From positions 2,790,001 through 2,854,000 of the forward strand of contig NZ_AP025017.1 in the NCBI RefSeq assembly GCF_019974135.1: a stretch of 64,000 nucleotides of DNA. The letters are read 5' to 3'. Of this stretch, positions 1 to 64,000 are shown in pieces. The notes beneath the pieces are model-generated. The model was not told the origin of the DNA and searched no databases. It was given only the letters and a program-made list of their open reading frames with translations. Within the stretch, counting starts at the first letter, position 1. The number at the start of each line of letters is the position of its first letter. This DNA is from Actinomyces capricornis (lineage in GTDB: Bacteria; Actinomycetota; Actinomycetes; Actinomycetales; Actinomycetaceae). The translations under genes and the position numbers were made by a program.

Positions 1-627
1 CGGCGCGTGGAGCTGCTGCGCGAGCTGCGCCTGGGGCGCTTCGACGTCCTGGTGGGCATCAACCTGCTGCGCGAGGGCCTGGACCTTCCAGAGGTCTCCC
101 TGGTCTCCATCCTGGACGCGGACAAGGAGGGCTTCCTGCGCTCGACCCGCTCCCTCATCCAGACCATCGGGCGCGCCGCCCGCAATGTGTCCGGCGAGGT
201 GCACATGTACGCCGACCAGGTCACCGCGGCCATGGCCGAGGCCATTGAGGAGACCGAGCGCCGGCGCACCAAGCAGCTGGCCTACAACACCGAGCACGGC
301 ATCGACCCCCAGCCGTTGCGCAAGAGGATCGCCGATGTCACCGACATGCTCGCGCGCGAGGACATCGACACCGCCGAGCTCCTGGCCGGTGGCTACCGCG
401 GGCACGAGGACGCCGCCGTGCGGGCGGGCCGCCGCCGGGCGGCGGAGTCCACGGTCCGCGAGAGGCTGGCCGGCGCCGCCCAGGGCGAGCTGGTCGAGCT
501 CATCAACGAGCTCACCCAGCAGATGCACGCCGCGGCCGAGGACCTCCACTTCGAGCTGGCGGCCCGCCTGCGCGATGAGATCCAGGATCTGAAGAAGGAG
601 CTGCGGGGCATGCGCGCCGCCCAGTGA
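1..627 (+). CDS. uvrB: Excinuclease ABC subunit B, C-terminal part (cut by window edge)
   Basis: This is the 3' end of uvrB, the helicase-like damage-verifying subunit of nucleotide excision repair, which loads on DNA with UvrA and recruits UvrC. The visible 208 residues begin inside the second helicase domain: the stretch [14 protein letters not shown] followed by [14 protein letters not shown] corresponds to helicase motifs V and VI. The last 40 residues form the UVR motif ([20 protein letters not shown]), the UvrC-interacting coiled segment. The start lies left of the window. uvrA is about 10 kb downstream on the same strand. Identity is secure; only the N-terminal portion is unseen. Confidence 0.97.
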
Positions 628-991
628 GACGGTCGGGCCCGGTGGCGCTCGTGGCGGGAGGCGAACCCACAGCACTCCGATGCCGGATCGGCCGGTCCCG
701 GTGCGGCCGGGAAAAGCGGACCTAGGTCCCAGCCGGCTGATGCGGTGGCATCCAGGAGCGGCACCGGCGATGCAGGGGCCCGGTCCGTGATGCATGGGAC
801 CCGAGACAATGACCGGGAACTTCCCAAGGGGGTGCTGTCATTGCGATTCCCGCTCGGGATAATTACTGCATCTATTCATTACTGGGGTTAACTATTCATT
901 TTCGGGCGGATGCCCGGGATCTTTGCTTTTTCCTCCAGGTGCAGGGATACTGAATGCGATATCATCCTGCTAGCCACAAGGGAGCGGCCGT
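628..991. promoter_or_regulatory. uvrB-arcD intergenic region with AT-rich arc promoter
   Basis: No gene is seen here. From about 850 the composition turns clearly AT-rich for this genome. The nonamer CTATTCATT occurs at 872-880 and again at 892-900, exactly 20 bp apart, on one face of the helix. It contains ATTCA, the half-site of the arginine-repressor box, so an ArgR-type regulator is possible but unproven. TATCAT at 960-965 could be a -10 box. AAGGGAG at 979-985 is the arcD ribosome binding site. A 12-bp palindrome (GGACCTAGGTCC) lies at 718-729. Confidence 0.5.
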
Positions 992-2461
992 ATGAGTGAC
1001 CCCATTGATGCCGGAGCCGGCACTGCCACAGCGGCGGAGCGGTCCACGAGTCGAAAGGTGCCTCTGGCGGCGCTCGTCGCCCTGGTCATCGGCTCGATGA
1101 TCGGGGGAGGGATCTTCGGCCTTCCCCACCAGATGGCCAGCGCTGCGGCGCCCGGTCCCCTCATCGTCGGATGGATCGTCACCGGCCTGGGCATGCTCAT
1201 GCTCGCCTTCGTCTTCCAGCGCCTGGCCGTGACCAAGCCGGAGATCGATGCGGGCATCTACGGCTACGCCCGTGCGGGATTCGGTGACCTGGTCGGATTC
1301 TCCTCGGCCTGGGGGTACTGGATGTCCGCATGGATCGGGAACGTCGGATACCTGGTCCTCCTCATGGCCTCCCTGGGGGTCTTCCTGCCCGGATTCGGCA
1401 ATGGCAATACGGCCCAGGCGATTATCATCGCCTCCTTGGTGATGTGGCTCTTCCACGTCCTCATCCTCAGGGGGATCCGTGAGGCGGCCGTGGTCAACGC
1501 CCTGGTGACCATCGGCAAGGTCCTGCCCCTCATCGTCTTCATCGTCATCGGCATCTTCTCCTTCAAGCTGGAGCTGTTCACGGCCGACTTCTGGGGCACG
1601 GGCGACTCCTCCCTGGGCGGAGTCATCCACCAGGTCAAGTCCATGATGCTGGTGACCGTATGGGTATTCATCGGCGTGGAGGGGGCCTCGGTCTTCTCCG
1701 AGCGCGCCAGGTCCCGCACCGACGTCGGCCGGGCTACGATCATCGGATTCGTCTCGGTGCTCGCGCTCCTGCTGGCCGTCAACATCCTGTCCTACGGCAT
1801 CGTCGCGCGCCCCGAGCTGGCGCAGCTGAGCGATCCCTCGCTCGCCGGCGTCCTGGAGGCCGCCGTGGGCCCCTGGGGCGCGAAGTTCATCGCCCTGGGA
1901 CTGGTCATCTCCCTGGTGGGAGCGCTGCTGTCCTGGTTCCTCATGTGCGCCGAGATCATCCGCGTCCCCGCCACCGAGGGGCTCATGCCCCGCGTCTTCG
2001 GCAAGGAGAACGCCAAGGAGGTGCCCGCCGCGGCCCTGTGGCTGACGATGCTCCTGGTCCAGCTCTTCCTCATCTGGACCTACTTCAACGCCTCGACCTA
2101 CACCGCGCTCATCCTCCTGGCCTCCTCGCTCATCCTGCTGCCCTACCTGCTCTCGGCGCTCTACCAGGTCATCGCCTGCCTCCAGGCGCGCAGCAGCGGC
2201 CGGCCGGTCCCCTGGACCGACATGGCCATCGGCGTGCTGGGCACCGTCTACGGCCTGTGGCTGCTCTACGCCGCCGGCCTGGTCTACCTGCTCTACACCT
2301 CGATCTTCTACCTCCTCGGCCTGCCCTTCTTCCTCAGGGCGCGCAGCGAGCAGCAGGCGCGCCCCCTCCTCAAGCCCCTGGAATGGGGCCTGGTGGCGGT
2401 CCTGGTCGCCATGGCCGCCTACGCCGTCTACGGCCTGTCCCAGGGGACCCTGTCCCTGTAG
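992..2461 (+). CDS. arcD: Arginine/ornithine antiporter (APC superfamily)
   Basis: A 489-residue multi-pass membrane protein of the basic amino acid/polyamine antiporter branch of the APC superfamily. It is expected to exchange external arginine for internal ornithine, feeding the arginine deiminase pathway. The first membrane segment carries the family signature ([19 protein letters not shown], about residues 28-46), and about 12 hydrophobic segments follow. The ATG at 992 is preceded by AAGGGAG at 979-985. arcA follows after 34 bp and arcB after a further 49 bp, which fixes the substrate assignment better than sequence alone. A different basic amino acid antiporter activity cannot be excluded. 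Confidence 0.9.
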
Positions 2462-2495
2462 GGATCTCGCATCACCATCGAACAGAGAGGTTCAC

Positions 2496-3752
2496 ATGTC
2501 CACCACGGAAGAGACCACCAGCAAGCACGGAGTCTGGTCGGAGGTCGGCACGCTGCGCCGTGTCATGGTCTGCCGCCCCGGCCGGGCCCACGAGTTCCTC
2601 ACCCCATCGAACTGCCACGACCTGCTCTTCGACGACGTCCTGGACGTGCCCAAGGCCCAGCGCGACCACGACACCTTCGTCAGCATCATGCGCGAGCGCG
2701 GCGTGGAGGTCCTGGAGCTGCGCGACCTGCTCTCCGAGGTCCTGAGCATCCCCGAGGGCCGGGCCTTCATCCTGGACCGCCGCGTCAACCACGCCACCAT
2801 GGGGGTGGGCGTGGCCGAGGACCTGCGCGCCTGGATGGATGAGATGCCCTCGGCCGAGCTGACTGAGCTGCTCATCGGCGGACTGGTCTCCGACGAGGTC
2901 CCCTCCGACGTGCTGGGCACCGGCATCGCGCCCTTCCACGTCAACAGCGACGACCCCGAGATGCTCATCGCCCCCCTGCCCAACACCCTGTTCACCCGCG
3001 ACAACTCCGCGTGGATCTACGACGGCGTGGAGCTGTCCCGCATGTACTGGGGCGCCCGGCGCCGGGAGGTCCTGCTGCTGACGGCCATCTACAGGTACCA
3101 CCCCATGTTCAGCTACAGCCACCACACCTGGCTGGACACGGTGGGCAAGGACATGGGGCACACCTTCATCGAGGGCGGCGACATCATGCCCGTGGGCAAG
3201 GGCGTGGTCCTGGTCGGCATGGGGGAGCGCTCCACCTTCCAGGCCGTCAGCCAGATCGCCAAGTCCCTGTTCGAGGCCGGCTCGGCCGAGCGGGTCATCG
3301 CCGCCCGGATGCCCAAGGAGCGGGCCGCCATGCACCTGGACACCGTCTTCACCTTCTGCTCCCAGGAGGTGGTCAACATCTACGAGCCGGTGGTCAAGGC
3401 GATGGACGCCTTCTCCCTGCGCCCCGATGAGGCCGAGCGCGGGGGCATCAGGGTCGACTACGACGGCGATGACTTCCTGGGCACCGTCTCCCAGGCACTG
3501 GGCGTCCAGCTCCACGCGGTGCGCTCCACCGCCGGCCGCTACGGCGCGGAGTGCGAGCAGTGGAACGATGGCAACAATGTCGTGGCGCTGTCCCCGGGAG
3601 TGGTCGTGGCCTACGATCGCAACTACTCGATCAACGCCAACCTGCGCGATGCGGGTATCGAGGTCCTGGAGATCCCCTCCTCCGAGCTGGGGCGCGGTCG
3701 CGGCGGCGGCCACTGCATGACCTGCCCCATCGACCGGGACCCCGCCTACTGA
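2496..3752 (+). CDS. arcA: Arginine deiminase
   Basis: A 418-residue cytosolic enzyme that hydrolyses L-arginine to citrulline and ammonia, the first step of the arginine deiminase pathway (acid tolerance and ATP supply in fermentative bacteria). Length matches the family. The N-terminal guanidine-binding region ([13 protein letters not shown]) and the FTRDNSAW segment are present. The catalytic cysteine lies in the C-terminal HCMTCP motif (Cys407), and the central [11 protein letters not shown] segment supplies further active-site residues. The ATG at 2496 follows an AGAGAGG ribosome binding site. It sits between arcD and the carbamoyltransferase gene, as an operon. Confidence 0.98.
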
Positions 3753-3801
3753 TCCGCCGATCAGTCGATTCACCGATCACGAGAACGAAGGAGTCATCGT
3801 C

Positions 3802-4812
3802 ATGAGCCACGAGCTGTCTGGTCGTAGTTTTTTGAAGGAGTTGGATTTCTCTGCGCAGGAGTGGGGTGGTCTGCTGGAGTTGGCGGCGGAGTTGAAGGCC
3901 GCGAAGAAGGAGGGGCGTGAGGTCAAGCGGTTGGAGGGTAAGAACATCGCGTTGATCTTTGAGAAGACCTCGACGCGCACGCGGTGCTCCTTCGAGGTGG
4001 CGGCCTATGATCAGGGTGCGCAGGTGACGTATCTGGATCCTTCGGGCTCGCAGATGGGTCATAAGGAGTCGGTGGCTGATACTGCTCGGGTGCTGGGCCG
4101 GTTCTATGACGGGATCGAGTTCCGTGGTAAGGAGCAGGCTCATGTCGAGCAGCTGGCCGAGCTGTCGGGGGTGCCGGTGTGGAACGGTCTGACCGATGAG
4201 TGGCATCCCACCCAGATGCTGGCCGATCAGCTCACGATGCTCGAGCATGCGGGGGGCAAGGCGATCGGGGAGATCTCCTTTGCCTATCTGGGGGATGCGC
4301 GCAATAACGTGGCCAACTCCCTGCTGATCGCCGGGGCGCTGATGGGCATGGATGTGCGCATGGTGGCCCCCGCCGAGTTGCAGACCAGTGCTGAGGTGGT
4401 GGCCCAGGCCCAGCGCCTGGCCCAGGACAGCGGGGCACGGATCCTCATTACGGATGATGTGGCCGCCGGTGTGGCGGGGGTGGACTTCTTGTACACCGAT
4501 GTGTGGGTCTCCATGGGTGAGCCCAAGGAGGTCTGGGATGAGCGCATCGCGCTGCTGCGGCCCTACCAGGTCAACGCTGAGATGCTCAAGGCCACGGGCA
4601 ACCCGGGTGTGAAGTTCCTGCACTGCCTGCCGGCCTTCCACGACCGGGCCACCACGGTGGGCCAGGACATCTACGACAAGACCGGCATGGAGGGGCTGGA
4701 GGTCACCGACGAGGTCTTCGAGTCCGAGCACAACGTGGCCTTCGACCAGGCCGAGAACCGCATGCACACCATCAAGGCCGTCATGGTCGCCACCCTCGGA
4801 AACTGGGACTGA
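3802..4812 (+). CDS. arcB: Ornithine carbamoyltransferase (catabolic context)
   Basis: A 336-residue cytosolic transferase interconverting citrulline plus phosphate with ornithine plus carbamoyl phosphate. The carbamoyl-phosphate site STRTR is at residues 57-61, the [14 protein letters not shown] loop follows, and the HCLPAFHD motif lies near residue 273. Position after arcD-arcA argues for the catabolic role, although catabolic and anabolic enzymes look alike. No carbamate kinase gene follows, so carbamoyl phosphate must be used by an enzyme encoded elsewhere. The first half (about 3815-4330) uses TTG, GGT, CGT, TTT, GAT and CAT freely while the second half returns to the G/C-ending codons of the neighbours. 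This suggests a mosaic produced by recombination. Confidence 0.96.
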
Positions 4813-4830
4813 GAAACCGGCCCGGAGTCA

Positions 4831-4873
4831 CGGCGGGCCCGCCCCCTGCGCAGCGCGGGGGCCGGGCCCGCCG
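4831..4873. terminator. Strong hairpin after arcB
   Basis: An 11-bp perfect inverted repeat (CGGCGGGCCCG at 4831-4841 and its complement at 4863-4873) encloses a second GC-rich stem. It lies 18 bp past the arcB stop and upstream of the terC promoter. There is no T-tract, so intrinsic termination is plausible but not certain. Confidence 0.6.
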
Positions 4874-4942
4874 CGCCGTGCGGGGTCGCGCACTCCACAT
4901 CCCGGGAGGCGGTACCTCCGAGACCAGCCCATGGTCGGGACG

Positions 4943-4948
4943 TTAGAC
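4943..4948 (+). promoter_or_regulatory. -10 box of the terC leader
   Basis: TAGACT lies 18 bp before the first aptamer base. Transcription would start near 4955, so the whole riboswitch is included in the leader. The same hexamer precedes uvrA, thrS and yajC in this window. Confidence 0.6.
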
Positions 4949-4966
4949 TCACAAGCACTGACCATG

Positions 4967-5116
4967 CGGAGGGGAGTACTCCCACAACGGTGGCGTCGTC
5001 ATCACGGCGGACGGGGCAGCGGCCCTGACCCCCGGCGCCACAGGCCCGCGGCCGGGGTGCCATGCCCCGATCGGCGCGGCGGGAGGAGACCTCCGGTACC
5101 CGACCTGTACCGGAGG
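4967..5116 (+). promoter_or_regulatory. yybP-ykoY manganese riboswitch with translational expression platform
   Basis: Family hallmarks are visible. P1 pairs CGGAGG (4967-4972) with CCTCCG (5090-5095). The L1 signature GGGGAGTA is at 4971-4978. The second metal-site strand TCGTCA (4995-5000) is flanked by GTGGCG, which pairs with CGCCAC (5036-5041) after a CCCGG. The 3' junction GAGA precedes CCTCCG, as in other members. The platform is explicit: CTCCGGTAC (5091-5099) can pair perfectly with GTACCGGAG (5107-5115), burying the terC ribosome binding site GGAGG (5112-5116). The 5' arm of that hairpin is also the 3' strand of P1, so metal binding should free the site and turn translation on. This class senses Mn2+. 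Confidence 0.93.
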
Positions 5117-5124
5117 TACACCTA

Positions 5125-6129
5125 GTGGATGTCCACGCTCTTGGATGGATCGCCCTGGCGGCGATCATCCTGACCATGATCACGATCGACATCGTCGGTC
5201 ATGTGCGCACCCCCCACGAGCCCACCATGAAGGAGGCCGCCTGGTGGTCGGTGGCCTACATCGCCATGGCCGTGGTCTTCGGCGGCATCGTCTGGGCGGT
5301 CTGGGGGCCGGTCTACGGGCAGGAGTACTTCGCGGGCTACATCACCGAGAAGGCCCTGAGCGTGGACAACCTCTTCGTCTTCGTCATCATGATCTCGGCC
5401 TTCCGCGTGCCCCGGAAGTACCAGCAGGAGGTGCTGCTGGCGGGCATCATCATCGCCCTGGTGCTGCGCCTGGTCTTCATCCTGGCCGGCGCCGCCCTCA
5501 TCGAGAACTTCTCCTGGGTGTTCTACATCTTCGGCGCGTGGCTGCTGTGGACGGCCATCTCCCAGGCCCGCGAGGGCGTGGAGGAGCCCAGTGACCACGA
5601 CCAGGAGTACGAGCCCAGCCCCTTCGTGCGCTTCATCTCCCGGGTCGTGCCCATCACCGACGGCTTCGTGGGCGGCAAGCTGGTCCACCGTCATGCCGGG
5701 CGCACCATGATCACCCCCATGATGCTGTGCATCATCGCCATCGGCACTGCCGACGTCATGTTCGCCGTGGACTCCATCCCGGCGATCTACTCCCTGACCC
5801 GCGAGCCCTACCTCGTTTTCGCCGCCAACGCCTTCTCCCTGCTGGGCCTGCGCCAGCTCTACTTCCTCATCGACGGGCTGCTCGACCGCCTCGTCTACCT
5901 CCACTACGGGCTGGCGGCCATCCTGGGCTTCATCGGCTTCAAGCTCATCAACCACGCCCTGCACGAGAACGAGCTGCGCTTCATCAACGGCGGCGAGCAC
6001 TGGGAGGTCATCCCCGAGCCCTCCATCGGCGCCTCGCTCGGGTTCATCGTCGTGGTCATCCTCATCACCGTCCTCGCCTCGGTCATCAAGTCCCGCTCCG
6101 ACGCCCGGGCGAAGGAGGTCTCCGCCTGA
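5125..6129 (+). CDS. terC: TerC/Alx-family integral membrane protein (probable Mn2+ exporter)
   Basis: A 334-residue membrane protein with about nine hydrophobic segments. TerC/Alx proteins are linked to manganese export and metal homeostasis. Family landmarks include EKALSVDNLFVFVIMIS (about residues 74-90) with its membrane acidic residue and GTADVMFAVDSIPAIYS (about residues 208-224). I chose the GTG at 5125 because GGAGG at 5112-5116 stands 8 nt upstream and the riboswitch hairpin masks precisely this site. An in-frame ATG at 5062 falls inside the aptamer and is unlikely. The adjacent P-type ATPase gene supports a shared metal-efflux role. Confidence 0.93.
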   Translation: MDVHALGWIALAAIILTMITIDIVGHVRTPHEPTMKEAAWWSVAYIAMAVVFGGIVWAVWGPVYGQEYFAGYITEKALSVDNLFVFVIMISAFRVPRKYQQEVLLAGIIIALVLRLVFILAGAALIENFSWVFYIFGAWLLWTAISQAREGVEEPSDHDQEYEPSPFVRFISRVVPITDGFVGGKLVHRHAGRTMITPMMLCIIAIGTADVMFAVDSIPAIYSLTREPYLVFAANAFSLLGLRQLYFLIDGLLDRLVYLHYGLAAILGFIGFKLINHALHENELRFINGGEHWEVIPEPSIGASLGFIVVVILITVLASVIKSRSDARAKEVSA

Positions 6130-6167
6130 TCGGCCGCGGGGTGCAGAAGGCGCCCGGAGCCGCCCAG

Positions 6168-6173
6168 TAGGCT
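6168..6173 (+). promoter_or_regulatory. -10 box for a leaderless P-type ATPase transcript
   Basis: TAGGCT ends 7 nt before the GTG start at 6181, the spacing expected if transcription begins at the start codon. No ribosome binding site is seen. The ATPase may therefore be transcribed independently of the riboswitch, as well as by read-through from terC. Confidence 0.55.
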
Positions 6174-6180
6174 CTCGACC

Positions 6181-8679
6181 GTGACCACGCCAGATGCCAC
6201 CGCCCGGCCCCAGGCTCCCACCGGGCTGACCCGCGCCCAGGTGGAGGAGCGCGTGCGGTGGGGCCAGACCAATGCCTACCAGGAGAAGACCTCCCGCAGC
6301 GCCGCGCAGATCCTGCGGGCCAATGTCCTGACCATCTTCAACGGCATCCTGGGCTGCGCCCTCGTGCTCGTCCTGCTCGTCGGGCACTGGCCGGACGCCC
6401 TGTTCGGCTTCGTGCTGCTGCTCAACACCGCCACGGGCACCCTTGCCGAGATCCGCGCCAAGAGGGCCCTGGACCGCCTGGCCGTCCTGGAGGCGCCCCA
6501 CGCCGTCGTCCTGCGCGAGGGCCGGGAGCAGGAGGTGGGCCTGGCCCGGGTGGTCCTCGACGACGTCGTGCGCCTGAGCGCGGGCCACCAGGTCCCCGCC
6601 GACGGCGAGCTGCTGTCCACCGACGGCCTGGAGATCGACGAGTCCATCCTCACCGGGGAGTCCCGGCCGGTGCGGCCCGCCCCCGGGGACCGGGTGCTGT
6701 CGGGCACCACCGTGACCGCCGGCACCGGCCTGTTCCGCACCACCGCCGTCGGCGCCCAGGCCTACGCCCACCGCCTGGCCCGCGAGGCCCGCAAGTACTC
6801 CCTGGTGGTCAGCGAGCTCCAGGCCGGCACCAACCGGGTCCTGCACTGGATCGCCTGGGTCATCGTCCCGGTGGCCCTGCTGCTGGTGTGGTCCCAGATG
6901 CGCCAGGCCGGCGGCGTGGCCCATGCGGCCGAGACCGGCGCCTGGCGCGTGGCCCTGGTGGCCGGGATCGCCGGCGTCGTGGGCATGGTGCCCCAGGGCC
7001 TGGTGCTGCTGACCTCGGTCAACTTCGCCACGGCGGCCCTGGGCCTGGCGCGCAGCCACGTCCTGGTCCAGGAGCTGCCCGCCGTCGAGGTCCTGGCCCG
7101 CGTGGACACCCTGTGCCTGGACAAGACCGGGACCCTGACCACCGGCCGCATCCGCCTGGGCGACGTCCTGGCGCCCCACGGGCCCAGTGCCGACGCCTCC
7201 AGTGCCGACCCGTCCAGCGACGGACCACTGGATGACGAGGCCATCGACGCCCTGGCGGTGCTCAGCGGGGGCCCTGACCCCAACCCCACCGCCCAGGCCA
7301 TCGCCGAGGGCCTGGCCGGGCTTCCGCGGCCGCCGCGCGCCGAGGGCGGAGCTGCTGCCGCCGTGCCCTTCTCCTCGCGCCGCAAGTGGTCGGCCGTGCG
7401 CTACCGGGAGCGCACCTGGGTGCTGGGCGCCCCCGAGATCGTCCTGGGCGCCCAGGGCTCCGGCGGCGGGGATGCCGTGCTGGAGCGGGTCGAGGCGCTG
7501 GCCTCCCAGGGCGCGAGGGTCCTGGCCCTGGCCGTGTCCGACCACCCCTGGCAGGAGGGGGGCGAGCAGGACGAGCCCGCTCTGCCTCCCCGGCTCCAGG
7601 CCGCCGCGCTGGTCACCCTCGTGGAGGAGGTGCGGACCGATGCTCCGCGCACCCTGGCCTACTTCCGTGACCAGGGCGTCCAGGCCAAGGTCATCTCGGG
7701 GGACAACCCGACCACCGTGGCCGCCGTGGCCCGACGGGCCGGCGTGCGCGCCCCCGACGGGGGGCCGCTGGTGGCACTCGACGGGCGCGAGCTGCCCGCG
7801 CAGGCGGACACTCCCGAGCAGCTCCAGCGCCTCGCCCAGGCCCTGGAGGGCGCCAGTGTCCTGGGGCGGGTCACCCCCGAGCAGAAGCGGGCCCTCGTGC
7901 GGGCCCTGCGCGCCAGTGGGCACGTGGTGGCCATGACCGGCGACGGCGTCAACGACGCCCTGGCCCTCAAGGACGCCGACCTGGGCATCGCCATGGGCAA
8001 CGGCGCCCCCGCCACGAAGGCCGTGGCACGACTGGTCCTGCTCACCGGGGAGTTCGCCTCCCTGCCGGGCGTCGTCGCCCAGGGCAGGAGGGTGATGGCC
8101 AACACCGAGCGCATCGCCTCCCTGTTCCTGGCCAAGACCGTCTACGCCTCGCTCATCGCCGTCGTCGTGGCCGCCACCGCCATCTCCTACCCCTTCCTGC
8201 CGCGCCAGCTGACCATCGTCTCCTCCCTGACCATCGGCATCCCCGCCTTCATTCTGGCCCTGGCCCCCTCCAGTCGGCGCTACCGGCCCGGCTTCCTGCC
8301 CCGGGTGCTCAGCCTGGCGGTCCCGGCAGGCGCCGTGGCGGCCGTGGCGACCCTGGTGGCGCAGAACTGGCTGGCCGCCACCGGCGCACCGCCGCAGCAG
8401 GCCACCACCGCGGCCACCCTGGTGCTGGTGGCCTCGGGCCTGTGGCTGCTGACCCTCACGGCCCGGCCCCTGCTGGGCTGGAGGCTCGGCCTGGTCCTGA
8501 CCATGGCGGGAGCCGCCGTCCTGGGGGTCCTCATCCCGGCCGTGCGCGGCTTCTTCCGCCTGGCCTGGCCCACGCCCGGGACCTGGTGGGTGATCCTCAT
8601 CGTCGCGGCAGCCGCCGTCGGCGGCATCGAGATCGTCCACCTGGTGCGCCGGCGCATGACGGCCCGCGACGGGGCCTGA
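6181..8679 (+). CDS. CtpE-like P-type cation-transporting ATPase
   Basis: An 832-residue P-type ATPase exporting a cation at the expense of ATP. Motifs appear in order: the actuator-domain TGES loop (ILTGESRPV, about residues 157-165), the phosphorylated aspartate in DKTGTLT (Asp314), the SGDNP motif near residue 504, and the hinge TGDGVND near residue 586. The N-terminus (GLTRAQVEERV...) and overall length resemble mycobacterial CtpE, a calcium-linked pump. The membrane-4 motif reads PQGL (Pro271-Gln272) where CtpE has PEGL, so an ion-coordinating glutamate is missing and specificity may differ. The gene starts 51 bp after terC. With the manganese riboswitch upstream I infer Mn2+ or Ca2+ export, but the ion is not shown by sequence. 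Confidence 0.88.
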   Translation: MTTPDATARPQAPTGLTRAQVEERVRWGQTNAYQEKTSRSAAQILRANVLTIFNGILGCALVLVLLVGHWPDALFGFVLLLNTATGTLAEIRAKRALDRLAVLEAPHAVVLREGREQEVGLARVVLDDVVRLSAGHQVPADGELLSTDGLEIDESILTGESRPVRPAPGDRVLSGTTVTAGTGLFRTTAVGAQAYAHRLAREARKYSLVVSELQAGTNRVLHWIAWVIVPVALLLVWSQMRQAGGVAHAAETGAWRVALVAGIAGVVGMVPQGLVLLTSVNFATAALGLARSHVLVQELPAVEVLARVDTLCLDKTGTLTTGRIRLGDVLAPHGPSADASSADPSSDGPLDDEAIDALAVLSGGPDPNPTAQAIAEGLAGLPRPPRAEGGAAAAVPFSSRRKWSAVRYRERTWVLGAPEIVLGAQGSGGGDAVLERVEALASQGARVLALAVSDHPWQEGGEQDEPALPPRLQAAALVTLVEEVRTDAPRTLAYFRDQGVQAKVISGDNPTTVAAVARRAGVRAPDGGPLVALDGRELPAQADTPEQLQRLAQALEGASVLGRVTPEQKRALVRALRASGHVVAMTGDGVNDALALKDADLGIAMGNGAPATKAVARLVLLTGEFASLPGVVAQGRRVMANTERIASLFLAKTVYASLIAVVVAATAISYPFLPRQLTIVSSLTIGIPAFILALAPSSRRYRPGFLPRVLSLAVPAGAVAAVATLVAQNWLAATGAPPQQATTAATLVLVASGLWLLTLTARPLLGWRLGLVLTMAGAAVLGVLIPAVRGFFRLAWPTPGTWWVILIVAAAAVGGIEIVHLVRRRMTARDGA

Positions 8680-8733
8680 GAGGGGCAGGGGGAGCGTGTT
8701 CGTGGCGCGTTTCTGCCCGTGACGAGGAGTGCC

Positions 8734-8739
8734 CCTAGG
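8734..8739. repeat. Left target-site duplication (CCTAGG) of the IS481-family element
   Basis: CCTAGG here and at 9835-9840 directly flank the inverted repeats. This matches the NCTAGN target with 6-bp duplication known for IS481. Confidence 0.8.
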
Positions 8740-8764
8740 TGTACTTCCCTGGGAGGTTGTGAAC
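8740..8764. repeat. Left terminal inverted repeat of the IS
   Basis: 25 bp starting TGTACTTCCC and ending GGTTGTGAAC. It pairs with 9810-9834 with four mismatches. Confidence 0.88.
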
Positions 8765-8838
8765 GTCGGGGGTGAGGCGGAGGCCTCCGGCAGGATGTGG
8801 GCTACTCACTGCTCGCACGTTCCTTCCAGGAGGCCTCC

Positions 8839-9839
8839 ATGACCCACGCTAACGCTCCTTTGACTCCCACGGGCCGATGGCGCCTGGCCAGATGCGTGGT
8901 CGACGAGGGGTGGGCGCTGCGCCGGGCGGCCGAGCGATTCCAGGTCTGCCCCGCCACCGCCAAGCGGTGGGCCGACCGTTACAGGGCCGGCCAGCCCATG
9001 GAGGACCGCTCCAGCCGGCCCCGCCGCAGCCCCTCGCGCCTGCCCAGGCGCACAGAGCGGCGGATCATCGCCCTGAGGGTCACCCGCCGTTGGGGGCCGC
9101 ACAGGATCGCCTATCACCTGCGCCTGGCCCGCTCGACGGTCGGGCGGGTCCTGGAGCGCTACCGCATGCCCCCGCTGTCCCACCTCGACCAGGCCACCGG
9201 GCTGCCCGCGCGCCGCCGGGCCCCGATCAGATACGAGAAGGAACTGCCCGGCGAGCTGGTCCACGTGGACGTCAAGAAGCTCGGCCGCATCCCCGACGGG
9301 GGCGGGTGGCGCGCCCACGGGCGCGGCTCGCAGCAGGACAAGGCCGCCGGGCGCGAGCGCGACCGCGCTGCCCGGGGCGGGGCCAGCCCGTCTCGCGGCT
9401 ACCGCTACCTGCACCACGCCGTCGACGACTGCTCCAGGATGGCCTACTCCGAGATCCTCGACGACGAGCGCAAGGAGACCGCGGCCGGGTTCTGGAAGCG
9501 CGCCAGCGCGTTCTTCGCCTCCCAGGGCATCACCGTGCGCGCGGTGATGACCGACAACGGCGCCTGCTACCGCTCGCGCGCCTTCGCCCAGGCCCTGGGA
9601 GAGGGCGTCAAGCACAAGCGGACCCGCCCCTATCGGCCCCAGACCAACGGCAAGGTCGAGCGGTTCAACGGACCCTGGCCGCCGAGTGGGCCTACGCGCG
9701 CGCCTACACCAGCGAGGCCGAGCGCGAGAACGCCTACGGCCAGTAGCTCCACCACTACAATAACGACCGGCCCCACACCGGCATCGCAGGCCAAACCCCC
9801 TCACAACGCGTTCACAACCTCACGAGGAAGAACACCTAG
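8839..9839 (+). pseudogene. IS481-family transposase, frameshifted and nonsense-mutated
   Basis: The reading frame from ATG 8839 encodes an N-terminal helix-turn-helix (RAAERFQVCPATAKRWADRY) and the DDE integrase core: Asp in LVHVDVKKLG, Asp in VMTDNGACYRS, Glu in TNGKVERFN. A single base is missing near 9669 (CAACGGACC where CAACCGGACC would read RFNRTLAAEW), so the original frame continues at +1. In that frame a TAG at 9744-9746 replaces a tryptophan before LHHYNNDRPHTG. The ancestral stop is TAG at 9837-9839, lying inside the CCTAGG target duplication rather than in the element. Two lesions make activity unlikely, though the catalytic triad precedes both. Confidence 0.9.
9810..9834. repeat. 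Right terminal inverted repeat of the IS
   Basis: 25 bp complementary to the left end with four mismatches. It overlaps the last codons of the transposase. Confidence 0.88.
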
Positions 9840-9840
9840 G
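9835..9840. repeat. Right target-site duplication (CCTAGG)
   Basis: Its palindromic CTAG holds the transposase stop (TAG 9837-9839, plus strand) and the methyltransferase stop (TAG 9838-9836, minus strand). Confidence 0.8.
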
Positions 9841-10477
9841 CCTTGGTCGCCAGGACGTGCAGCCAGCCCCTGCGGGGGTGGTGGTCCGCCTCGACCTGCG
9901 TGAAGCCCGCGGCCTGGACGAGGTCGGCGAGCTCCTCGCCGTCGGGCACGGTCATGCCCAGGCGCTGCGCCCAGGAGCCGGCCATGCGGCGGTCGGCGAA
10001 CTCATTGGCGATGAGGAGGCGCCCGCCGGGACGCAGAACCCGGTGGATCTCGGCCAGGCCGGCGGGCAGGTCCGGCCAGAAGTAGATGGTCTCGAAGGCG
10101 GTGACGACGTCGAAGAAGGCGTCAGGGAAGGGGATCGCCTGCGCCGATCCCTCCACGGCCCGCAGGCGCCCGGAGCGGGCGGCTGCCCTGTTGACCCGGA
10201 GGGTCGTGGCCACGGCGTCGGGGGAGTGGTCCACCCCGGCGACCTCCCGCCGGGTCAGCCGCAGGATGCGGGAGATGGCCTTGCCGCCGCCGCAGCCGAT
10301 GTCGAGCACCCGGTCCGCATCCCGGATCCCGGCGGCCTGCAGGCCCCAGGTGTGGAGGTGGCGATGGCCGTGGTTCATGCCGCGCAGTAGGAGGCGGCCC
10401 ACCAGCGAGGAGGGGTGGGAGAACTGCGACTCGGTGGTGGGCCCGGGGTGCTCAGCGGTGCTGGGGGTCATGACCAC
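9836..10477 (-). CDS. Class I SAM-dependent methyltransferase
   Basis: A 213-residue protein with the Rossmann-type methyltransferase fold. Motif I is [14 protein letters not shown] (about residues 58-71), an acidic residue ending strand 2 follows in [11 protein letters not shown], and the post-motif region reads [17 protein letters not shown]. It resembles UbiE/small-molecule methyltransferases, but the substrate is unknown. Two ATG codons (10477, 10471) are possible starts and neither has a clear ribosome binding site. The gene lies 51 bp downstream of the YciI gene and probably shares its transcript. Its stop codon is the CTAG of the IS target duplication, so the insertion left the protein unchanged. 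Confidence 0.85.
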
Positions 10478-10528
10478 ATGGTCCGCGCCGTCGTGATGCG
10501 GGACAAGGGGCGTCAGAAAAACGGTGCG

Positions 10529-10822
10529 CTACTGGGCGGGGGCCAGCACCCCGATGACCGGGTTCCACTCCCGGGCGATGCGCTCGGCGATGAGGCCCCG
10601 CTGCTGGAAGGGGTCGGCCTCCAGCAGGGCCAGAGCGTCGGCCTCATCCTCAGCGCGCACCACGATGAGGGCGTCATGGGTGCCCACGTAGGGTCCTGCC
10701 GCCAGCAGCCGGCCCTCCTGGGCCAGGCCCGCGTTGAAGGCGCGGTGGGAGGGGCGCACCTGGGCCATCTCCTCATCACGGTCGGTGACGTAGTGGTACT
10801 CCACGGCATAGATCCTGCTCAT
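10529..10822 (-). CDS. YciI-like protein
   Basis: A 97-residue protein of the YciI family (dimeric ferredoxin-like alpha+beta barrel). It shows the typical [20 protein letters not shown] segment with the conserved His (about residue 26) and the C-terminal DPFQQRGL motif. Family members are small proteins of mostly unknown reaction. A minus-strand TAGGCT (10829-10834) ends 6 nt before the ATG, so the transcript is probably leaderless. It is divergent from uvrA and followed by the methyltransferase. Confidence 0.85.
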
Positions 10823-10828
10823 GGGCCC

Positions 10829-10834
10829 AGCCTA
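10829..10834 (-). promoter_or_regulatory. -10 box, leaderless yciI transcript
   Basis: TAGGCT on the minus strand, 6 nt from the ATG at 10822. Confidence 0.55.
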
Positions 10835-10892
10835 CGCGCAGGGCCGGGTGCAGGGGCCGCGGCGGGCGCCCACCCACCACGGATGAGATGTG

Positions 10893-10908
10893 TCGAACAC
10901 ATGTACAC
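10893..10908 (+). promoter_or_regulatory. Possible LexA operator of uvrA
   Basis: The left half TCGAAC is perfect for the actinobacterial SOS box (TCGAAC-N4-GTTCGA) but the right half is GTACAC, giving 9 of 12 matches. It lies 15 bp upstream of the uvrA -10 box, where a repressor would block the -35 region. A second inverted pair, GAACAC/GTGTTC, overlaps it. The call is weaker than the ruvA site. Confidence 0.4.
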
Positions 10909-10922
10909 AGGTGTTCAGGCCC

Positions 10923-10928
10923 TAGACT
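10923..10928 (+). promoter_or_regulatory. -10 box, leaderless uvrA transcript
   Basis: TAGACT, 8 nt before the GTG at 10937, with no ribosome binding site between. Confidence 0.55.
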
Positions 10929-10936
10929 CTCACCTC

Positions 10937-13777
<2,841 letters not shown>

Positions 13778-13805
13778 GGGAGGCCCGTGCCGGCAGGGCC
13801 CGCGA

Positions 13806-16319
13806 TCACTGCGGGCTGGAGGGGTCCGGGGAGCTGGAGGGGCGCTGGGAGGCCTGCTCCTCGGCGGCCGCCCGGTTGTAGGCCAGGGATAGCGCGAAGC
13901 AGACCAGGCCCGCCACCGCCAGGGCCAGGACCCGCATGATCGAGTTGTGCGAGCCCAGGTCCACGGCGGCGAGCTTGAGCACCGCGATGAGGACCAGGCC
14001 CAGGCCGTAGTGGCGCAGCACCGTGGCGCGCAGCCGGAAGCCCAGGATGATGCACACGGCCCCGGTCAGCAGGATGAGGATGGTCATGAGCACCGATTCC
14101 ACGCTGCTGCCGCTGAGGATGAGCGCCGAGCTCCACAGGGTCAGGGAGCTGAGCAGGGCACTGGCCAGGGTGGCGTCCGTGGCGCCGAACCAGGCCCACA
14201 CGAAGCGGTTGGCCAGGACCGCCAGAGCGGCCGCCACCGCGATGAGCGGCATCCGCCAGAGCAGGGAGTCCACGAGCACCGTCGCGGCCGACAGCATGGT
14301 CAGGACGCCCAGGGCTCCCAGCACCCAGCCCAGCCAGGCGTGGGGCGGGGCCTGCGTGGGCGCGGCGGGAAGGGCCTGGGGGAACTGCCCCGCCAGGCGC
14401 AGTGCGAGCAGGCGGTGCACCGTGGCCTGCGGATGGGCCAGCCCCAGCCACAGCAGGGCCGCCAGCATGACGCCGAAGATCAGCGTGGGCAGGACCGAAT
14501 CCGTGCTCTGGGGCAGGAGGCGGCCGACCAGCGAGGGCAGGACGAGTGCCGCAGAGGCGGCCATGATCCACACGCTGATCCGCAGCGGCGGTGGGATGGT
14601 GGGGGCCGTGCCGGGCGCCTGCGGGGTATGCTCCCACCCCGGGGCGCTCTCAAGGACCGCGGTCAGGGTATGGATGGCCACGAGCGCGGCGATGAGGCCC
14701 ACGACCTCCAGGGGGCGGCGCGTGGTCAGCAGGAGCGGCAGGCCCGCCAGTGCGCTGAGCGCCAAGAGCGGTGAGGTGAAGCGCTCGCGCAGCACCGGCA
14801 CGCAGGCCAGCGCGACCACCAGGACCACCGGCAGCGCCAGGGCGGGCGTCGCAAATGCGGCGAGGATGCCCAGGAGAAGGGTCGTGACCAGGTGCACCGG
14901 GGCGCATGGGCGGCGCCAGCCCGCGGGCCCCGGGTCGAGCATGAGCGTGGAGACCGCTGCCAGCAGGCACAGGGCGAGGCCACTGGTCAGGGCGGTGAGC
15001 AACTCGGCCTGGGGCGTGGCGCTGAGGAGGTGGACCAGACGCAGGAGGCTGAAGCCCAGGACGATCCCCGCGACGGCCCAGTCGGCGCCCGCTGCGCCGC
15101 GGTACCCGGCGCTCCACAGCAGCCGGCTGGAGTCGAGCTGCTGGAGGAGCAGGGCGGCGCCGGTCAGGACCGTGAGCGCGATCGCCCCCAGGGAGGAGGC
15201 CTCCACCAGGACGGCGGCCGGGGTCATGAGCAGGGTCGCGCCCAGGACGACCAGGGAGGTCACGGGGTACCAGGCGGCCGGGCGCATGGGGCGCCCGCGC
15301 CGCGCCAGGATCGAGGTGATCGCTGCCAGGACGACGGCGTAGCAGCAGGCCAGGGCCCAGGTGCCCAGGTGGGGCTCGGGAGCCCACCAGGTCCGCCAGG
15401 AGGCGAAGCCGATGGTCACCAGGGCCCCGATGGTCGAGACCACCGCGGTGAAGACCTGGCCGGTCAGGCGCGAGAGGATGAGCAGGGCCGCGCCCCAGGC
15501 GGCCATGAGCGTGAAGGCCGCGCCCATGGGCAGGACGGCCAGGAGGGCCGCGCCGATGATGGACACGAAGCCCAGGGCGCCGCCGGTGCCGGTCATCGTC
15601 GCGGCGGCCACGCGCAGGTGCGGGCGGGAGCCGGCCAGCCGGGTGCCCCCGGCCACCAGGGACAGGCCGAGCAGCCCCAGGGCGCCGACCTTGACCCCAT
15701 CGGGGATCGAGTCCCACACCAGGGCGATGAGGCTGACCGCCGCCAGCACCACCAGCAGCGCCGCCGCCGCGGAGAGCAGGTAGCGGCCGAGATTGCCCTC
15801 GCTGCGCATGGCCGCGGGCAGGAGCGGTGCGCTGGCCGCGGGCCGGGCCGGCGGCGTGGGCTGGAGTGGTGGCGTGGGCCCGGCGGCTGCCGGCGGCACC
15901 GTGATGTACCCGTAGGGCCTGGGGCCCTGTGCGGCGGGGGCCTGAGCGCCCTGGTCCCGCAGCCCCGGCGGCTGGGGCACCGCGGGTGGCGAGTCCGGTG
16001 GGACCTCGGGCGCCGCGCCCGGTTCGCCCTCGGACTGCTCGGGCTCCGGGCCCTTGACCTGCTCTGGCTCGGACGGCGCGGCCCAGCCCTGGGCGGCGTC
16101 CTCCTGCGCGGCGAGGCCCTTGGCGGCTGAGTCCTGGGCGGATGGATCCTGGGAGGCGGGCGACGGGATCGTGGCGGCCGGAGCGGTGGACGCAGGCGGG
16201 GTGGAGGGTGCGGGGCGCTGGGCCACCCGGCGGGCGATCCAGTCGAGCTTGCGCTCCATGAGGTCGAGCCGGGCGATGATCTCCGATGAGCGGTCACCGG
16301 GGCCGTATGGGGCGGGCAT
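13806..16319 (-). CDS. DUF2339-type polytopic membrane protein
   Basis: An 837-residue protein. The first 170 residues are soluble and Pro/Ala/Gln-rich, after a short helical start (SSEIIARLDLMERKLDWIARRV). The rest is a long run of 20 or more hydrophobic segments, the architecture of DUF2339 family proteins, whose function is unknown. It ends in a short charged tail. The ATG at 16319 has GGGAG 6 nt upstream; a further in-frame ATG 39 bp 5' is less likely. It is divergent from the UDP-glucose pyrophosphorylase gene and convergent with uvrA. Nothing in the sequence names a substrate. Confidence 0.78.
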   Translation of the reverse strand: MPAPYGPGDRSSEIIARLDLMERKLDWIARRVAQRPAPSTPPASTAPAATIPSPASQDPSAQDSAAKGLAAQEDAAQGWAAPSEPEQVKGPEPEQSEGEPGAAPEVPPDSPPAVPQPPGLRDQGAQAPAAQGPRPYGYITVPPAAAGPTPPLQPTPPARPAASAPLLPAAMRSEGNLGRYLLSAAAALLVVLAAVSLIALVWDSIPDGVKVGALGLLGLSLVAGGTRLAGSRPHLRVAAATMTGTGGALGFVSIIGAALLAVLPMGAAFTLMAAWGAALLILSRLTGQVFTAVVSTIGALVTIGFASWRTWWAPEPHLGTWALACCYAVVLAAITSILARRGRPMRPAAWYPVTSLVVLGATLLMTPAAVLVEASSLGAIALTVLTGAALLLQQLDSSRLLWSAGYRGAAGADWAVAGIVLGFSLLRLVHLLSATPQAELLTALTSGLALCLLAAVSTLMLDPGPAGWRRPCAPVHLVTTLLLGILAAFATPALALPVVLVVALACVPVLRERFTSPLLALSALAGLPLLLTTRRPLEVVGLIAALVAIHTLTAVLESAPGWEHTPQAPGTAPTIPPPLRISVWIMAASAALVLPSLVGRLLPQSTDSVLPTLIFGVMLAALLWLGLAHPQATVHRLLALRLAGQFPQALPAAPTQAPPHAWLGWVLGALGVLTMLSAATVLVDSLLWRMPLIAVAAALAVLANRFVWAWFGATDATLASALLSSLTLWSSALILSGSSVESVLMTILILLTGAVCIILGFRLRATVLRHYGLGLVLIAVLKLAAVDLGSHNSIMRVLALAVAGLVCFALSLAYNRAAAEEQASQRPSSSPDPSSPQ

Positions 16320-16492
16320 GTGGGACTCCCAGAAAGGCGGGCAACGTGGGAACAGCAACTATCATCAACCATGACCGTTGAGGCCGCAACGGCTACAAAG
16401 ACTCAGGAAACCGTTCCAATAAGTGACATGCATCATAGTACTCAAAAACGAACGAAGTCGAACAGGATAGGACATGCGGGGGTGTCGTCGGA

Positions 16493-16498
16493 TACCCT
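16493..16498 (+). promoter_or_regulatory. -10 box, leaderless UGPase transcript
   Basis: TACCCT ends 6 nt before the ATG at 16505. The 185-bp divergent spacer (16320-16504) is AT-rich in its middle and must hold both promoters. Confidence 0.45.
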
Positions 16499-16504
16499 CA
16501 TGCC

Positions 16505-17881
16505 ATGAGCGAGAACGGACTGTCCCGGGCCCAGGCGAAGATGCGTGAGGCGGGTGTCGCCGCCGAGGCGATCGATGTCTTCAGCCACTACTACCGTGCG
16601 CTGGAGGAGGGGGCCACAGGCCTCATCCCCGAGGACACCATCGAGCCGCTGACCTCCATCGACTCCATCGAGGATGTCCAGGTCGACCAGGACGCGGCGC
16701 GCGAGGCCCTGGGGCGCACCGTCCTGATCAAGCTCAACGGCGGCCTGGGCACCTCGATGGGGATGGACCGGGCCAAGTCGCTCCTGCCGGTGCGCGAGGG
16801 TCGGAGCTTCCTGGACCTCCTGGTCGCACAGGTGCGCGCCGCGCGCGAGGCCCACGGGGTGAGCCTGCCGCTGATCTTCATGAACTCCTTCCGCACCCGG
16901 CGCGACACCCTGGAGGCGCTGGCCGCCTACCCGGACCTGGCGGTCCCGGGCCTGCCCCTGGACTTCCTGCAGAACCAGGAGCCCAAGCTGCGCCAGGACG
17001 ACCTCAGCCCGGTGGAGTGGCCGGCGGATCCCGAGCTGGAGTGGTGCCCGCCGGGCCACGGGGACATCTACACCGCGCTCATGGCCTCGGGGGTGCTCGA
17101 TGCGCTGATCGAGCAGGGCTACCGCTATGCGATGACCTCCAACTCCGACAACCTCGGTGCGGCCCCCTCGGCCAGGATCGCCGGCTGGTTCGCGGCCTCG
17201 GGGGCCCCGTACGCCGCCGAGATGTGCCGGCGCACGCCCGCGGATGTCAAGGGCGGCCACCTGGCCGTGCGCACCCGCGATGGCCGGATCATCCTGCGCG
17301 ACACCGCCCAGACGCCCGCCGAGGAGATGCACTACTTCACCGACCAGTTCCGCCACCCCTTCTTCCACACCAACAACCTGTGGTTCGACCTCCGGGTCCT
17401 GCGCGAGACCCTCGTTGAGCGCCGAGGAATCCTGGGCCTGCCCCTGATCAAGAACACCAAGACCGTCGATCCCGCCGATCCGGACTCCACGCCGGTGGTG
17501 CAGATCGAAACGGCTATGGGTGCCGCCGTCGAGGCCTTCGAGGGCGCCACGGCCATCGAGGTGCCGCGCAGCCGCTTCCTGCCGGTCAAGACCACCAACG
17601 ACCTGCTGCTGCTGCGCTCGGATGCCTACGAGCTCGACGACGCCGGGCTGCTGACCCAGGTGGCCCGGCCCGCCTGCACGGTGAGCCTGGACAGCCGCTT
17701 CTACAAGACGATCAAGGACTTCGAGGCCCGCTTCCCCCACGGCGCCCCCTCGCTGCGGGAGGCCGTCTCCTTCAGCGTCGCGGGGGACTGGACCTTCGGC
17801 GAGGGCGTGGTGGCCACCGGGCAGGCGGCGGTCGCCGAGGCCGGGTCGCCGGGCCGCGTGGCCGACGGCGCCCGGATCTGA
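16505..17881 (+). CDS. UTP-glucose-1-phosphate uridylyltransferase (UDPGP type)
   Basis: A 458-residue cytosolic nucleotidyltransferase making UDP-glucose from UTP and glucose 1-phosphate. It belongs to the eukaryote-like UDPGP family rather than the GalU family. The nucleotide-binding loop LNGGLGTSMGMDRAKSLLPV is near residues 79-98. Further landmarks are the conserved PPGHGDIY segment (about 182-189), SNSDNLGA (about 213-220) and KTTNDLLLLRSD (about 361-372). UDP-glucose would feed glycogen, cell-wall and glycolipid synthesis, which fits the trehalose/glycogen and PIM genes further along. A related UDP-sugar activity is possible. Confidence 0.92.
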   Translation: MSENGLSRAQAKMREAGVAAEAIDVFSHYYRALEEGATGLIPEDTIEPLTSIDSIEDVQVDQDAAREALGRTVLIKLNGGLGTSMGMDRAKSLLPVREGRSFLDLLVAQVRAAREAHGVSLPLIFMNSFRTRRDTLEALAAYPDLAVPGLPLDFLQNQEPKLRQDDLSPVEWPADPELEWCPPGHGDIYTALMASGVLDALIEQGYRYAMTSNSDNLGAAPSARIAGWFAASGAPYAAEMCRRTPADVKGGHLAVRTRDGRIILRDTAQTPAEEMHYFTDQFRHPFFHTNNLWFDLRVLRETLVERRGILGLPLIKNTKTVDPADPDSTPVVQIETAMGAAVEAFEGATAIEVPRSRFLPVKTTNDLLLLRSDAYELDDAGLLTQVARPACTVSLDSRFYKTIKDFEARFPHGAPSLREAVSFSVAGDWTFGEGVVATGQAAVAEAGSPGRVADGARI

Positions 17882-17950
17882 GCGCGCCCGAGCGGCCGGC
17901 GCGGGAGGCCTTTGCCACCGGTGATCCGCGCACCGCTCAGGCGGCGTCAC

Positions 17951-19999
17951 TCAGGCCGGGCCGCCGGCGCCCTCAGTGAGGCTCGGGCTGTCCACCGCCA
18001 GGTTCTCCACGGTCAGCGAGGCGCCCTCGTCCTGCGGGGGAGTGGCCAGGCCCCAGACCTGGCGGTAGAAGCTGAGCTCGGCCTCGTAGTGCCGGCGGAT
18101 GTTGGCCGCCATGCGGAAGCCGTGGCCCTCGCCGTGGAAGACCTCCAGGGCCACCGGCGCGCCCTTGGCCCGGATGGCCTCGTACATGAGGGTGGCCTGC
18201 TCGGCCGGGACGATGGGGTCCTCCGAGCCCTGGACCAGCAGCAGGGGCGTGGTGATGGAGTCCACGTGCGTGATGGGGCTGCGCTCGATGAGCACCGGGT
18301 CCTGGGGGTCCTGGGTGCCGATGAGCTGGCCGATGTAGTGCGACTCGAACTTGTGGGTGGTGGCCCGCAGTCGGGTCAGGTCCGCGATGCCGAAGCAGGA
18401 GGCCGCCGCGGAGAAGACCTCGGTGCGGGTGATGGCCGACAGCACCGTGAAGCCGCCGGCCGAGGACCCGCGGATGGCCATGCGCCGCGGATCGACCAGC
18501 CCGCGCTCGGCCAGGAAGCGCGCCCCGCTGATGCAGTCCTCGACGTCGTGGATGCCCCAGTTGCCCTCCAGGGCCCTGCGGTAGCCGGTGCCGTAGCCCA
18601 TCGAGCCGCGGTAGTTGACGTCCAGGTAGGCGAAGCCGCGGCTGGTCCAGTACTGGATGCGCAGGTCGTAGCCGGGTGCCGCGGTGGCCGTGGGGCCGCC
18701 GTGGACATTGACGATCAGTGGGGGCAGCTCGCCCTCGGGCCCGGTGTGGTGGGCCGAGGTCGGCGGGTAGTAGAAGCCGTGGGCGGTGGCGCCGTCGGTG
18801 CTCGTCCACGAGACCGGGTCGGGGAAGGACACGCCGATGGCCTCGGGCTCGAACTCGCCCGAGCCGCGCAGCACCTGGACCTGGCCGTTCCTGACCTCCA
18901 CGATGCAGGGCATGGCCAGCTCATTGGAGGCCAGCATGACCACCCGGCCCGCCGAGCAGGCCACATTGCCGATGGGCTGCCAGCCCACGTTCCACTCCTC
19001 CAGCTCGCCGTTGGATAGCCTGATGGTGCCCAGGTGCCAGATCGCGTTGCGGGCCCAGGAGGCGATGAGGTGCTCGCCGTCCAGGACGTCGAAGGAGTGC
19101 GGCCCCAGCTGCCAGGCCGGGCAGGTGAAGGTGGCCTGGGCCGGGTGCAGGGCGCGGGTGCGCAGCTGCGCGGCCCACCCCTCCCGGTTGGTGCCGCGGC
19201 GCGGGAAGCCCTCGGTGCGGTAGAGGTTCCAGAACCCCGAGGAGTTCGAGCCGTGGACGAGCTCGCACTCCTCGGTCCAGCGCGGCTCGGCCACCGAGTG
19301 GCCCGACCCGCCGTCGAGCACCACCTGCTCGCCGATGGTTCCGTCGGGCAGCAGGTCGCCCACGTGCAGGGCGGCGTTGTCCCAGGGCATGCCCGGGTGG
19401 TCCCAGGTGATCCAGGCCAGGTGCTCGCCATCGGGGGAGATCGTGGGGGAGGTGACGAAGTCGGTGCCGCTGACGACGGTGCGCACGGCCTCGTCGTCGC
19501 GCGCCCCCGAGCCGTCCAGGGGGATGGCCACCAGGGAGTTGACGGGCTCGCCCGGGCCCCGGTGGTCCTCGCGCACGGCGTAGACCAGGCCCCGGGCCGT
19601 ATCGATCTCCAGGTCCCCGTGGCGCACGTCCCCGTAGATCGTCAGCGGCACCAGGCCGCGCATGCGATGGGCGACGTCGTAGCGGTACAGGCGCCCGTCC
19701 CCGGCATGGGAGACCACGATGATCCCCCCGTCCACCGCGTAGGCCCGGCCCCCGTACTCGTGGACGCGGGTGCGCGCATCGACCAGCTCATCAGCCGGGG
19801 TCAGGGGCAGGACCTCGCCGATCTGCCCGTCGCCGTCGCGGCGCAGCAGGACATTGCGGCCGGCCTGGGAGGCGCGCTGCTCCACCCAGTAGGTGTCCGG
19901 GCCGTCGACCCGCACCTGGGACAGGCGCACCGTCCTGGTGGTGATCGTCCCCGGAGTGATGGGCGAGGGCCAGGTGCCGAAGGGGGCGGTGGTGCTCAT
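17951..19999 (-). CDS. S9-family prolyl oligopeptidase-like serine peptidase
   Basis: A 682-residue protein with an N-terminal beta-propeller-like region (about 1-400) and a C-terminal alpha/beta-hydrolase domain. The nucleophile elbow GSSAGG places the catalytic serine at Ser513, followed by the aspartate in GSEDPIVP and the histidine in GEGHGFR. This is the arrangement of dipeptidyl/acylaminoacyl peptidases that cleave short peptides. No signal peptide is seen, so it is probably cytosolic. The ATG at 19999 has AGGAGG close upstream (minus strand); the frame continues 5' but without a better start. It is divergent from dxs. Confidence 0.9.
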   Translation of the reverse strand: MSTTAPFGTWPSPITPGTITTRTVRLSQVRVDGPDTYWVEQRASQAGRNVLLRRDGDGQIGEVLPLTPADELVDARTRVHEYGGRAYAVDGGIIVVSHAGDGRLYRYDVAHRMRGLVPLTIYGDVRHGDLEIDTARGLVYAVREDHRGPGEPVNSLVAIPLDGSGARDDEAVRTVVSGTDFVTSPTISPDGEHLAWITWDHPGMPWDNAALHVGDLLPDGTIGEQVVLDGGSGHSVAEPRWTEECELVHGSNSSGFWNLYRTEGFPRRGTNREGWAAQLRTRALHPAQATFTCPAWQLGPHSFDVLDGEHLIASWARNAIWHLGTIRLSNGELEEWNVGWQPIGNVACSAGRVVMLASNELAMPCIVEVRNGQVQVLRGSGEFEPEAIGVSFPDPVSWTSTDGATAHGFYYPPTSAHHTGPEGELPPLIVNVHGGPTATAAPGYDLRIQYWTSRGFAYLDVNYRGSMGYGTGYRRALEGNWGIHDVEDCISGARFLAERGLVDPRRMAIRGSSAGGFTVLSAITRTEVFSAAASCFGIADLTRLRATTHKFESHYIGQLIGTQDPQDPVLIERSPITHVDSITTPLLLVQGSEDPIVPAEQATLMYEAIRAKGAPVALEVFHGEGHGFRMAANIRRHYEAELSFYRQVWGLATPPQDEGASLTVENLAVDSPSLTEGAGGPA

Positions 20000-20287
20000 G
20001 GTTCCTCCTGGGAGGCGCGGATCCCGGCGGGGACCGCTCCCAGGATCCCAGGAGCGGGCCGGCCGGCGCGCCGGGACGGCGGGCTGGTGGGGCGGTGGGA
20101 CCGGTCCGTCCCGACCAAGGCACACCCTAACGTCCTTGCCGTGAGCAATGTGACACCCACTCGACATCCGGTCCTGCCCTTATGCTGTGGAGCAGAAGGG
20201 CCATCCCCGGCGGCCGGGCCGTATAGCCCGCCCTGCTGGGCGATCTGGACCATGCCGAGAGATGCCGAGAGATAGAAGAGGACCCCG
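20000..20287. promoter_or_regulatory. Divergent promoter region, S9 peptidase and dxs
   Basis: 288 bp without a gene. TATGCT at 20181-20186 is a candidate -10 for dxs, with only a weak -35. AGAGG at 20275-20279 may be the dxs ribosome binding site. No riboswitch-like structure was recognised. Confidence 0.35.
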
Positions 20288-22297
20288 GTGCCACCAGCCC
20301 CACACCCCGGCCGGCGCGCCGGACGCCGCCCTGCATCCTCATCAGACCTCCTGGGCTCAGTGCGCAGCCCGGCGGACCTCAAGCGACTGACCAGCGAGGA
20401 GCTGGTGGCCCTGGCGGAGCAGATCCGCCACTACCTCGTCCACTGCGTGTCGCGCACCGGCGGCCACCTGGGCCCCAACCTCGGCGTGGTCGAGCTCACC
20501 CTCGCCCTGCACCGGACCTTCGAGTCCCCGCGCGACACCATCGTCTTCGACACCGGGCACCAGGCCTACGTCCACAAGATGCTCACCGGCCGCCAGGACT
20601 TCAGCCGCCTGCGCGAGCGCGGCGGGCTGTCGGGCTACCCCGCCCGCAGCGAGTCCGTGCACGACGTGGTGGAGAACTCCCACGCCTCCACGGCCCTGTC
20701 CTGGGCCGATGGCATCGCCCGGGCCAATGCCCTGCTGGGCCACGGCGACCGCCACGTGGTGGCCGTCATCGGCGACGGCGCCATGACCGGGGGCATGGCC
20801 TGGGAGGCCCTGGACAACATCGCCGTGAGCGAGGACAAGCGCCTGGTCATCGTGGTCAACGACAACGGGCGCTCCTACGCCCCCACCATCGGGGGACTGG
20901 CCCACCACCTCGACGCCCTGCGCACCAACCCCGGCTATGAGCGGATGCTCTCCGGGGTCAAGCGCACCCTCCTGGCCCAGGGCGCCCCCGGCCGCGCCGC
21001 CTTCGACGCCCTGCACGGGCTCAAGCGGGGGCTCAAGGACGTCCTGGTGCCCTCGGCCTTCTTCGAGGACCTGGGCATCAAGTACACCGGCCCGGTCGAC
21101 GGGCACGACATCACCGCCCTGGAATTCGCCCTGACCCGGGCCCGGGAGTACTCCCAGCCGGTCATCGTCCACGTCATCACCGCCAAGGGCCGCGGCTACA
21201 CGCCCGCCGAGGAGCACAACGGCGACCGCTTCCACGCCGTGGGCCGCATCCACCCCGAGACCGGCCTGCCGGTGGTCGCCGAGCGCTTCGGGTGGACCTC
21301 GGTCTTCGCCGAGGAGATCGTCTCCCTGGCCCGCGCCGATGAGCGCATCGTGGCCATCACCGCCGCCATGCAGGCCCCCGTGGGCCTCCAGCCCCTGGCC
21401 GAGGCCATGCCCGAGCGGGTCGTGGATGTGGGCATCGCCGAGCAGCACGCCCTGACCGCCTCGGCCGGCATGGCCTTCGCGGGCCTGCACCCGGTGGTCG
21501 CCCTCTACGCCACCTTCCTCAACCGGGCCTTCGACCAGGTGCTCATGGATGTGGCCCTCCACCGCGCCGGGGTCACGATCGTCCTGGACCGCGCGGGCCT
21601 GACCGGCACCGACGGCGCCAGCCACAACGGCATGTGGGACATGGCGGTCCTGGCCCATGTGCCGGGCCTGCGCCTGGCCGCCCCCCGCGACGAGGCCACG
21701 CTGCGCCGGGCCCTCCAGGTGGCCGTGGGGGTCGAGGACCGCCCCACGGTGGTGCGCTACCCCAAGGGGGCGCTGCCCGAGCCGGTGGAGGCCCTGAGGG
21801 TCCTGCCGGCCGCGGAGGGCCCCGCGGGCGACCCCGACCCCTTCGAGCGCGTCGACGTCCTGTGGGAGGAGCCGCAGGGGACGGCGGAGCTGGTCATCGT
21901 CGCCGTCGGCCCCATGACCGGGGCGGCCCTGGAGGCCGCCGGGGAGCTGAGCCGCCAGGGCACCGGCGTCATGGTCCTCCACCCCCACTGGGTCATCCCC
22001 ATCCCCGCAGCACTCACCCGGGCCGCCGCCGCGGCCGGCGCCGTGGTCGTCATCGAGGACGGCCTGGTCGACGGCGGGATCGGCTCCCAGCTGCGCGACG
22101 CCCTGGAGGACTCCCGGGACGAGCAGGGGGAGCACCCCGCCGCCACGGCCGTTCCGGTGGTGCGGCGCCTGGGGGTGCCCCGGGCCTTCCTGGAGACCGC
22201 CTCGCGCGAGCAGCTGCTGGCCGACTTCGGCATGGATGCTCCGGGGATCGTCCGCGCCGCCCGCAGCGCCCTGGAGGCCGCCCGCCGCCGGCAGTAG
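20288..22297 (+). CDS. dxs: 1-deoxy-D-xylulose-5-phosphate synthase
   Basis: A 669-residue thiamine-diphosphate enzyme condensing pyruvate and glyceraldehyde 3-phosphate, the entry step of the methylerythritol phosphate route to isoprenoids. Landmarks are SRTGGHLGPNLGVVELT (about 57-73), the ThDP/Mg motif GDGAMTGG (about 161-168) and the glutamate in DVGIAEQHALTASAGM (about 380-395). The pyrimidine-domain and C-terminal domain are complete. The start is uncertain: GTG 20288 gives about 20 residues more than the usual N-terminus, with an in-frame GTG at 20360 as the alternative. Confidence 0.96.
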   Translation: MPPAPHPGRRAGRRPASSSDLLGSVRSPADLKRLTSEELVALAEQIRHYLVHCVSRTGGHLGPNLGVVELTLALHRTFESPRDTIVFDTGHQAYVHKMLTGRQDFSRLRERGGLSGYPARSESVHDVVENSHASTALSWADGIARANALLGHGDRHVVAVIGDGAMTGGMAWEALDNIAVSEDKRLVIVVNDNGRSYAPTIGGLAHHLDALRTNPGYERMLSGVKRTLLAQGAPGRAAFDALHGLKRGLKDVLVPSAFFEDLGIKYTGPVDGHDITALEFALTRAREYSQPVIVHVITAKGRGYTPAEEHNGDRFHAVGRIHPETGLPVVAERFGWTSVFAEEIVSLARADERIVAITAAMQAPVGLQPLAEAMPERVVDVGIAEQHALTASAGMAFAGLHPVVALYATFLNRAFDQVLMDVALHRAGVTIVLDRAGLTGTDGASHNGMWDMAVLAHVPGLRLAAPRDEATLRRALQVAVGVEDRPTVVRYPKGALPEPVEALRVLPAAEGPAGDPDPFERVDVLWEEPQGTAELVIVAVGPMTGAALEAAGELSRQGTGVMVLHPHWVIPIPAALTRAAAAAGAVVVIEDGLVDGGIGSQLRDALEDSRDEQGEHPAATAVPVVRRLGVPRAFLETASREQLLADFGMDAPGIVRAARSALEAARRRQ

Positions 22298-22777
22298 AGG
22301 CGGTGGAACGGCTGCGGGCGCCGCGCCAGGGCCGGCGCCTCGTGCGTCGTGCGCACCTATGGATCCGATCGGATCCGCCGCCGGGATCCACCGCGGGGTG
22401 GAGTGGGACTTTTGGGCATGATGGCGGGGATGGGGGCGGTGGCGGCACCTGTCGCATCCCGGCGACAGGCCCGGCCGGGTGGGACGGCCGTCCCATGGCC
22501 GGATCGGCCCGGCGCACCCCGAGCAAGTCGGCCCCATCTGGGCAGGAGCAGTTTTCCACGGGTCTCACCGGAGATCACGTGTCGGGACCAACGTCCCCAA
22601 TGCTGTGGATGGGTGGGCCCCTTGTGAGTGACGACACCGGCATGTCCGGGACCCCTGGCCCATACGCCGGGGCACTGGGCATAGGCTGGTCTCGACGGCG
22701 TGTCAGGGCGCCGCCTCGCCTCACAAGGGCGATCGCAACCGGGCGGCGTGGGGCCGCCGACGCTAGGAGGGCCAAGG
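22298..22777. promoter_or_regulatory. 480-bp leader region of the pfl operon
   Basis: No convincing gene. A 16-bp perfect palindrome (GGATCCGATCGGATCC, 22361-22376) is a candidate operator. TAGGCT at 22682-22687 is a likely -10 box, giving a leader of about 85 nt. CTTGTGAG (22621-22628) and CTCACAAG (22720-22727) are complementary and contain Rex-like half-sites, but they are about 90 bp apart. AGGAGG at 22765-22770 is the pflB ribosome binding site. The length and structure suggest regulated, probably anaerobic or redox-responsive, expression; that is inference. Confidence 0.45.
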
Positions 22778-24892
22778 ATGACCACCGAGGTCACTGCAAC
22801 TGCCACGACCACCAGCAGAGAAGATGCCTGGGAGGGCTTCGTCACCGGTCCCTGGGCGCAGGGCACCGACGTCCGCGACTTCATTCAGCGCAACTACCGC
22901 CCCTACGACGGCGATGCCTCCTTCCTCGCCGGGGCCACGGACAAGACCCTGCGGCTGTGGGACACCCTGGAGAAGGACTACCTGGCCGAGGAGCGCAAGG
23001 TTCGCATCCTCGATGTCGACACCCACACCCCGGCCGATATCGACGCCTTCAAGCCCGGTTACATCAGCCAGGACGACGATGTCATCGTGGGACTGCAGAC
23101 CGATGCGCCGCTCAAGCGCGCCATGATGCCCAACGGCGGCTGGCGCATGGTGGAGACCGCCATCAAGGAGGCCGGCAAGGAGGTCGACCCCGAGGTCAAG
23201 AAGATCTTCACCCAGTACCGCAAGACCCACAACGACGCCGTCTTCGACATCTACACCCCGCGCATCCGTGCGGCCCGCTCCTCCCACATCATCACCGGCC
23301 TGCCCGACGCCTACGGCCGCGGCCGCATCATCGGGGACTACCGCCGGGTGGCCCTCTACGGCGTGGACAGGCTCATCGAGCTCAAGCAGATCGCCAAGGA
23401 CGAGGTGGCCGACAAGCCCTTCTCCGAGCACTGGGCCCGCTACCGCGAGGAGCACTCCGAGCAGATCAAGGCGCTCAAGAAGCTCAAGGTCATGGCCGCC
23501 TCCTACGGCTACGACATCTCCGGTCCCGCCCGCACTGCCCACGAGGCCGTCCAGTGGACCTACTTCGCCTACCTGGCCTCGGTGAAGTCCCAGGACGGCG
23601 CCGCCATGAGCATTGGGCGCCTGTCGGCCTTCCTGGACATCTACTTCGAGCGGGACCTGGCGGCCGGCCTCATTGATGAGACGCGCGCCCAGGAGCTCAT
23701 CGACCACATGGTCATCAAGCTGCGCATCACCCGCTTCCTGCGCACCATCGACTACGACCAGATCTTCTCCGGAGACCCCTACTGGGCCACCTGGTCCGAT
23801 GCGGGATTCTCCGAGGACGGCCGCTCGCAGGTCACCAAGACCTCCTTCCGCCTGCTGCAGACCCTGCGCAACCTGGGCCCCGCCCCGGAGCCCAACATCA
23901 CCATCTTCTGGGACGAGCGGCTCCCGCAGGGCTACAAGGAGTTCTGCGCCCTGATCTCCATCACCACCTCCTCCATCCAGTACGAGGCCGATGAGCAGAT
24001 CCGCGAGCACTGGGGCGACGACGCCGCGATCGCCTGCTGCGTGTCCCCCATGAAGGTGGGCAAGCAGATGCAGTTCTTCGGCGCCCGCGTCAACTCCGCC
24101 AAGGCGCTGCTCTACGCCATCAACGGCGGGCGCGACGAGATGACCGGCAAGCAGGTCGTCACCGGGCTGCCCGGCATCGAGGGCGACGCCCCGCTGGACT
24201 TCGACGAGGTCTGGGACAAGTACGAGAAGATGCTCGACTGGGTGGTGGCCACCTACGTCGAGGCCCTCAACATCATCCACTACTGCCACGACCGCTACGC
24301 CTACGAGTCCATCGAGATGGCCCTGCACGACTCCGAGATCATCCGCACCATGGGCTGCGGCATCGCGGGGCTCTCGATCGTGGCCGACTCCCTGAGCGCC
24401 ATCAAGTACGCCAAGGTCACGCCCGTGCGCGACGAGACCGGCCTGGTGGTGGACTACGTCACCGAGGGCGAGTTCCCCATCTACGGCAACGACGATGACC
24501 GCGCCGATGACATCGCCGCCACCGTGGTGCACACGATCATGTCCAAGATCAAGGCCCAGCCCTTCTACCGGGACGCCATCCCCACCCAGTCGGTGCTGAC
24601 CATCACCTCCAACGTCGTCTACGGCAAGGCCACCGGCAACTTCCCCTCGGGCCACCGCAAGGGCACGCCCTTCTCCCCGGGCGCCAACCCCGAGAACGGC
24701 ATGGACACCCACGGCATGGTCGCCTCCATGCTCTCGGTGGGCAAGCTGGACTACAACGACGCGCTGGACGGCATCTCGCTGACCAACACCATCACCCCCC
24801 AGGGGCTGGGCCGCACCGAGGAGGAGCGGGTGGCCAACCTCGTGGGCATCCTCGACGCCGGATTCGTCCCCGAGGACTGCGCCGACATCTGA
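22778..24892 (+). CDS. pflB: Pyruvate formate-lyase large subunit lacking the glycyl radical domain
   Basis: A 704-residue glycyl radical enzyme body converting pyruvate and CoA to acetyl-CoA and formate. The adjacent catalytic cysteines are Cys420-Cys421 (IACCVSPMKVGKQMQFFG), equivalent to E. coli Cys418-419. The protein stops at VGILDAGFVPEDCADI, which matches E. coli PflB just before the C-terminal loop carrying the radical glycine. The missing 60 or so residues are encoded by the next gene. No frameshift joins them: the 62-bp gap holds an in-frame stop, a palindrome and a new ribosome binding site. The start ATG has AGGAGG 7 nt upstream. A large subunit alone should be inactive. Confidence 0.95.
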   Translation: MTTEVTATATTTSREDAWEGFVTGPWAQGTDVRDFIQRNYRPYDGDASFLAGATDKTLRLWDTLEKDYLAEERKVRILDVDTHTPADIDAFKPGYISQDDDVIVGLQTDAPLKRAMMPNGGWRMVETAIKEAGKEVDPEVKKIFTQYRKTHNDAVFDIYTPRIRAARSSHIITGLPDAYGRGRIIGDYRRVALYGVDRLIELKQIAKDEVADKPFSEHWARYREEHSEQIKALKKLKVMAASYGYDISGPARTAHEAVQWTYFAYLASVKSQDGAAMSIGRLSAFLDIYFERDLAAGLIDETRAQELIDHMVIKLRITRFLRTIDYDQIFSGDPYWATWSDAGFSEDGRSQVTKTSFRLLQTLRNLGPAPEPNITIFWDERLPQGYKEFCALISITTSSIQYEADEQIREHWGDDAAIACCVSPMKVGKQMQFFGARVNSAKALLYAINGGRDEMTGKQVVTGLPGIEGDAPLDFDEVWDKYEKMLDWVVATYVEALNIIHYCHDRYAYESIEMALHDSEIIRTMGCGIAGLSIVADSLSAIKYAKVTPVRDETGLVVDYVTEGEFPIYGNDDDRADDIAATVVHTIMSKIKAQPFYRDAIPTQSVLTITSNVVYGKATGNFPSGHRKGTPFSPGANPENGMDTHGMVASMLSVGKLDYNDALDGISLTNTITPQGLGRTEEERVANLVGILDAGFVPEDCADI

Positions 24893-24907
24893 GCCGCCCG
24901 GGCGGCT
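24892..24907. repeat. 16-bp palindrome between the two pfl genes
   Basis: AGCCGCCCGGGCGGCT begins at the last base of the pflB stop codon. It could form a short stem or act as a processing or attenuation site that sets the ratio of the two subunits. Confidence 0.45.
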
Positions 24908-24954
24908 GACCCAACACGACACCGATAGAACCCATCTCACGAAAGGGGCCGATC

Positions 24955-25200
24955 ATGGCCACATACGAAGAGCGCCTCGCCTCCATGAAGGCGCAGCGCC
25001 AGAACAACGGCGGCGTCAAGGGCCTCTACCACGCCAACATCAACGTCCTGGACCGCAACACCCTCGAGGACGCGATGGAGAACCCCGAGAAGTACCCCAA
25101 CCTCACGGTGCGCGTCTCGGGCTACGCCGTCAACTTCGTCAAGCTCACCCGGGAGCAGCAGCTCGACGTCCTCGACCGCACCTTCCACTCCCAGGCCTGA
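24955..25200 (+). CDS. Separate glycyl radical subunit/domain of pyruvate formate-lyase (GrcA-like)
   Basis: An 81-residue protein. Residues 26-81 align closely with the E. coli PflB C-terminus: [21 protein letters not shown], with the radical-bearing glycine at Gly56, then [13 protein letters not shown]. It is shorter than the stress-induced spare part YfiD/GrcA (about 127 residues) and has its own 25-residue N-terminal segment ([20 protein letters not shown]). AAAGGGG at 24942-24948 lies 6 nt before the ATG. In E. coli GrcA rescues oxygen-cleaved PflB; here the large subunit has no such domain of its own. I therefore infer an obligate second subunit activated by the adjacent PflA. Confidence 0.95.
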
Positions 25201-25226
25201 GCCCGGAGTATCAGCAGCGGTCGCCC

Positions 25227-26102
25227 ATGTCTGAGACGACGACGGCCGCGCAGGCGGGCGGCCGGGACCAGGACTTCCTGGCTCCGGCCGCCCGCCTGCG
25301 CGGCGCGGGCATCGGAGGGCTCGAGGAGCTCACCGACCTCGAGCGCTCCGAGCGCCTGGAGCGGATGCGCAGTGGCGAGCTCGGCTCGATCCACTCCTGG
25401 GAGCTGGTCACCGCCGTTGACGGCCCGGGCACCCGGATGACCGTCTTCCTCAACGGCTGCCCTCTGCGCTGCCAGTACTGCCACAATCCCGACACCTTCC
25501 TCATGAAGGACGGCGAGCCGGTGGAGGCCGCCGAGCTGCTGCGCCGCATGCGCCGCTACAGGGGCGTCTTCCGCGCCTCCAAGGGCGGCATCACCCTGTC
25601 GGGGGGAGAGGTCCTCATGCAGCCGGCCTTCGCCGGCCGGCTCCTGTCGGGGGCCAAGGCGATGGGCATCCACACCTGCATCGACACCTCCGGCTTCCTG
25701 GGGGCCAACGCCAGCGACGAGATGCTGGACAACATCGACCTGGTGCTTCTGGATGTCAAGAGCGGGGACGAGGAGACCTACAAGCGGGTGACCGGGCGGT
25801 CCCTGGCCCCCACGATCGCCTTCGGCGACCGCCTGGCCGCCAGGGGCATCGAGATCTGGGCCCGCTTCGTCCTGGTCCCGGGCCTGACCGACGACCCCGG
25901 CAATGTCGAGAGGGTCGCCCGCATCATCGAGCGCTGGGACACCGTCTCGCGCGTCGAGGTCCTGCCCTTCCACCAGATGGGCACCGACAAGTGGGACAGC
26001 CTGGGGCTGACCTACACCCTGCGCGAGACCCGGCCCCCCGAGCCCGAGCTCGTGGAGTCCACGCGCGCCATCCTCCGCTCCCACGGCTTCACCGTGCACT
26101 GA
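25227..26102 (+). CDS. pflA: Pyruvate formate-lyase activating enzyme (radical SAM)
   Basis: A 291-residue radical SAM enzyme that abstracts hydrogen from the radical glycine of pyruvate formate-lyase using a [4Fe-4S] cluster and S-adenosylmethionine. The cluster motif CxxxCxxC is Cys78, Cys82, Cys85 (GCPLRCQYCHNP). The GGEVLMQPAF loop and KRVTGRSL region follow as in PflA. The N-terminus is about 49 residues longer than E. coli PflA. An internal ATG at 25365 would give a canonical length, so the extension may be an annotation choice or a real addition for the two-part substrate. It starts 26 bp after the glycyl radical gene. Confidence 0.94.
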   Translation: MSETTTAAQAGGRDQDFLAPAARLRGAGIGGLEELTDLERSERLERMRSGELGSIHSWELVTAVDGPGTRMTVFLNGCPLRCQYCHNPDTFLMKDGEPVEAAELLRRMRRYRGVFRASKGGITLSGGEVLMQPAFAGRLLSGAKAMGIHTCIDTSGFLGANASDEMLDNIDLVLLDVKSGDEETYKRVTGRSLAPTIAFGDRLAARGIEIWARFVLVPGLTDDPGNVERVARIIERWDTVSRVEVLPFHQMGTDKWDSLGLTYTLRETRPPEPELVESTRAILRSHGFTVH

Positions 26103-26126
26103 GCCGGGCGCCGCGGCGGTACGGGC

Positions 26127-27410
26127 TCAGGCCAGGCGCTCAGCAATCCGGGGCGCCACCTGCTGAACCTGCCAGGGCCGGGCCCCCAGCGCCTCCAGGC
26201 GCTCTCCGATGGCGGCAGCACTGACCGGCACCGCGCCCGCGGCCCCATTCACGCCCAGGTCCCATGCCAGGCGGCGCTGGGCCTCCGGGGCCAGGAGGAG
26301 CTCCTGGGGCACCCGGATGGCCTCGGCGCGCTCACGCACCGCGCTGCGCACCAGCTCCAGGGCCGAGGCCGCCTCGGCGTGGTGGCGCTGCCAGGAGCGC
26401 GGCTGCGGCAGGGACTGTGGTCCCTGGGGCGCACGCGCCGGGGGAAGATCCTCATCGGGCATCTGGATGGCCCGCTCAATGGCGCGCCACCACAACTCCT
26501 GGTGCTGGCGGGCCTGACGGGAGGAGAACTCCTTGAGGGCATTCATCTTGCGCCGGGAGGTGGGACGGGCCACCGCCGCAGCCACCAGCGCCTGATGGGG
26601 CAGCACCTTGGAGGGGGTGCGGTCCAGCTCGGCGGCCAGCTGCTCACGGGCCGTCCACAACTCGCGCAGGATCGCCAGGGACCTGGGGGAGCGCACCGCC
26701 CGGCCCGCCCGCGGGGTCTTGCGCCACGGGTCGATCTTGGCCGGCCGTGGCGGGCGGGTGCGTACGTACTCGAACTCCTGGGCCGCCCACGGCGCCTTAC
26801 CGGCGTCCTCCAGCTCCTGGGCCAGCGCCGCCCGCAGCTCGATGAGGAGCTCGACGTCCAGGGCGGCGTAGATGAGCCACGAGCGCGGCAGCGGGCGGGT
26901 CGACCAGTCGGCGGCCGCATGGTCCTTGGCCAGACGCAGCCCCAGCGTCTCCTCGACAACCGCGCCCAGGCCCACATGGGCCCGGCCCAGCAGGCGGGCC
27001 GCCAACTCGGTGTCGAACAGGCGGGTCGGGTGCAGGCCCAGGTCCTTGAGGCAGGCCAGGTCCTGGTCGGCGGCATGCAGGATCCACTCCGGCTCGCGCA
27101 GAGCGAGCCCCAGCCCACTGAGGTCCCCGGTGCCCACCGGGTCGATCAGGAGGGTCCCCGCGCCCTGGCGACGCAGCTGGACGAGGTAGGCGTCCTGGCC
27201 GTAGCGGAAGCCCGAGGCGCGCTCCGCATCAACGGCCACCGGGCCCGACCCCCGCGAGAGCGCCGCGACTGCCGCGGCCAGGGCCTGGGGGGTATCGGTG
27301 ACCTCGGGCAGCCCCTCGCGCGGGACGGTGTAATCGACGACCTGGTCGGCGGGAACAGGGTGGTCCGTCGTACCCGGCGTATCGGCGGGCACGGCGCCGC
27401 GGTGGCTCAC
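26127..27410 (-). CDS. Ribonuclease D-like 3'-5' exonuclease (DEDDy, HRDC)
   Basis: A 427-residue exoribonuclease. The DEDD metal ligands appear in VAVDAERASGFRY (Asp and Glu, exo I), HAADQDLACL (exo II) and YAALDVELL (exo III, with the preceding tyrosine of the DEDDy type). The second half carries an HRDC-like helical region. RNase D trims 3' ends of tRNA and other stable RNA. The ATG at 27410 overlaps the stop of the upstream DUF3000 gene (ATGA), indicating translational coupling. The gene converges on pflA with 24 bp between. Confidence 0.92.
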   Translation of the reverse strand: MSHRGAVPADTPGTTDHPVPADQVVDYTVPREGLPEVTDTPQALAAAVAALSRGSGPVAVDAERASGFRYGQDAYLVQLRRQGAGTLLIDPVGTGDLSGLGLALREPEWILHAADQDLACLKDLGLHPTRLFDTELAARLLGRAHVGLGAVVEETLGLRLAKDHAAADWSTRPLPRSWLIYAALDVELLIELRAALAQELEDAGKAPWAAQEFEYVRTRPPRPAKIDPWRKTPRAGRAVRSPRSLAILRELWTAREQLAAELDRTPSKVLPHQALVAAAVARPTSRRKMNALKEFSSRQARQHQELWWRAIERAIQMPDEDLPPARAPQGPQSLPQPRSWQRHHAEAASALELVRSAVRERAEAIRVPQELLLAPEAQRRLAWDLGVNGAAGAVPVSAAAIGERLEALGARPWQVQQVAPRIAERLA

Positions 27411-28003
27411 CTGCGGACCCCGGCCAGGCTGAAGGGGCGCACCGGCGCCGGCTCATGGCCCGAGGCCATGAGGACCAGCTCGTACCAGGCGGTCAGGTGA
27501 GGGCCGAGATCGGCCGTGGTGGGGGACCAGGACGCCCTGATCTCAGCATGACCGCAGGCGTCGCTGATCTGCAGTCCGCCAAAGGTCTCCGACAGCACTC
27601 GAGTGACCGTGCCCACCAGGTCATGGTAGCCGGCACCGGCGTCGTCGAGGCAATCGGTGAGCCAGGACCAGGCCGCCGGCCCCAGGGCGGGATCGTCCTG
27701 GATCTCGTCGTCGAGCTGGGAGCGCACCATGGCTACCATGCGGAAGTCGGAGTTCCAGGCCTCCTGCCCGGATGGGTCGTGGAGGATGACGAGGCGCCCG
27801 GAGCCCACCGGGGTGCCGCCCGCATGCCGGACAGTCTCCGCTGTCAGCGCAGCGGTGTAGGGTGCCATGCGCGCAGGGCCGGGGACCTCCTCCAGCAGGA
27901 GACTGCGCGGGCGGGGCGTGGTGCGCACAGAGAGCAGCGCCTCCTTGAAGCGCTCGGGACTCTCCTGTGCCTCGTCATCTTGCGGCCTACGACTGCCTGT
28001 CAC
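27407..28003 (-). CDS. DUF3000 family protein
   Basis: A 198-residue protein typical of the actinobacterial DUF3000 family, whose function is unknown. Recognisable segments are FKEALLSVRTTPRP, LLEEVPGPARMAPYTAAL and RLVILHDPSGQEAWNSDFRMVAMVRSQLDDEI. The family commonly neighbours RNase D, as here with a 4-bp overlap. I chose the GTG at 28003 because a minus-strand TAGCGT ends 7 nt before it (leaderless pattern) and no ATG is available at the N-terminus. The open frame further upstream runs antisense through the next gene and is not coding. Confidence 0.88.
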   Translation of the reverse strand: MTGSRRPQDDEAQESPERFKEALLSVRTTPRPRSLLLEEVPGPARMAPYTAALTAETVRHAGGTPVGSGRLVILHDPSGQEAWNSDFRMVAMVRSQLDDEIQDDPALGPAAWSWLTDCLDDAGAGYHDLVGTVTRVLSETFGGLQISDACGHAEIRASWSPTTADLGPHLTAWYELVLMASGHEPAPVRPFSLAGVRR

Positions 28004-28399
28004 GGCATGAACGCTAGCGGGGCGCCGCCTGGGCCCAGCGGTGCCACGCCGCGCACGGATGATTGCAATCGGCAATCCGCCGCCGGCGCCACCCGGCGGC
28101 AGCGGCCCGCTAAGGGGGCGCGCCCGCGAGCACCCCTGTGAATCCGCCTGTGAACGCTCACCGCGAACCCCGTGCGCCCCGTGCGGCGTGATGACCCCAA
28201 GGGGGGTGATGCGTTGCGTTATCGTGATCAACCCGGTCGCCTTCCATGGCCAGCACGTGCTCCGCTCCTGCACAGCACAGGCGGAGCGCAGTGGTTCCTG
28301 GGCGGCGCCGGAGGGGATATCGGCGTCATCCGGGCGGTGCCCGGCAGTGACCCGGCACTCGCCCGCCCAGTCAGCCGCAGACTCAGCCAGGAGGTTGGT
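28004..28399. promoter_or_regulatory. Divergent promoter region between DUF3000 and ATP-grasp cassette A
   Basis: 396 bp with no gene I can support, although the frame of the ATP-grasp gene stays open from 28172. It contains the minus-strand -10 TAGCGT (28011-28016), a 10-bp palindrome GATTGCAATC (28061-28070), and TATCGT (28219-28224) as a possible plus-strand -10. The 17-mer at 28309-28325 is identical to the start of cassette B's ATP-grasp gene. AGGAGG at 28389-28394 is the ribosome binding site used. Confidence 0.45.
28011..28016 (-). promoter_or_regulatory. -10 box, leaderless DUF3000 transcript
   Basis: TAGCGT on the minus strand, 7 nt before the GTG at 28003. Confidence 0.5.
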
Positions 28400-29692
28400 G
28401 TGGAGACATCCACCCGCGCACAGCAGGGCCGCGCTCGCCCGGAGGAGGGGCGTGCGCCCGGTCTGGTCCCGGTCCTCCTGGGCGGGGACATCGGCGTGTA
28501 CGCCCTGGCCCGCTGCTTCCACGAGGCCTACCGCGTGCGCCCGGTGTGCATCGCCCCGCACCCCACCGAGGTCCTCACCCGCTCCAGCATCGTGCGCACC
28601 GTGGCCCTGGGGGAGCGCAGCGAGCCCCAGGACTATGTGGCGGCCGCCCTGGAGGAGGCCAGGCGCACCCCCGGGGCCCGCCGCATCCTCATGGCCAACA
28701 CCGACTGGCACATCCGCCTCATCAACGACCACCGCGATGCCCTGGAGGAGCATTTCGCCCTCCCGGTGCCCGGCCCCCGGGCCACCGCCGCGGTCTGCGA
28801 CAAGGCCGTCTTCGCCGACCTGTGCCACCGGCTGGGCGTCCACACCCCTGAGACCGTGATCCAGGACTTCGCCGCCGCCCAGGACCCCGACTGGCGGCCC
28901 GCCGAGGTGGACCACCTGGGCTATCCGCTCATCGCCAAGCCCGCCTCCTCCGCCCAGTACAACGACCTGCGCATGCCGGGCAAGAAGAAGGTCTTCGTCC
29001 TGCAGGACCCCGCCGAGGCCTCGGCCCTGTGGGAGCAGCTGCGCCAGGCTGGCTTCCGGGGCCGGTTCCTGGCCCAGGAGCTCATCGAGGGCGATGACAC
29101 CGCCATGCGCTCCCTGACCCTCTACCTCGACTCGCGGGGCCGCGCCGCCCTGACCGGCTCGGCCCGCGTGCTCCTGGAGGACCACGCCCCCACCATGCTG
29201 GGCAACCCGGTGGCCATGATCACCGAGCCCTTCGCCGAGCTCATGGAGCCGGCCATCCGCCTCCTGACCCACCTGGGCTACACCGGCTTCGCCAACTGCG
29301 ACATCAAGGTCGACCCGCGCACCGGGCGGGCCCTGTTCCTGGAGATCAACCCCCGCATCGGCCGGAACTGCTACTACATGGCCGCAGCCGGGCGCAACCC
29401 GATCATCCCGGCGGTGCGCGACCTGGTCCTGGGCCGTGAGCCGGCCCCGGAGAGCCTGGAGGAGGAGGTCCTCTACAGCCTCGTGCCCCACCGGCTGCTG
29501 CGCCGCTACCTCCTCGACCCGGCCCTGAGCCGGCGGGTCGGCGAGCTCATCGGTCAGGGCCGCACCGCCAACCCCCTGCGCTACCGCCAGGACCGCTCGC
29601 CGCGGCGCGCCCTGGTGGTGGCCGCGCAGGAGCTCAACCAGTACCGCAAGTTCGCCCGCTACTACCCCCGCCCCACCGACTCCTCCTTCTGA
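28400..29692 (+). CDS. ATP-grasp carboxylate-amine ligase, cassette A
   Basis: A 430-residue ATP-grasp enzyme, a family that activates a carboxylate as acyl phosphate and ligates it to an amine. The N-terminal domain begins LVPVLLGGDIGVYALARCFH. The central ATP-binding part includes PLIAKPASSAQYND and FLAQELIEGDDTAMRS. The metal-binding end is CDIKVDPRTGRALFLEINPRIGRN. The C-terminus ends in an ELNQYRKFARYY motif shared with cassette B. GTG 28400 is preceded by AGGAGG (28389-28394). It resembles AslFm-type ligases that attach a D-amino acid to a peptidoglycan side chain. With the FemABX gene 52 bp downstream I infer a role in cross-bridge synthesis; the substrate is unknown. Confidence 0.85.
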   Translation: METSTRAQQGRARPEEGRAPGLVPVLLGGDIGVYALARCFHEAYRVRPVCIAPHPTEVLTRSSIVRTVALGERSEPQDYVAAALEEARRTPGARRILMANTDWHIRLINDHRDALEEHFALPVPGPRATAAVCDKAVFADLCHRLGVHTPETVIQDFAAAQDPDWRPAEVDHLGYPLIAKPASSAQYNDLRMPGKKKVFVLQDPAEASALWEQLRQAGFRGRFLAQELIEGDDTAMRSLTLYLDSRGRAALTGSARVLLEDHAPTMLGNPVAMITEPFAELMEPAIRLLTHLGYTGFANCDIKVDPRTGRALFLEINPRIGRNCYYMAAAGRNPIIPAVRDLVLGREPAPESLEEEVLYSLVPHRLLRRYLLDPALSRRVGELIGQGRTANPLRYRQDRSPRRALVVAAQELNQYRKFARYYPRPTDSSF

Positions 29693-29744
29693 TCCTTCCG
29701 ACCGCCGACACCACCCACTGATGACCAGCGACGAGAGGCCCACC

Positions 29745-30869
29745 ATGACCAGTACCCGACCCCCCGGCAGCGAGCGCGCGCGCATACGCGAGGTGGACTG
29801 GGAGACCTTCCGAGCCATCGCCGCCCGCGCCCATGCCAGCCTGCCGATCGAGCAGACCTCGGTGTGGGACTCCTTCGACATCACCGCCCAGGGCCGCGAG
29901 CCCTGGGGCAGAGTGGTCTACCGCGACCGCCAGGGTCGTGATCGGGCGCTGGTGTCCCTGGCGCGCATGAGTGTGCGGGGCTTTCCCTACCTGTGGGCCC
30001 GCCACGGCCCGGTGTGGCTGGGGGCCGAGCCCACCGCAGGTGAGGAGCAGGAGCTGCGCGAGCTGCTGACCCGCGGGGTGCGGCGGCGCGACCCGCGGGT
30101 GGTCTTCCTGCGCCTGCACGCCGCCACGCCGGGGCCGGACTGCCACGAGTTGCTCCAGACGATGACCTACGACCGCACCGTCATCATCGATCTCAACCAT
30201 GACGATGACGAGGCCCTCCTGGCCTCCTTCAAATCCCGTGGCCGGCGCGATGTGCGCAAGGCGCTGCGCAACGAGGAGTTGAGCTTCCACGACGAGACCC
30301 TCCAGGCCGAGGACGTCTTCGGCGAGCTCTACGAGATCCTCACCGAGACCGGTGAGCGCGACGGCTTCAGGGCCGCGCCCGAGAGGACCTACCGCACCAT
30401 GCTGCGCGCCCTGGGCCCCAGGCACGCCCGTCTCTTCGTGGCGCGGCGCCGCGGCGAGGAGGCGCTGGCCTGGTCCCTGGTGACGGTCTACGGCGAGCAG
30501 GCCGTGCGCTACTACGCCGGCTCCTCGGCGCAGGGACGCCGGATGCGGGCCACCGACGCCCTGCTGTACCAGGAGGCCTGCCGGCTGCGCGCCGAGGGCG
30601 TGCGCCACTACGACCTCATGGGCGTGGACTCCAAGCGCGTCCCCGAACTGGCCGGGGTCCGGGAGTTCAAGAGCAAGTTCGCGCCCCAGGGGCCGGTCGA
30701 TGTCCCCGGGGCCTGGGATGTGCCCGTGCGCCCCCTGCTCTACACCGGTCTGGTCAAGGCCATGGGCCTCAAATGGGGCCTCAAGCGGGGACTGGGGGCC
30801 CAGGCGGACAGGATCACCGGCAAGGGCGAGTCCGCCGAGGACAAGGGCGGTGAGAGGATCTCGGCGTGA
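29745..30869 (+). CDS. FemABX-family aminoacyltransferase, cassette A
   Basis: A 374-residue protein of the Fem family, which transfers amino acids from aminoacyl-tRNA to the peptidoglycan precursor side chain. It shows the twin GNAT-like layout. TYDRTVIIDL and SRGRRDVRKALRN (about residues 136-172) mark the first part. RLFVARRRGEEALAWSLVTVYGEQAVRYYAGSS and the end motif HYDLMGVDSKRVPELAGVREFKSKF mark the second. ATG 29745 has GAGAGG 6 nt upstream; the ATG 24 bp earlier lacks a site. A long paralogue lies at 39579-40733. The transferred amino acid cannot be read from the sequence. Confidence 0.85.
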   Translation: MTSTRPPGSERARIREVDWETFRAIAARAHASLPIEQTSVWDSFDITAQGREPWGRVVYRDRQGRDRALVSLARMSVRGFPYLWARHGPVWLGAEPTAGEEQELRELLTRGVRRRDPRVVFLRLHAATPGPDCHELLQTMTYDRTVIIDLNHDDDEALLASFKSRGRRDVRKALRNEELSFHDETLQAEDVFGELYEILTETGERDGFRAAPERTYRTMLRALGPRHARLFVARRRGEEALAWSLVTVYGEQAVRYYAGSSAQGRRMRATDALLYQEACRLRAEGVRHYDLMGVDSKRVPELAGVREFKSKFAPQGPVDVPGAWDVPVRPLLYTGLVKAMGLKWGLKRGLGAQADRITGKGESAEDKGGERISA

Positions 30870-30881
30870 GGCCCCCGGGTC

Positions 30882-32663
30882 TCAGGATGATGAGGGCCCG
30901 GGGCGGGCGATGAGGCTGGCCCCGGGCCCCAGCTCCTCAGGACCCAGGAGCCCCGGCTCCCAGGACAGCAGCGGCTGGAGGCCGCCGGGCAGGGCGCGCG
31001 GGGAGCCGGAGAGGTTGACGGCCACCACGAGGTCCTCGTAGGCCACGGTGATGAGCCCCTCGGCCTCCTCGACCCGGGGCCAGGCCCGGCGCTGGGACCA
31101 CTCCAGGCGGCGGCGCAGGGCGATGAGGCGGCGGTACCACTCCAGCAGGCGCGCATGCTCCGGCCGGGCGGGCTCCTGCCAGTCCAGGCGGGAGGCCTCC
31201 ACCGTCGCCGGATCCTGAGGGTCGGGGATCTGCTCGGCCCGCCACCCGAAGTCCGCGAACTCCTGGATGCGCCCGGCGCTGACCGCCTCGGCCAGGGCCG
31301 GGTCGTCGTGGTCGGTGAAGAACTGGAAGGGGGTGCGCGTCCCCCACTCCTCGCCCATGAAGATCATGGGGGTGTAGGGGCTGAGCAGCACCAGGGCCGC
31401 CTGCGCCGCCAGCACGGCGTCGTCCAGGCCCTGGGAGGGGCGGTCGCCCGCCGCCCGGTTGCCCACCTGGTCGTGATTGGAGGCGAAGACGACGAAGCGT
31501 CGTGGGTCGGTCCCCTCGGGCACCGGCGCCCCCCAGGACCGCTCCCGGAAGCTCGACCAGCCGCCGTCGTGCAGGAAGGCCCGGCGGTAGGCCTTGAGCC
31601 AGGCGCCGGGCTCGGCGAAGTCGGCGTAGTAGCCCTGCGACTCCCCGGTCAGGCGCGCATGCAGGGCGTGGTGGACGTCGTCGGCCCACTGGGCGCTCAT
31701 GCCCAGGGCCGGCACGCTGGTGGTCGAGCGCGTCGCGGTGGGGGAGATGACGGCGACGTCGTTGAGGTCGGACTCGGCCACCAGGCCCAGTGGCCGCCCG
31801 AGCCTCTCGGAGAGCTCGGCCACCGCGTCGGAGAGCTCGGCGAGCACGTGGCGCTCGGAGTCGTCGATGATGGCGTGGATGGCGTCCAGGCGCAGGGCGT
31901 CGAGGTGGAAGTCCTTCAGCCAGCGCAGGGCGGCATCGATGACATAGGCCCGCACCTGGGTCGAGCCCGCCTGGTCGAAGTTGACCGCCTCGCCCCAGGG
32001 CGTGTGGTGAGCTCCGGTGAAGTAGGGGCCGAAGACGCTGAGGTAGTTGCCCGAGGGCCCCAGGTGGTTGTAGACCACGTCGAGGCACACCCCGATCCCG
32101 GCCCGGTGGGCGGCGTTGACGAAGGCCGCCAGGGCCCGCGGCCCGCCGTAGCCCTCGTGCACCGCCCACAGGCTCACCCCGTCATAGCCCCAGCCGGCCC
32201 GGCCGGGGAAGGGCGCCAGCGGCATAAGCTCGATCATGTCCACCCCCAGGGCCGCCAGGTGGTCCAGATGCTCGGCGGCGGCCTCCAGCGTGCCGGCGGG
32301 GGTGAAGGTGCCCACGTGCAACTCGTAGAAGACGCTGCCCAGCGCCTCGCGCCCCGGCCAGGCGGCGTCGCTCCACAGCGTCTCATCCCAGGCGGCGGTA
32401 TCCACCCGGCGCGAGGGGCCGTGCACGCCGTGGGGCTGGCTCGCACTGCGCGGATCGGGGCGGTCGGGGGAGCCGTCCACCCGGAAGGCGTAGTCGACGC
32501 CGTCGCCGACCTCCACCGGGGAGGACCACCAGCCGCCCTCGCCCCGCTCCATGGCCACCAGCTCACCGGTGGCCGGCAGGTGCAGCTCGACCCGTGAGGC
32601 CGTGGGCGCCCACACCGGTACGCGGGGGCCCGGGGCGGGTGCCGGGGAGAGGCGGGCGCTCAT
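30882..32663 (-). CDS. treZ: Malto-oligosyltrehalose trehalohydrolase
   Basis: A 593-residue GH13 enzyme that releases trehalose from maltooligosyl-trehalose, the last step of the TreXYZ pathway. It has an N-terminal CBM48-like beta domain (VPVWAPTASRVELHL, about residues 15-29) and a GH13 barrel with DVVYNHLGPSGNY, the nucleophile region LDALRLDAIHAI, the acid/base region GLVAESDLND and FASNHDQVGN. The ATG overlaps the treY stop by 4 bp (ATGA). It converges on the FemABX gene of cassette A with 12 bp between, so the cassette and the sugar operon are transcribed towards each other. Confidence 0.95.
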   Translation of the reverse strand: MSARLSPAPAPGPRVPVWAPTASRVELHLPATGELVAMERGEGGWWSSPVEVGDGVDYAFRVDGSPDRPDPRSASQPHGVHGPSRRVDTAAWDETLWSDAAWPGREALGSVFYELHVGTFTPAGTLEAAAEHLDHLAALGVDMIELMPLAPFPGRAGWGYDGVSLWAVHEGYGGPRALAAFVNAAHRAGIGVCLDVVYNHLGPSGNYLSVFGPYFTGAHHTPWGEAVNFDQAGSTQVRAYVIDAALRWLKDFHLDALRLDAIHAIIDDSERHVLAELSDAVAELSERLGRPLGLVAESDLNDVAVISPTATRSTTSVPALGMSAQWADDVHHALHARLTGESQGYYADFAEPGAWLKAYRRAFLHDGGWSSFRERSWGAPVPEGTDPRRFVVFASNHDQVGNRAAGDRPSQGLDDAVLAAQAALVLLSPYTPMIFMGEEWGTRTPFQFFTDHDDPALAEAVSAGRIQEFADFGWRAEQIPDPQDPATVEASRLDWQEPARPEHARLLEWYRRLIALRRRLEWSQRRAWPRVEEAEGLITVAYEDLVVAVNLSGSPRALPGGLQPLLSWEPGLLGPEELGPGASLIARPGPSSS

Positions 32664-35338
32664 GATCGGCCTCCAGCCGCATCCGCGTCCTGCCCGGCCG
32701 TGCGCTGCGCTGCGGGGGCGCCGGGGTCCTCGTACTGGTCGATGCGGGCCAGCACGGCCACCGGCTCATCGCCGATGACCTCGGACAGCTGCTGGGATCC
32801 GCCCTGGCAGCAGGCGCCGGAGAGCACGTCCTGCCAGGCGCCCTCGGGCAGGACGACGGTCTCCTGGCGCCATCCGCCCAACTGCTCCAGGCGCCGGTGC
32901 AGGCGCCTGGCGATGACCACGACATCGGGCTGCCCGTCGAGCAGGCGGGCGTAGGCGAAGGCCAGGGAGGTGGTCACCGGGATGGCCCGGTAGCCCGAGC
33001 GCGGCCCGACGAAGGTGTCGGGGCGGGCGGCCCGCAGGCGCGCCAGGCGCGAGACGAGGAAGAGCTTGTCCTCATCCAGGCTCCGGGGGCTCTGCCCGGC
33101 GTCGAGCCGCTCCAGCGTGGGGACGAGGCCAGAGGCTCCGGTGTAGTCCACCGGGCGGCGGTTATCGGGGTCCACCAGGGAGGTGCGGGTGGTCTCACTG
33201 CCCTGGTAGACATCGGCCACCCCCAGCCAGGTCAGTCCCACCGCCTTGCTGGCCAGGATGGTCGAGCGCACCGCGCGGGCGGTCAGTGCCGCGAAGGCCC
33301 CCATCTCCCGGGCCACATCCTCATCGGTGAGCAGGTGGGCGGCGTAGTCGGTCAGGGCCCTCTCCCTGGCCTCATCCGGGGCGGTCCAGCTCGTCCAGGT
33401 CTTCTGCTCGCGCGAGGCCTTGATGAGGTAGGCGCTCAGGCGCTCGACATCCATGGGGTCAGCGGAGTCCGGTGCCCAGGTGCCCCACAGGGTCTGCCAC
33501 AGCAGGTTCTCGCTGCGCCCATCCAGGTCCACCGGGCGGGCCTGGGCCGTGGCGGCGCGCAGGCGGTGGACCAGGTCCACCCACTCCTGGGAGTAGGAGG
33601 CCAGCACATCCAGGCGGGCCCGCACATCCTCCCCGCGCTTGGTGTCATGCGTGGTGGAGGCCACCATGGTGCTGGGCCAGACCTCCTGGGTGCGGCTGGC
33701 CCAGGCATGGGCCTCATCCGCGCTCATGTCGAAGCCCGCCGGGTTCCCCCCGACCTCGGTGAGGCTGGTCAGGTGGGTCCAGCGGTAGAAGGCGGTGTCC
33801 TCCACGCCCTTGGCCGTCACCGCCCCGCACACCTGCTGGAAGCGGATGACCGCCTCGGCGCGCTCGGGGGAGTCGGACAGGCCCTCGGAGCCCACGGGCT
33901 CGCCCAGCAGGATGGCCACCACCAGGTCCAGGGTCTGGCCCTGGTCGGCCTCCAGGCGGGCGCGGGCCCGCTCGGCGTCGTTGTGCAGGATCGCGGCCGT
34001 CTCGGGGCTCGGTGCCGTCCCGGGCACCACGTAGGCGCGGTACTGGTCGGCGGCCACCAGCAGCTCGATGACGCAGTCGCGCAGGTCGCGGAAGGTGTGG
34101 TCGCGCAACCGCACGTCCTGTGAGGTCAGGGAGGACAGGATGCGGGCCAGGCGGTCGACCTCGGAGGCCAGGGAGCCGGTGATGATCTCGCGCTTGGCGC
34201 TCTCCACCACATGCTCGTAGGAGGTCGGCGCCTCACCGGTGAGCTCCTGCATGAGGGCGCCCAGGTGCCCGGCGCCCGAGCCGTCGACCTGGAGCTGGTC
34301 GATGCGCCAGGCGGCGTCATAGCCTGTGGTTCCCGCCACATTCCAGGCGGGGGGCAGGGACTCGGCGGGCGCCAGGATCTTCTCCGCGGCGATCCACGCG
34401 CCCCCGGTGGCCGTGAAGAGCTGGTCGAGGTAGCCGCCGGGATCGGCCAGGCCATCGGGGTGGTCCACCCGCAGGGCGTCGATGACCCCCTGGTCCATGA
34501 GCTCCAGGAGCAGGGCGTGGGAGCCGGCGAAGACCTCCGGGTCCTCCACCCGGATGGCCGCCAGGGTGCCGACGTCGAAGAAGCGGCGGTAGTTGATCTC
34601 CTCGTCGCCCACCTTCCAGTAGGCCAGGCGGTAGTGCTGGCGCTGGACCAGCACGTGCATGGGCAGCTGCTCGGTGCCCTCGGCCACCGGGAAGGCCTGG
34701 TCGTAGTAGCGCAGCACCCACTGCTCGCCCTCCTCCTCCTGGCCCGGGACCACCGTCTGCTCCAGGACCAGCTCCTCATCGGCCAGGACCTGGCCGATGC
34801 GCGCCCCCAGCACCGGCATGAGGATGGGCTCATCGACCGAGACGTCGAACCAGGCGGCGAAGGGCGACTGGGCGCCCTCGCGCAGCACCGACCACAGGGG
34901 CAGGTTGTGCCAGGCGGGGGTGGGCACCGCCATATGGTTGGGGACGATATCCACCACCACGCCCATGCCCGCCTCGTGGGCGCTGCGGGCCAGCGCCTCC
35001 AGGCCCCGGCGCCCGCCCATGACCTCGCTGATGCGCCGGTGGTCCACGACGTCGTAGCCGTGGGTCGAGCCCGGCGCGGCGGTCAGGACGGGGGAGAGGT
35101 ACAGGTCCGTGACCCCCAGGGCGGACAGGTAGGGGATGAGCGCCTGGGCGTCGGCGAAGGTCATCTGCTCGCCCAGCTGGAGGCGGTAGGTGGTCACCGG
35201 GGTGCGGCGCCCCTCCTGGGGCACGTGCCCCGACCAGGGCGCGTAGCCGGCGGCCTGCCCGCCGGGGCTCACCCCGGCACCGGTCTCGGCGGTCTCACGC
35301 CCCGGGGCCGCGGTCTGCGCGTGCTTCGTGTTGTCCAT
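32660..35338 (-). CDS. treY: Malto-oligosyltrehalose synthase
   Basis: An 892-residue GH13 enzyme converting the reducing end of a maltooligosaccharide to a trehalose linkage. Characteristic segments are TTYRLQLGEQMTFADAQALIPYL (about 49-71), GMGVVVDIVPNHM, the catalytic ALRVDHPDGLADPGGYL and, near the C-terminus, LGVADVYQGSETTRTSLVDPDNRRPVDY. A 45-residue low-complexity N-terminus precedes the domain. The start ATG has GGAG upstream on the minus strand. It lies between glgX (60 bp upstream) and treZ (4-bp overlap), forming one operon from glycogen to trehalose. Confidence 0.95.
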   Translation of the reverse strand: MDNTKHAQTAAPGRETAETGAGVSPGGQAAGYAPWSGHVPQEGRRTPVTTYRLQLGEQMTFADAQALIPYLSALGVTDLYLSPVLTAAPGSTHGYDVVDHRRISEVMGGRRGLEALARSAHEAGMGVVVDIVPNHMAVPTPAWHNLPLWSVLREGAQSPFAAWFDVSVDEPILMPVLGARIGQVLADEELVLEQTVVPGQEEEGEQWVLRYYDQAFPVAEGTEQLPMHVLVQRQHYRLAYWKVGDEEINYRRFFDVGTLAAIRVEDPEVFAGSHALLLELMDQGVIDALRVDHPDGLADPGGYLDQLFTATGGAWIAAEKILAPAESLPPAWNVAGTTGYDAAWRIDQLQVDGSGAGHLGALMQELTGEAPTSYEHVVESAKREIITGSLASEVDRLARILSSLTSQDVRLRDHTFRDLRDCVIELLVAADQYRAYVVPGTAPSPETAAILHNDAERARARLEADQGQTLDLVVAILLGEPVGSEGLSDSPERAEAVIRFQQVCGAVTAKGVEDTAFYRWTHLTSLTEVGGNPAGFDMSADEAHAWASRTQEVWPSTMVASTTHDTKRGEDVRARLDVLASYSQEWVDLVHRLRAATAQARPVDLDGRSENLLWQTLWGTWAPDSADPMDVERLSAYLIKASREQKTWTSWTAPDEARERALTDYAAHLLTDEDVAREMGAFAALTARAVRSTILASKAVGLTWLGVADVYQGSETTRTSLVDPDNRRPVDYTGASGLVPTLERLDAGQSPRSLDEDKLFLVSRLARLRAARPDTFVGPRSGYRAIPVTTSLAFAYARLLDGQPDVVVIARRLHRRLEQLGGWRQETVVLPEGAWQDVLSGACCQGGSQQLSEVIGDEPVAVLARIDQYEDPGAPAAQRTAGQDADAAGGRS

Positions 35339-35398
35339 GTCCAGCTCCGTCGGTCTCGGCTCGGTCGGGTCGGTGGGTGGTGGCGCAGTGCCCGGCGC

Positions 35399-37618
35399 TC
35401 AGGCGCCCGCGCCCCGAGGGGCCACCGGCACGGGGCTCGTGCCCGTCTGCGCCGGGCCGGCGGGCACCTGCTCCGGGACTCTCGATTCCGGGGCGCTGAT
35501 GAGGAAGAGCATCGAGCGGGCCTCGACCGTGACGCTCTCCCCGGCCCCGAGCAGCGGGTCGGAGTCGCCGTCGACCTCGGGGGCGGTATCCAGGGCGACC
35601 TCCCAGGCGGGGGAGTAGCCCCGGGTGGGCAGGGTGAACTCGATGTCCTCCGCGGAGGCGTTGATGAGCACCAGGAAGGAGCTGTCCACGATGCGCTGGC
35701 CGCGCGCGTCGGGCTCGGCGATGGCCTCGCCGTTGAGGAAGACCATCATGGAGCGGGCGTACCAGGTGCCCCAGTCCTGCTCGGTCATGGACTGGCCCGA
35801 GGGGGTGAGCCATTCGATCTCCCCCAGCTCGCTCTCGCCCCCGTGCCCGGCATCGCCGGAGAAGAAGCGGCGACGGCGCAGCACCGGGTGGTCCCGGCGC
35901 ATCCATACCATGGTGCGGGTGAAGTCCAGCAGCTCCTGCTGCTGCTCGTTGAGGTCCCAGTGCACCCAGGACAGCTCGTTGTCCTGGCAGTAGACGTTGT
36001 TGTTGCCCTCCTGGGTGCGGCCCATCTCATCGCCGTGGCAGAGCATGGGCACGCCCTGGCTGAACAGGATGGTGGCCAGGAAGTTGCGGATCTGGCGCGC
36101 GCGCAGAGTGGTGACGGCCGGGTCGTCCGTGGGGCCCTCCACCCCGCAGTTCCAGGAGCGGTTGTTGGAGTCGCCGTCGGCCCCGCCCTCCTTGTTGGCT
36201 TCATTGTGCTTGGTGTTGTAGGACACCAGGTCCCGCATGGTGAAGCCGTCATGGGCGGTGACGAAGTTGACCGAGGCCACCGGGGTGCGCCCCGAGTGCT
36301 GGTAGAGGTCGGAGGAGCCGGTGATCCGGGAGGCGAACTCGCCCAGGGTCGAGGGCTCCCCGCGCCAGAAGTCGCGCACGGTGTCTCGGTACTTGCCGTT
36401 CCACTCGCTCCACAGCGCCGGGAAGCCGCCCACGTTGTAGCCGCCATCGCCCACGTCCCAGGGCTCGGCGATGAGCTTGACCTGGGAGAGCACCGGATCC
36501 TGGTGGATGATGTCGAAGAAGGCGCTGAGCTTGTCCACCTCATGGAACTGGCGGGCCAGGGTGGAGGCCAGGTCGAAGCGGAAGCCGTCCACATGCATCT
36601 CGGTGACCCAGTAGCGCAGGGAGTCCATGATCATCTGCAGCACGGCCGGGGAGCGCATGAGCAGGGAGTTGCCGGTGCCGGTGGTGTCGAAGTAGTGGGC
36701 CTGGTCGCCGTCGACCAGCCGGTAGTAGGAGGCGTTGTCGATGCCCCGGAAGGACAGGGTGGGTCCCATATGGTTGCCCTCGGCGGTGTGGTTGTAGACC
36801 ACGTCCAGGATGACCTCGATGCCGGCCTCGTGGAGGGTCTTGACCATCGACTTGAACTCCTGGACCTGCTGGCCGTCGGTGCCGTGGGCCGCGTAGGCGT
36901 TGTGCGGGGCGAAGAACCCGATGGTGTTGTAGCCCCAGTAGTTCGACAGCCCCTTCTCCTGGAGGTGGGAGTCGTTGACGAACTGGTGGACGGGCATGAG
37001 CTCGATGGCGGTGATGCCCAGGGTCTTGAGGTGCTCGATGACCGCGGGCTGGGCCAGGCCCGCATAGGTCCCGCGCAGCTGCTCGGGAACCTTGGGGTGG
37101 AGCCGGGTCAGGCCCTTGACGTGGGCCTCGTAGATGATCGTCTCGTGGTACTCGTAGCCCGGCGGACGGTCATGCCCCCAGTCGAAGAAGGGGTTGATGA
37201 CCACCGAGCGCATCGTGTGCCCCGCGGAGTCCTCCTCGTTGCGCTCCTGGGGGCTGAGGAACTGGTAGGAGTACAGGCTCTGGGAGGGCACGACCTCTCC
37301 CGACATCGCCTTGGCGTAGGGGTCCAGGAGCAGCTTGGAGGGGTCGCAGCGGTGCCCGCTGGCCGGGTCGTAGGGGCCGTGGACCCGGTAGCCGTACTTC
37401 TGCCCCGGCGCGATCCCGGGCAGGTAGGTGTGCCAGACATCGCCGTCGACCTCGGTCAGCGGGATGCGGTGCTCGGCGCCCTGGTCGTCGAAGAGGCACA
37501 GCTCCACTCCGGTGGCCGCGGCGGAGAACAGGGAGAAGTTGGTGCCCGCCCCGTCGTAGGTCGCGCCCAAGGGGTAGGGCTGGCCCGGCCAGATCTGTGG
37601 AGTCTGAAGTGTTGCCAT
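35399..37618 (-). CDS. glgX: Glycogen debranching enzyme (GlgX/TreX type)
   Basis: A 739-residue GH13 isoamylase-type enzyme that hydrolyses alpha-1,6 branches, delivering linear maltodextrins to TreY. The N-terminal CBM48 domain reads PYPLGATYDGAGTNFSLFS (about 14-32). The barrel contains ILDVVYNHTAEGNHMGP, the nucleophile region VDGFRFDLAS, acid/base region VKLIAEPWD and FVTAHDGFTMRD. ATG 37618 starts the usual MATLQTPQIWPGQPYPLG sequence; the frame remains open 5' through a tRNA region and that part is not coding. It is the first gene of glgX-treY-treZ, and the tRNA pair diverges from it. Confidence 0.95.
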   Translation of the reverse strand: MATLQTPQIWPGQPYPLGATYDGAGTNFSLFSAAATGVELCLFDDQGAEHRIPLTEVDGDVWHTYLPGIAPGQKYGYRVHGPYDPASGHRCDPSKLLLDPYAKAMSGEVVPSQSLYSYQFLSPQERNEEDSAGHTMRSVVINPFFDWGHDRPPGYEYHETIIYEAHVKGLTRLHPKVPEQLRGTYAGLAQPAVIEHLKTLGITAIELMPVHQFVNDSHLQEKGLSNYWGYNTIGFFAPHNAYAAHGTDGQQVQEFKSMVKTLHEAGIEVILDVVYNHTAEGNHMGPTLSFRGIDNASYYRLVDGDQAHYFDTTGTGNSLLMRSPAVLQMIMDSLRYWVTEMHVDGFRFDLASTLARQFHEVDKLSAFFDIIHQDPVLSQVKLIAEPWDVGDGGYNVGGFPALWSEWNGKYRDTVRDFWRGEPSTLGEFASRITGSSDLYQHSGRTPVASVNFVTAHDGFTMRDLVSYNTKHNEANKEGGADGDSNNRSWNCGVEGPTDDPAVTTLRARQIRNFLATILFSQGVPMLCHGDEMGRTQEGNNNVYCQDNELSWVHWDLNEQQQELLDFTRTMVWMRRDHPVLRRRRFFSGDAGHGGESELGEIEWLTPSGQSMTEQDWGTWYARSMMVFLNGEAIAEPDARGQRIVDSSFLVLINASAEDIEFTLPTRGYSPAWEVALDTAPEVDGDSDPLLGAGESVTVEARSMLFLISAPESRVPEQVPAGPAQTGTSPVPVAPRGAGA

Positions 37619-37796
37619 GGCACAACCTTGCCACGTCCGGGCTGTTGGAGCAGTGCAGTGGGTGGGCGCTGAGGCGCGCAATCTGTTCGCCCAGAGCCCC
37701 TCCCGGGGGCGGCGCGCAGGTGGTGGGGCCGCCGGGTGGCGCCTATCGCCGTCGACGGCAGTGACCCACGTCATGAAGGAGGTGGGGGTGTTGGCT

Positions 37797-37825
37797 TTGC
37801 CCGCGCGCCGGCCCTCTGCTAACTT
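37797..37825 (+). promoter_or_regulatory. tRNA promoter
   Basis: TTGCCC (37797-37802) and TAACTT (37820-37825) are separated by 17 bp, close to sigma-70 consensus. Transcription would start about 20 nt before tRNA-Gly. Confidence 0.6.
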
Positions 37826-37852
37826 TCTTCCCGCACCTGATGAGGGTGCCAC

Positions 37853-37925
37853 GCGGATGTGGCTCAGTTGGTAGAGCATCACCTTGCCAAGGTGAGGGTC
37901 GCGGGTTCGAGTCCCGTCATCCGCT
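37853..37925 (+). tRNA. tRNA-Gly(GCC)
   Basis: A 73-nt cloverleaf: acceptor GCGGATG pairs with CATCCGC, D-loop CTCAGTTGGTAGAG, anticodon stem CCTT/AAGG with anticodon GCC at 37886-37888, and T-arm GGTTCGAGTCC. CCA is not encoded. One base separates it from tRNA-Val. Confidence 0.97.
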
Positions 37926-37926
37926 C

Positions 37927-38001
37927 GGGCGATTGGCGCAGCGGGAGCGCGCTTCCCTGACACGGAAGAGGTCACTGGTTCGATCCCAGTATCGCCCACC
38001 A
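37927..38001 (+). tRNA. tRNA-Val(GAC)
   Basis: A 75-nt cloverleaf including an encoded CCA (37999-38001). Acceptor GGGCGAT pairs with ATCGCCC, anticodon stem CTTCC/GGAAG has anticodon GAC at 37959-37961, and the T-arm contains GGTTCGATCCC. It is co-transcribed with tRNA-Gly. Confidence 0.97.
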
Positions 38002-38036
38002 GGCCCGCACCGGCGGCGCCAGCACATGGGGATGAG

Positions 38037-38063
38037 GCCCGGGACTCGCAGTCCCGGGCTTTT
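38037..38063 (+). terminator. Rho-independent terminator after the tRNA pair
   Basis: A perfect 10-bp stem (GCCCGGGACT / AGTCCCGGGC) with a 3-nt loop is followed by TTTT. Confidence 0.9.
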
Positions 38064-38310
38064 CTGTGCCGGGTCCGTGCTGGACGTGGGCTGGGCTCTT
38101 GTGCCGTGACCGCCGAGTCTGCGGCGCTGAAGCCCTGCCGGCCTGCGGGAGGAGGAGGGCGCTGTGTCCTAGTTCCCCCTGGCGGAGGAGAGGCGGACAA
38201 CTGCTCGTGCCCTAGGGTTATGGGTAGAACGCCTGCGTCCGCGGGCAGGGCGATCGCGCGCGCCGCCGCACAACGGCGCCGCAGACCGGCAGGATGGAGA
38301 ACAGACAGGA

Positions 38311-39567
38311 ATGGCAGCACGCTTCACGCACCTGCTCCCAGTGGTGCTCGGAGGGGATATCGGCGCCTACGCGCTGGCCCGCCAGCTCCACGAGGCCACC
38401 GGAGCGCGGGTGTCCCTGGTGGCCTCCGAGCCGATCGTCGCCATCTCCCGCTCCAGCTATATCGACGTTCTCGCCCTGCCCGCGGGCGCCGGTGACGATG
38501 AGACCATCGCCCTGCTGCGCAGGCTCGTGGCCGGCCGGGGCGAGCGCAGTGCCGTGCTCATGGCCAACACCGACGCCGCGGCGGCCCTCATCGCCTCGCG
38601 ACGCGACGAGCTCGAGCCGACCTACGTCCTGCCCTTCCCCGACATCGAGGTTCTGGAGCGCGTGAGCGACAAGGCCTCCTTCTCCCGCCTGTGCGCCCAG
38701 GTGGAGGTCGGCACCCCCCGCGAGGTCGTCGTCGACCTGGCCGACCCGCAGTGCCAGCCCCCCACCCGGTCCGCCGAGCACGGGCTGGCCTTCCCCCTGG
38801 TGGCCAAGGCCGCCATCGGCTCGGACTACGACCGGGTCTCCTTCCCCGGCAAGCGCAAGATCTGGTTCATCGACGACGCCGAGGAGCTCGCCGGCATGTG
38901 GCAGGCCCTCCAGCGGGCCGGCTACCGCTCGCCCTTCCTGCTCCAGGAGCACATCCCCGGGGACGACACGGCCATGCGCTCGGTGACCGTCTACATGGAC
39001 TCCACCGGGGCCATGCGGCTGGTGGCCTCCGCCCGAGTCCTCCTCCAGGACCACGCCCCCTGGCTCATCGGCAATCCGGTGGCCATGATTACCGAGCCCT
39101 TCCCCAGCCTGTGGCGGGCCACCGAGCGCCTGCTGGCCCACGCCGGCTACCGGGGCTTCGCCAACCTCGACATCAAGGTCGACCCCCGCGACGGGCGCGA
39201 GCTGTTCCTCGAGGTCAACCCGCGCATCGGCCGCAACTCCTTCTACCTGACCGCCGCGGGGGCCAACCCCATGACCATCATGCTCGAGGACCTCGTGGCC
39301 GACCAGCGGGGCCCGCGCACCGAGGTCACCCGCCAGGTGCTCTACTCCCTGGTGCCCCTGCGCCTGCTGTACCGCTACCTCAGGGATCCGGGCCTGCGCC
39401 ACCGCGCCCGCGCCCTGGCATCGACCGCCGCCGACCCGCTGCGCGATCCCTCGGAGCGCTCCTTGCGACGACGGGTGACCATCGAGCTCCAGCGACTCAA
39501 CCAGTACCGCAAGTTCGCCCGGTTCTACTCCGAGCCCTCCTCCCACTCCTCCACCCCCACCGACTGA
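38311..39567 (+). CDS. ATP-grasp carboxylate-amine ligase, cassette B
   Basis: A 418-residue ATP-grasp protein, clearly paralogous to the one at 28400-29692. It has the same opening (LLPVVLGGDIGAYALARQLHE), nucleotide-binding segments (PLVAKAAIGSDYD, FLLQEHIPGDDTAMRS), metal-binding end (LDIKVDPRDGRELFLEVNPRIGRN) and C-terminal LNQYRKFARFY motif. Middle regions differ enough for distinct substrates. The ATG at 38311 follows an ACAGGA. The 247-bp spacer upstream (38064-38310) holds the tRNA terminator and a weak TAGGGT -10 (38213-38218). The FemABX gene follows after 11 bp. A role in joining an amino acid to a cell-wall side chain is inference. Confidence 0.86.
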   Translation: MAARFTHLLPVVLGGDIGAYALARQLHEATGARVSLVASEPIVAISRSSYIDVLALPAGAGDDETIALLRRLVAGRGERSAVLMANTDAAAALIASRRDELEPTYVLPFPDIEVLERVSDKASFSRLCAQVEVGTPREVVVDLADPQCQPPTRSAEHGLAFPLVAKAAIGSDYDRVSFPGKRKIWFIDDAEELAGMWQALQRAGYRSPFLLQEHIPGDDTAMRSVTVYMDSTGAMRLVASARVLLQDHAPWLIGNPVAMITEPFPSLWRATERLLAHAGYRGFANLDIKVDPRDGRELFLEVNPRIGRNSFYLTAAGANPMTIMLEDLVADQRGPRTEVTRQVLYSLVPLRLLYRYLRDPGLRHRARALASTAADPLRDPSERSLRRRVTIELQRLNQYRKFARFYSEPSSHSSTPTD

Positions 39568-39578
39568 CAGGTCCTGTG

Positions 39579-40733
39579 ATGTCACTCACCACGCCTCAGC
39601 CCTCCACCGGTACCGCCGCACCCCGGCCCGCCGCCACTGCCACTGCGGCTGCCACTGCGGCGCAGCCCGCACCCCGCCCCTCCGGGGCCCTGAGCACGCC
39701 GGGATTCAGCGAGACCCTGCGCCCCACCGATGCGCGCGGGATGCGCCTGGCCGTGGGCAACACGCCCGCCGCCGTGGAGCAGACCGACTGCTGGGAGCGC
39801 TTCGAGGAGGCCATGGGCCGCCCCCTGTGGGGCCGCTACCTCTACGAGGACGCGGGCAAGCCCGTGGCCGCCATCGCGCTGTACCGCTACGAGCTGGCAG
39901 GCCAGGCCTTCCTGTGGGCCAAGCACGGGCCGGTCTGGCTCAAGGAGCAGTCCCCCCAGCGCGAGGCCCACCTGCGCGAGCTGCTGCGCACCGAGGTCAG
40001 GCGCCGCGACCGCTCCATCCGCTTCATCCGCATGCACGCCCGCTACGGTGCCAAGGACCTGCACGAGCTCATCTCCACCATCACCTACGACCGCACCTTC
40101 GTCATCGACCTGACCCCCAAGAAGCCCGAGGCCATGGCCGCCGCCATGCCCAAGGACGGGCGCCGCGCCGTCAAGCGCGCCGAGAGGGTCGCCCGGGAGG
40201 CCGGCTGCACCATCAGCGACGAGACCGGCCTGAGCCGCCAGGACTTCGAGGAGGTCTACGAGGTCCTGCGCGAGACCGCCGAGCGCGACGGCTTCACCCC
40301 GCACGACTCCGAGGTCTACTGGACGATGCTGACCACCCTGGGCGCCGAGCACGCCCGGCTCTTCGTCCTGCGCAAGGACGGCCGGCCCCACGCCTGGGAC
40401 CTCATCCTGACCTCCGGCAAGGACGCGGTGGCCTACTACGGGGCCTCCTCCAACGAGTCGCGCACCTTCCGGGGCGCCGAGGCCCTGGACTGGTGGGCCG
40501 CCTGCACCCTGGCCCAGGAGGGCTACCGCGGCCTGGACCTCATGGGGGCCGGCTCGACCCGCGTGCCCTCCCTGTACACGGTGGGCCAGTACAAGAAGCG
40601 CTACGCCCAGCACGTCACCGAGGTCGACGGCGCCTGGGACGTGCCCGTCTCCACGATGGCCTACCGCCTCATGGTCAGGGCCAAGCGCCTGCGCGACGCC
40701 CTGCGCTCGCGCCACCAGGAGGCCGTCGACTGA
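39579..40733 (+). CDS. FemABX-family aminoacyltransferase, cassette B
   Basis: A 384-residue paralogue of the cassette A transferase. Shared blocks are TYDRTFVIDL, KDGRRAVKRAERV, ERDGFTPHDSEVYWTML, HARLFVLRKDGRPHAWDLI, AYYGASS and GLDLMGAGSTRVPSLYTVGQYKKRY. Its first 40 residues are a Thr/Ala/Pro-rich tail absent from copy A. The family uses aminoacyl-tRNA to extend the peptidoglycan side chain at the cytosolic membrane face. It begins 11 bp after the ATP-grasp gene, so the two are surely co-transcribed. The amino acid donor is not evident. Confidence 0.86.
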   Translation: MSLTTPQPSTGTAAPRPAATATAAATAAQPAPRPSGALSTPGFSETLRPTDARGMRLAVGNTPAAVEQTDCWERFEEAMGRPLWGRYLYEDAGKPVAAIALYRYELAGQAFLWAKHGPVWLKEQSPQREAHLRELLRTEVRRRDRSIRFIRMHARYGAKDLHELISTITYDRTFVIDLTPKKPEAMAAAMPKDGRRAVKRAERVAREAGCTISDETGLSRQDFEEVYEVLRETAERDGFTPHDSEVYWTMLTTLGAEHARLFVLRKDGRPHAWDLILTSGKDAVAYYGASSNESRTFRGAEALDWWAACTLAQEGYRGLDLMGAGSTRVPSLYTVGQYKKRYAQHVTEVDGAWDVPVSTMAYRLMVRAKRLRDALRSRHQEAVD

Positions 40734-40772
40734 GCCGGGCCCCCGCAGGACGCCCAGGCCAGCCGAGGCCAG

Positions 40773-40778
40773 TAGACT
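40773..40778 (+). promoter_or_regulatory. -10 box of the thrS operon
   Basis: TAGACT, about 60 nt before thrS. No T-box-like leader is recognisable in the short 5' region. Confidence 0.5.
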
Positions 40779-40841
40779 CACCGCCACCGGGTGCACCAGT
40801 GCAGCGCCCGAACAGCACGACCGCCCAAGGAGACCATGTCC

Positions 40842-42866
40842 ATGTCATCGCAGCCCACCTCCCAGATCACCGTTGACGGCGTCGAGCGGAGCATCGGGGC
40901 GGGCACCACGGGCACCGAGCTGTTCGAGTCCTCGCTCAAGGACGGCGTGGTGGCCATGCGCGTCAACGGCGAGCCCTGGGACCTGGATCGCCAGATCCCC
41001 GCCGGCGCCGTCGTCGAGCCCATCACCCTGGACTCCGAGGACGGGCTGGGCATCCTGCGCCACAGCGCCACCCACGTCATGGCCCAGGCCGTCCAGGAGA
41101 TCTTCCCCGAGGTCGACCTGGGCATCGGCCCCTTCATCACCGACGGCTTCTACTACGACTTCGGGGGCATCGACGCCGTGACACCCGAGCTCATGCGCGA
41201 GATCGAGAAGCGCATGAAGCGCATCATCAAGGAGGGCCAGCGCTTCCGCCGCCGCGAGATCAGCGAGGCCGAGGCCGCCGGCGAGCTGGCCGACCAGCCC
41301 TACAAGCTCGAGCTCATCACCACCAAGGGGACCGGCGCCGAGGGCGCCTCGGTGGAGGTCGGCTCCGGGGGCCTGACCATGTACGACAACGTCCGGCGCG
41401 ACGGAACCGTGGCCTGGACCGACCTGTGCCGCGGCCCCCACCTGCCCTCCACCCGCCACATCGGGCAGGGCTTCGCCCTGACCAAGTCCTCCTCGGCCTA
41501 CTGGAAGGGAGACCAGTCCGGGGACTCCCTCCAGCGCATCTACGGCACCGCCTGGGCCTCCAAGGACGACCTCAAGGCCTACCAGGCCCGCATGGCCGAG
41601 GCCGCCCGGCGTGACCACCGCAGGCTGGGCGCCGAGCTCGACCTGTTCTCCTTCCCCGAGGAGCTGGGCGCGGGCCTGCCCGTCTTCCACCCCAAGGGCG
41701 GGGTCCTCAAGCGCGTCATGGAGGACTACGTGCGCGCCGCCCACATCGCCTCCGGCTTCCAGTACGTGGGCACCCCCCACATCTCCAAGGAGGAGCTCTT
41801 CCACATCTCCGGGCACCTGCCCTACTACGCCGACGGCATGTTCCCGCCCATGGACGACGAGGGCCAGGCCTACTACCTCAAGGCCATGAACTGCCCCATG
41901 CACAACCTCATCTTCGCCAGCCGCGGGCGCTCCTACCGCGAGCTGCCGCTGCGCTTCTTCGAGTTCGGCACCGTCTACCGCAACGAGAAGTCCGGGGTGC
42001 TCCAGGGCCTGACCCGCGTGCGCTCCATCACCCAGGACGACTCCCACTCCTACTGCATGCCCGAGCAGGCGCCCGACGAGGTGCGCCACCTGCTGCGCTT
42101 CGTGCTCACCCTCCTGGCGGACTTCGGCATGGACGACTTCTACCTGGAGGTCTCCACCCGCGACGAGGACGGGGCCAAGCGCGAGAAGTTCATCGGCTCG
42201 GACCAGCAGTGGGCCGAGGCCACCGCCATCCTGGAGCGGATCGCCGCCGAATGCGCCGCTGAGAACGGGCTGACCGTGGTGCCCGACCCCGGCGGCGCCG
42301 CCTTCTACGGCCCCAAGATCTCGGTGCAGGCCAAGGACGCCATCGGCCGCACCTGGCAGATGTCCACCATCCAGTACGACTTCAACCAGCCCCACCGCTT
42401 CGGCCTGGAGTACACCGCCCCCGACGGCTCCCACCGCGAGCCGGTGATGATCCACTCCGCCAAGTTCGGGGCCCTGGAGCGCTTCATCGGGGTGCTCACC
42501 GAGCACTACGCGGGGGCCTTCCCCGCCTGGCTGGCCCCAGAGCAGGTCCGGCTCATCCCCGTGGCGCAGGCCTTCGACGACTACGTCGACGACGTCGCCG
42601 CGAGGCTGCGCGCCCAGGGCGTGCGCGTGGAGGTCGACCACTCCGACGACCGCTTCGGCAAGAAGATCCGCAACGCCGCCAAGGACAAGGTCCCCTTCAC
42701 CCTCATCGCCGGTGGGCAGGACGCCGAGGCCGGCGCCGTCTCCTTCCGCCTGCGCGGCGGCGAGCAGGTCAATGGCGTGCCCGTGGACCAGGCCATCGCC
42801 CACATCACCACCGTCATCTCCGAGCGCATCAACGACCCGGAGGGGGAGAGGCTCAGCCGTGAGTGA
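40842..42866 (+). CDS. thrS: Threonyl-tRNA synthetase
   Basis: A 674-residue class II aminoacyl-tRNA synthetase. In order: an N-terminal TGS domain, the second-additional (editing-like) domain with [10 protein letters not shown] and RGPHLPST, and the catalytic core with [10 protein letters not shown] (zinc cysteine), motif 2 [17 protein letters not shown] and motif 3 [19 protein letters not shown]. The C-terminal anticodon-binding domain follows. AAGGAG at 40827-40832 is 9 nt from ATG 40842 and 3 nt from ATG 40836, so I prefer 40842. It opens the PIM locus, as in mycobacteria. Confidence 0.98.
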
Positions 42867-42876
42867 GGAGCGGGCC

Positions 42877-43479
42877 ATGGGCCAGGGGACTGAGGCGGCG
42901 GGGCGGCCCGGCCCCCCGGCGGAGGAGCCCTTCTACCACGAGGGGGCGCCCTCGCCCTTCCAGCGCCTGTGGACCCCCCACCGCATGGCCTACATCGGCG
43001 GCCAGGACAAGCCCACCGATGACTCGGTCTCCCAGTGCCCCTTCTGCCGGCTCCCGGGGCGCGGGGACGAGGAGGCGCTCGTCGTCCACCGGGGCCGGGC
43101 CTGCTACGTGCTGATGAACCTCTACCCCTACAACACCGGGCACCTCCTGGTGTGCCCCTACCGGCACGTCTCGGACTGGACCCGGGCCACCGCCCAGGAG
43201 CGCATCGAGATCGGGGAGCTGACCGCCCGCGCCATGGAGGTCGTGCGCCATGTGGCCCACCCCCACGGCTTCAACCTGGGGATGAACCAGGGGGAGGTCG
43301 GTGGCGCCGGCATCGCCGCCCACCTCCACCAGCACATCGTTCCCAGGTGGATGGGGGATGCTAACTTCATGCCCATCATCGGCCGGACCAAGCCTGTGCC
43401 CCAGCTCCTGGGCGAGCAGCGCGACATGCTGGCCGCCGCCTGGGAGGCGGCCCCCACCGGCTGCCGGGACGAGGCGTGA
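42877..43479 (+). CDS. HIT-family nucleotide phosphorylase/hydrolase (AP4A phosphorylase-like)
   Basis: A 200-residue histidine-triad protein. The active-site motif is HLHQHIVPRW, and CPFCRLPG provides a zinc-type cysteine pair. Size and position between thrS and the PI-phosphate synthase gene match the mycobacterial AP4A phosphorylase gene. It would act on diadenosine polyphosphates, possibly products of the neighbouring synthetase. ATG 42877 has GAGGAG 6 nt upstream; a GTG at 42859 overlapping the thrS end is the alternative. Confidence 0.9.
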   Translation: MGQGTEAAGRPGPPAEEPFYHEGAPSPFQRLWTPHRMAYIGGQDKPTDDSVSQCPFCRLPGRGDEEALVVHRGRACYVLMNLYPYNTGHLLVCPYRHVSDWTRATAQERIEIGELTARAMEVVRHVAHPHGFNLGMNQGEVGGAGIAAHLHQHIVPRWMGDANFMPIIGRTKPVPQLLGEQRDMLAAAWEAAPTGCRDEA

Positions 43480-43525
43480 GCCGCCCGGCCCCGCGGCCAT
43501 CGACGCCATCACTGATGAGGACAAG

Positions 43526-44164
43526 ATGCTCGGCACCCACGGACGAGGCCTGACCACCACCGTGCTCACCCCCCTGGCCCTGGCCCTGGCCAGGACCGGC
43601 GTGAAGCCCAACACCCTGACGGTGTGCGGCACCGTCCTGAGCGTGGGTGTGGCCGTGGCCTTCCTGCCCCGCGGCAGCTTCGTGGCCGGCCCCCTCCTGC
43701 TGGTCGCGGTACTGGCCGCCGACTCCTTCGACGGCGTCCTGGCGCGAGCCACCGGCACCTCCTCGCAGTTCGGGGCCTTCCTGGACTCCACCATGGACCG
43801 CCTGGCCGACGGCGCCGTCTTCGCCTCCCTGGCCGCCTGGGCCGCGCTGCGCCTGGAGGCGGGCGCCCTGCGCACCGCGACTGTGGTGGTCTCTCTGGCC
43901 GTCATCGTGCTGGCCGCCGCGGTGCCCTACGCCCGGGCCCGCGCGGAGGCCGTGGGAGCCACCGCCTCGATGGGCATCGCTGAGCGCACCGACCGGCTCC
44001 TGGTGGCCCTGGGGGCCTGCCTGGCCGTCGGGCTGGGGGCGCCCCCGTGGGTGCTGACCCTGGGCCTGGGCTGGGTGGCCCTGGCCTCCTTGATCACCGT
44101 CATCCAGCGCGTGAGCGCCGTGGCCCGGCAGATGGGCGGGGCCCCGGGGGAGGAGCATCCGTGA
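43526..44164 (+). CDS. pgsA: Phosphatidylinositol phosphate synthase (CDP-alcohol phosphatidyltransferase)
   Basis: A 212-residue membrane enzyme that joins CDP-diacylglycerol and inositol phosphate, the base lipid of PI mannosides. The CDP-alcohol transferase signature DSFDGVLARATGTSSQFGAF followed by LDSTMDR carries the metal-binding aspartates (about residues 68-92). About six membrane segments are visible. The start ATG 43526 follows GAGG. The stop overlaps the next gene's GTG (GTGA). Neighbours (acyltransferase, PimA) support PI rather than phosphatidylglycerol synthesis. Confidence 0.93.
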   Translation: MLGTHGRGLTTTVLTPLALALARTGVKPNTLTVCGTVLSVGVAVAFLPRGSFVAGPLLLVAVLAADSFDGVLARATGTSSQFGAFLDSTMDRLADGAVFASLAAWAALRLEAGALRTATVVVSLAVIVLAAAVPYARARAEAVGATASMGIAERTDRLLVALGACLAVGLGAPPWVLTLGLGWVALASLITVIQRVSAVARQMGGAPGEEHP

Positions 44165-45228
44165 GCCCGATCCCTGTCGAGACGCTCTACCGCCTGGCCT
44201 GGCGCGGCGTGCGGCACCTGCCCCCGTCCCTGGGCTACGCCCTCTTCCACGCCGGCGCCGACGTGGCCTGGGCGCTGCACCGACTGCGGTCCGGGGTCGG
44301 CCGGGCCGGGGGAGTGGGCCAGCTCGAGCGCAACCTGGCCCGCCTCCTGCCCGAGGGCGGCTCCCGGCGCACCCTGAGCCGGGCGAGCCGGGCGGGAATG
44401 CGCTCCTACATGCGCTACTTCTATGAGGCCTTCGCCCTGCCCGGCATCAGTGGGGAGCAGCTCCGGGCGCGGGTCCGTCAGGACCTCGACCCCCGGATCC
44501 GCCAGGATCTCCAGTGCTCCAGCGTCGTGCTGGCCCTGCCCCATATGGGCAACTGGGACCTGGCCGGGGCCTGGGCCTGCCGGGAGCTCGCCCCGGTGCT
44601 GACAGTGGCCGAGCGCCTGGAGCCCCCCGACCTGTTCGAGCAGTTCACCGCCTTCCGCCAGGGCCTGGGGATGAGGATCCTGGGCCAGGCCCGCGGCGAG
44701 AAGGTCTTCGAGCCCCTCGTGGCCGCCGCCCAGGAGGGCCGCTACGCCATCGCCCTGCTGGCCGACCGCGACCTGTCCTCCAGCGGGGTGCGCACCGGCA
44801 TCGCCGGGCACCCCGCCTATGTGGCCGCCGGTCCCGCCGCCATCGCCCAGCGGCTCGACCTGCCCCTGTACGTCGCCGCCATCCACTACGAGCGGCTCAC
44901 CGGCCAGCGCCGACGCCGGGCCGGGGGCGCCTGGGGACTGGTGCTCACCGTGCGCCGGGTCCCGGTGCCGTGGGCCGCGGGCGGCTCCTGCCAGGAGCCG
45001 CCCGCGGCCCAGGACAGGCGCGAGCAGGTCGTGCAGGCCACCCGCGCCTGGGTGGCGGCCCTGGAACCGCTCCTCATCGACCACGCCGTGGACTGGCACA
45101 TGCTCCAGCCCGTCTTCGAGGCCGACCTCGACCCCGAGCGCCTGGCCCGCGGGCGCGCCCGCGAGGCCGGCGGGACGGCGACCCCGGCCCCCGCGCAGAG
45201 CGCCGGGATGACCCAGGAGGCCCCATGA
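44161..45228 (+). CDS. patA: Phosphatidylinositol mannoside acyltransferase (LpxL/HtrB-like)
   Basis: A 355-residue member of the lysophospholipid acyltransferase superfamily, expected to acylate the mannose of PIM1 or PIM2 at the membrane. The HxxxxD catalytic motif is HMGNWD (about residues 128-133), followed by LLADRDLSSSGV. GTG 44161 overlaps the upstream stop, and the downstream pimA start overlaps this stop, so all three are translationally coupled. Assignment rests on the family plus this conserved neighbourhood. Confidence 0.9.
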   Translation: MSPIPVETLYRLAWRGVRHLPPSLGYALFHAGADVAWALHRLRSGVGRAGGVGQLERNLARLLPEGGSRRTLSRASRAGMRSYMRYFYEAFALPGISGEQLRARVRQDLDPRIRQDLQCSSVVLALPHMGNWDLAGAWACRELAPVLTVAERLEPPDLFEQFTAFRQGLGMRILGQARGEKVFEPLVAAAQEGRYAIALLADRDLSSSGVRTGIAGHPAYVAAGPAAIAQRLDLPLYVAAIHYERLTGQRRRRAGGAWGLVLTVRRVPVPWAAGGSCQEPPAAQDRREQVVQATRAWVAALEPLLIDHAVDWHMLQPVFEADLDPERLARGRAREAGGTATPAPAQSAGMTQEAP

Positions 45229-46409
45229 GGATCGGAATCGTCTGCCCCTACTCCTTCGACGCCCACGGCGGCGTCCAGGTGCATGTGATGGACCTGGCCG
45301 CCGAGCTGCGCAGGCGCGGGCACGAGGTGCGGGTCCTGGCCCCGGCGGGCCAGGACACCGAGCTGCCCGACTGGGTCACCAGCGCCGGGGACTCCATCGC
45401 CATCCCCTACAACGGCTCCATCGCGCGTCTCAACTTCGGGGCGGTTGTGGCCCGGCGCGCCCGGCGGTGGCTGGAGGAGGGCGACTTCGACCTGCTCCAC
45501 ATCCACGAGCCCATCACCCCCAGCGTCGGCGTCCTGGCCCTGCAGGCCGCCAGCGGCCCCATCGTGGGCACCTTCCACGCCGCCATGGATCGCTCCCTGG
45601 CCAGGGAGCTGCTCTCCCTGGCCGCGGTCCCGCTCATGGAGAAGCTCTCCGGGCGCATCGCCGTCTCCGAGGAGGCCAGGCGCACCCTCATCCAGTACCA
45701 CGGCGGCGACGCCGTGGTCATCCCCAACGGCGTGAGCACCGGGCCCTTCCTGTCCGCGCCCAAGGACGACCCGCGCTTCCAGGGCACGGCCCAGGCCCCC
45801 ACCGTCTCCTTCCTGGGGCGCCTGGACGAGCCCCGCAAGGGACTGCAGGTGCTGGCCGCCGCGATCCCCGCCGTCCTGGAGGCGCTGCCGGGCGCACGCT
45901 TCCTCATCGCCGGGCGCGGCCAGGCCCAGGAGACCCGCGCCGCCCTGGCGCACCTGGGGGACTCCGTGGTCTTCCTGGGGGGCGTCAGCGACGAGGACAA
46001 GGCCGCCATGCTGGCCTCGGCCACCTGCTACGTCGCCCCCCAGACCGGCGGGGAGTCCTTCGGCATCGTCCTGGTCGAGGCCATGGCCGCCGGCACCCGC
46101 GTCATCGCCTCGGACATCACGGCCTTCTCCGACGTCCTGGGGCAGGGGGCCTACGGCGCCCTGTTCCGCAACGAGGACAGCGCCGACCTGGCCCGCGTCA
46201 TCATCGAGACCCTCACCGACGATGAGGGGGCCCGTGCCCGCTGCCGGGCAGCCTCGGCGAGGGTGGGCCGCTACGACTGGTCGGCCGTGACCGACGAGAT
46301 CCTCGACGTCTACGACATGGCGCTGTCGGCCAGCCACACCCGCGTGACCCTGGCCCCCGGGACCAGGACCATGGTGGCCCGCCTGCGCGACGCCTGGGAG
46401 GACGGATGA
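45225..46409 (+). CDS. pimA: Phosphatidylinositol alpha-mannosyltransferase
   Basis: A 394-residue GT4-family glycosyltransferase that transfers mannose from GDP-mannose to phosphatidylinositol on the inner membrane face. The N-terminal half begins IGIVCPYSFDAHGGVQVHV with the acceptor-side GGVQ loop. The C-terminal nucleotide-sugar domain has SFLGRLDEPRKGLQVL (about residues 195-210) and the EX7E element in GGESFGIVLVEAMAAG. AGGAGG (45215-45220) lies 4 nt before the ATG, which overlaps the upstream stop as ATGA. Confidence 0.96.
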   Translation: MRIGIVCPYSFDAHGGVQVHVMDLAAELRRRGHEVRVLAPAGQDTELPDWVTSAGDSIAIPYNGSIARLNFGAVVARRARRWLEEGDFDLLHIHEPITPSVGVLALQAASGPIVGTFHAAMDRSLARELLSLAAVPLMEKLSGRIAVSEEARRTLIQYHGGDAVVIPNGVSTGPFLSAPKDDPRFQGTAQAPTVSFLGRLDEPRKGLQVLAAAIPAVLEALPGARFLIAGRGQAQETRAALAHLGDSVVFLGGVSDEDKAAMLASATCYVAPQTGGESFGIVLVEAMAAGTRVIASDITAFSDVLGQGAYGALFRNEDSADLARVIIETLTDDEGARARCRAASARVGRYDWSAVTDEILDVYDMALSASHTRVTLAPGTRTMVARLRDAWEDG

Positions 46410-47065
46410 TGCCTGTGACGCCCGAGATCCTGGGCACCTGGAGCGGCGCCGTCGTGCTCCTCATCGCCCTGCTGGTGTGCGGCTGGGCGCTGTACGCCCG
46501 GGCCGTGCGCGTGGACCGCCTCCACCGCCAGGTCCTGGGGGCCCGCGCCACCCTGGAGGCCCAGCTCCTGCACCGGGCCCAGGCGGCCGCCGAGCTGGCC
46601 GACTGCGGCGCCCTGGACCCGGCCTCGGCCCTCCTGCTGAGCCGGGCCGCCCACGACGCCCTGGAGGCCGAGGGCCCCATCGTCTCCGACGGACTGGACC
46701 CCGCCCCCCGGCTCGACGCGCCCCGGCCCGGCATGCGCGAGCGCAGTGTCGTGGAGTCCGACCTCAGCCGGGTCCTGCGCACCGTCCTGGATGAGCCCAC
46801 CCGTGCCGCCCTGGCCGGCCCCGGGGCCGCCTCGGCCCTGGCGCGCCTGGACCGGGCCAGTTACCGCCTGGTGCTGGCGCGGCGCTTCCACAACACGCAT
46901 GTCAGCCAGGCCCGTGCCCTGCGCGCCAAGGCCACGGTCAGGCTGTTCCACCTGGCCGGGCACGCCCCCATGCCGGCGACCTTCGAGGCTGACGACGAGA
47001 CCCGTCCCTTCCCCGAGTCCCCGCGGCTCCCGGAGGACGGAGCATCAGGAGACCCACAGCGATGA
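46406..47065 (+). CDS. LemA-like membrane-anchored protein
   Basis: A 219-residue protein with one N-terminal membrane segment (about residues 10-30) and a helical cytosolic part. LYARAVRVDRLHRQVLGARATLEAQL and ARRFHNTHVSQARAL...LFHLAGHAPMPATFE resemble the beginning and end of the LemA helical domain, hence the name. LemA function is not established. In mycobacteria this slot after pimA holds a NUDIX gene; here the LemA-like gene is coupled on both sides by ATGA overlaps (pimA and prsW). Confidence 0.65.
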   Translation: MMPVTPEILGTWSGAVVLLIALLVCGWALYARAVRVDRLHRQVLGARATLEAQLLHRAQAAAELADCGALDPASALLLSRAAHDALEAEGPIVSDGLDPAPRLDAPRPGMRERSVVESDLSRVLRTVLDEPTRAALAGPGAASALARLDRASYRLVLARRFHNTHVSQARALRAKATVRLFHLAGHAPMPATFEADDETRPFPESPRLPEDGASGDPQR

Positions 47066-48324
47066 GCACACCGACCCCCGGCCAGGGCCCCTGGGCGCCG
47101 CGCCCCGGATATCAGCGGGCCAGGCTGCCCCAGCTGTCCACCACGGCCTCGGGGGCCCCGCACAGTGCGGCGGCCCCGCCCCAGGGCCTGGGGCCCTACC
47201 CCCCGATGAGCCCCTCCGGTCCCCCGCCGTGGAGCGCCTCGGGTACCGGGAGCTCAGGAGGATGGCGCCGGATCGTCAGCACCATCCTGGCGGTGCTGTG
47301 CGCCCTGGGCCTGGTGGTCGTCCTGGTGGTGGTCTCCGCCTCGGCCTCGGACATGTCCCAGGTGGCCCTGGCCACCCTGCTGGCCCTCATCCCCCTGGGC
47401 ATCGTGCTGCTGGTCGTGTTCTGGATCGACCGGTGGGAGCGCGAGCCCTGGGGCATGATGCTCCTGGCCTTCCTGTGGGGGGCGGGCTTCTCCACCGTCA
47501 TCTCCCTGGTGGTCAACACCACCACCACCGTTCTGGTGGCCGAGTCCAGCTATGACCTGGAGGGGGCGATGCTCGTCTCCGCCGTGGTCTCGGCGCCCAT
47601 CATCGAGGAGCTCACCAAGGGCCTGGGCGTCCTGGTGGTCTTCCTCATCTGGCGGCGCACCTTCAACGGCGCGGTCGACGGCATCGTCTACGCCGCGGTG
47701 GTGGCCGGGGGCTTCGCCTTCGCGGAGAACATCCTGTACTTCGTGAGGTACTACGACCTCATCGTGGAGGTCTTCATCCTGCGGGGCGTCTTCTCGCCCT
47801 TCACCCATGTGATCTTCACCGCCTTCACCGGGGCCGCCATCGGGTTCTCGGCCCGACGGCGATCCCGGGCCGCCTGGCTGTGGTGCACCCCCATCGGCCT
47901 GGTGTGCGCCATCGTCCTGCACGCCTTCTGGAACGGTGTCATCGCCGCCGCCCCCCAGTACTACTTCCTTGTGGGGATCCCCTTCTTCATCTCCTGCGTC
48001 GGCATGATCATCTGGCTGCGCTGGGCGGAGCGCATGAACATGCGCAGGCGCCTGGCCGACTACTCCCGGGCCGGCTGGTTCTCCCCCGGGGAGGTCGCCA
48101 TGCTCACCACCGGGGCGGGGCGCGCCCAGGGGCGGCGCTGGGCCACCGCCCGCGGCCCGGCGGCCGCCAGGGCCATGGCCGACTTCCAGAAGGGCGCCGC
48201 CGCGCTGGCCCAGCTGCGCCAGCAGGCGGTGGACGGACACGCCGGAGGCGACTTCGCCGCCGAGGAGCGCCGGGCCCTGGAGAGCATCACCCACTCCCGC
48301 AGGGTCTTCCTGGGACAGGCCTGA
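47062..48324 (+). CDS. PrsW-family intramembrane metalloprotease
   Basis: A 420-residue polytopic protein. After a Pro/Ser/Gly-rich 68-residue cytosolic leader come about eight membrane segments with the PrsW motifs: [11 protein letters not shown] (EExxK-type), [12 protein letters not shown] (FxxxEN), the histidine in FTHVIFTAF and HAFWNG. PrsW proteases cleave anti-sigma factors or other membrane proteins; the substrate here is unknown. The ATG overlaps the LemA-like gene's stop. It closes the PIM operon. Confidence 0.92.
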
Positions 48325-48336
48325 GCGCCCAGCGTG

Positions 48337-48342
48337 TAGCAT
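48337..48342 (+). promoter_or_regulatory. -10 box upstream of pdxS
   Basis: TAGCAT, about 60 nt before the start, in the 77-bp gap after prsW. Confidence 0.4.
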
Positions 48343-48401
48343 CGGCACGGCCCGCCGGCCCCCAGGGCCCTCTTCCACAGGCACCCATCGCGAGGACCAT
48401 G

Positions 48402-49307
48402 ATGAGCACGATGAGCACGACGAATGCGACTACCGGAACCCCCACCATCAAGCGCGGCATGGCCGACATGCTCAAGGGCGGCGTCATCATGGACGTGGTC
48501 ACCCCGGAGCAGGCCCGCATCGCCCAGGACGCGGGGGCCGTGGCCGTCATGGCCCTGGAGCGCGTCCCCGCCGACATCCGCTCCCAGGGCGGGGTGGCCC
48601 GCATGTCCGACCCCGACCTCATCAGCGGCATCATCGATGCGGTTTCCATCCCGGTGATGGCCAAGGCCCGCATCGGCCACTTCGTCGAGGCCCAGGTGCT
48701 CCAGTCCCTGGGAGTGGACTACATCGATGAGTCCGAGGTCCTCACCCCGGCGGACTACACCCACCACATCGACAAGCAGGCCTTCACCGTTCCCTTCGTG
48801 TGCGGGGCCACCAACCTGGGCGAGGCCCTGCGGCGCATCACCGAGGGCGCGGCCATGATCCGCTCGAAGGGCGAGGCCGGCACGGGGGATGTGTCCAATG
48901 CCGTCACCCACATGCGCACCATCCGCGATGAGATCCGCCGGCTGACCTCCCTGCCGGACGACGAGCTCTACGTGGCTGCCAAGGAGCTGGGCGCCCCCTA
49001 CCCCCTGGTCGCCGAGGTGGCCGCCACCGGGCACCTGCCCGTCGTGCTCTTCACCGCCGGGGGGATCGCCACCCCCGCCGACGCCGCCATGATGATGCAG
49101 ATGGGCGCCGAGGGCGTCTTCGTGGGCTCGGGCATCTTCAAGTCCGGGGATCCGGCCAAGCGGGCCGCCGCCATCGTGCGCGCCACCGCCCAGTTCGATG
49201 ACCCCGCGGTCATCGCGGAGGTCTCGCGCGGCCTGGGCGAGGCCATGGTGGGCATCAACGTCGAGGACGTCCCGGCCCCCCACCGCCTGGCCGAGCGCGG
49301 CTGGTGA
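48402..49307 (+). CDS. pdxS: Pyridoxal 5'-phosphate synthase, synthase subunit
   Basis: A 301-residue TIM-barrel enzyme making PLP from ribose 5-phosphate, glyceraldehyde 3-phosphate and ammonia supplied by PdxT. Landmarks are [25 protein letters not shown] start, the lysine in [11 protein letters not shown] (about residue 88) and the phosphate-binding [14 protein letters not shown] at 48392-48396 fits ATG 48402; ATGs at 48399 and 48411 are alternatives. The stop overlaps a NUDIX gene that separates it from pdxT. Confidence 0.97.
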
Positions 49308-50026
49308 GCCGCCCGCGCGCCGCCCGGCAGGCCCGGCCCCCGGGACCGGGCCACCGGCGCCACCCCGCCGTCCCCGAGGACTGGGCCGAGATCCTCGACC
49401 CCGCCGAGTGGCGTCTGGGCCCCGACGGCCTGCCCTTCCGCCGCGCCGCGCGGGTGCTGGCCCTGACCGCCCAGGGCCAGGTGCTCCTCATGGAGGGGCA
49501 CGACGTCGCCGACCCCGAGCACCGCTGGATCTTCACACCCGGCGGCGGGCTGCGGCCCGGGGAGGAGGCGGCCGCCGGGGCGGTGCGCGAGCTGGCCGAG
49601 GAGACCGGGCTGCGGGTCGAGCCCGGTGACTTGGAGGGCCCCATCGCCCAGCGCGACGCCGTCTTCCGCTTCGCCCGGGTGGTGTGCCGCCAGCACGAGA
49701 GCCTCTTCCTGCTGCGACTGCCGGCGACCACGGACCTGGATGCGGCGGGGTGGACCGCGCTGGAGCGCGAGGCCGTGGACTCCATGCGCTGGTGGGGCGC
49801 GGCGGACCTGGAGCAGGCCAGGCGGCAGGGCCGGGAGATCTACCCCGTGGCCCTGCCCGGGCTGGTGGCCGAGCTGGCCGCCGGCGGCTGGGACGGGCGG
49901 CCCCGGGACCTCACCGACCCCGTGGACGCCCGGGACCTGGCCGGCCTGGCAGGCGGGCACGAAGAGACGGCGATGAGATCACGATCAGTCCGCGATGGAG
50001 CGATGACGGGAGGGGATGAGGCGTGA
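49304..50026 (+). CDS. NUDIX hydrolase
   Basis: A 240-residue protein with a complete NUDIX box [20 protein letters not shown] followed by ETGL (about residues 84-107). It would hydrolyse a nucleoside diphosphate linked to another group; the substrate is unknown. GTG 49304 overlaps the pdxS stop and its own stop overlaps the pdxT start (GTGA both), so all three are translationally coupled. That placement makes a link to PLP metabolism conceivable. Confidence 0.9.
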
Positions 50027-50778
50027 GCACCGGCGATCGGCGGCAGGACCGGGGCGTGCGGCCCTCGACACTGGGCGGGCGCACCCCCCGGGCGCTCTTC
50101 CCCGCGCCCTCCCGGCTCGATGGGCGGCCGACCGTCGGCGTCCTGGCCCTCCAGGGGGATGTGCGCGAGCACAGCCTGGCCCTGGAGGCCGCCGGCGCCC
50201 GCGCGGTGGGCGTGCGCAGCGCCCGGGACCTGGGCTCGGCGCCGGGGGAGCGCCTCGACGGGATCATCATCCCCGGAGGGGAGTCCACGACGATGAGCAC
50301 GCTGCTGAGCGCCTTCGGGATGCTCCGGCCGCTGCGCGGCCTCATCGCCGCGGGCCTGCCCGCCTACGGCTCCTGCGCCGGCATGATCATGCTGGCGGAC
50401 CGGGTCGAGGGTGCCGAGGAGGGGCAGGCCTTCCTGGGAGGCATCCGCATGACCGTGCGGCGCAACGCCTTCGGGCGCCAGGTGGACTCCTATGAGGAGG
50501 ACCTGGTGGCACCGGCCCTGGGGGCCGACGAGGGCCACCCCCTGCGGGCGGTGTTCATCCGGGCCCCCTGGGTGGAGGAGGTCGGTCCCGGCGTCGAGAT
50601 CCTCGCCACGACCCGCGCGGGGCGGGCGGGGGATGACGCTCCAGGTTCAGGCGGTAGGATCGTGGCGGTTCGTCAGGGCCGGATGCTCGCCACCGCCTTC
50701 CACCCGGAGGTCGGCGGGGACCACCGGGTCCATGACATCTTCGTCGGGATGGTCGGCGAGGCGGCGTGCGACCGATGA
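50023..50778 (+). CDS. pdxT: Pyridoxal 5'-phosphate synthase, glutaminase subunit
   Basis: A 251-residue class I glutaminase supplying ammonia to Pdx[13 protein letters not shown] begins the domain near residue 39, the nucleophile cysteine is in GSCAGM, and the His-Glu pair in FHPEV. The N-terminus is about 37 residues longer than usual, caused by the GTG coupling to the NUDIX stop; an internal start is possible but the coupling favours the long form. Confidence 0.95.
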
Positions 50779-50849
50779 GCGCCGCGCTGCGGCGACTGCC
50801 GGGGCGGACCAGCTGACCAGCACTCATCGCACATACGCAAGGAGAGCAC

Positions 50850-51614
50850 ATGTCGGGTCACTCCAAGTGGGCCACCACCAAGCACAAGAAGGCTGCCATC
50901 GACGCCAAGCGCGGCAAGCTCTTCGCCCGCCTCATCAAGAACATCGAGGTGGCCGCCCGCACCGGCGGTGGGGACCCCACCGGCAACCCGACCCTCTTCG
51001 ACGCCATCCAGAAGGCCAAGAAGAACTCGGTCCCGGCCGACAACATCACCCGCGCCGTCAAGCGCGGCAGCGGCGAGGAGGCCGGCGGCGCCGACTGGCA
51101 GACCATCATGTACGAGGGCTACGGGCCCGGGGGAGTGGCCTTCCTCGTGGAGTGCCTCACCGATAACCGCAACCGCGCCGCCTCCGATGTGCGCGTGGCC
51201 TTCTCCCGCAACGGCGGCAACCTGGCCGACCCCGGCTCGGTGGCCTACAACTTCTCGCGCAAGGGCGTGGTCGAGGTGGCCAAGGCCGAGGGCGTCGACG
51301 AGGACTCCATCCTCATGGCCGTCCTGGACGCCGGCGCCGAGGAGGTCGAGGACATGGGCGAGGCCTTCGAGATCTACTCCGAGCCGGGCGACATCGTCGC
51401 CGTGCGCACCGCCCTGACCGAGGCCGGGATGGACTACAACTCCGCCGAGGTCCAGTTCGTGGCCGCCACCAGGGTGGAGGTCGACGCCGACGGCGCCCGC
51501 AAGGTCTTCCGCCTCATCGATGCCCTGGAGGACTCCGACGACGTCCAGAACGTCTTCACCTCCGTGGACATCTCCCCCCAGGTCGCGGCCGAGCTCGACG
51601 CCCACGAGGACTGA
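50850..51614 (+). CDS. YebC/PmpR-family protein (TACO1-like)
   Basis: A 254-residue protein beginning [23 protein letters not shown], the standard YebC start. It contains [18 protein letters not shown] and a C-terminal region that follows the family throughout. Members are described as DNA-binding regulators or as translation factors acting on ribosomes at difficult motifs. AAGGAGA precedes the ATG. It sits directly before ruvC as in most actinobacteria. Confidence 0.95.
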
Positions 51615-51639
51615 TCCTCCCGTGCCCGCCACCGGCCCC

Positions 51640-52290
51640 ATGCGCTCCAGGCACGCACTCATCGCCCAGCAGCGGATCCTCGGCATCGATCCGGGACTGA
51701 CCCGTTGCGGGCTGGGATGCGTGGATATCGACGCGCGCCGCCAGGTGCGGCTGGTCGAGGTCGGCGTGGTGCGCACGCCGCCCTCCCAGAGCCCCGAGCT
51801 GCGCCTGCTGACCATCGCCGAGGCCATCGAGGACTGGATCGCCAGGCTCGGACCCACCGTGGTGTCCATCGAGCGGGTCTTCGCCCAGGACAATCTGCGC
51901 TCGGTCATCTCCGTGGCCCAGGTCATCGGGGTGGCGATGACCGCCGGCGCCCGCGCCGGCCTGGAGGTGGCCCAGCACACGCCCAGTGAGGCCAAGGCCG
52001 CCGTCACCGGCTCCGGTATCGCCGACAAGGCCCAGGTCCAGGCCATGGTCACCCGCATCCTGGGCCTGGAGGCCCCGCCCCGGCCCGCGGACGCCGCCGA
52101 CGCCCTGGCCCAGGCCATCTGCCACGGCTGGAGGGGCGGGGGCACGGGCAGCGACGACGCCGCCGAGATGGTCTCCGCAGGCGGAGCGGTGCGCGCCTCG
52201 GCCCGCACCCCGGCCCAGCGCCAGTGGGCGGCGGCCCAGGCGGCCGCGCGACGCACCGGCGCGGTCGACCCCCGCCGTGCGCGGCGCTGA
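51640..52290 (+). CDS. ruvC: Holliday junction endonuclease RuvC
   Basis: A 216-residue resolvase of the RNase H fold. Catalytic acidic residues are in [13 protein letters not shown] (Asp), [10 protein letters not shown] (Glu) and [12 protein letters not shown] (Asp pair). The C-terminal 50 residues are a variable Ala/Arg-rich tail. The start may be ATG 51640 or GTG 51622; neither has a strong ribosome binding site. ruvA follows after 64 bp carrying an SOS operator. Confidence 0.95.
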
Positions 52291-52303
52291 GGCCCGCGCC
52301 TGC

Positions 52304-52309
52304 TAGGCT
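52304..52309 (+). promoter_or_regulatory. ruvA -10 box
   Basis: TAGGCT, abutting the LexA box at 52310. Confidence 0.6.
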
Positions 52310-52325
52310 CCGAACAACCGTTCGA
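52310..52325 (+). promoter_or_regulatory. LexA (SOS) operator of ruvAB
   Basis: CCGAACAACCGTTCGA matches the actinobacterial SOS box (TCGAAC-N4-GTTCGA) at 11 of 12 defined positions. It begins directly after the -10 box TAGGCT, so LexA bound here would cover the transcription start. ruvAB would be induced by DNA damage. Confidence 0.82.
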
Positions 52326-52354
52326 ATCCGTCTCAGCCAGGAGATGCCACCCGC

Positions 52355-52990
52355 ATGATCGCCTCACTGCGCGGCACTGTTCTGGACATCAGCCTCACCA
52401 GCGCCGTCATCGAGACCGGCGGCGTGGGGATCAGCGTCCAGGCCACCCCCACCACCCTGTCCCGCCTGCGCGTGGGCCAGGAGGCCTTCCTCCACACCGA
52501 GCTCATCGTCCGGGAGGACTCCCTGACCCTCTTCGGCTTCGCCGAGGCCGACGAGCGTGACGTCTTCACCACCCTCATGAGCGCCAAGGGCGTGGGCGCC
52601 AAGCTCGCCCTGGCCATGCTGGCCGTCCACACCCCCGACGCGCTGCGCCGCGCGGTGGCGCAGGAGGATGTGGCCGCCCTCAAGCGCGTGCCGGGCCTGG
52701 GGCCCAAGGGCGCCCAGCGGATCCTCATCGACCTGGCCGGCCGGCTCGGCCCCGCTCTCGGCTCGCAGCCCGCCCCGAGCTCGGCGGCCGGACCCCAGGC
52801 GCAGGCTCCCGCCCGGGACGAGCCCCACCCCGACGTCGTCGCCGCCCTGACCCAGCTGGGCTGGAACGAGTCCAGCGCCCGCCAGGCGGTCACCGCCGTG
52901 GCGGCCGACAGCGCGGTGGATGACGCGGCGGATACGGCGGCGCTGCTGCGCGCCTCACTGCGGTGGCTGGGGAGCGCCCGCCGTGGATGA
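52355..52990 (+). CDS. ruvA: Holliday junction DNA helicase subunit RuvA
   Basis: A 211-residue junction-binding protein. The OB-fold domain is [20 protein letters not shown], helix-hairpin-helix motifs are [16 protein letters not shown] and [16 protein letters not shown], and the C-terminal RuvB-binding three-helix domain follows a flexible linker. CCAGGAG precedes the ATG. The stop lies 8 bp inside ruvB. Confidence 0.97.
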
Positions 52991-54005
52991 CCAGCGCGTC
53001 GTCGGCGCCGGGGCGATCGAGGGCGAGACCGCCGCCGAGGCGGCCCTGCGGCCCAAGCGGCTGGAGGACTTCACCGGACAGGAGGTCGTGCGCGGCCAGC
53101 TCTCCGTGGTCCTGCGCTCGGCCCTGGCCCGCGGCGTCAGCGCCGATCACGTCCTGCTCTCGGGGCCGCCCGGGCTGGGCAAGACGACGCTGGCGATGAT
53201 CATCGCCGCCGAGCTCGACGGCTCCCTGCGCCTGACCTCCGGGCCCGCCATCCAGCACGCCGGCGACCTGGCCGCGATCCTGTCCTCCCTGGAGGAGGGC
53301 GATGTGCTCTTTATCGATGAGATCCACCGCCTGGCCCGCACCGCGGAGGAGATGCTCTACCTGGCCATGGAGGACTACCGGGTCGACATCGTGGTGGGCA
53401 AGGGCCCGGGGGCCACCTCCATCCCCCTGTCCCTGCCGCCCTTCACCGTGGTGGGGGCCACCACCCGCGCCGGGCTGCTGCCCGCCCCCCTGCGCGACCG
53501 CTTCGGCTTCACCGGGCACCTCGACTTCTACGGGCCCGCCGATCTCACGCGCATCCTCAGGCGCAGCGCGGGCCTGTTGGGGGTGGCGCTCGAGGAGGGG
53601 GCGGCCGCCGAGCTGGCCAGCCGCTCGCGCGGCACGCCCCGGATCGCCAACCGGCTCCTGCGCCGCGTCCAGGACTGGGCCGAGGTCCACGGCAGCCCCG
53701 GGCGCCTGGACCTGGAGGCCGCCCGCGCCGCCCTGGAGGTCTTCGAGGTCGACGCCCTGGGCCTGGACCGGCTCGACCGGCAGGTCCTGCTGGCCCTGTG
53801 CACGCGCTTCGGCGGGGGACCGGTGGGGCTGACGACACTGGCGGTCAGCGTGGGGGAGGAGCCCGAGACCGTCGAGACCGTGGCCGAGCCCTTCCTCGTG
53901 CGCGAGGGCCTGGTCGTGCGCACCCCGCGCGGGCGCTCGGCCACCGTCTCGGCCTACGAGCACCTGGGACTGCCCGCGCCCCCGGAGGGCACGCTGTTCT
54001 CCTGA
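52983..54005 (+). CDS. ruvB: Holliday junction branch migration ATPase RuvB
   Basis: A 340-residue AAA+ motor. [18 protein letters not shown] opens the domain, Walker A is [11 protein letters not shown] (about residues 60-70), Walker B is LFIDEIHRL, sensor 1 is GATTRAGLL, and the arginine of sensor 2 is in [15 protein letters not shown]. The winged-helix end reads [21 protein letters not shown] 52983 overlaps ruvA by 8 bp. Confidence 0.97.
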
Positions 54006-54089
54006 GGGCGGCCGGTGCCACGGCTGCTTCGAGACCGTCTTGTGCCCGACTCCTCGCCAGGGGCTGGACCCCGCCCAGCACCCGTGCCC

Positions 54090-54095
54090 TAGACT
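54090..54095 (+). promoter_or_regulatory. -10 box of the yajC-secDF operon
   Basis: TAGACT, about 55 nt before yajC in the 145-bp gap after ruvB. Confidence 0.5.
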
Positions 54096-54150
54096 CGCCA
54101 CCGTCGGCCCGTGCCGGCCACCGCCACCGATGTGAAACGGAGACGCCCCC

Positions 54151-54567
54151 ATGGAACTGCCCATCTTGCTGATTGTCGTGCTCGGAGGGATGTGGTTGAT
54201 GTCCTTCTTCGCCCGCAAGCAGCAGAGGAGGATGGCGCAGGAGCAGGCCCGCCGCACGGAGGAGGCCATGGTCCCCGGCACCTGGGTGCGCACCACCTCC
54301 GGCTTCTACGGCACTGTTGTGGAGGTCGACGGCGACGTCGTCACCCTGGCCACGCCCCTGGGCGATGAGACCCTGTGGGACAAGCGCGCCATTGTCGGGG
54401 CCGAGGATCCCCCCTTCGCCTCGGCATCGCAGGCCCGGTCCGAGACCGCCGAGTCTGAGACCGCAGAGTCTGAGACCGCCGAGTCTGAGGCTTCCGAGCT
54501 TGAGGGCACCCAGGAGCCGGAGGCCGACGACGAGGATGCGGCTGAGGAGACCGCTGACAAGGCCTGA
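54151..54567 (+). CDS. yajC: Preprotein translocase subunit YajC
   Basis: A 138-residue protein with one N-terminal membrane segment (LPILLIVVLGGMWLMSFF) and the YajC core (VPGTWVRTTSGFYGTVVEVDGDVVTL). It works with SecDF at the translocon. The C-terminal 50 residues are acidic and contain three tandem Ser-Glu-Thr-Ala-Glu repeats, encoded by near-identical 15-bp units. Next come secD and secF. Confidence 0.94.
   Translation: MELPILLIVVLGGMWLMSFFARKQQRRMAQEQARRTEEAMVPGTWVRTTSGFYGTVVEVDGDVVTLATPLGDETLWDKRAIVGAEDPPFASASQARSETAESETAESETAESEASELEGTQEPEADDEDAAEETADKA
54439..54483. repeat. Three tandem 15-bp repeats inside yajC
   Basis: Units at 54439-54453, 54454-54468 and 54469-54483 differ at one or two bases and each encodes SETAE. 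Copy number could vary by slippage without shifting the frame. Confidence 0.9.
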
Positions 54568-54663
54568 GCGCCTCACCTGCCCCGGGCTCGATGGCCGGGG
54601 CGCAAGCCGAACGTTTCGAGCCTTCTCGCCCAGAGCGCTCGTACCACCTCAGGAAGGGACCAC

Positions 54664-56796
54664 GTGTCCAGCACAACAAAGCGCATGCGCCCGGGGCGTC
54701 GCCTCGTGATGCTCCTCCTCATCATGGCCATCGGCCTGGGGGCACTGGTGGCGGGCACCGTCACCCACCGCACCTCCATGGTCCCAGGCCTGGCCCTCGA
54801 CCTGGAGGGCGGCACGCAGATCATCCTGACCCCCACCACCACCGACGGCTCGGCCATCACCGATGCGGACATGGACCAGGCCATCGATGTCATCCGCCAG
54901 CGCGTGGACGCCTCCGGCGTCGCCGAGGCACAGATCTCCCGGCAGGGCGGGCAGAACATCGTCGTCTCCCTGCCCGGCAGGCCCAGCGAGACCACCCTGG
55001 AGCTCATCCGCACCTCGGCGGTCATGTACTTCCGCCCCGTGCTGCGCATCGTCGACCCCGCCAGCGCCCTCCAGCAGGCCCAGATCGCCCCTCAGGCCGA
55101 CCCGGGCGCCGACCCGGGCCAGGGCGCTGCTTCCGAGGAGCCGGAGGAGTCAGCGGCCCCCGCCGATCCGGAGCTGCCCGATCCGGGCGCCGGTGCCAGC
55201 GCCGACCCGGCCGTCTTCGTGCCCGAGGGCGGGGCGCGCGCCGTCGACATCGCCACCACCGAGCCCCAGGAGCCGGGCGAGGGGCGGGCCGAGGACCCCC
55301 AGGCCGACCCCGAGTCGCAGGCCACCGCCGATCAGGCCGCCCCCCAGGAGGGCGGCGAGAGCCCCGCCCCGGCAGCCCCCACCGCCCCTGCCGAGGGCGC
55401 CACGCCCGGGTCCGGCGTCGACCGGGAGCAGATCGCGACCCAGGCCGCCGACGTCAACGGCGATGGGACCATCTCCTCCGACCCGCTGCCGGCCACCTCC
55501 CAGGACAACTCCTCCGACCAGTGGCTGACCGAGCAGCTCATCTACGACGCCTACATGACCGACTGCAGCGACCCGGCCAACCTCACCGGGCAGTCCCAGG
55601 ACCCCTCGGTGGCCGTCATCTCCTGCCCCCGTGAAGGCGGGCCCGGCGCCTACATCCTCGGCCCGGCCGACATCTCGGGAACCGAGCTGTCCAACGCGGT
55701 CTCCGGCCTGGAGACCACCGCGCAGGGCGGGACCACCAACAACTGGGTGGTCAACCTGGAGTTCAACTCCGAGGGCACCACGAAGTTCGCCGACCTGTCG
55801 GGCCGGCTCCTGGCCTATCGCGATCAGGCCACCACCGCCGCCATGAGCGGAGGCGCCCCTGATGCCAACAGTGCCGCCAAGGCCCAGTTCGCCATCGTCC
55901 TGGACGGCCTGACCATCATGGCCTCGGGCTTCAACCCCGAGGTGACCTCGGCGATCACCGACGGCCGGGTCCAGATCAGCGGCCAGTTCGACCAGGCCAG
56001 CGCCAACACGCTGGCCAACCAGCTGTCCTTCGGATCCCTGCCGCTGAACTTCACCGTCCAGTCCGAGCAGCAGATCTCGGCGACCCTGGGCACCGAGCAG
56101 CTGCGCAACGGCCTCATCGCCGGCCTCATCGGCTTCCTGCTCATCATCATCTACCTCATCTGGCAGTACCGCGGCCTGGCGCTGGTGGCCGTCACCTCCC
56201 TCATCGTGGCCGCGGCCATCACCTACCTGACCATCGCCCTGCTGAGCTGGGCCATGGGCTACCGCCTCTCCCTGGCAGGCGTGGCCGGGCTCATCGTGGC
56301 CATCGGCATCACCGTGGACTCCTTCATCATCTACTTCGAGAGGATCCGCGACGAGGTCCGCCACGGGCGCACCCTGCGCGCCGCCATCGACGAGGGCTGG
56401 ACGCACGCCCGGCGCACCATCATCGTCTCCGACATCGTCAACATCGTGGCGGCCGTCGTCCTGTACTTCCTCGCGGTCGGCGGCGTGCAGGGCTTCGCCT
56501 TCACCCTGGGGGTGACCACCGTGGTGGACCTGGCCGTCGTCGTGCTCTTCACCCACCCCTTCATGGAGTGGCTCCAGCGCTTCCGCTTCTACTCCGAGGG
56601 CCACCGCCTCTCCGGCATGGACCCCGAGCACCTGGGCGCCACCTCCGGATCCACCTACGGCAGGGCCCGCGAGGCCCTGGCCGAGGGCCTGACCACCTCC
56701 CTGGCGCGGCGCAAGGCGGCCAAGCGCAGGGCCGCCCGCGACGGCGAGGCCGCCGCCTCATCGACCACCAGTGGAAAGGACGGTGAGGCCAAGTGA
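54664..56796 (+). CDS. secD: Protein translocase subunit SecD
   Basis: A 710-residue membrane protein using the proton gradient to finish protein export. After the first membrane segment (about 15-35) comes the large extracytoplasmic P1 domain, split by an Ala/Pro/Glu-rich low-complexity insert at about residues 139-255. Five further membrane segments include ILTP...LDLEGGTQI-type P1 start and AGLIVAIGITVDSFIIYFERIRDE. GTG 54664 follows AGGAAGG. secF starts on its stop (GTGA). Confidence 0.95.
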   Translation: MSSTTKRMRPGRRLVMLLLIMAIGLGALVAGTVTHRTSMVPGLALDLEGGTQIILTPTTTDGSAITDADMDQAIDVIRQRVDASGVAEAQISRQGGQNIVVSLPGRPSETTLELIRTSAVMYFRPVLRIVDPASALQQAQIAPQADPGADPGQGAASEEPEESAAPADPELPDPGAGASADPAVFVPEGGARAVDIATTEPQEPGEGRAEDPQADPESQATADQAAPQEGGESPAPAAPTAPAEGATPGSGVDREQIATQAADVNGDGTISSDPLPATSQDNSSDQWLTEQLIYDAYMTDCSDPANLTGQSQDPSVAVISCPREGGPGAYILGPADISGTELSNAVSGLETTAQGGTTNNWVVNLEFNSEGTTKFADLSGRLLAYRDQATTAAMSGGAPDANSAAKAQFAIVLDGLTIMASGFNPEVTSAITDGRVQISGQFDQASANTLANQLSFGSLPLNFTVQSEQQISATLGTEQLRNGLIAGLIGFLLIIIYLIWQYRGLALVAVTSLIVAAAITYLTIALLSWAMGYRLSLAGVAGLIVAIGITVDSFIIYFERIRDEVRHGRTLRAAIDEGWTHARRTIIVSDIVNIVAAVVLYFLAVGGVQGFAFTLGVTTVVDLAVVVLFTHPFMEWLQRFRFYSEGHRLSGMDPEHLGATSGSTYGRAREALAEGLTTSLARRKAAKRRAARDGEAAASSTTSGKDGEAK

Positions 56797-57896
56797 CCTC
56801 CCTCGCCTCCATCGGCAACGACCTCTACGCCGGGCGGACCTCCATCCCCTTCATCGGCAAGCGGAGGCTGTGGTACTCCATCGCCCTGCTCATCGTCGCG
56901 GCCTGCGCGCTGCTCCTGGGCACGGTGGGCCTCAACCCCGGCATCGACTTCAAGGGCGGCTCCGAGGTCTCCGTCACCGGTCTGAGCTCGCCGTCGGTGG
57001 GCCCGGCCAACAAGGTCCTGGAGGCCTCGGACCTGCACACCGGCGCCTCGGTGACCACCATGGGCACCTCCGGGGTGCGGGTGCAGACCAGGGCCCTGGA
57101 CAAGCCCCGGCTCGACGCCCTGTCGACCGACCTGGCCGAGGCCTACTCGGTCCAGCCCGAGGCCATCACCGCCACGACCGTGGGCCCCACCTGGTCGGCC
57201 GACGTCACCGCCAAGGCGGTGCGGGGCCTGGCGATCTTCCTGGCCCTCGTGGGCGTGCTCATCTGGGCCTACTTCCGCACCTGGAAGATGGCGGTGGCCG
57301 CCCTGCTGGCCCTGTGCCATGACATCGTCATCACCGTGGGCATCTACGCCCTGTCCGGATTCGAGGTCACCCCGGCCACCATCATCGGCGTGCTCACCAT
57401 CCTGGGCTACTCCCTGTACGACACCGTCGTGGTCTTCGACAAGGTCCGCGAGAACACCGAGGGATTCGAGTCCCAGAGCCGCTCGACCTACGCCGAGCTG
57501 GCCAACCTCGCCATCAACCAGACGCTCGTGCGCTCCATCAACACCTCCGTGGTCGGCGTCCTGCCGGTGGCCTCGCTGCTGGTGGTCGGCGCCTTCCTCC
57601 TGGGCGCCGGGACCCTGCGCGACATCGCCCTGACCATGTTCATCGGCATGATCGCCGGCACCCTGTCCTCCGTGCTCCTGGCCACCCCGCTGCTGGTGGA
57701 CCTGCGCTCGCGCGAGAAGACGATCACCGAGCAGGCCGAGCGCGTGGCCAAGGCCCGCCGCCAGCGCGTGGAGGAGGCCGGCGACGACGAGGAGGCCCTG
57801 GAGGCCCTGGCCGCCGCACCGGCCGCATCCCCCCTGGTACCAGGACACCACCTGGGCGTGACCGCCCAGCCCAAGAGGAAGAGGAAGCGCTCATGA
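56793..57896 (+). CDS. secF: Protein translocase subunit SecF
   Basis: A 367-residue partner of SecD with six membrane segments. Landmarks are NPGIDFKGGSEVSV (about residues 48-61), VLTILGYSLYDTVVVFDKVREN and TLVRSINTSVV. The basic C-terminus ends KRKRKRS. It overlaps secD upstream and apt downstream by 4 bp each. Confidence 0.96.
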   Translation: MTSLASIGNDLYAGRTSIPFIGKRRLWYSIALLIVAACALLLGTVGLNPGIDFKGGSEVSVTGLSSPSVGPANKVLEASDLHTGASVTTMGTSGVRVQTRALDKPRLDALSTDLAEAYSVQPEAITATTVGPTWSADVTAKAVRGLAIFLALVGVLIWAYFRTWKMAVAALLALCHDIVITVGIYALSGFEVTPATIIGVLTILGYSLYDTVVVFDKVRENTEGFESQSRSTYAELANLAINQTLVRSINTSVVGVLPVASLLVVGAFLLGAGTLRDIALTMFIGMIAGTLSSVLLATPLLVDLRSREKTITEQAERVAKARRQRVEEAGDDEEALEALAAAPAASPLVPGHHLGVTAQPKRKRKRS

Positions 57897-58456
57897 CATC
57901 AGCGACCACGGCCGGCCACAGCGAGACGATCTGCGAGGACCTCACCCGCCTGGTCCTGGACAACCTGCGGGAGATCCCTGACTTCCCCGAGCCCGGGGTG
58001 CTCTTCCGGGACATCACCCCCCTGCTGGCCAACGGCCCGGCCTTCGTCTCGCTCGTCGACGGCCTGGCCGACCACTACCGGGGCCGCATCGACGCCGTCG
58101 CCGGCCTGGAGTCGCGCGGCTTCATCTTGGCCGCCCCGCTGGCCGTGCGCCTGGGCATCGGCATGCTCACCGTGCGCAAGAGCGGCAAGCTGCCCGGCCC
58201 GGTCATCGGCGTGGACTACGACCTGGAGTACGGCAGCGCCCGCATGGAGCTGCGCCCCGAGACCGTCCAGCCCGGCTCGCGCGTCCTGGTCATCGACGAC
58301 GTCCTGGCCACCGGCGGCACCGCCGCGGCCTCCATCAGCCTCATCGAGCAGGCCGGCGCCCGGGTCGAGGCGATCTGCATGCTCCTGGAGCTGCGCGACC
58401 TGGGAGGACGCGCCAGGCTGGAGGGCCGCGAGGTCGACTCGGTGGTCATCTTCTAG
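57893..58456 (+). CDS. apt: Adenine phosphoribosyltransferase
   Basis: A 187-residue purine-salvage enzyme converting adenine and PRPP to AMP. The start region [18 protein letters not shown] is typical and the PRPP-binding loop is [16 protein letters not shown] (about residues 131-146). The ATG overlaps the secF stop. The secDF-apt-rsh order is conserved in actinobacteria. Confidence 0.97.
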
Positions 58457-58545
58457 GCCCACGCGCCCCGCCACCACGACCGGAGCGACCACCCGGACAC
58501 GGCCGCCACCAGCCGCCCAGTGAGCGGCCAGCGCCCCAGCGCGGA

Positions 58546-58551
58546 TATGAT
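58546..58551 (+). promoter_or_regulatory. -10 box, leaderless rsh transcript
   Basis: TATGAT ends 6 nt before the ATG at 58558, with no ribosome binding site. rsh thus has its own promoter in the 101-bp gap after apt. Confidence 0.6.
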
Positions 58552-58557
58552 GCGGCA

Positions 58558-60888
58558 ATGACGGATACTAAGAGCGAGCCGGTCGCGGCGGGAGACAGTG
58601 TTGTTCCCGGCTCCCGCGTGCGCAGCCGTCTGGCCTGGTTCGGCGCCCGCGGGCACGCCACCCCGGCGGCCATCGAGCCGCTCCTGCGCGCGGTGCGGGC
58701 CAACCACCCCAAGGCCGACACCAGCCTCATCGTGCGCGCCTACGAGGTGGCGGAGAAGGCCCACTCGGGCCAGCGCCGCAAATCCGGGGAGCCCTACATC
58801 ACCCACCCCGTGGCCGTGGCCACCATCCTCGCCGAGCTGGGGATGACCCCCCAGACCCTGGCGGCGGCCGTCCTGCACGACACGGTGGAGGACACCGACT
58901 ACAGCCTCGAGCGCCTGCGTGCCGACTTCGGCGACGAGATCGCCCTGCTCGTGGACGGCGTCACCAAGCTCGACAAGCTCCAGTACGGTGACGCCGCCCA
59001 GGCCGAGACGGTGCGCAAGATGATCATCGCCATGTCCCGGGACATCCGGGTGCTGGTCATCAAGCTGGGCGACCGCCTCCACAACGCCCGGACCTGGAAG
59101 TACGTCTCGGCCGAGAGCGCCGCCCGCAAGGCCAAGGAGACCCTGGAGATCTACGCCCCCCTGGCACACCGGCTGGGCATGAACACCATCAAGTGGGAGC
59201 TGGAGGACCGCTCCTTCAAGGCCCTCTACCCGGGGGTCTACGAGGAGATCGAGCACATGGTGGCCGAGCGGGCCCCGGCCCGTGAGGAGTACCTGCGCCA
59301 GGTGCGCCTCCAGATCGAGGAGGACCTGCGGGTCAACAGGATCAAGGGCGTGGTCACCGGGCGCCCCAAGCACTACTACTCGATCTACCAGAAGATGATC
59401 GTGCGGGGCAAGGACTTCGACGACATCTACGACCTGGTGGCGGTGCGGGTCATCGTGGACTCCATCCAGGACTGCTACGCCGTCCTGGGCGCGCTGCACT
59501 CGCGCTGGACGCCGATGAGCGGCCGCTTCAAGGACTACATCGCGGTGCCCAAGTTCAACCTCTACCAGTCCCTGCACACCACGGTGGTGGGCCCGGGCGG
59601 CAACCCCGTGGAGATTCAGATCCGCACCCACGAGATGCACCGCATGGCGGAGTACGGCGTGGCCGCCCACTGGAAGTACAAGGAGAATCCCAACGCCTCG
59701 GGCCCCAGCCCCAGGAGCGGCCCGCCCGGGGACGGCGACCAAGGCGAGATGGGCTGGCTGCGCCAGCTCCTGGACTGGCAGAAGGAGACCCAGGACCCGG
59801 CCGAGTTCCTGGAGGCGCTGCGCTACGAGATGGCCGGCACCCAGGTCTACGTCTTCACCCCCAAGGGGGATGTGCGCTCTCTGCCCTCAGGAGCCACACC
59901 CGTGGACTTCGCCTACTCGGTGCACACCGAGGTCGGCCACCGCACCGTGGGCGCCCGGGTCAACGGCCGCCTGGTGCCCCTGGACACGCGCCTGGAGAAC
60001 GGCGACACCGTGGAGGTCTTCACCTCCAAGGCCGTCAACGCCGGGCCCTCCAGGGACTGGCTGAGCTTCGTGGGCTCGACCCGCGCCCGCAACAAGATCC
60101 GCTCCTGGTTCTCCAAGGAGCGGCGCGAGGAGGCCATCGAGGAGGGCAAGGGCGCCATCGCCCGGGCGATGCGCAAGCAGAACCTGCCCATCCAGCGGCT
60201 GATGAACCACGACTCGCTCATGGACGTGGCCAAGACCCTGGACAAGGGGGACATCGAAGGCCTCTACGCCGCGGTGGGCGAGGGGCACATCTCCGCCCAG
60301 CACGTCGTGGACACCCTGGTCTCAGCCATGGGCGGGGAGGCCGGCGCCGAGGAGACCCTGGCCGAGGGCGTACTGCCCACCCGCGCGGCAGCGCACCGGC
60401 GCCCCCGCACGGCCGATGCCGGGGTGGTGGTGGCCGGCATGGATGAGGGGGACGTCTACGTCAAGCTCGCCCGCTGCTGCACCCCGATGCCCGGGGATCC
60501 GATCGTCGGCTTCATCACTCGCGGCTCGGGCGTCTCGGTGCACCGCGCCGACTGCCAGAACGTCGAGCAGCTCGAGCGCGAGCCCGAGCGGATCGTGGGG
60601 GTCAGCTGGGCCCAGCAGGCCCACTCCGCCTACCTGGTCCAGCTCGAGGTCGAGGCGCTGGACCGCGGCGGGCTCCTGGCCGACATCACCCGGGCCCTGG
60701 CCGATGCGCATGTCAACCTCGTCAGCGCCAACATCGCCACCAGCAGGGACCGGGTGGCCAAGGGCCGCTTCGTCGTCGAACTGGCCGAGGCCGGGCACCT
60801 CGACCACATGCTCTCAGCCCTGCGCCGCATCGACGGCGTCTTCGATGCCCGCCGCACCCTGTCCTCCACGAGGCGGATCGGCGGCTGA
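58558..60888 (+). CDS. relA: Bifunctional (p)ppGpp synthetase/hydrolase (RSH)
   Basis: A 776-residue stringent-response enzyme. The hydrolase HD domain includes ITHP (His83) and HDTVEDT (His107-Asp108). The synthetase domain has [12 protein letters not shown], an RxKD motif (RGKDF) that marks Mg-type bifunctional enzymes, and [25 protein letters not shown] domain starts near residue 426, a conserved cysteine pair lies in [11 protein letters not shown], and an ACT domain begins near residue 688. All hydrolase residues are present, so both activities are expected. Confidence 0.97.
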
Positions 60889-61566
60889 TTCCTGCGAGGC
60901 CGGCAGCAGGGACTCGATGATCCCGGCGGCGCGCGGGCGCCCCGCGGCGGCCCCGCCCCGGCAGTGGGTCAGTGCCAGGAACAGGGCGACCCGGCTGACT
61001 CCCGCGCCCCGGGCCATCGCGATGGCCGCCACGGCCTCGCCGGCGGGGGCGGTGCGCGCGACATCGACGGCGGCCCGGGCCAGAGTGGCGCAGCGCTGGC
61101 CCGCCACCGTGACGATATCCATGCGCGGCAGGTGGGCGCGGTGGATCTGGTGCCTCCTCCACCGGGCCCGGTCCTTCTCATCGACGCTGACCACCAGGCT
61201 GCGCGGCGGCGGGCCGCCGGCGTGCACCCACAGGGCATTGGCGCCCAGCAGGATGCAGTCGGTGAGCAGGAAGGGCGCCAGGGCCGCCACGCGCCCGGCC
61301 GGGGTGCGCAGCGTGTCGACGGGGTAGAGGCGGCTCAGGACGGGCACGAGGATCCGCTCATCGAGGCCGGGGCAGCGCAGCAGGCGCAGCTCGTCGTCCT
61401 CAGGCGCCTCCAGGATGGGGACCAGGGGCTCGGGCTCCAGGTGGGCCAGGGCGGCATGACCGGGGACGCAGAGGGCCTGGACCCCCAGCCGTCCACGGCG
61501 CGCCGGGGGGCTCGCGGGCGGCGGCGGGGCAGGGGGAGCCGGCGGGGACGCGGGTGAGGAGGCCAT
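60814..61566 (-). CDS. Hypothetical protein, AbiEi-antitoxin-like
   Basis: A 250-residue protein, weakly recognisable. The central segment [26 protein letters not shown], followed by [23 protein letters not shown] and [18 protein letters not shown], follows the pattern of AbiEi-type/DUF559-associated proteins in actinobacteria, but the usual C-terminal nuclease is absent. The N-terminal 45 residues are Pro/Ala-rich low complexity. Its 3' end overlaps the rsh end by 75 bp in convergent orientation. ATG 61566 is chosen; a GTG at 61653 would add 29 residues. No partner toxin is adjacent. Confidence 0.5.
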
Positions 61567-61697
61567 GCCCCATGGTGCGCCCGGCCGCTCCAGGGCGCAG
61601 CGCGAGCAGGAGGCCTGTGGAAAACCGCTCGGGGCGGCCTGCTTGACCCTCACGCAGCGTCAGGCGCGAGGGTGGAGGGGTGCGAGATGCTCTGCTC

Positions 61698-62549
61698 ATG
61701 AAGGACGACAACCACCGCCCTCAGGACGGCGGCGCCGGCGCCTGGGAGGACAGCGCGGGCATGACCGTGGGTGCGGCCGCCGGCCTGCTGGGGATCAGTG
61801 TGCGCACCCTGCACCACTGGGACGCCATCGGCCTGGTCAAGCCCTCGGGGCGCAGCCTGTCGGGCTACCGCCTCTACTCCCAGGACGACGTCTCCCGTCT
61901 CCAGCGGGCCCTGGTCTACCGGGCCACGGGGATGCCCCTGGCCCGGGTCAAGGAGGCCCTCGACGAGACCGGGATGGATGCCCGAGCCCACCTGGCTCGC
62001 CAGCGCGAGCTGCTGGAGGAGCGCATCGCACGGCTGGCGCGGATGGTCCGCGCCGTGGACACCATGATGGAGGCCATGATGGAGCGTGAGGACACCGGGA
62101 TGGCACTGACCGTCCAGGAGCAGGCGGAGATCTGGGGAGACGACTGGGATCCGGCCTACGCCGAGGAGGCCGAGCAGCGCTGGGGCGAGACCGAGGACTG
62201 GGCCGAGTCGGCCCGCCGCCAGGCGCGCATGTCCAAGGCCGACTGGATGGAGGCCCATGAGGCCACAGAGAGCCTGGAGGCGGGCCTGGCCGAGGCCTTC
62301 GTCCGGGGCGTCACCCCGGGAAGCGCACAGGCCAATGCGCTGGCCGAGCGCCACCGCGCCGAGCTCAATCGCTGGTTCGAGGTCACCGTGGCCAAGCAGG
62401 TGATCATCGCCCGCGGATATGTGGGCGATGAGCGCTTCGCCCGGCACTACGATCGGCGCGCCGAGGGCCTGGCGGCCTGGCTCAAGGAGATCATCGACGC
62501 CAACGCCCTCGCCCAGGGGGTGGATCCCGCGGCCGCCCAGTGGGGCTGA
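61698..62549 (+). CDS. MerR-family regulator with TipAS-like ligand domain
   Basis: A 283-residue transcription factor. The MerR winged helix is MTVGAAAGLLGISVRTLHHWDAIGL (about residues 22-46) and GYRLYSQDDVSRLQ, followed by a dimerisation coiled coil (about 85-125). The C-terminal part (from about 130: LTVQEQAEIWGDDWDPAYAEEAEQRWGETEDW) matches the TipAS domain that binds thiopeptide and similar antibiotics. An imperfect 9-bp inverted repeat at 61647-61655/61664-61672 is a candidate autoregulatory operator. No resistance gene is adjacent, so the target is unknown. Confidence 0.88.
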   Translation: MKDDNHRPQDGGAGAWEDSAGMTVGAAAGLLGISVRTLHHWDAIGLVKPSGRSLSGYRLYSQDDVSRLQRALVYRATGMPLARVKEALDETGMDARAHLARQRELLEERIARLARMVRAVDTMMEAMMEREDTGMALTVQEQAEIWGDDWDPAYAEEAEQRWGETEDWAESARRQARMSKADWMEAHEATESLEAGLAEAFVRGVTPGSAQANALAERHRAELNRWFEVTVAKQVIIARGYVGDERFARHYDRRAEGLAAWLKEIIDANALAQGVDPAAAQWG

Positions 62550-62570
62550 GCCGCCAGCCCCCTCGATCTC

Positions 62571-62653
62571 GTACCCCGGCCCTCGATCCCGTGGGTCGAG
62601 GGCCGGGATCGAGGGCCGGGGTACGGCACCGGCACGGCCTTCCCCCGGTGCCG
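62571..62653. terminator. Double hairpin between convergent genes
   Basis: A 21-bp perfect inverted repeat (62571-62591 and 62604-62624) with a 12-nt loop is followed by a second stem, GGCACCGG (62625-62632) with CCGGTGCC (62646-62653). It lies between the MerR gene and the DUF349 gene and probably terminates both. There is no T-tract. Confidence 0.7.
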
Positions 62654-62660
62654 GGGCCGG

Positions 62661-64000
62661 TCAGGCCTTGGCGGAGCGGCGCACCTGGTCGAGCCAGGCG
62701 CGGCGGGCCGTCAGGGCCGCCTCGGCCTCGGCGACCTTCTTGGCATCGCCGGAGGCCCTGGCGGCGTCGAGCTCCTTCTCCAGGGAGGCGATGGCGTCCT
62801 CCAGCTGACCGGCGAGCCCCTCGGCACGGGCCTTGGTCTCGGGGTCGGTGCGGCGCCACTCGGCGTTCTCGGCCTCGCGGATGGCGTCCTCGACGGCGCG
62901 CATGCGCCCCTCGATGCGGCGCAGGGCTGAGCGGGGCACGCGGCCGGCCTCCTCCCAGGCGTCCTGGATGGGGCGCAGGGCCTTCTTGGCGGCCTTGATG
63001 TCCTTGATCGGCAGGAGCGCCTCGGCCTTGGCCACCAGGGCCTCCTTGACCTTGAGGTTCTCGGCGAACTCGGCGTCGACGGCCTCATCCTTGGCGCGGC
63101 GCGCGTCGAAGAAGACCTGCTGGGCGGCGCGGAATCGGGCCCACAGGGCGTCGTCCTCCTTGCGGGAGGCGCGCCCGGCCTTCTTCCACTCGGCCATGAG
63201 GTCGCGGTACTTCGCCGAGGTCCCGGCCCAGTCGGTGGAGTGCTGGAGCTCCTCGGCCCGCTTGATGAGGGCCTCCTTGGCGGCCTTGACCTTGGACTGC
63301 TTGGCATCCAGCTCGCTGAAGAACTGGCGGCGGTGGCGGTCGAAGGTGGTGCGGGCGTGGGAGAAGCGCTTCCACAGGCCGTCCTCGGAGCTGCGGTCCA
63401 GGCGCGGCCCGCGGCGCTGGGCCTCCTTCCAGGTCTCCAGCAGCTCGCGCAGCTCGGCACCGGAGTTCTTCCACTGGGTGCGGGCGGGGTCCTGGGCGGC
63501 GATGGCCTCGGCCCGCTCCACGATCGCGGTGCGGTCCTTGAGGGCCTGCTCCTTGGCGGCGGCCCGCTCGGCGGCCACGGCGGTGCGCCGCTCGGCGGCC
63601 ACTGTGCGCAGGGCGGCGAAGCGGGCGCGCAGGCCCTCCAGGTCGCCCACGGCGGCGGGCTGGGCCAGGGACTCCTCAATGGACTTCAGGGTGGAGTCGA
63701 TCTCGCGCACGCTCAGGTGGGGCAGGCGGGTGGCGAACAGGTCGATGGTGGCCTTGAGGTCCAGGTAGCGGCGCACGTAGAAGGCCATGGCCTCGGCCAC
63801 GGGGGCATCCGGGAACTGGCCGACCTCGCGCTCGGCGCCGCCGTCCTGCACGAAGACCCGGCCCTCGCCGTCCACGCGCCCCCACTTGGCGGCGTCCATG
63901 GCCTCCTGGGGGTCGACGGGCGGCTCCGCCGGGGCTGCGGGGGCCGAGGGCGCCGCGGCCCCCGGTGCGGGGACCTCACCGGGGGCGGGGGTCGGGGCAG
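62661..64000 (-). CDS. DUF349 domain protein (5' end beyond window)
   Basis: The visible 446 residues contain repeated DUF349 helical units, each about 75 residues, for example WKNSGAELRELLETWKEAQRRGPRLDR and AGTSAKYRDLMAEWKKAGRASRKEDDALW. They end in a charged coiled-coil tail. The frame stays open to the window edge through a Pro/Ala-rich segment, so the true start lies beyond 64000; ATG 63899 is internal. Function is unknown. Confidence 0.88.
   Translation of the reverse strand, partial: APTPAPGEVPAPGAAAPSAPAAPAEPPVDPQEAMDAAKWGRVDGEGRVFVQDGGAEREVGQFPDAPVAEAMAFYVRRYLDLKATIDLFATRLPHLSVREIDSTLKSIEESLAQPAAVGDLEGLRARFAALRTVAAERRTAVAAERAAAKEQALKDRTAIVERAEAIAAQDPARTQWKNSGAELRELLETWKEAQRRGPRLDRSSEDGLWKRFSHARTTFDRHRRQFFSELDAKQSKVKAAKEALIKRAEELQHSTDWAGTSAKYRDLMAEWKKAGRASRKEDDALWARFRAAQQVFFDARRAKDEAVDAEFAENLKVKEALVAKAEALLPIKDIKAAKKALRPIQDAWEEAGRVPRSALRRIEGRMRAVEDAIREAENAEWRRTDPETKARAEGLAGQLEDAIASLEKELDAARASGDAKKVAEAEAALTARRAWLDQVRRSAKA

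Follow-up and report, generated by a model that had tools for sequence, protein, structure and literature searches.

Organization of the locus

The window, by which we mean the whole 64,000-nt stretch of Actinomyces capricornis DNA that was analysed (contig NZ_AP025017.1, positions 2,790,001 to 2,854,000), carries a large gene related to pyruvate formate-lyase (PFL), a small gene with a glycyl-radical motif, and an activase gene, all on the forward strand:

22778..24892, + strand: PFL body subunit, 704 aa (ATG at 22778, TGA at 24892; PF02901, 666 bits)
24893..24954, + strand: intergenic stretch, 62 nt, with a GC-rich palindrome and the ribosome binding site GAAAGGGG
24955..25200, + strand: glycyl-radical subunit, 81 aa (ATG at 24955, TGA at 25200; RVSGYAV with Gly56)
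25227..26102, + strand: PflA, radical SAM activase, 291 aa (TIGR02493, 298.4 bits against a cut-off of 231.75)

The body and the small open reading frame lie in different frames, and the ribosome binding site is located 5' of the small-gene ATG. The stop codon of the small gene is separated from the start of PflA by 26 nt. The body retains the Cys420-Cys421 pair, together with the equivalents of R176, W333, and R435, which, along with C418 and C419, we take to be active-site or catalytic residues of E. coli PFL. The RVSGY glycyl-radical loop is absent from the body chain and is encoded by the separate gene; by the topology described in PMC8683613, the C-terminal strand, radical loop, and helix are all lacking from the body. 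The small protein opens with about 20 residues that have no PFL match, followed by the radical domain. These data bear out the coordinates and residues in the first-pass annotation, which had described a 704-aa body with the Cys pair and without the radical loop, and an 81-aa gene 62 nt downstream with its own ribosome binding site and an RVSGYAV loop at Gly56.

Profile models place the break at the same junction. Positions 1-65 of the Pfam Gly_radical model match the large protein, and positions 65-106 match the small one. In an alignment to PDB chain 1h16_A, presumably E. coli PFL, the body reaches residue 694 and the small protein starts at 695. Likewise, the body covers positions 1-681 of TIGR01255 (744 positions) and the small protein covers 680-742. 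On its own, the body scores 987.5 bits, under the 994.2-bit cut-off of this PFL equivalog, and the last 63 model positions that it lacks are found in the second gene. The small protein passes the GrcA2 model NF008341 (166.1 bits, cut-off 145) and fails the GrcA/YfiD model TIGR04365 (85.8 bits, cut-off 170). The closest named proteins of the split PFL are from Actinomyces.

A perfect GC palindrome, GCCGCCCGGGCGGC, occupies 24893-24906, immediately 3' of the body stop codon. The RNA fold of the 62-nt intergenic stretch is not above that of shuffled sequences (z 0.5), and a simple scan found neither a promoter nor a terminator between the body and the small gene. The window PflA carries about 50 residues (25227-25390) ahead of its PflA-model match; this N-terminal extension was considered as a split-linked trait and rejected, as it is also present beside full-length PFLs of the phylum.

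A single PFL in the genome

The genome is assembled as one contig of 3.17 Mb, in which PF02901 matches once and PF01228 twice, both PF01228 matches being the two halves described above. A profile search of this contig found neither a second PFL, which the first-pass annotation had raised as a possible active enzyme in full-length form, nor a further glycyl-radical domain. Given this result, the small protein is expected to act as an obligate subunit and not as a spare part. The separation of the genes, with no complete PFL found, also supports the earlier proposal that assembly in trans would be obligatory.

The locus is best explained as a naturally two-subunit PFL, a reading to which we assign a probability of roughly 0.9. 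In the proposed mechanism, the 704-aa body would provide the barrel along with the substrate sites and Cys pair, and the 81-aa protein would dock as the absent C-terminal part, so that its Gly loop reaches into the active site. Once the small subunit is docked, PflA would generate the radical on its Gly56, and the resulting complex would then convert pyruvate and CoA into formate and acetyl-CoA. Cleavage by oxygen would be confined to the small subunit, which could subsequently be exchanged. The gene structure, the conserved catalytic residues, purifying selection on both parts, their co-occurrence, the lack of another PFL among the matches, and two separate origins of the split are observed; from these, we infer physical assembly, activation in the complex, activity, and exchange after damage.

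Distribution in the family and order

A search of genomes for a short PFL accompanied by a small RVSGYAV protein, as envisaged in the first-pass annotation, found the split to be widespread and the commoner form in the window's family. A small protein over the GrcA2 cut-off is encoded in 156 of 213 family genomes, all 156 of which also have a body-strength TIGR01255 match (E 2e-294 or lower), with adjacency of the two genes established for the individually read loci. Full-length PFLs, defined here as TIGR01255 matches running from position 1-2 to 742-744 without a stop, are present in 32 of the 213 genomes and, among the matches listed, in none of the 156; since full-length matches score highest, they would appear among those listed. 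One further end-to-end match, in G167, has a stop inside and is split (L053). The other 25 family genomes comprise G123, a 79% complete genome with a body and a small match under the cut-off; six genomes in which all matches are weak (best E from 1e-18 to 5e-16) and presumably represent other glycyl radical enzymes; G202, whose match is marginal; and 17 genomes with no match. Varibaculum cambriense is a member of the window's family. According to a genome paper, no PFL was found in this species (PMC4177395), in agreement with the family genomes that lack a match.

No full-length PFL occurs in the 49 genomes of the window's genus among the matches listed. Across the order (248 genomes), a near-complete body was found in 103 genomes among the matches listed, of which 36 are split and 67 full-length when assigned by model coordinates and counted by eye; 19 of the 36 split genomes lie outside the window's family. 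Extra small genes within the family were also considered. In the 16 examined family genomes with two GrcA2-model matches, the second is under the cut-off throughout; 13 of these second matches lie in open frames of more than 800 aa and hence sit in other enzymes, for which reason they were rejected, and the others lie in frames of 314, 125, and 408 aa.

These distributions bear on the possibility that the small protein serves solely to repair an oxygen-cut PFL and is not a constitutive subunit. Its NCBIfam equivalog name, GrcA2, and the domain it shares with YfiD would fit such a role. However, the window genome offers no complete PFL to repair, the sole body found there lacks the domain, and the 156 family genomes with the small gene have no full-length PFL among the matches listed, which makes a repair-only function very unlikely. 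The swap of a damaged radical subunit on top of a subunit role is possible.

A second split form

The window's form of the split, hereafter type II, has a counterpart, type I, in which the break falls about 20 residues earlier. Type II bodies end just past a helix-like stretch, NLVGILDAGF, and the corresponding small protein opens with a segment ending in GG. In type I, the body ends before the helix-like stretch, which is instead carried by the small protein (DNLVxMLDGYxEKGG). Type I is found in Coriobacteriia, Clostridia, Gastranaerophilales, and Spirochaetales. Among 60 Actinomycetota regions, three chosen controls are full-length and the other 57 are split (38 type II and 19 type I). Type I bodies often bear an acidic, Cys-clustered tail past the part common to full-length PFL, for example CGCC, CACC, GCCE, or GACxSPTLFEGLD (e.g., L056, L077, L078, L109, L115, and L189); this tail is perhaps involved in metal binding or docking.

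The reach of type I was surveyed by scanning genome contigs with an alignment headed by a type I small protein. The best 80 loci, a set biased to split forms, comprise 62 split loci, 13 small genes without a nearby body, 1 locus at a contig edge, and 4 fused genes. Named organisms with split loci include Collinsella aerofaciens, Olsenella uli, Ruminococcus albus, and R. bicirculans, and assembled genomes with split loci include Lachnospiraceae, Gastranaerophilales, Spirochaetales, and Erysipelotrichaceae; many of the split loci come from metagenome assemblies, whose taxon labels may be wrong. The accessible part of PMC13278490 contains no formate evidence for R. bicirculans.

In the class of R. 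albus, a PFL over the cut-off is present in 122 of 245 genomes, and 12 of these 122 bodies stop at or before position 674; all 12 short-bodied loci, including that of R. albus, were split on reading (L097 and L182-L192). The class of a Gastranaerophilales genome has a PFL in 6 of 97 genomes, each with a body ending at 663 and a separate small match, and both of the loci read from these six are split. Locus L181, from a 9.2-Mb genome of the window's class, has a body match to position 637 only and no radical motif found downstream, and its PFL is probably a decayed gene. In a phylum sample of 396 genomes, type I coordinates occur in 21 genomes of two families, 19 of which were read. As the bodies from these two families cluster with those of Collinsella and Olsenella, the families are taken as Coriobacteriia.

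Sequence features of split and full-length loci

The 178 loci with a body comprise 131 split loci (92 type I and 39 type II), 45 full-length loci, 1 truncated locus, and 1 with a body only. The gap between the body and the small gene ranges from -17 to 479 nt in the split loci and is a multiple of three in 40 of the 131 (28/92 in type I and 12/39 in type II), close to the one third expected by chance, indicating that no open frame is being kept. A Shine-Dalgarno-like motif precedes the small gene in 131/131 split loci, a count that is not independent evidence, as the starts were picked partly by this motif. The gap data speak to the possibility that ribosomes cross the junction, by reading through the stop codon or by frameshifting, and so still produce a full-length protein. 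Although both pieces share one frame in part of the loci, the chance-level divisibility, the spread of gap lengths, and the differing frames in the window render this mechanism extremely improbable.

Conservation across loci is similarly informative for the two-subunit reading. In bodies of at least 600 aa (E. coli numbering), R176, W333, C418, C419, and R435 are kept in 44/44 full-length, 89/89 type I, and 39/39 type II proteins. A sixth site, H514, guessed to be important, varies in three bodies. The CCV motif is present in 130 of the 131 split loci, the exception probably being L137, which is represented by only 189 residues. An activase motif lies within 1.7 kb downstream of 38/39 type II, 53/92 type I, and 36/45 full-length loci, counts in which many stretches end before 1.7 kb. 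Across nine pairs, dN/dS ranges over 0.12-0.18 in the body and 0.06-0.24 in the small gene, and purifying selection thus acts on both. A catalytically dead body, with the small protein serving another purpose, would be in keeping with the TIGR01255 score under the cut-off. Yet the missing model positions sit in the second gene, the catalytic residues are kept, both parts are under purifying selection, and an activase gene adjoins, so this idea is scarcely credible. The first-pass annotation had named a sequencing error joining both frames as a way for its reading to fail; no evidence was found for breakage of one full-length gene by a sequencing or assembly error, beyond the adjacency of two parts jointly covering most of the family model. 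Such an error has a negligible probability given the one-contig genome, the same break and separate start in 38 further loci from other genomes, and the same break in loci L228-L235, eight more cases that come from the order but not from the window's family.

Origins of the split and probable re-fusion

A FastTree phylogeny of 174 bodies (rows of less than 600 aa excluded, except L128) needs three changes among the type I, type II, and full-length states. A 54-row IQ-TREE phylogeny agrees, recovering type II as a single clade with a support of 100. Joining types I and II in one clade is rejected with a p-AU of 1.11e-50, for groups set after the tree was seen. In both trees, the single-chain PFLs L145, L147, and L151 are nested inside type I, which likely reflects re-fusion. 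Three full-length PFLs, L225-L227, fall inside type II in the tree; they are called Bifidobacterium-like here, the genus name being inferred. They belong to the same PFL subclade as the window's enzyme, and their junction fits both ends of the split form, but they are single chains in contrast to the window's two. Because a type II clade without L225-L227 is not rejected (p-AU 0.44), both an unsplit ancestral state and a re-fusion stand for these proteins. Taken together, the trees and clade tests indicate that the split arose twice and was undone by re-fusion once or twice. The arrangement is not a one-off, being the commoner form in the window's family and having a counterpart that arose independently elsewhere.

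Type II and Bifidobacterium-like PFLs have 11 changes in common at sites that are at least 90% conserved elsewhere. Examples, seen in the window body and L225-L235, are TPDGRR to FPSGHR, and WATES to WATWS beside an active-site Trp. These residues were considered as a split-specific adaptation and rejected, since all 11 also occur in the full-length L225-L227.

Comparison with known systems

The window's pair is closely related in sequence to single-chain E. coli PflB and has the same catalytic residues and activase family, but it consists of two chains broken at E. coli 694/695, compared with one chain of 760 aa. YfiD/GrcA, like the window's small protein, is free-standing and has a C-terminal radical domain. 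According to PMC8683613, however, GrcA rescues an oxygen-cut, otherwise complete PFL and has a disordered N-terminus of 60 aa, whereas no complete PFL was found in the window genome and the corresponding segment of its small protein is about 20 aa.

An engineered E. coli pair, tPFL(1-695) with YfiD, is divided at almost the same position into equivalent parts, and is active once activated (PMC8683613). The same study gives a kcat of 121 per s with YfiD and 204 per s with YfiD 61-127, a radical 32-fold less with YfiD and ~6-fold less with the C-terminal domain relative to cPFL plus YfiD, no binding signal for tPFL plus YfiD in ITC, and no activation of YfiD alone. In contrast to this artificial, poorly activated pair, the window's is the organism's only PFL found. 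Because tPFL and YfiD are weak in both binding and activation, the natural pair would have to dock differently or better. The natural split coincides with the position that proved weak in the E. coli pair.

For Actinomyces naeslundii, formate secretion at low concentration is reported in PMC6493303, whose authors infer PFL use. The accessible parts of PMC9403272, PMC3322345, and PMC3653736 give no account of an obligately split PFL. More broadly, no description of a naturally split PFL was found among the matches listed in the open-access literature, outside which subscription journals mostly lie, and the term 'GrcA2' is absent from open-access papers. The statement in the first-pass annotation that no functional description was known holds to this extent, but the parts already have names in NCBIfam. 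Two type II small proteins, the window's and one other, pass the cut-off of GrcA2 (NF008341), and GrcA3 (NF038360) matches both type I small proteins tested. Unlike the proteins described here, both families are named as autonomous cofactors, and the names are silent on a partner PFL without a radical domain.

Oxygen and the radical subunit

PFL is central to anaerobic sugar breakdown. Many fermenting bacteria rely on it as one of their main sources of formate and acetyl-CoA, and the enzyme is very oxygen-sensitive on account of its radical. Splits of this kind appear to have arisen on at least two occasions and are present in several bacterial groups. Several groups with type I are strict anaerobes, which weakens the case for a benefit to an oxygen-exposed facultative anaerobe, as the first-pass annotation had proposed.

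A natural obligate split would provide a ready system in which to study docking of the radical domain, access of the activase to a glycine in a separate chain, and a possible benefit of exchanging the damaged part. It also suggests that the label of spare part is a poor description of what these small proteins do, and that active enzymes could be overlooked where a pathway survey requires a full-length PFL. A broader and tentative idea, which we hold somewhat less probable than its converse, is that PFL has been cut at least twice into a durable catalytic body and an expendable cartridge bearing the glycyl radical. Damage by oxygen could then be mended by swapping a 9-kDa subunit, and YfiD/GrcA would represent the facultative counterpart of an obligate design that is widespread. 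Consistent with this idea, 9 of the 13 genomes with a lone small gene also have a body, in two cases a fragment only, with its own small gene, and thus carry an extra unpaired copy. The lone small genes of these nine genomes are L080, L081, L095, L096, L100, L105, L106, L129, and L135.
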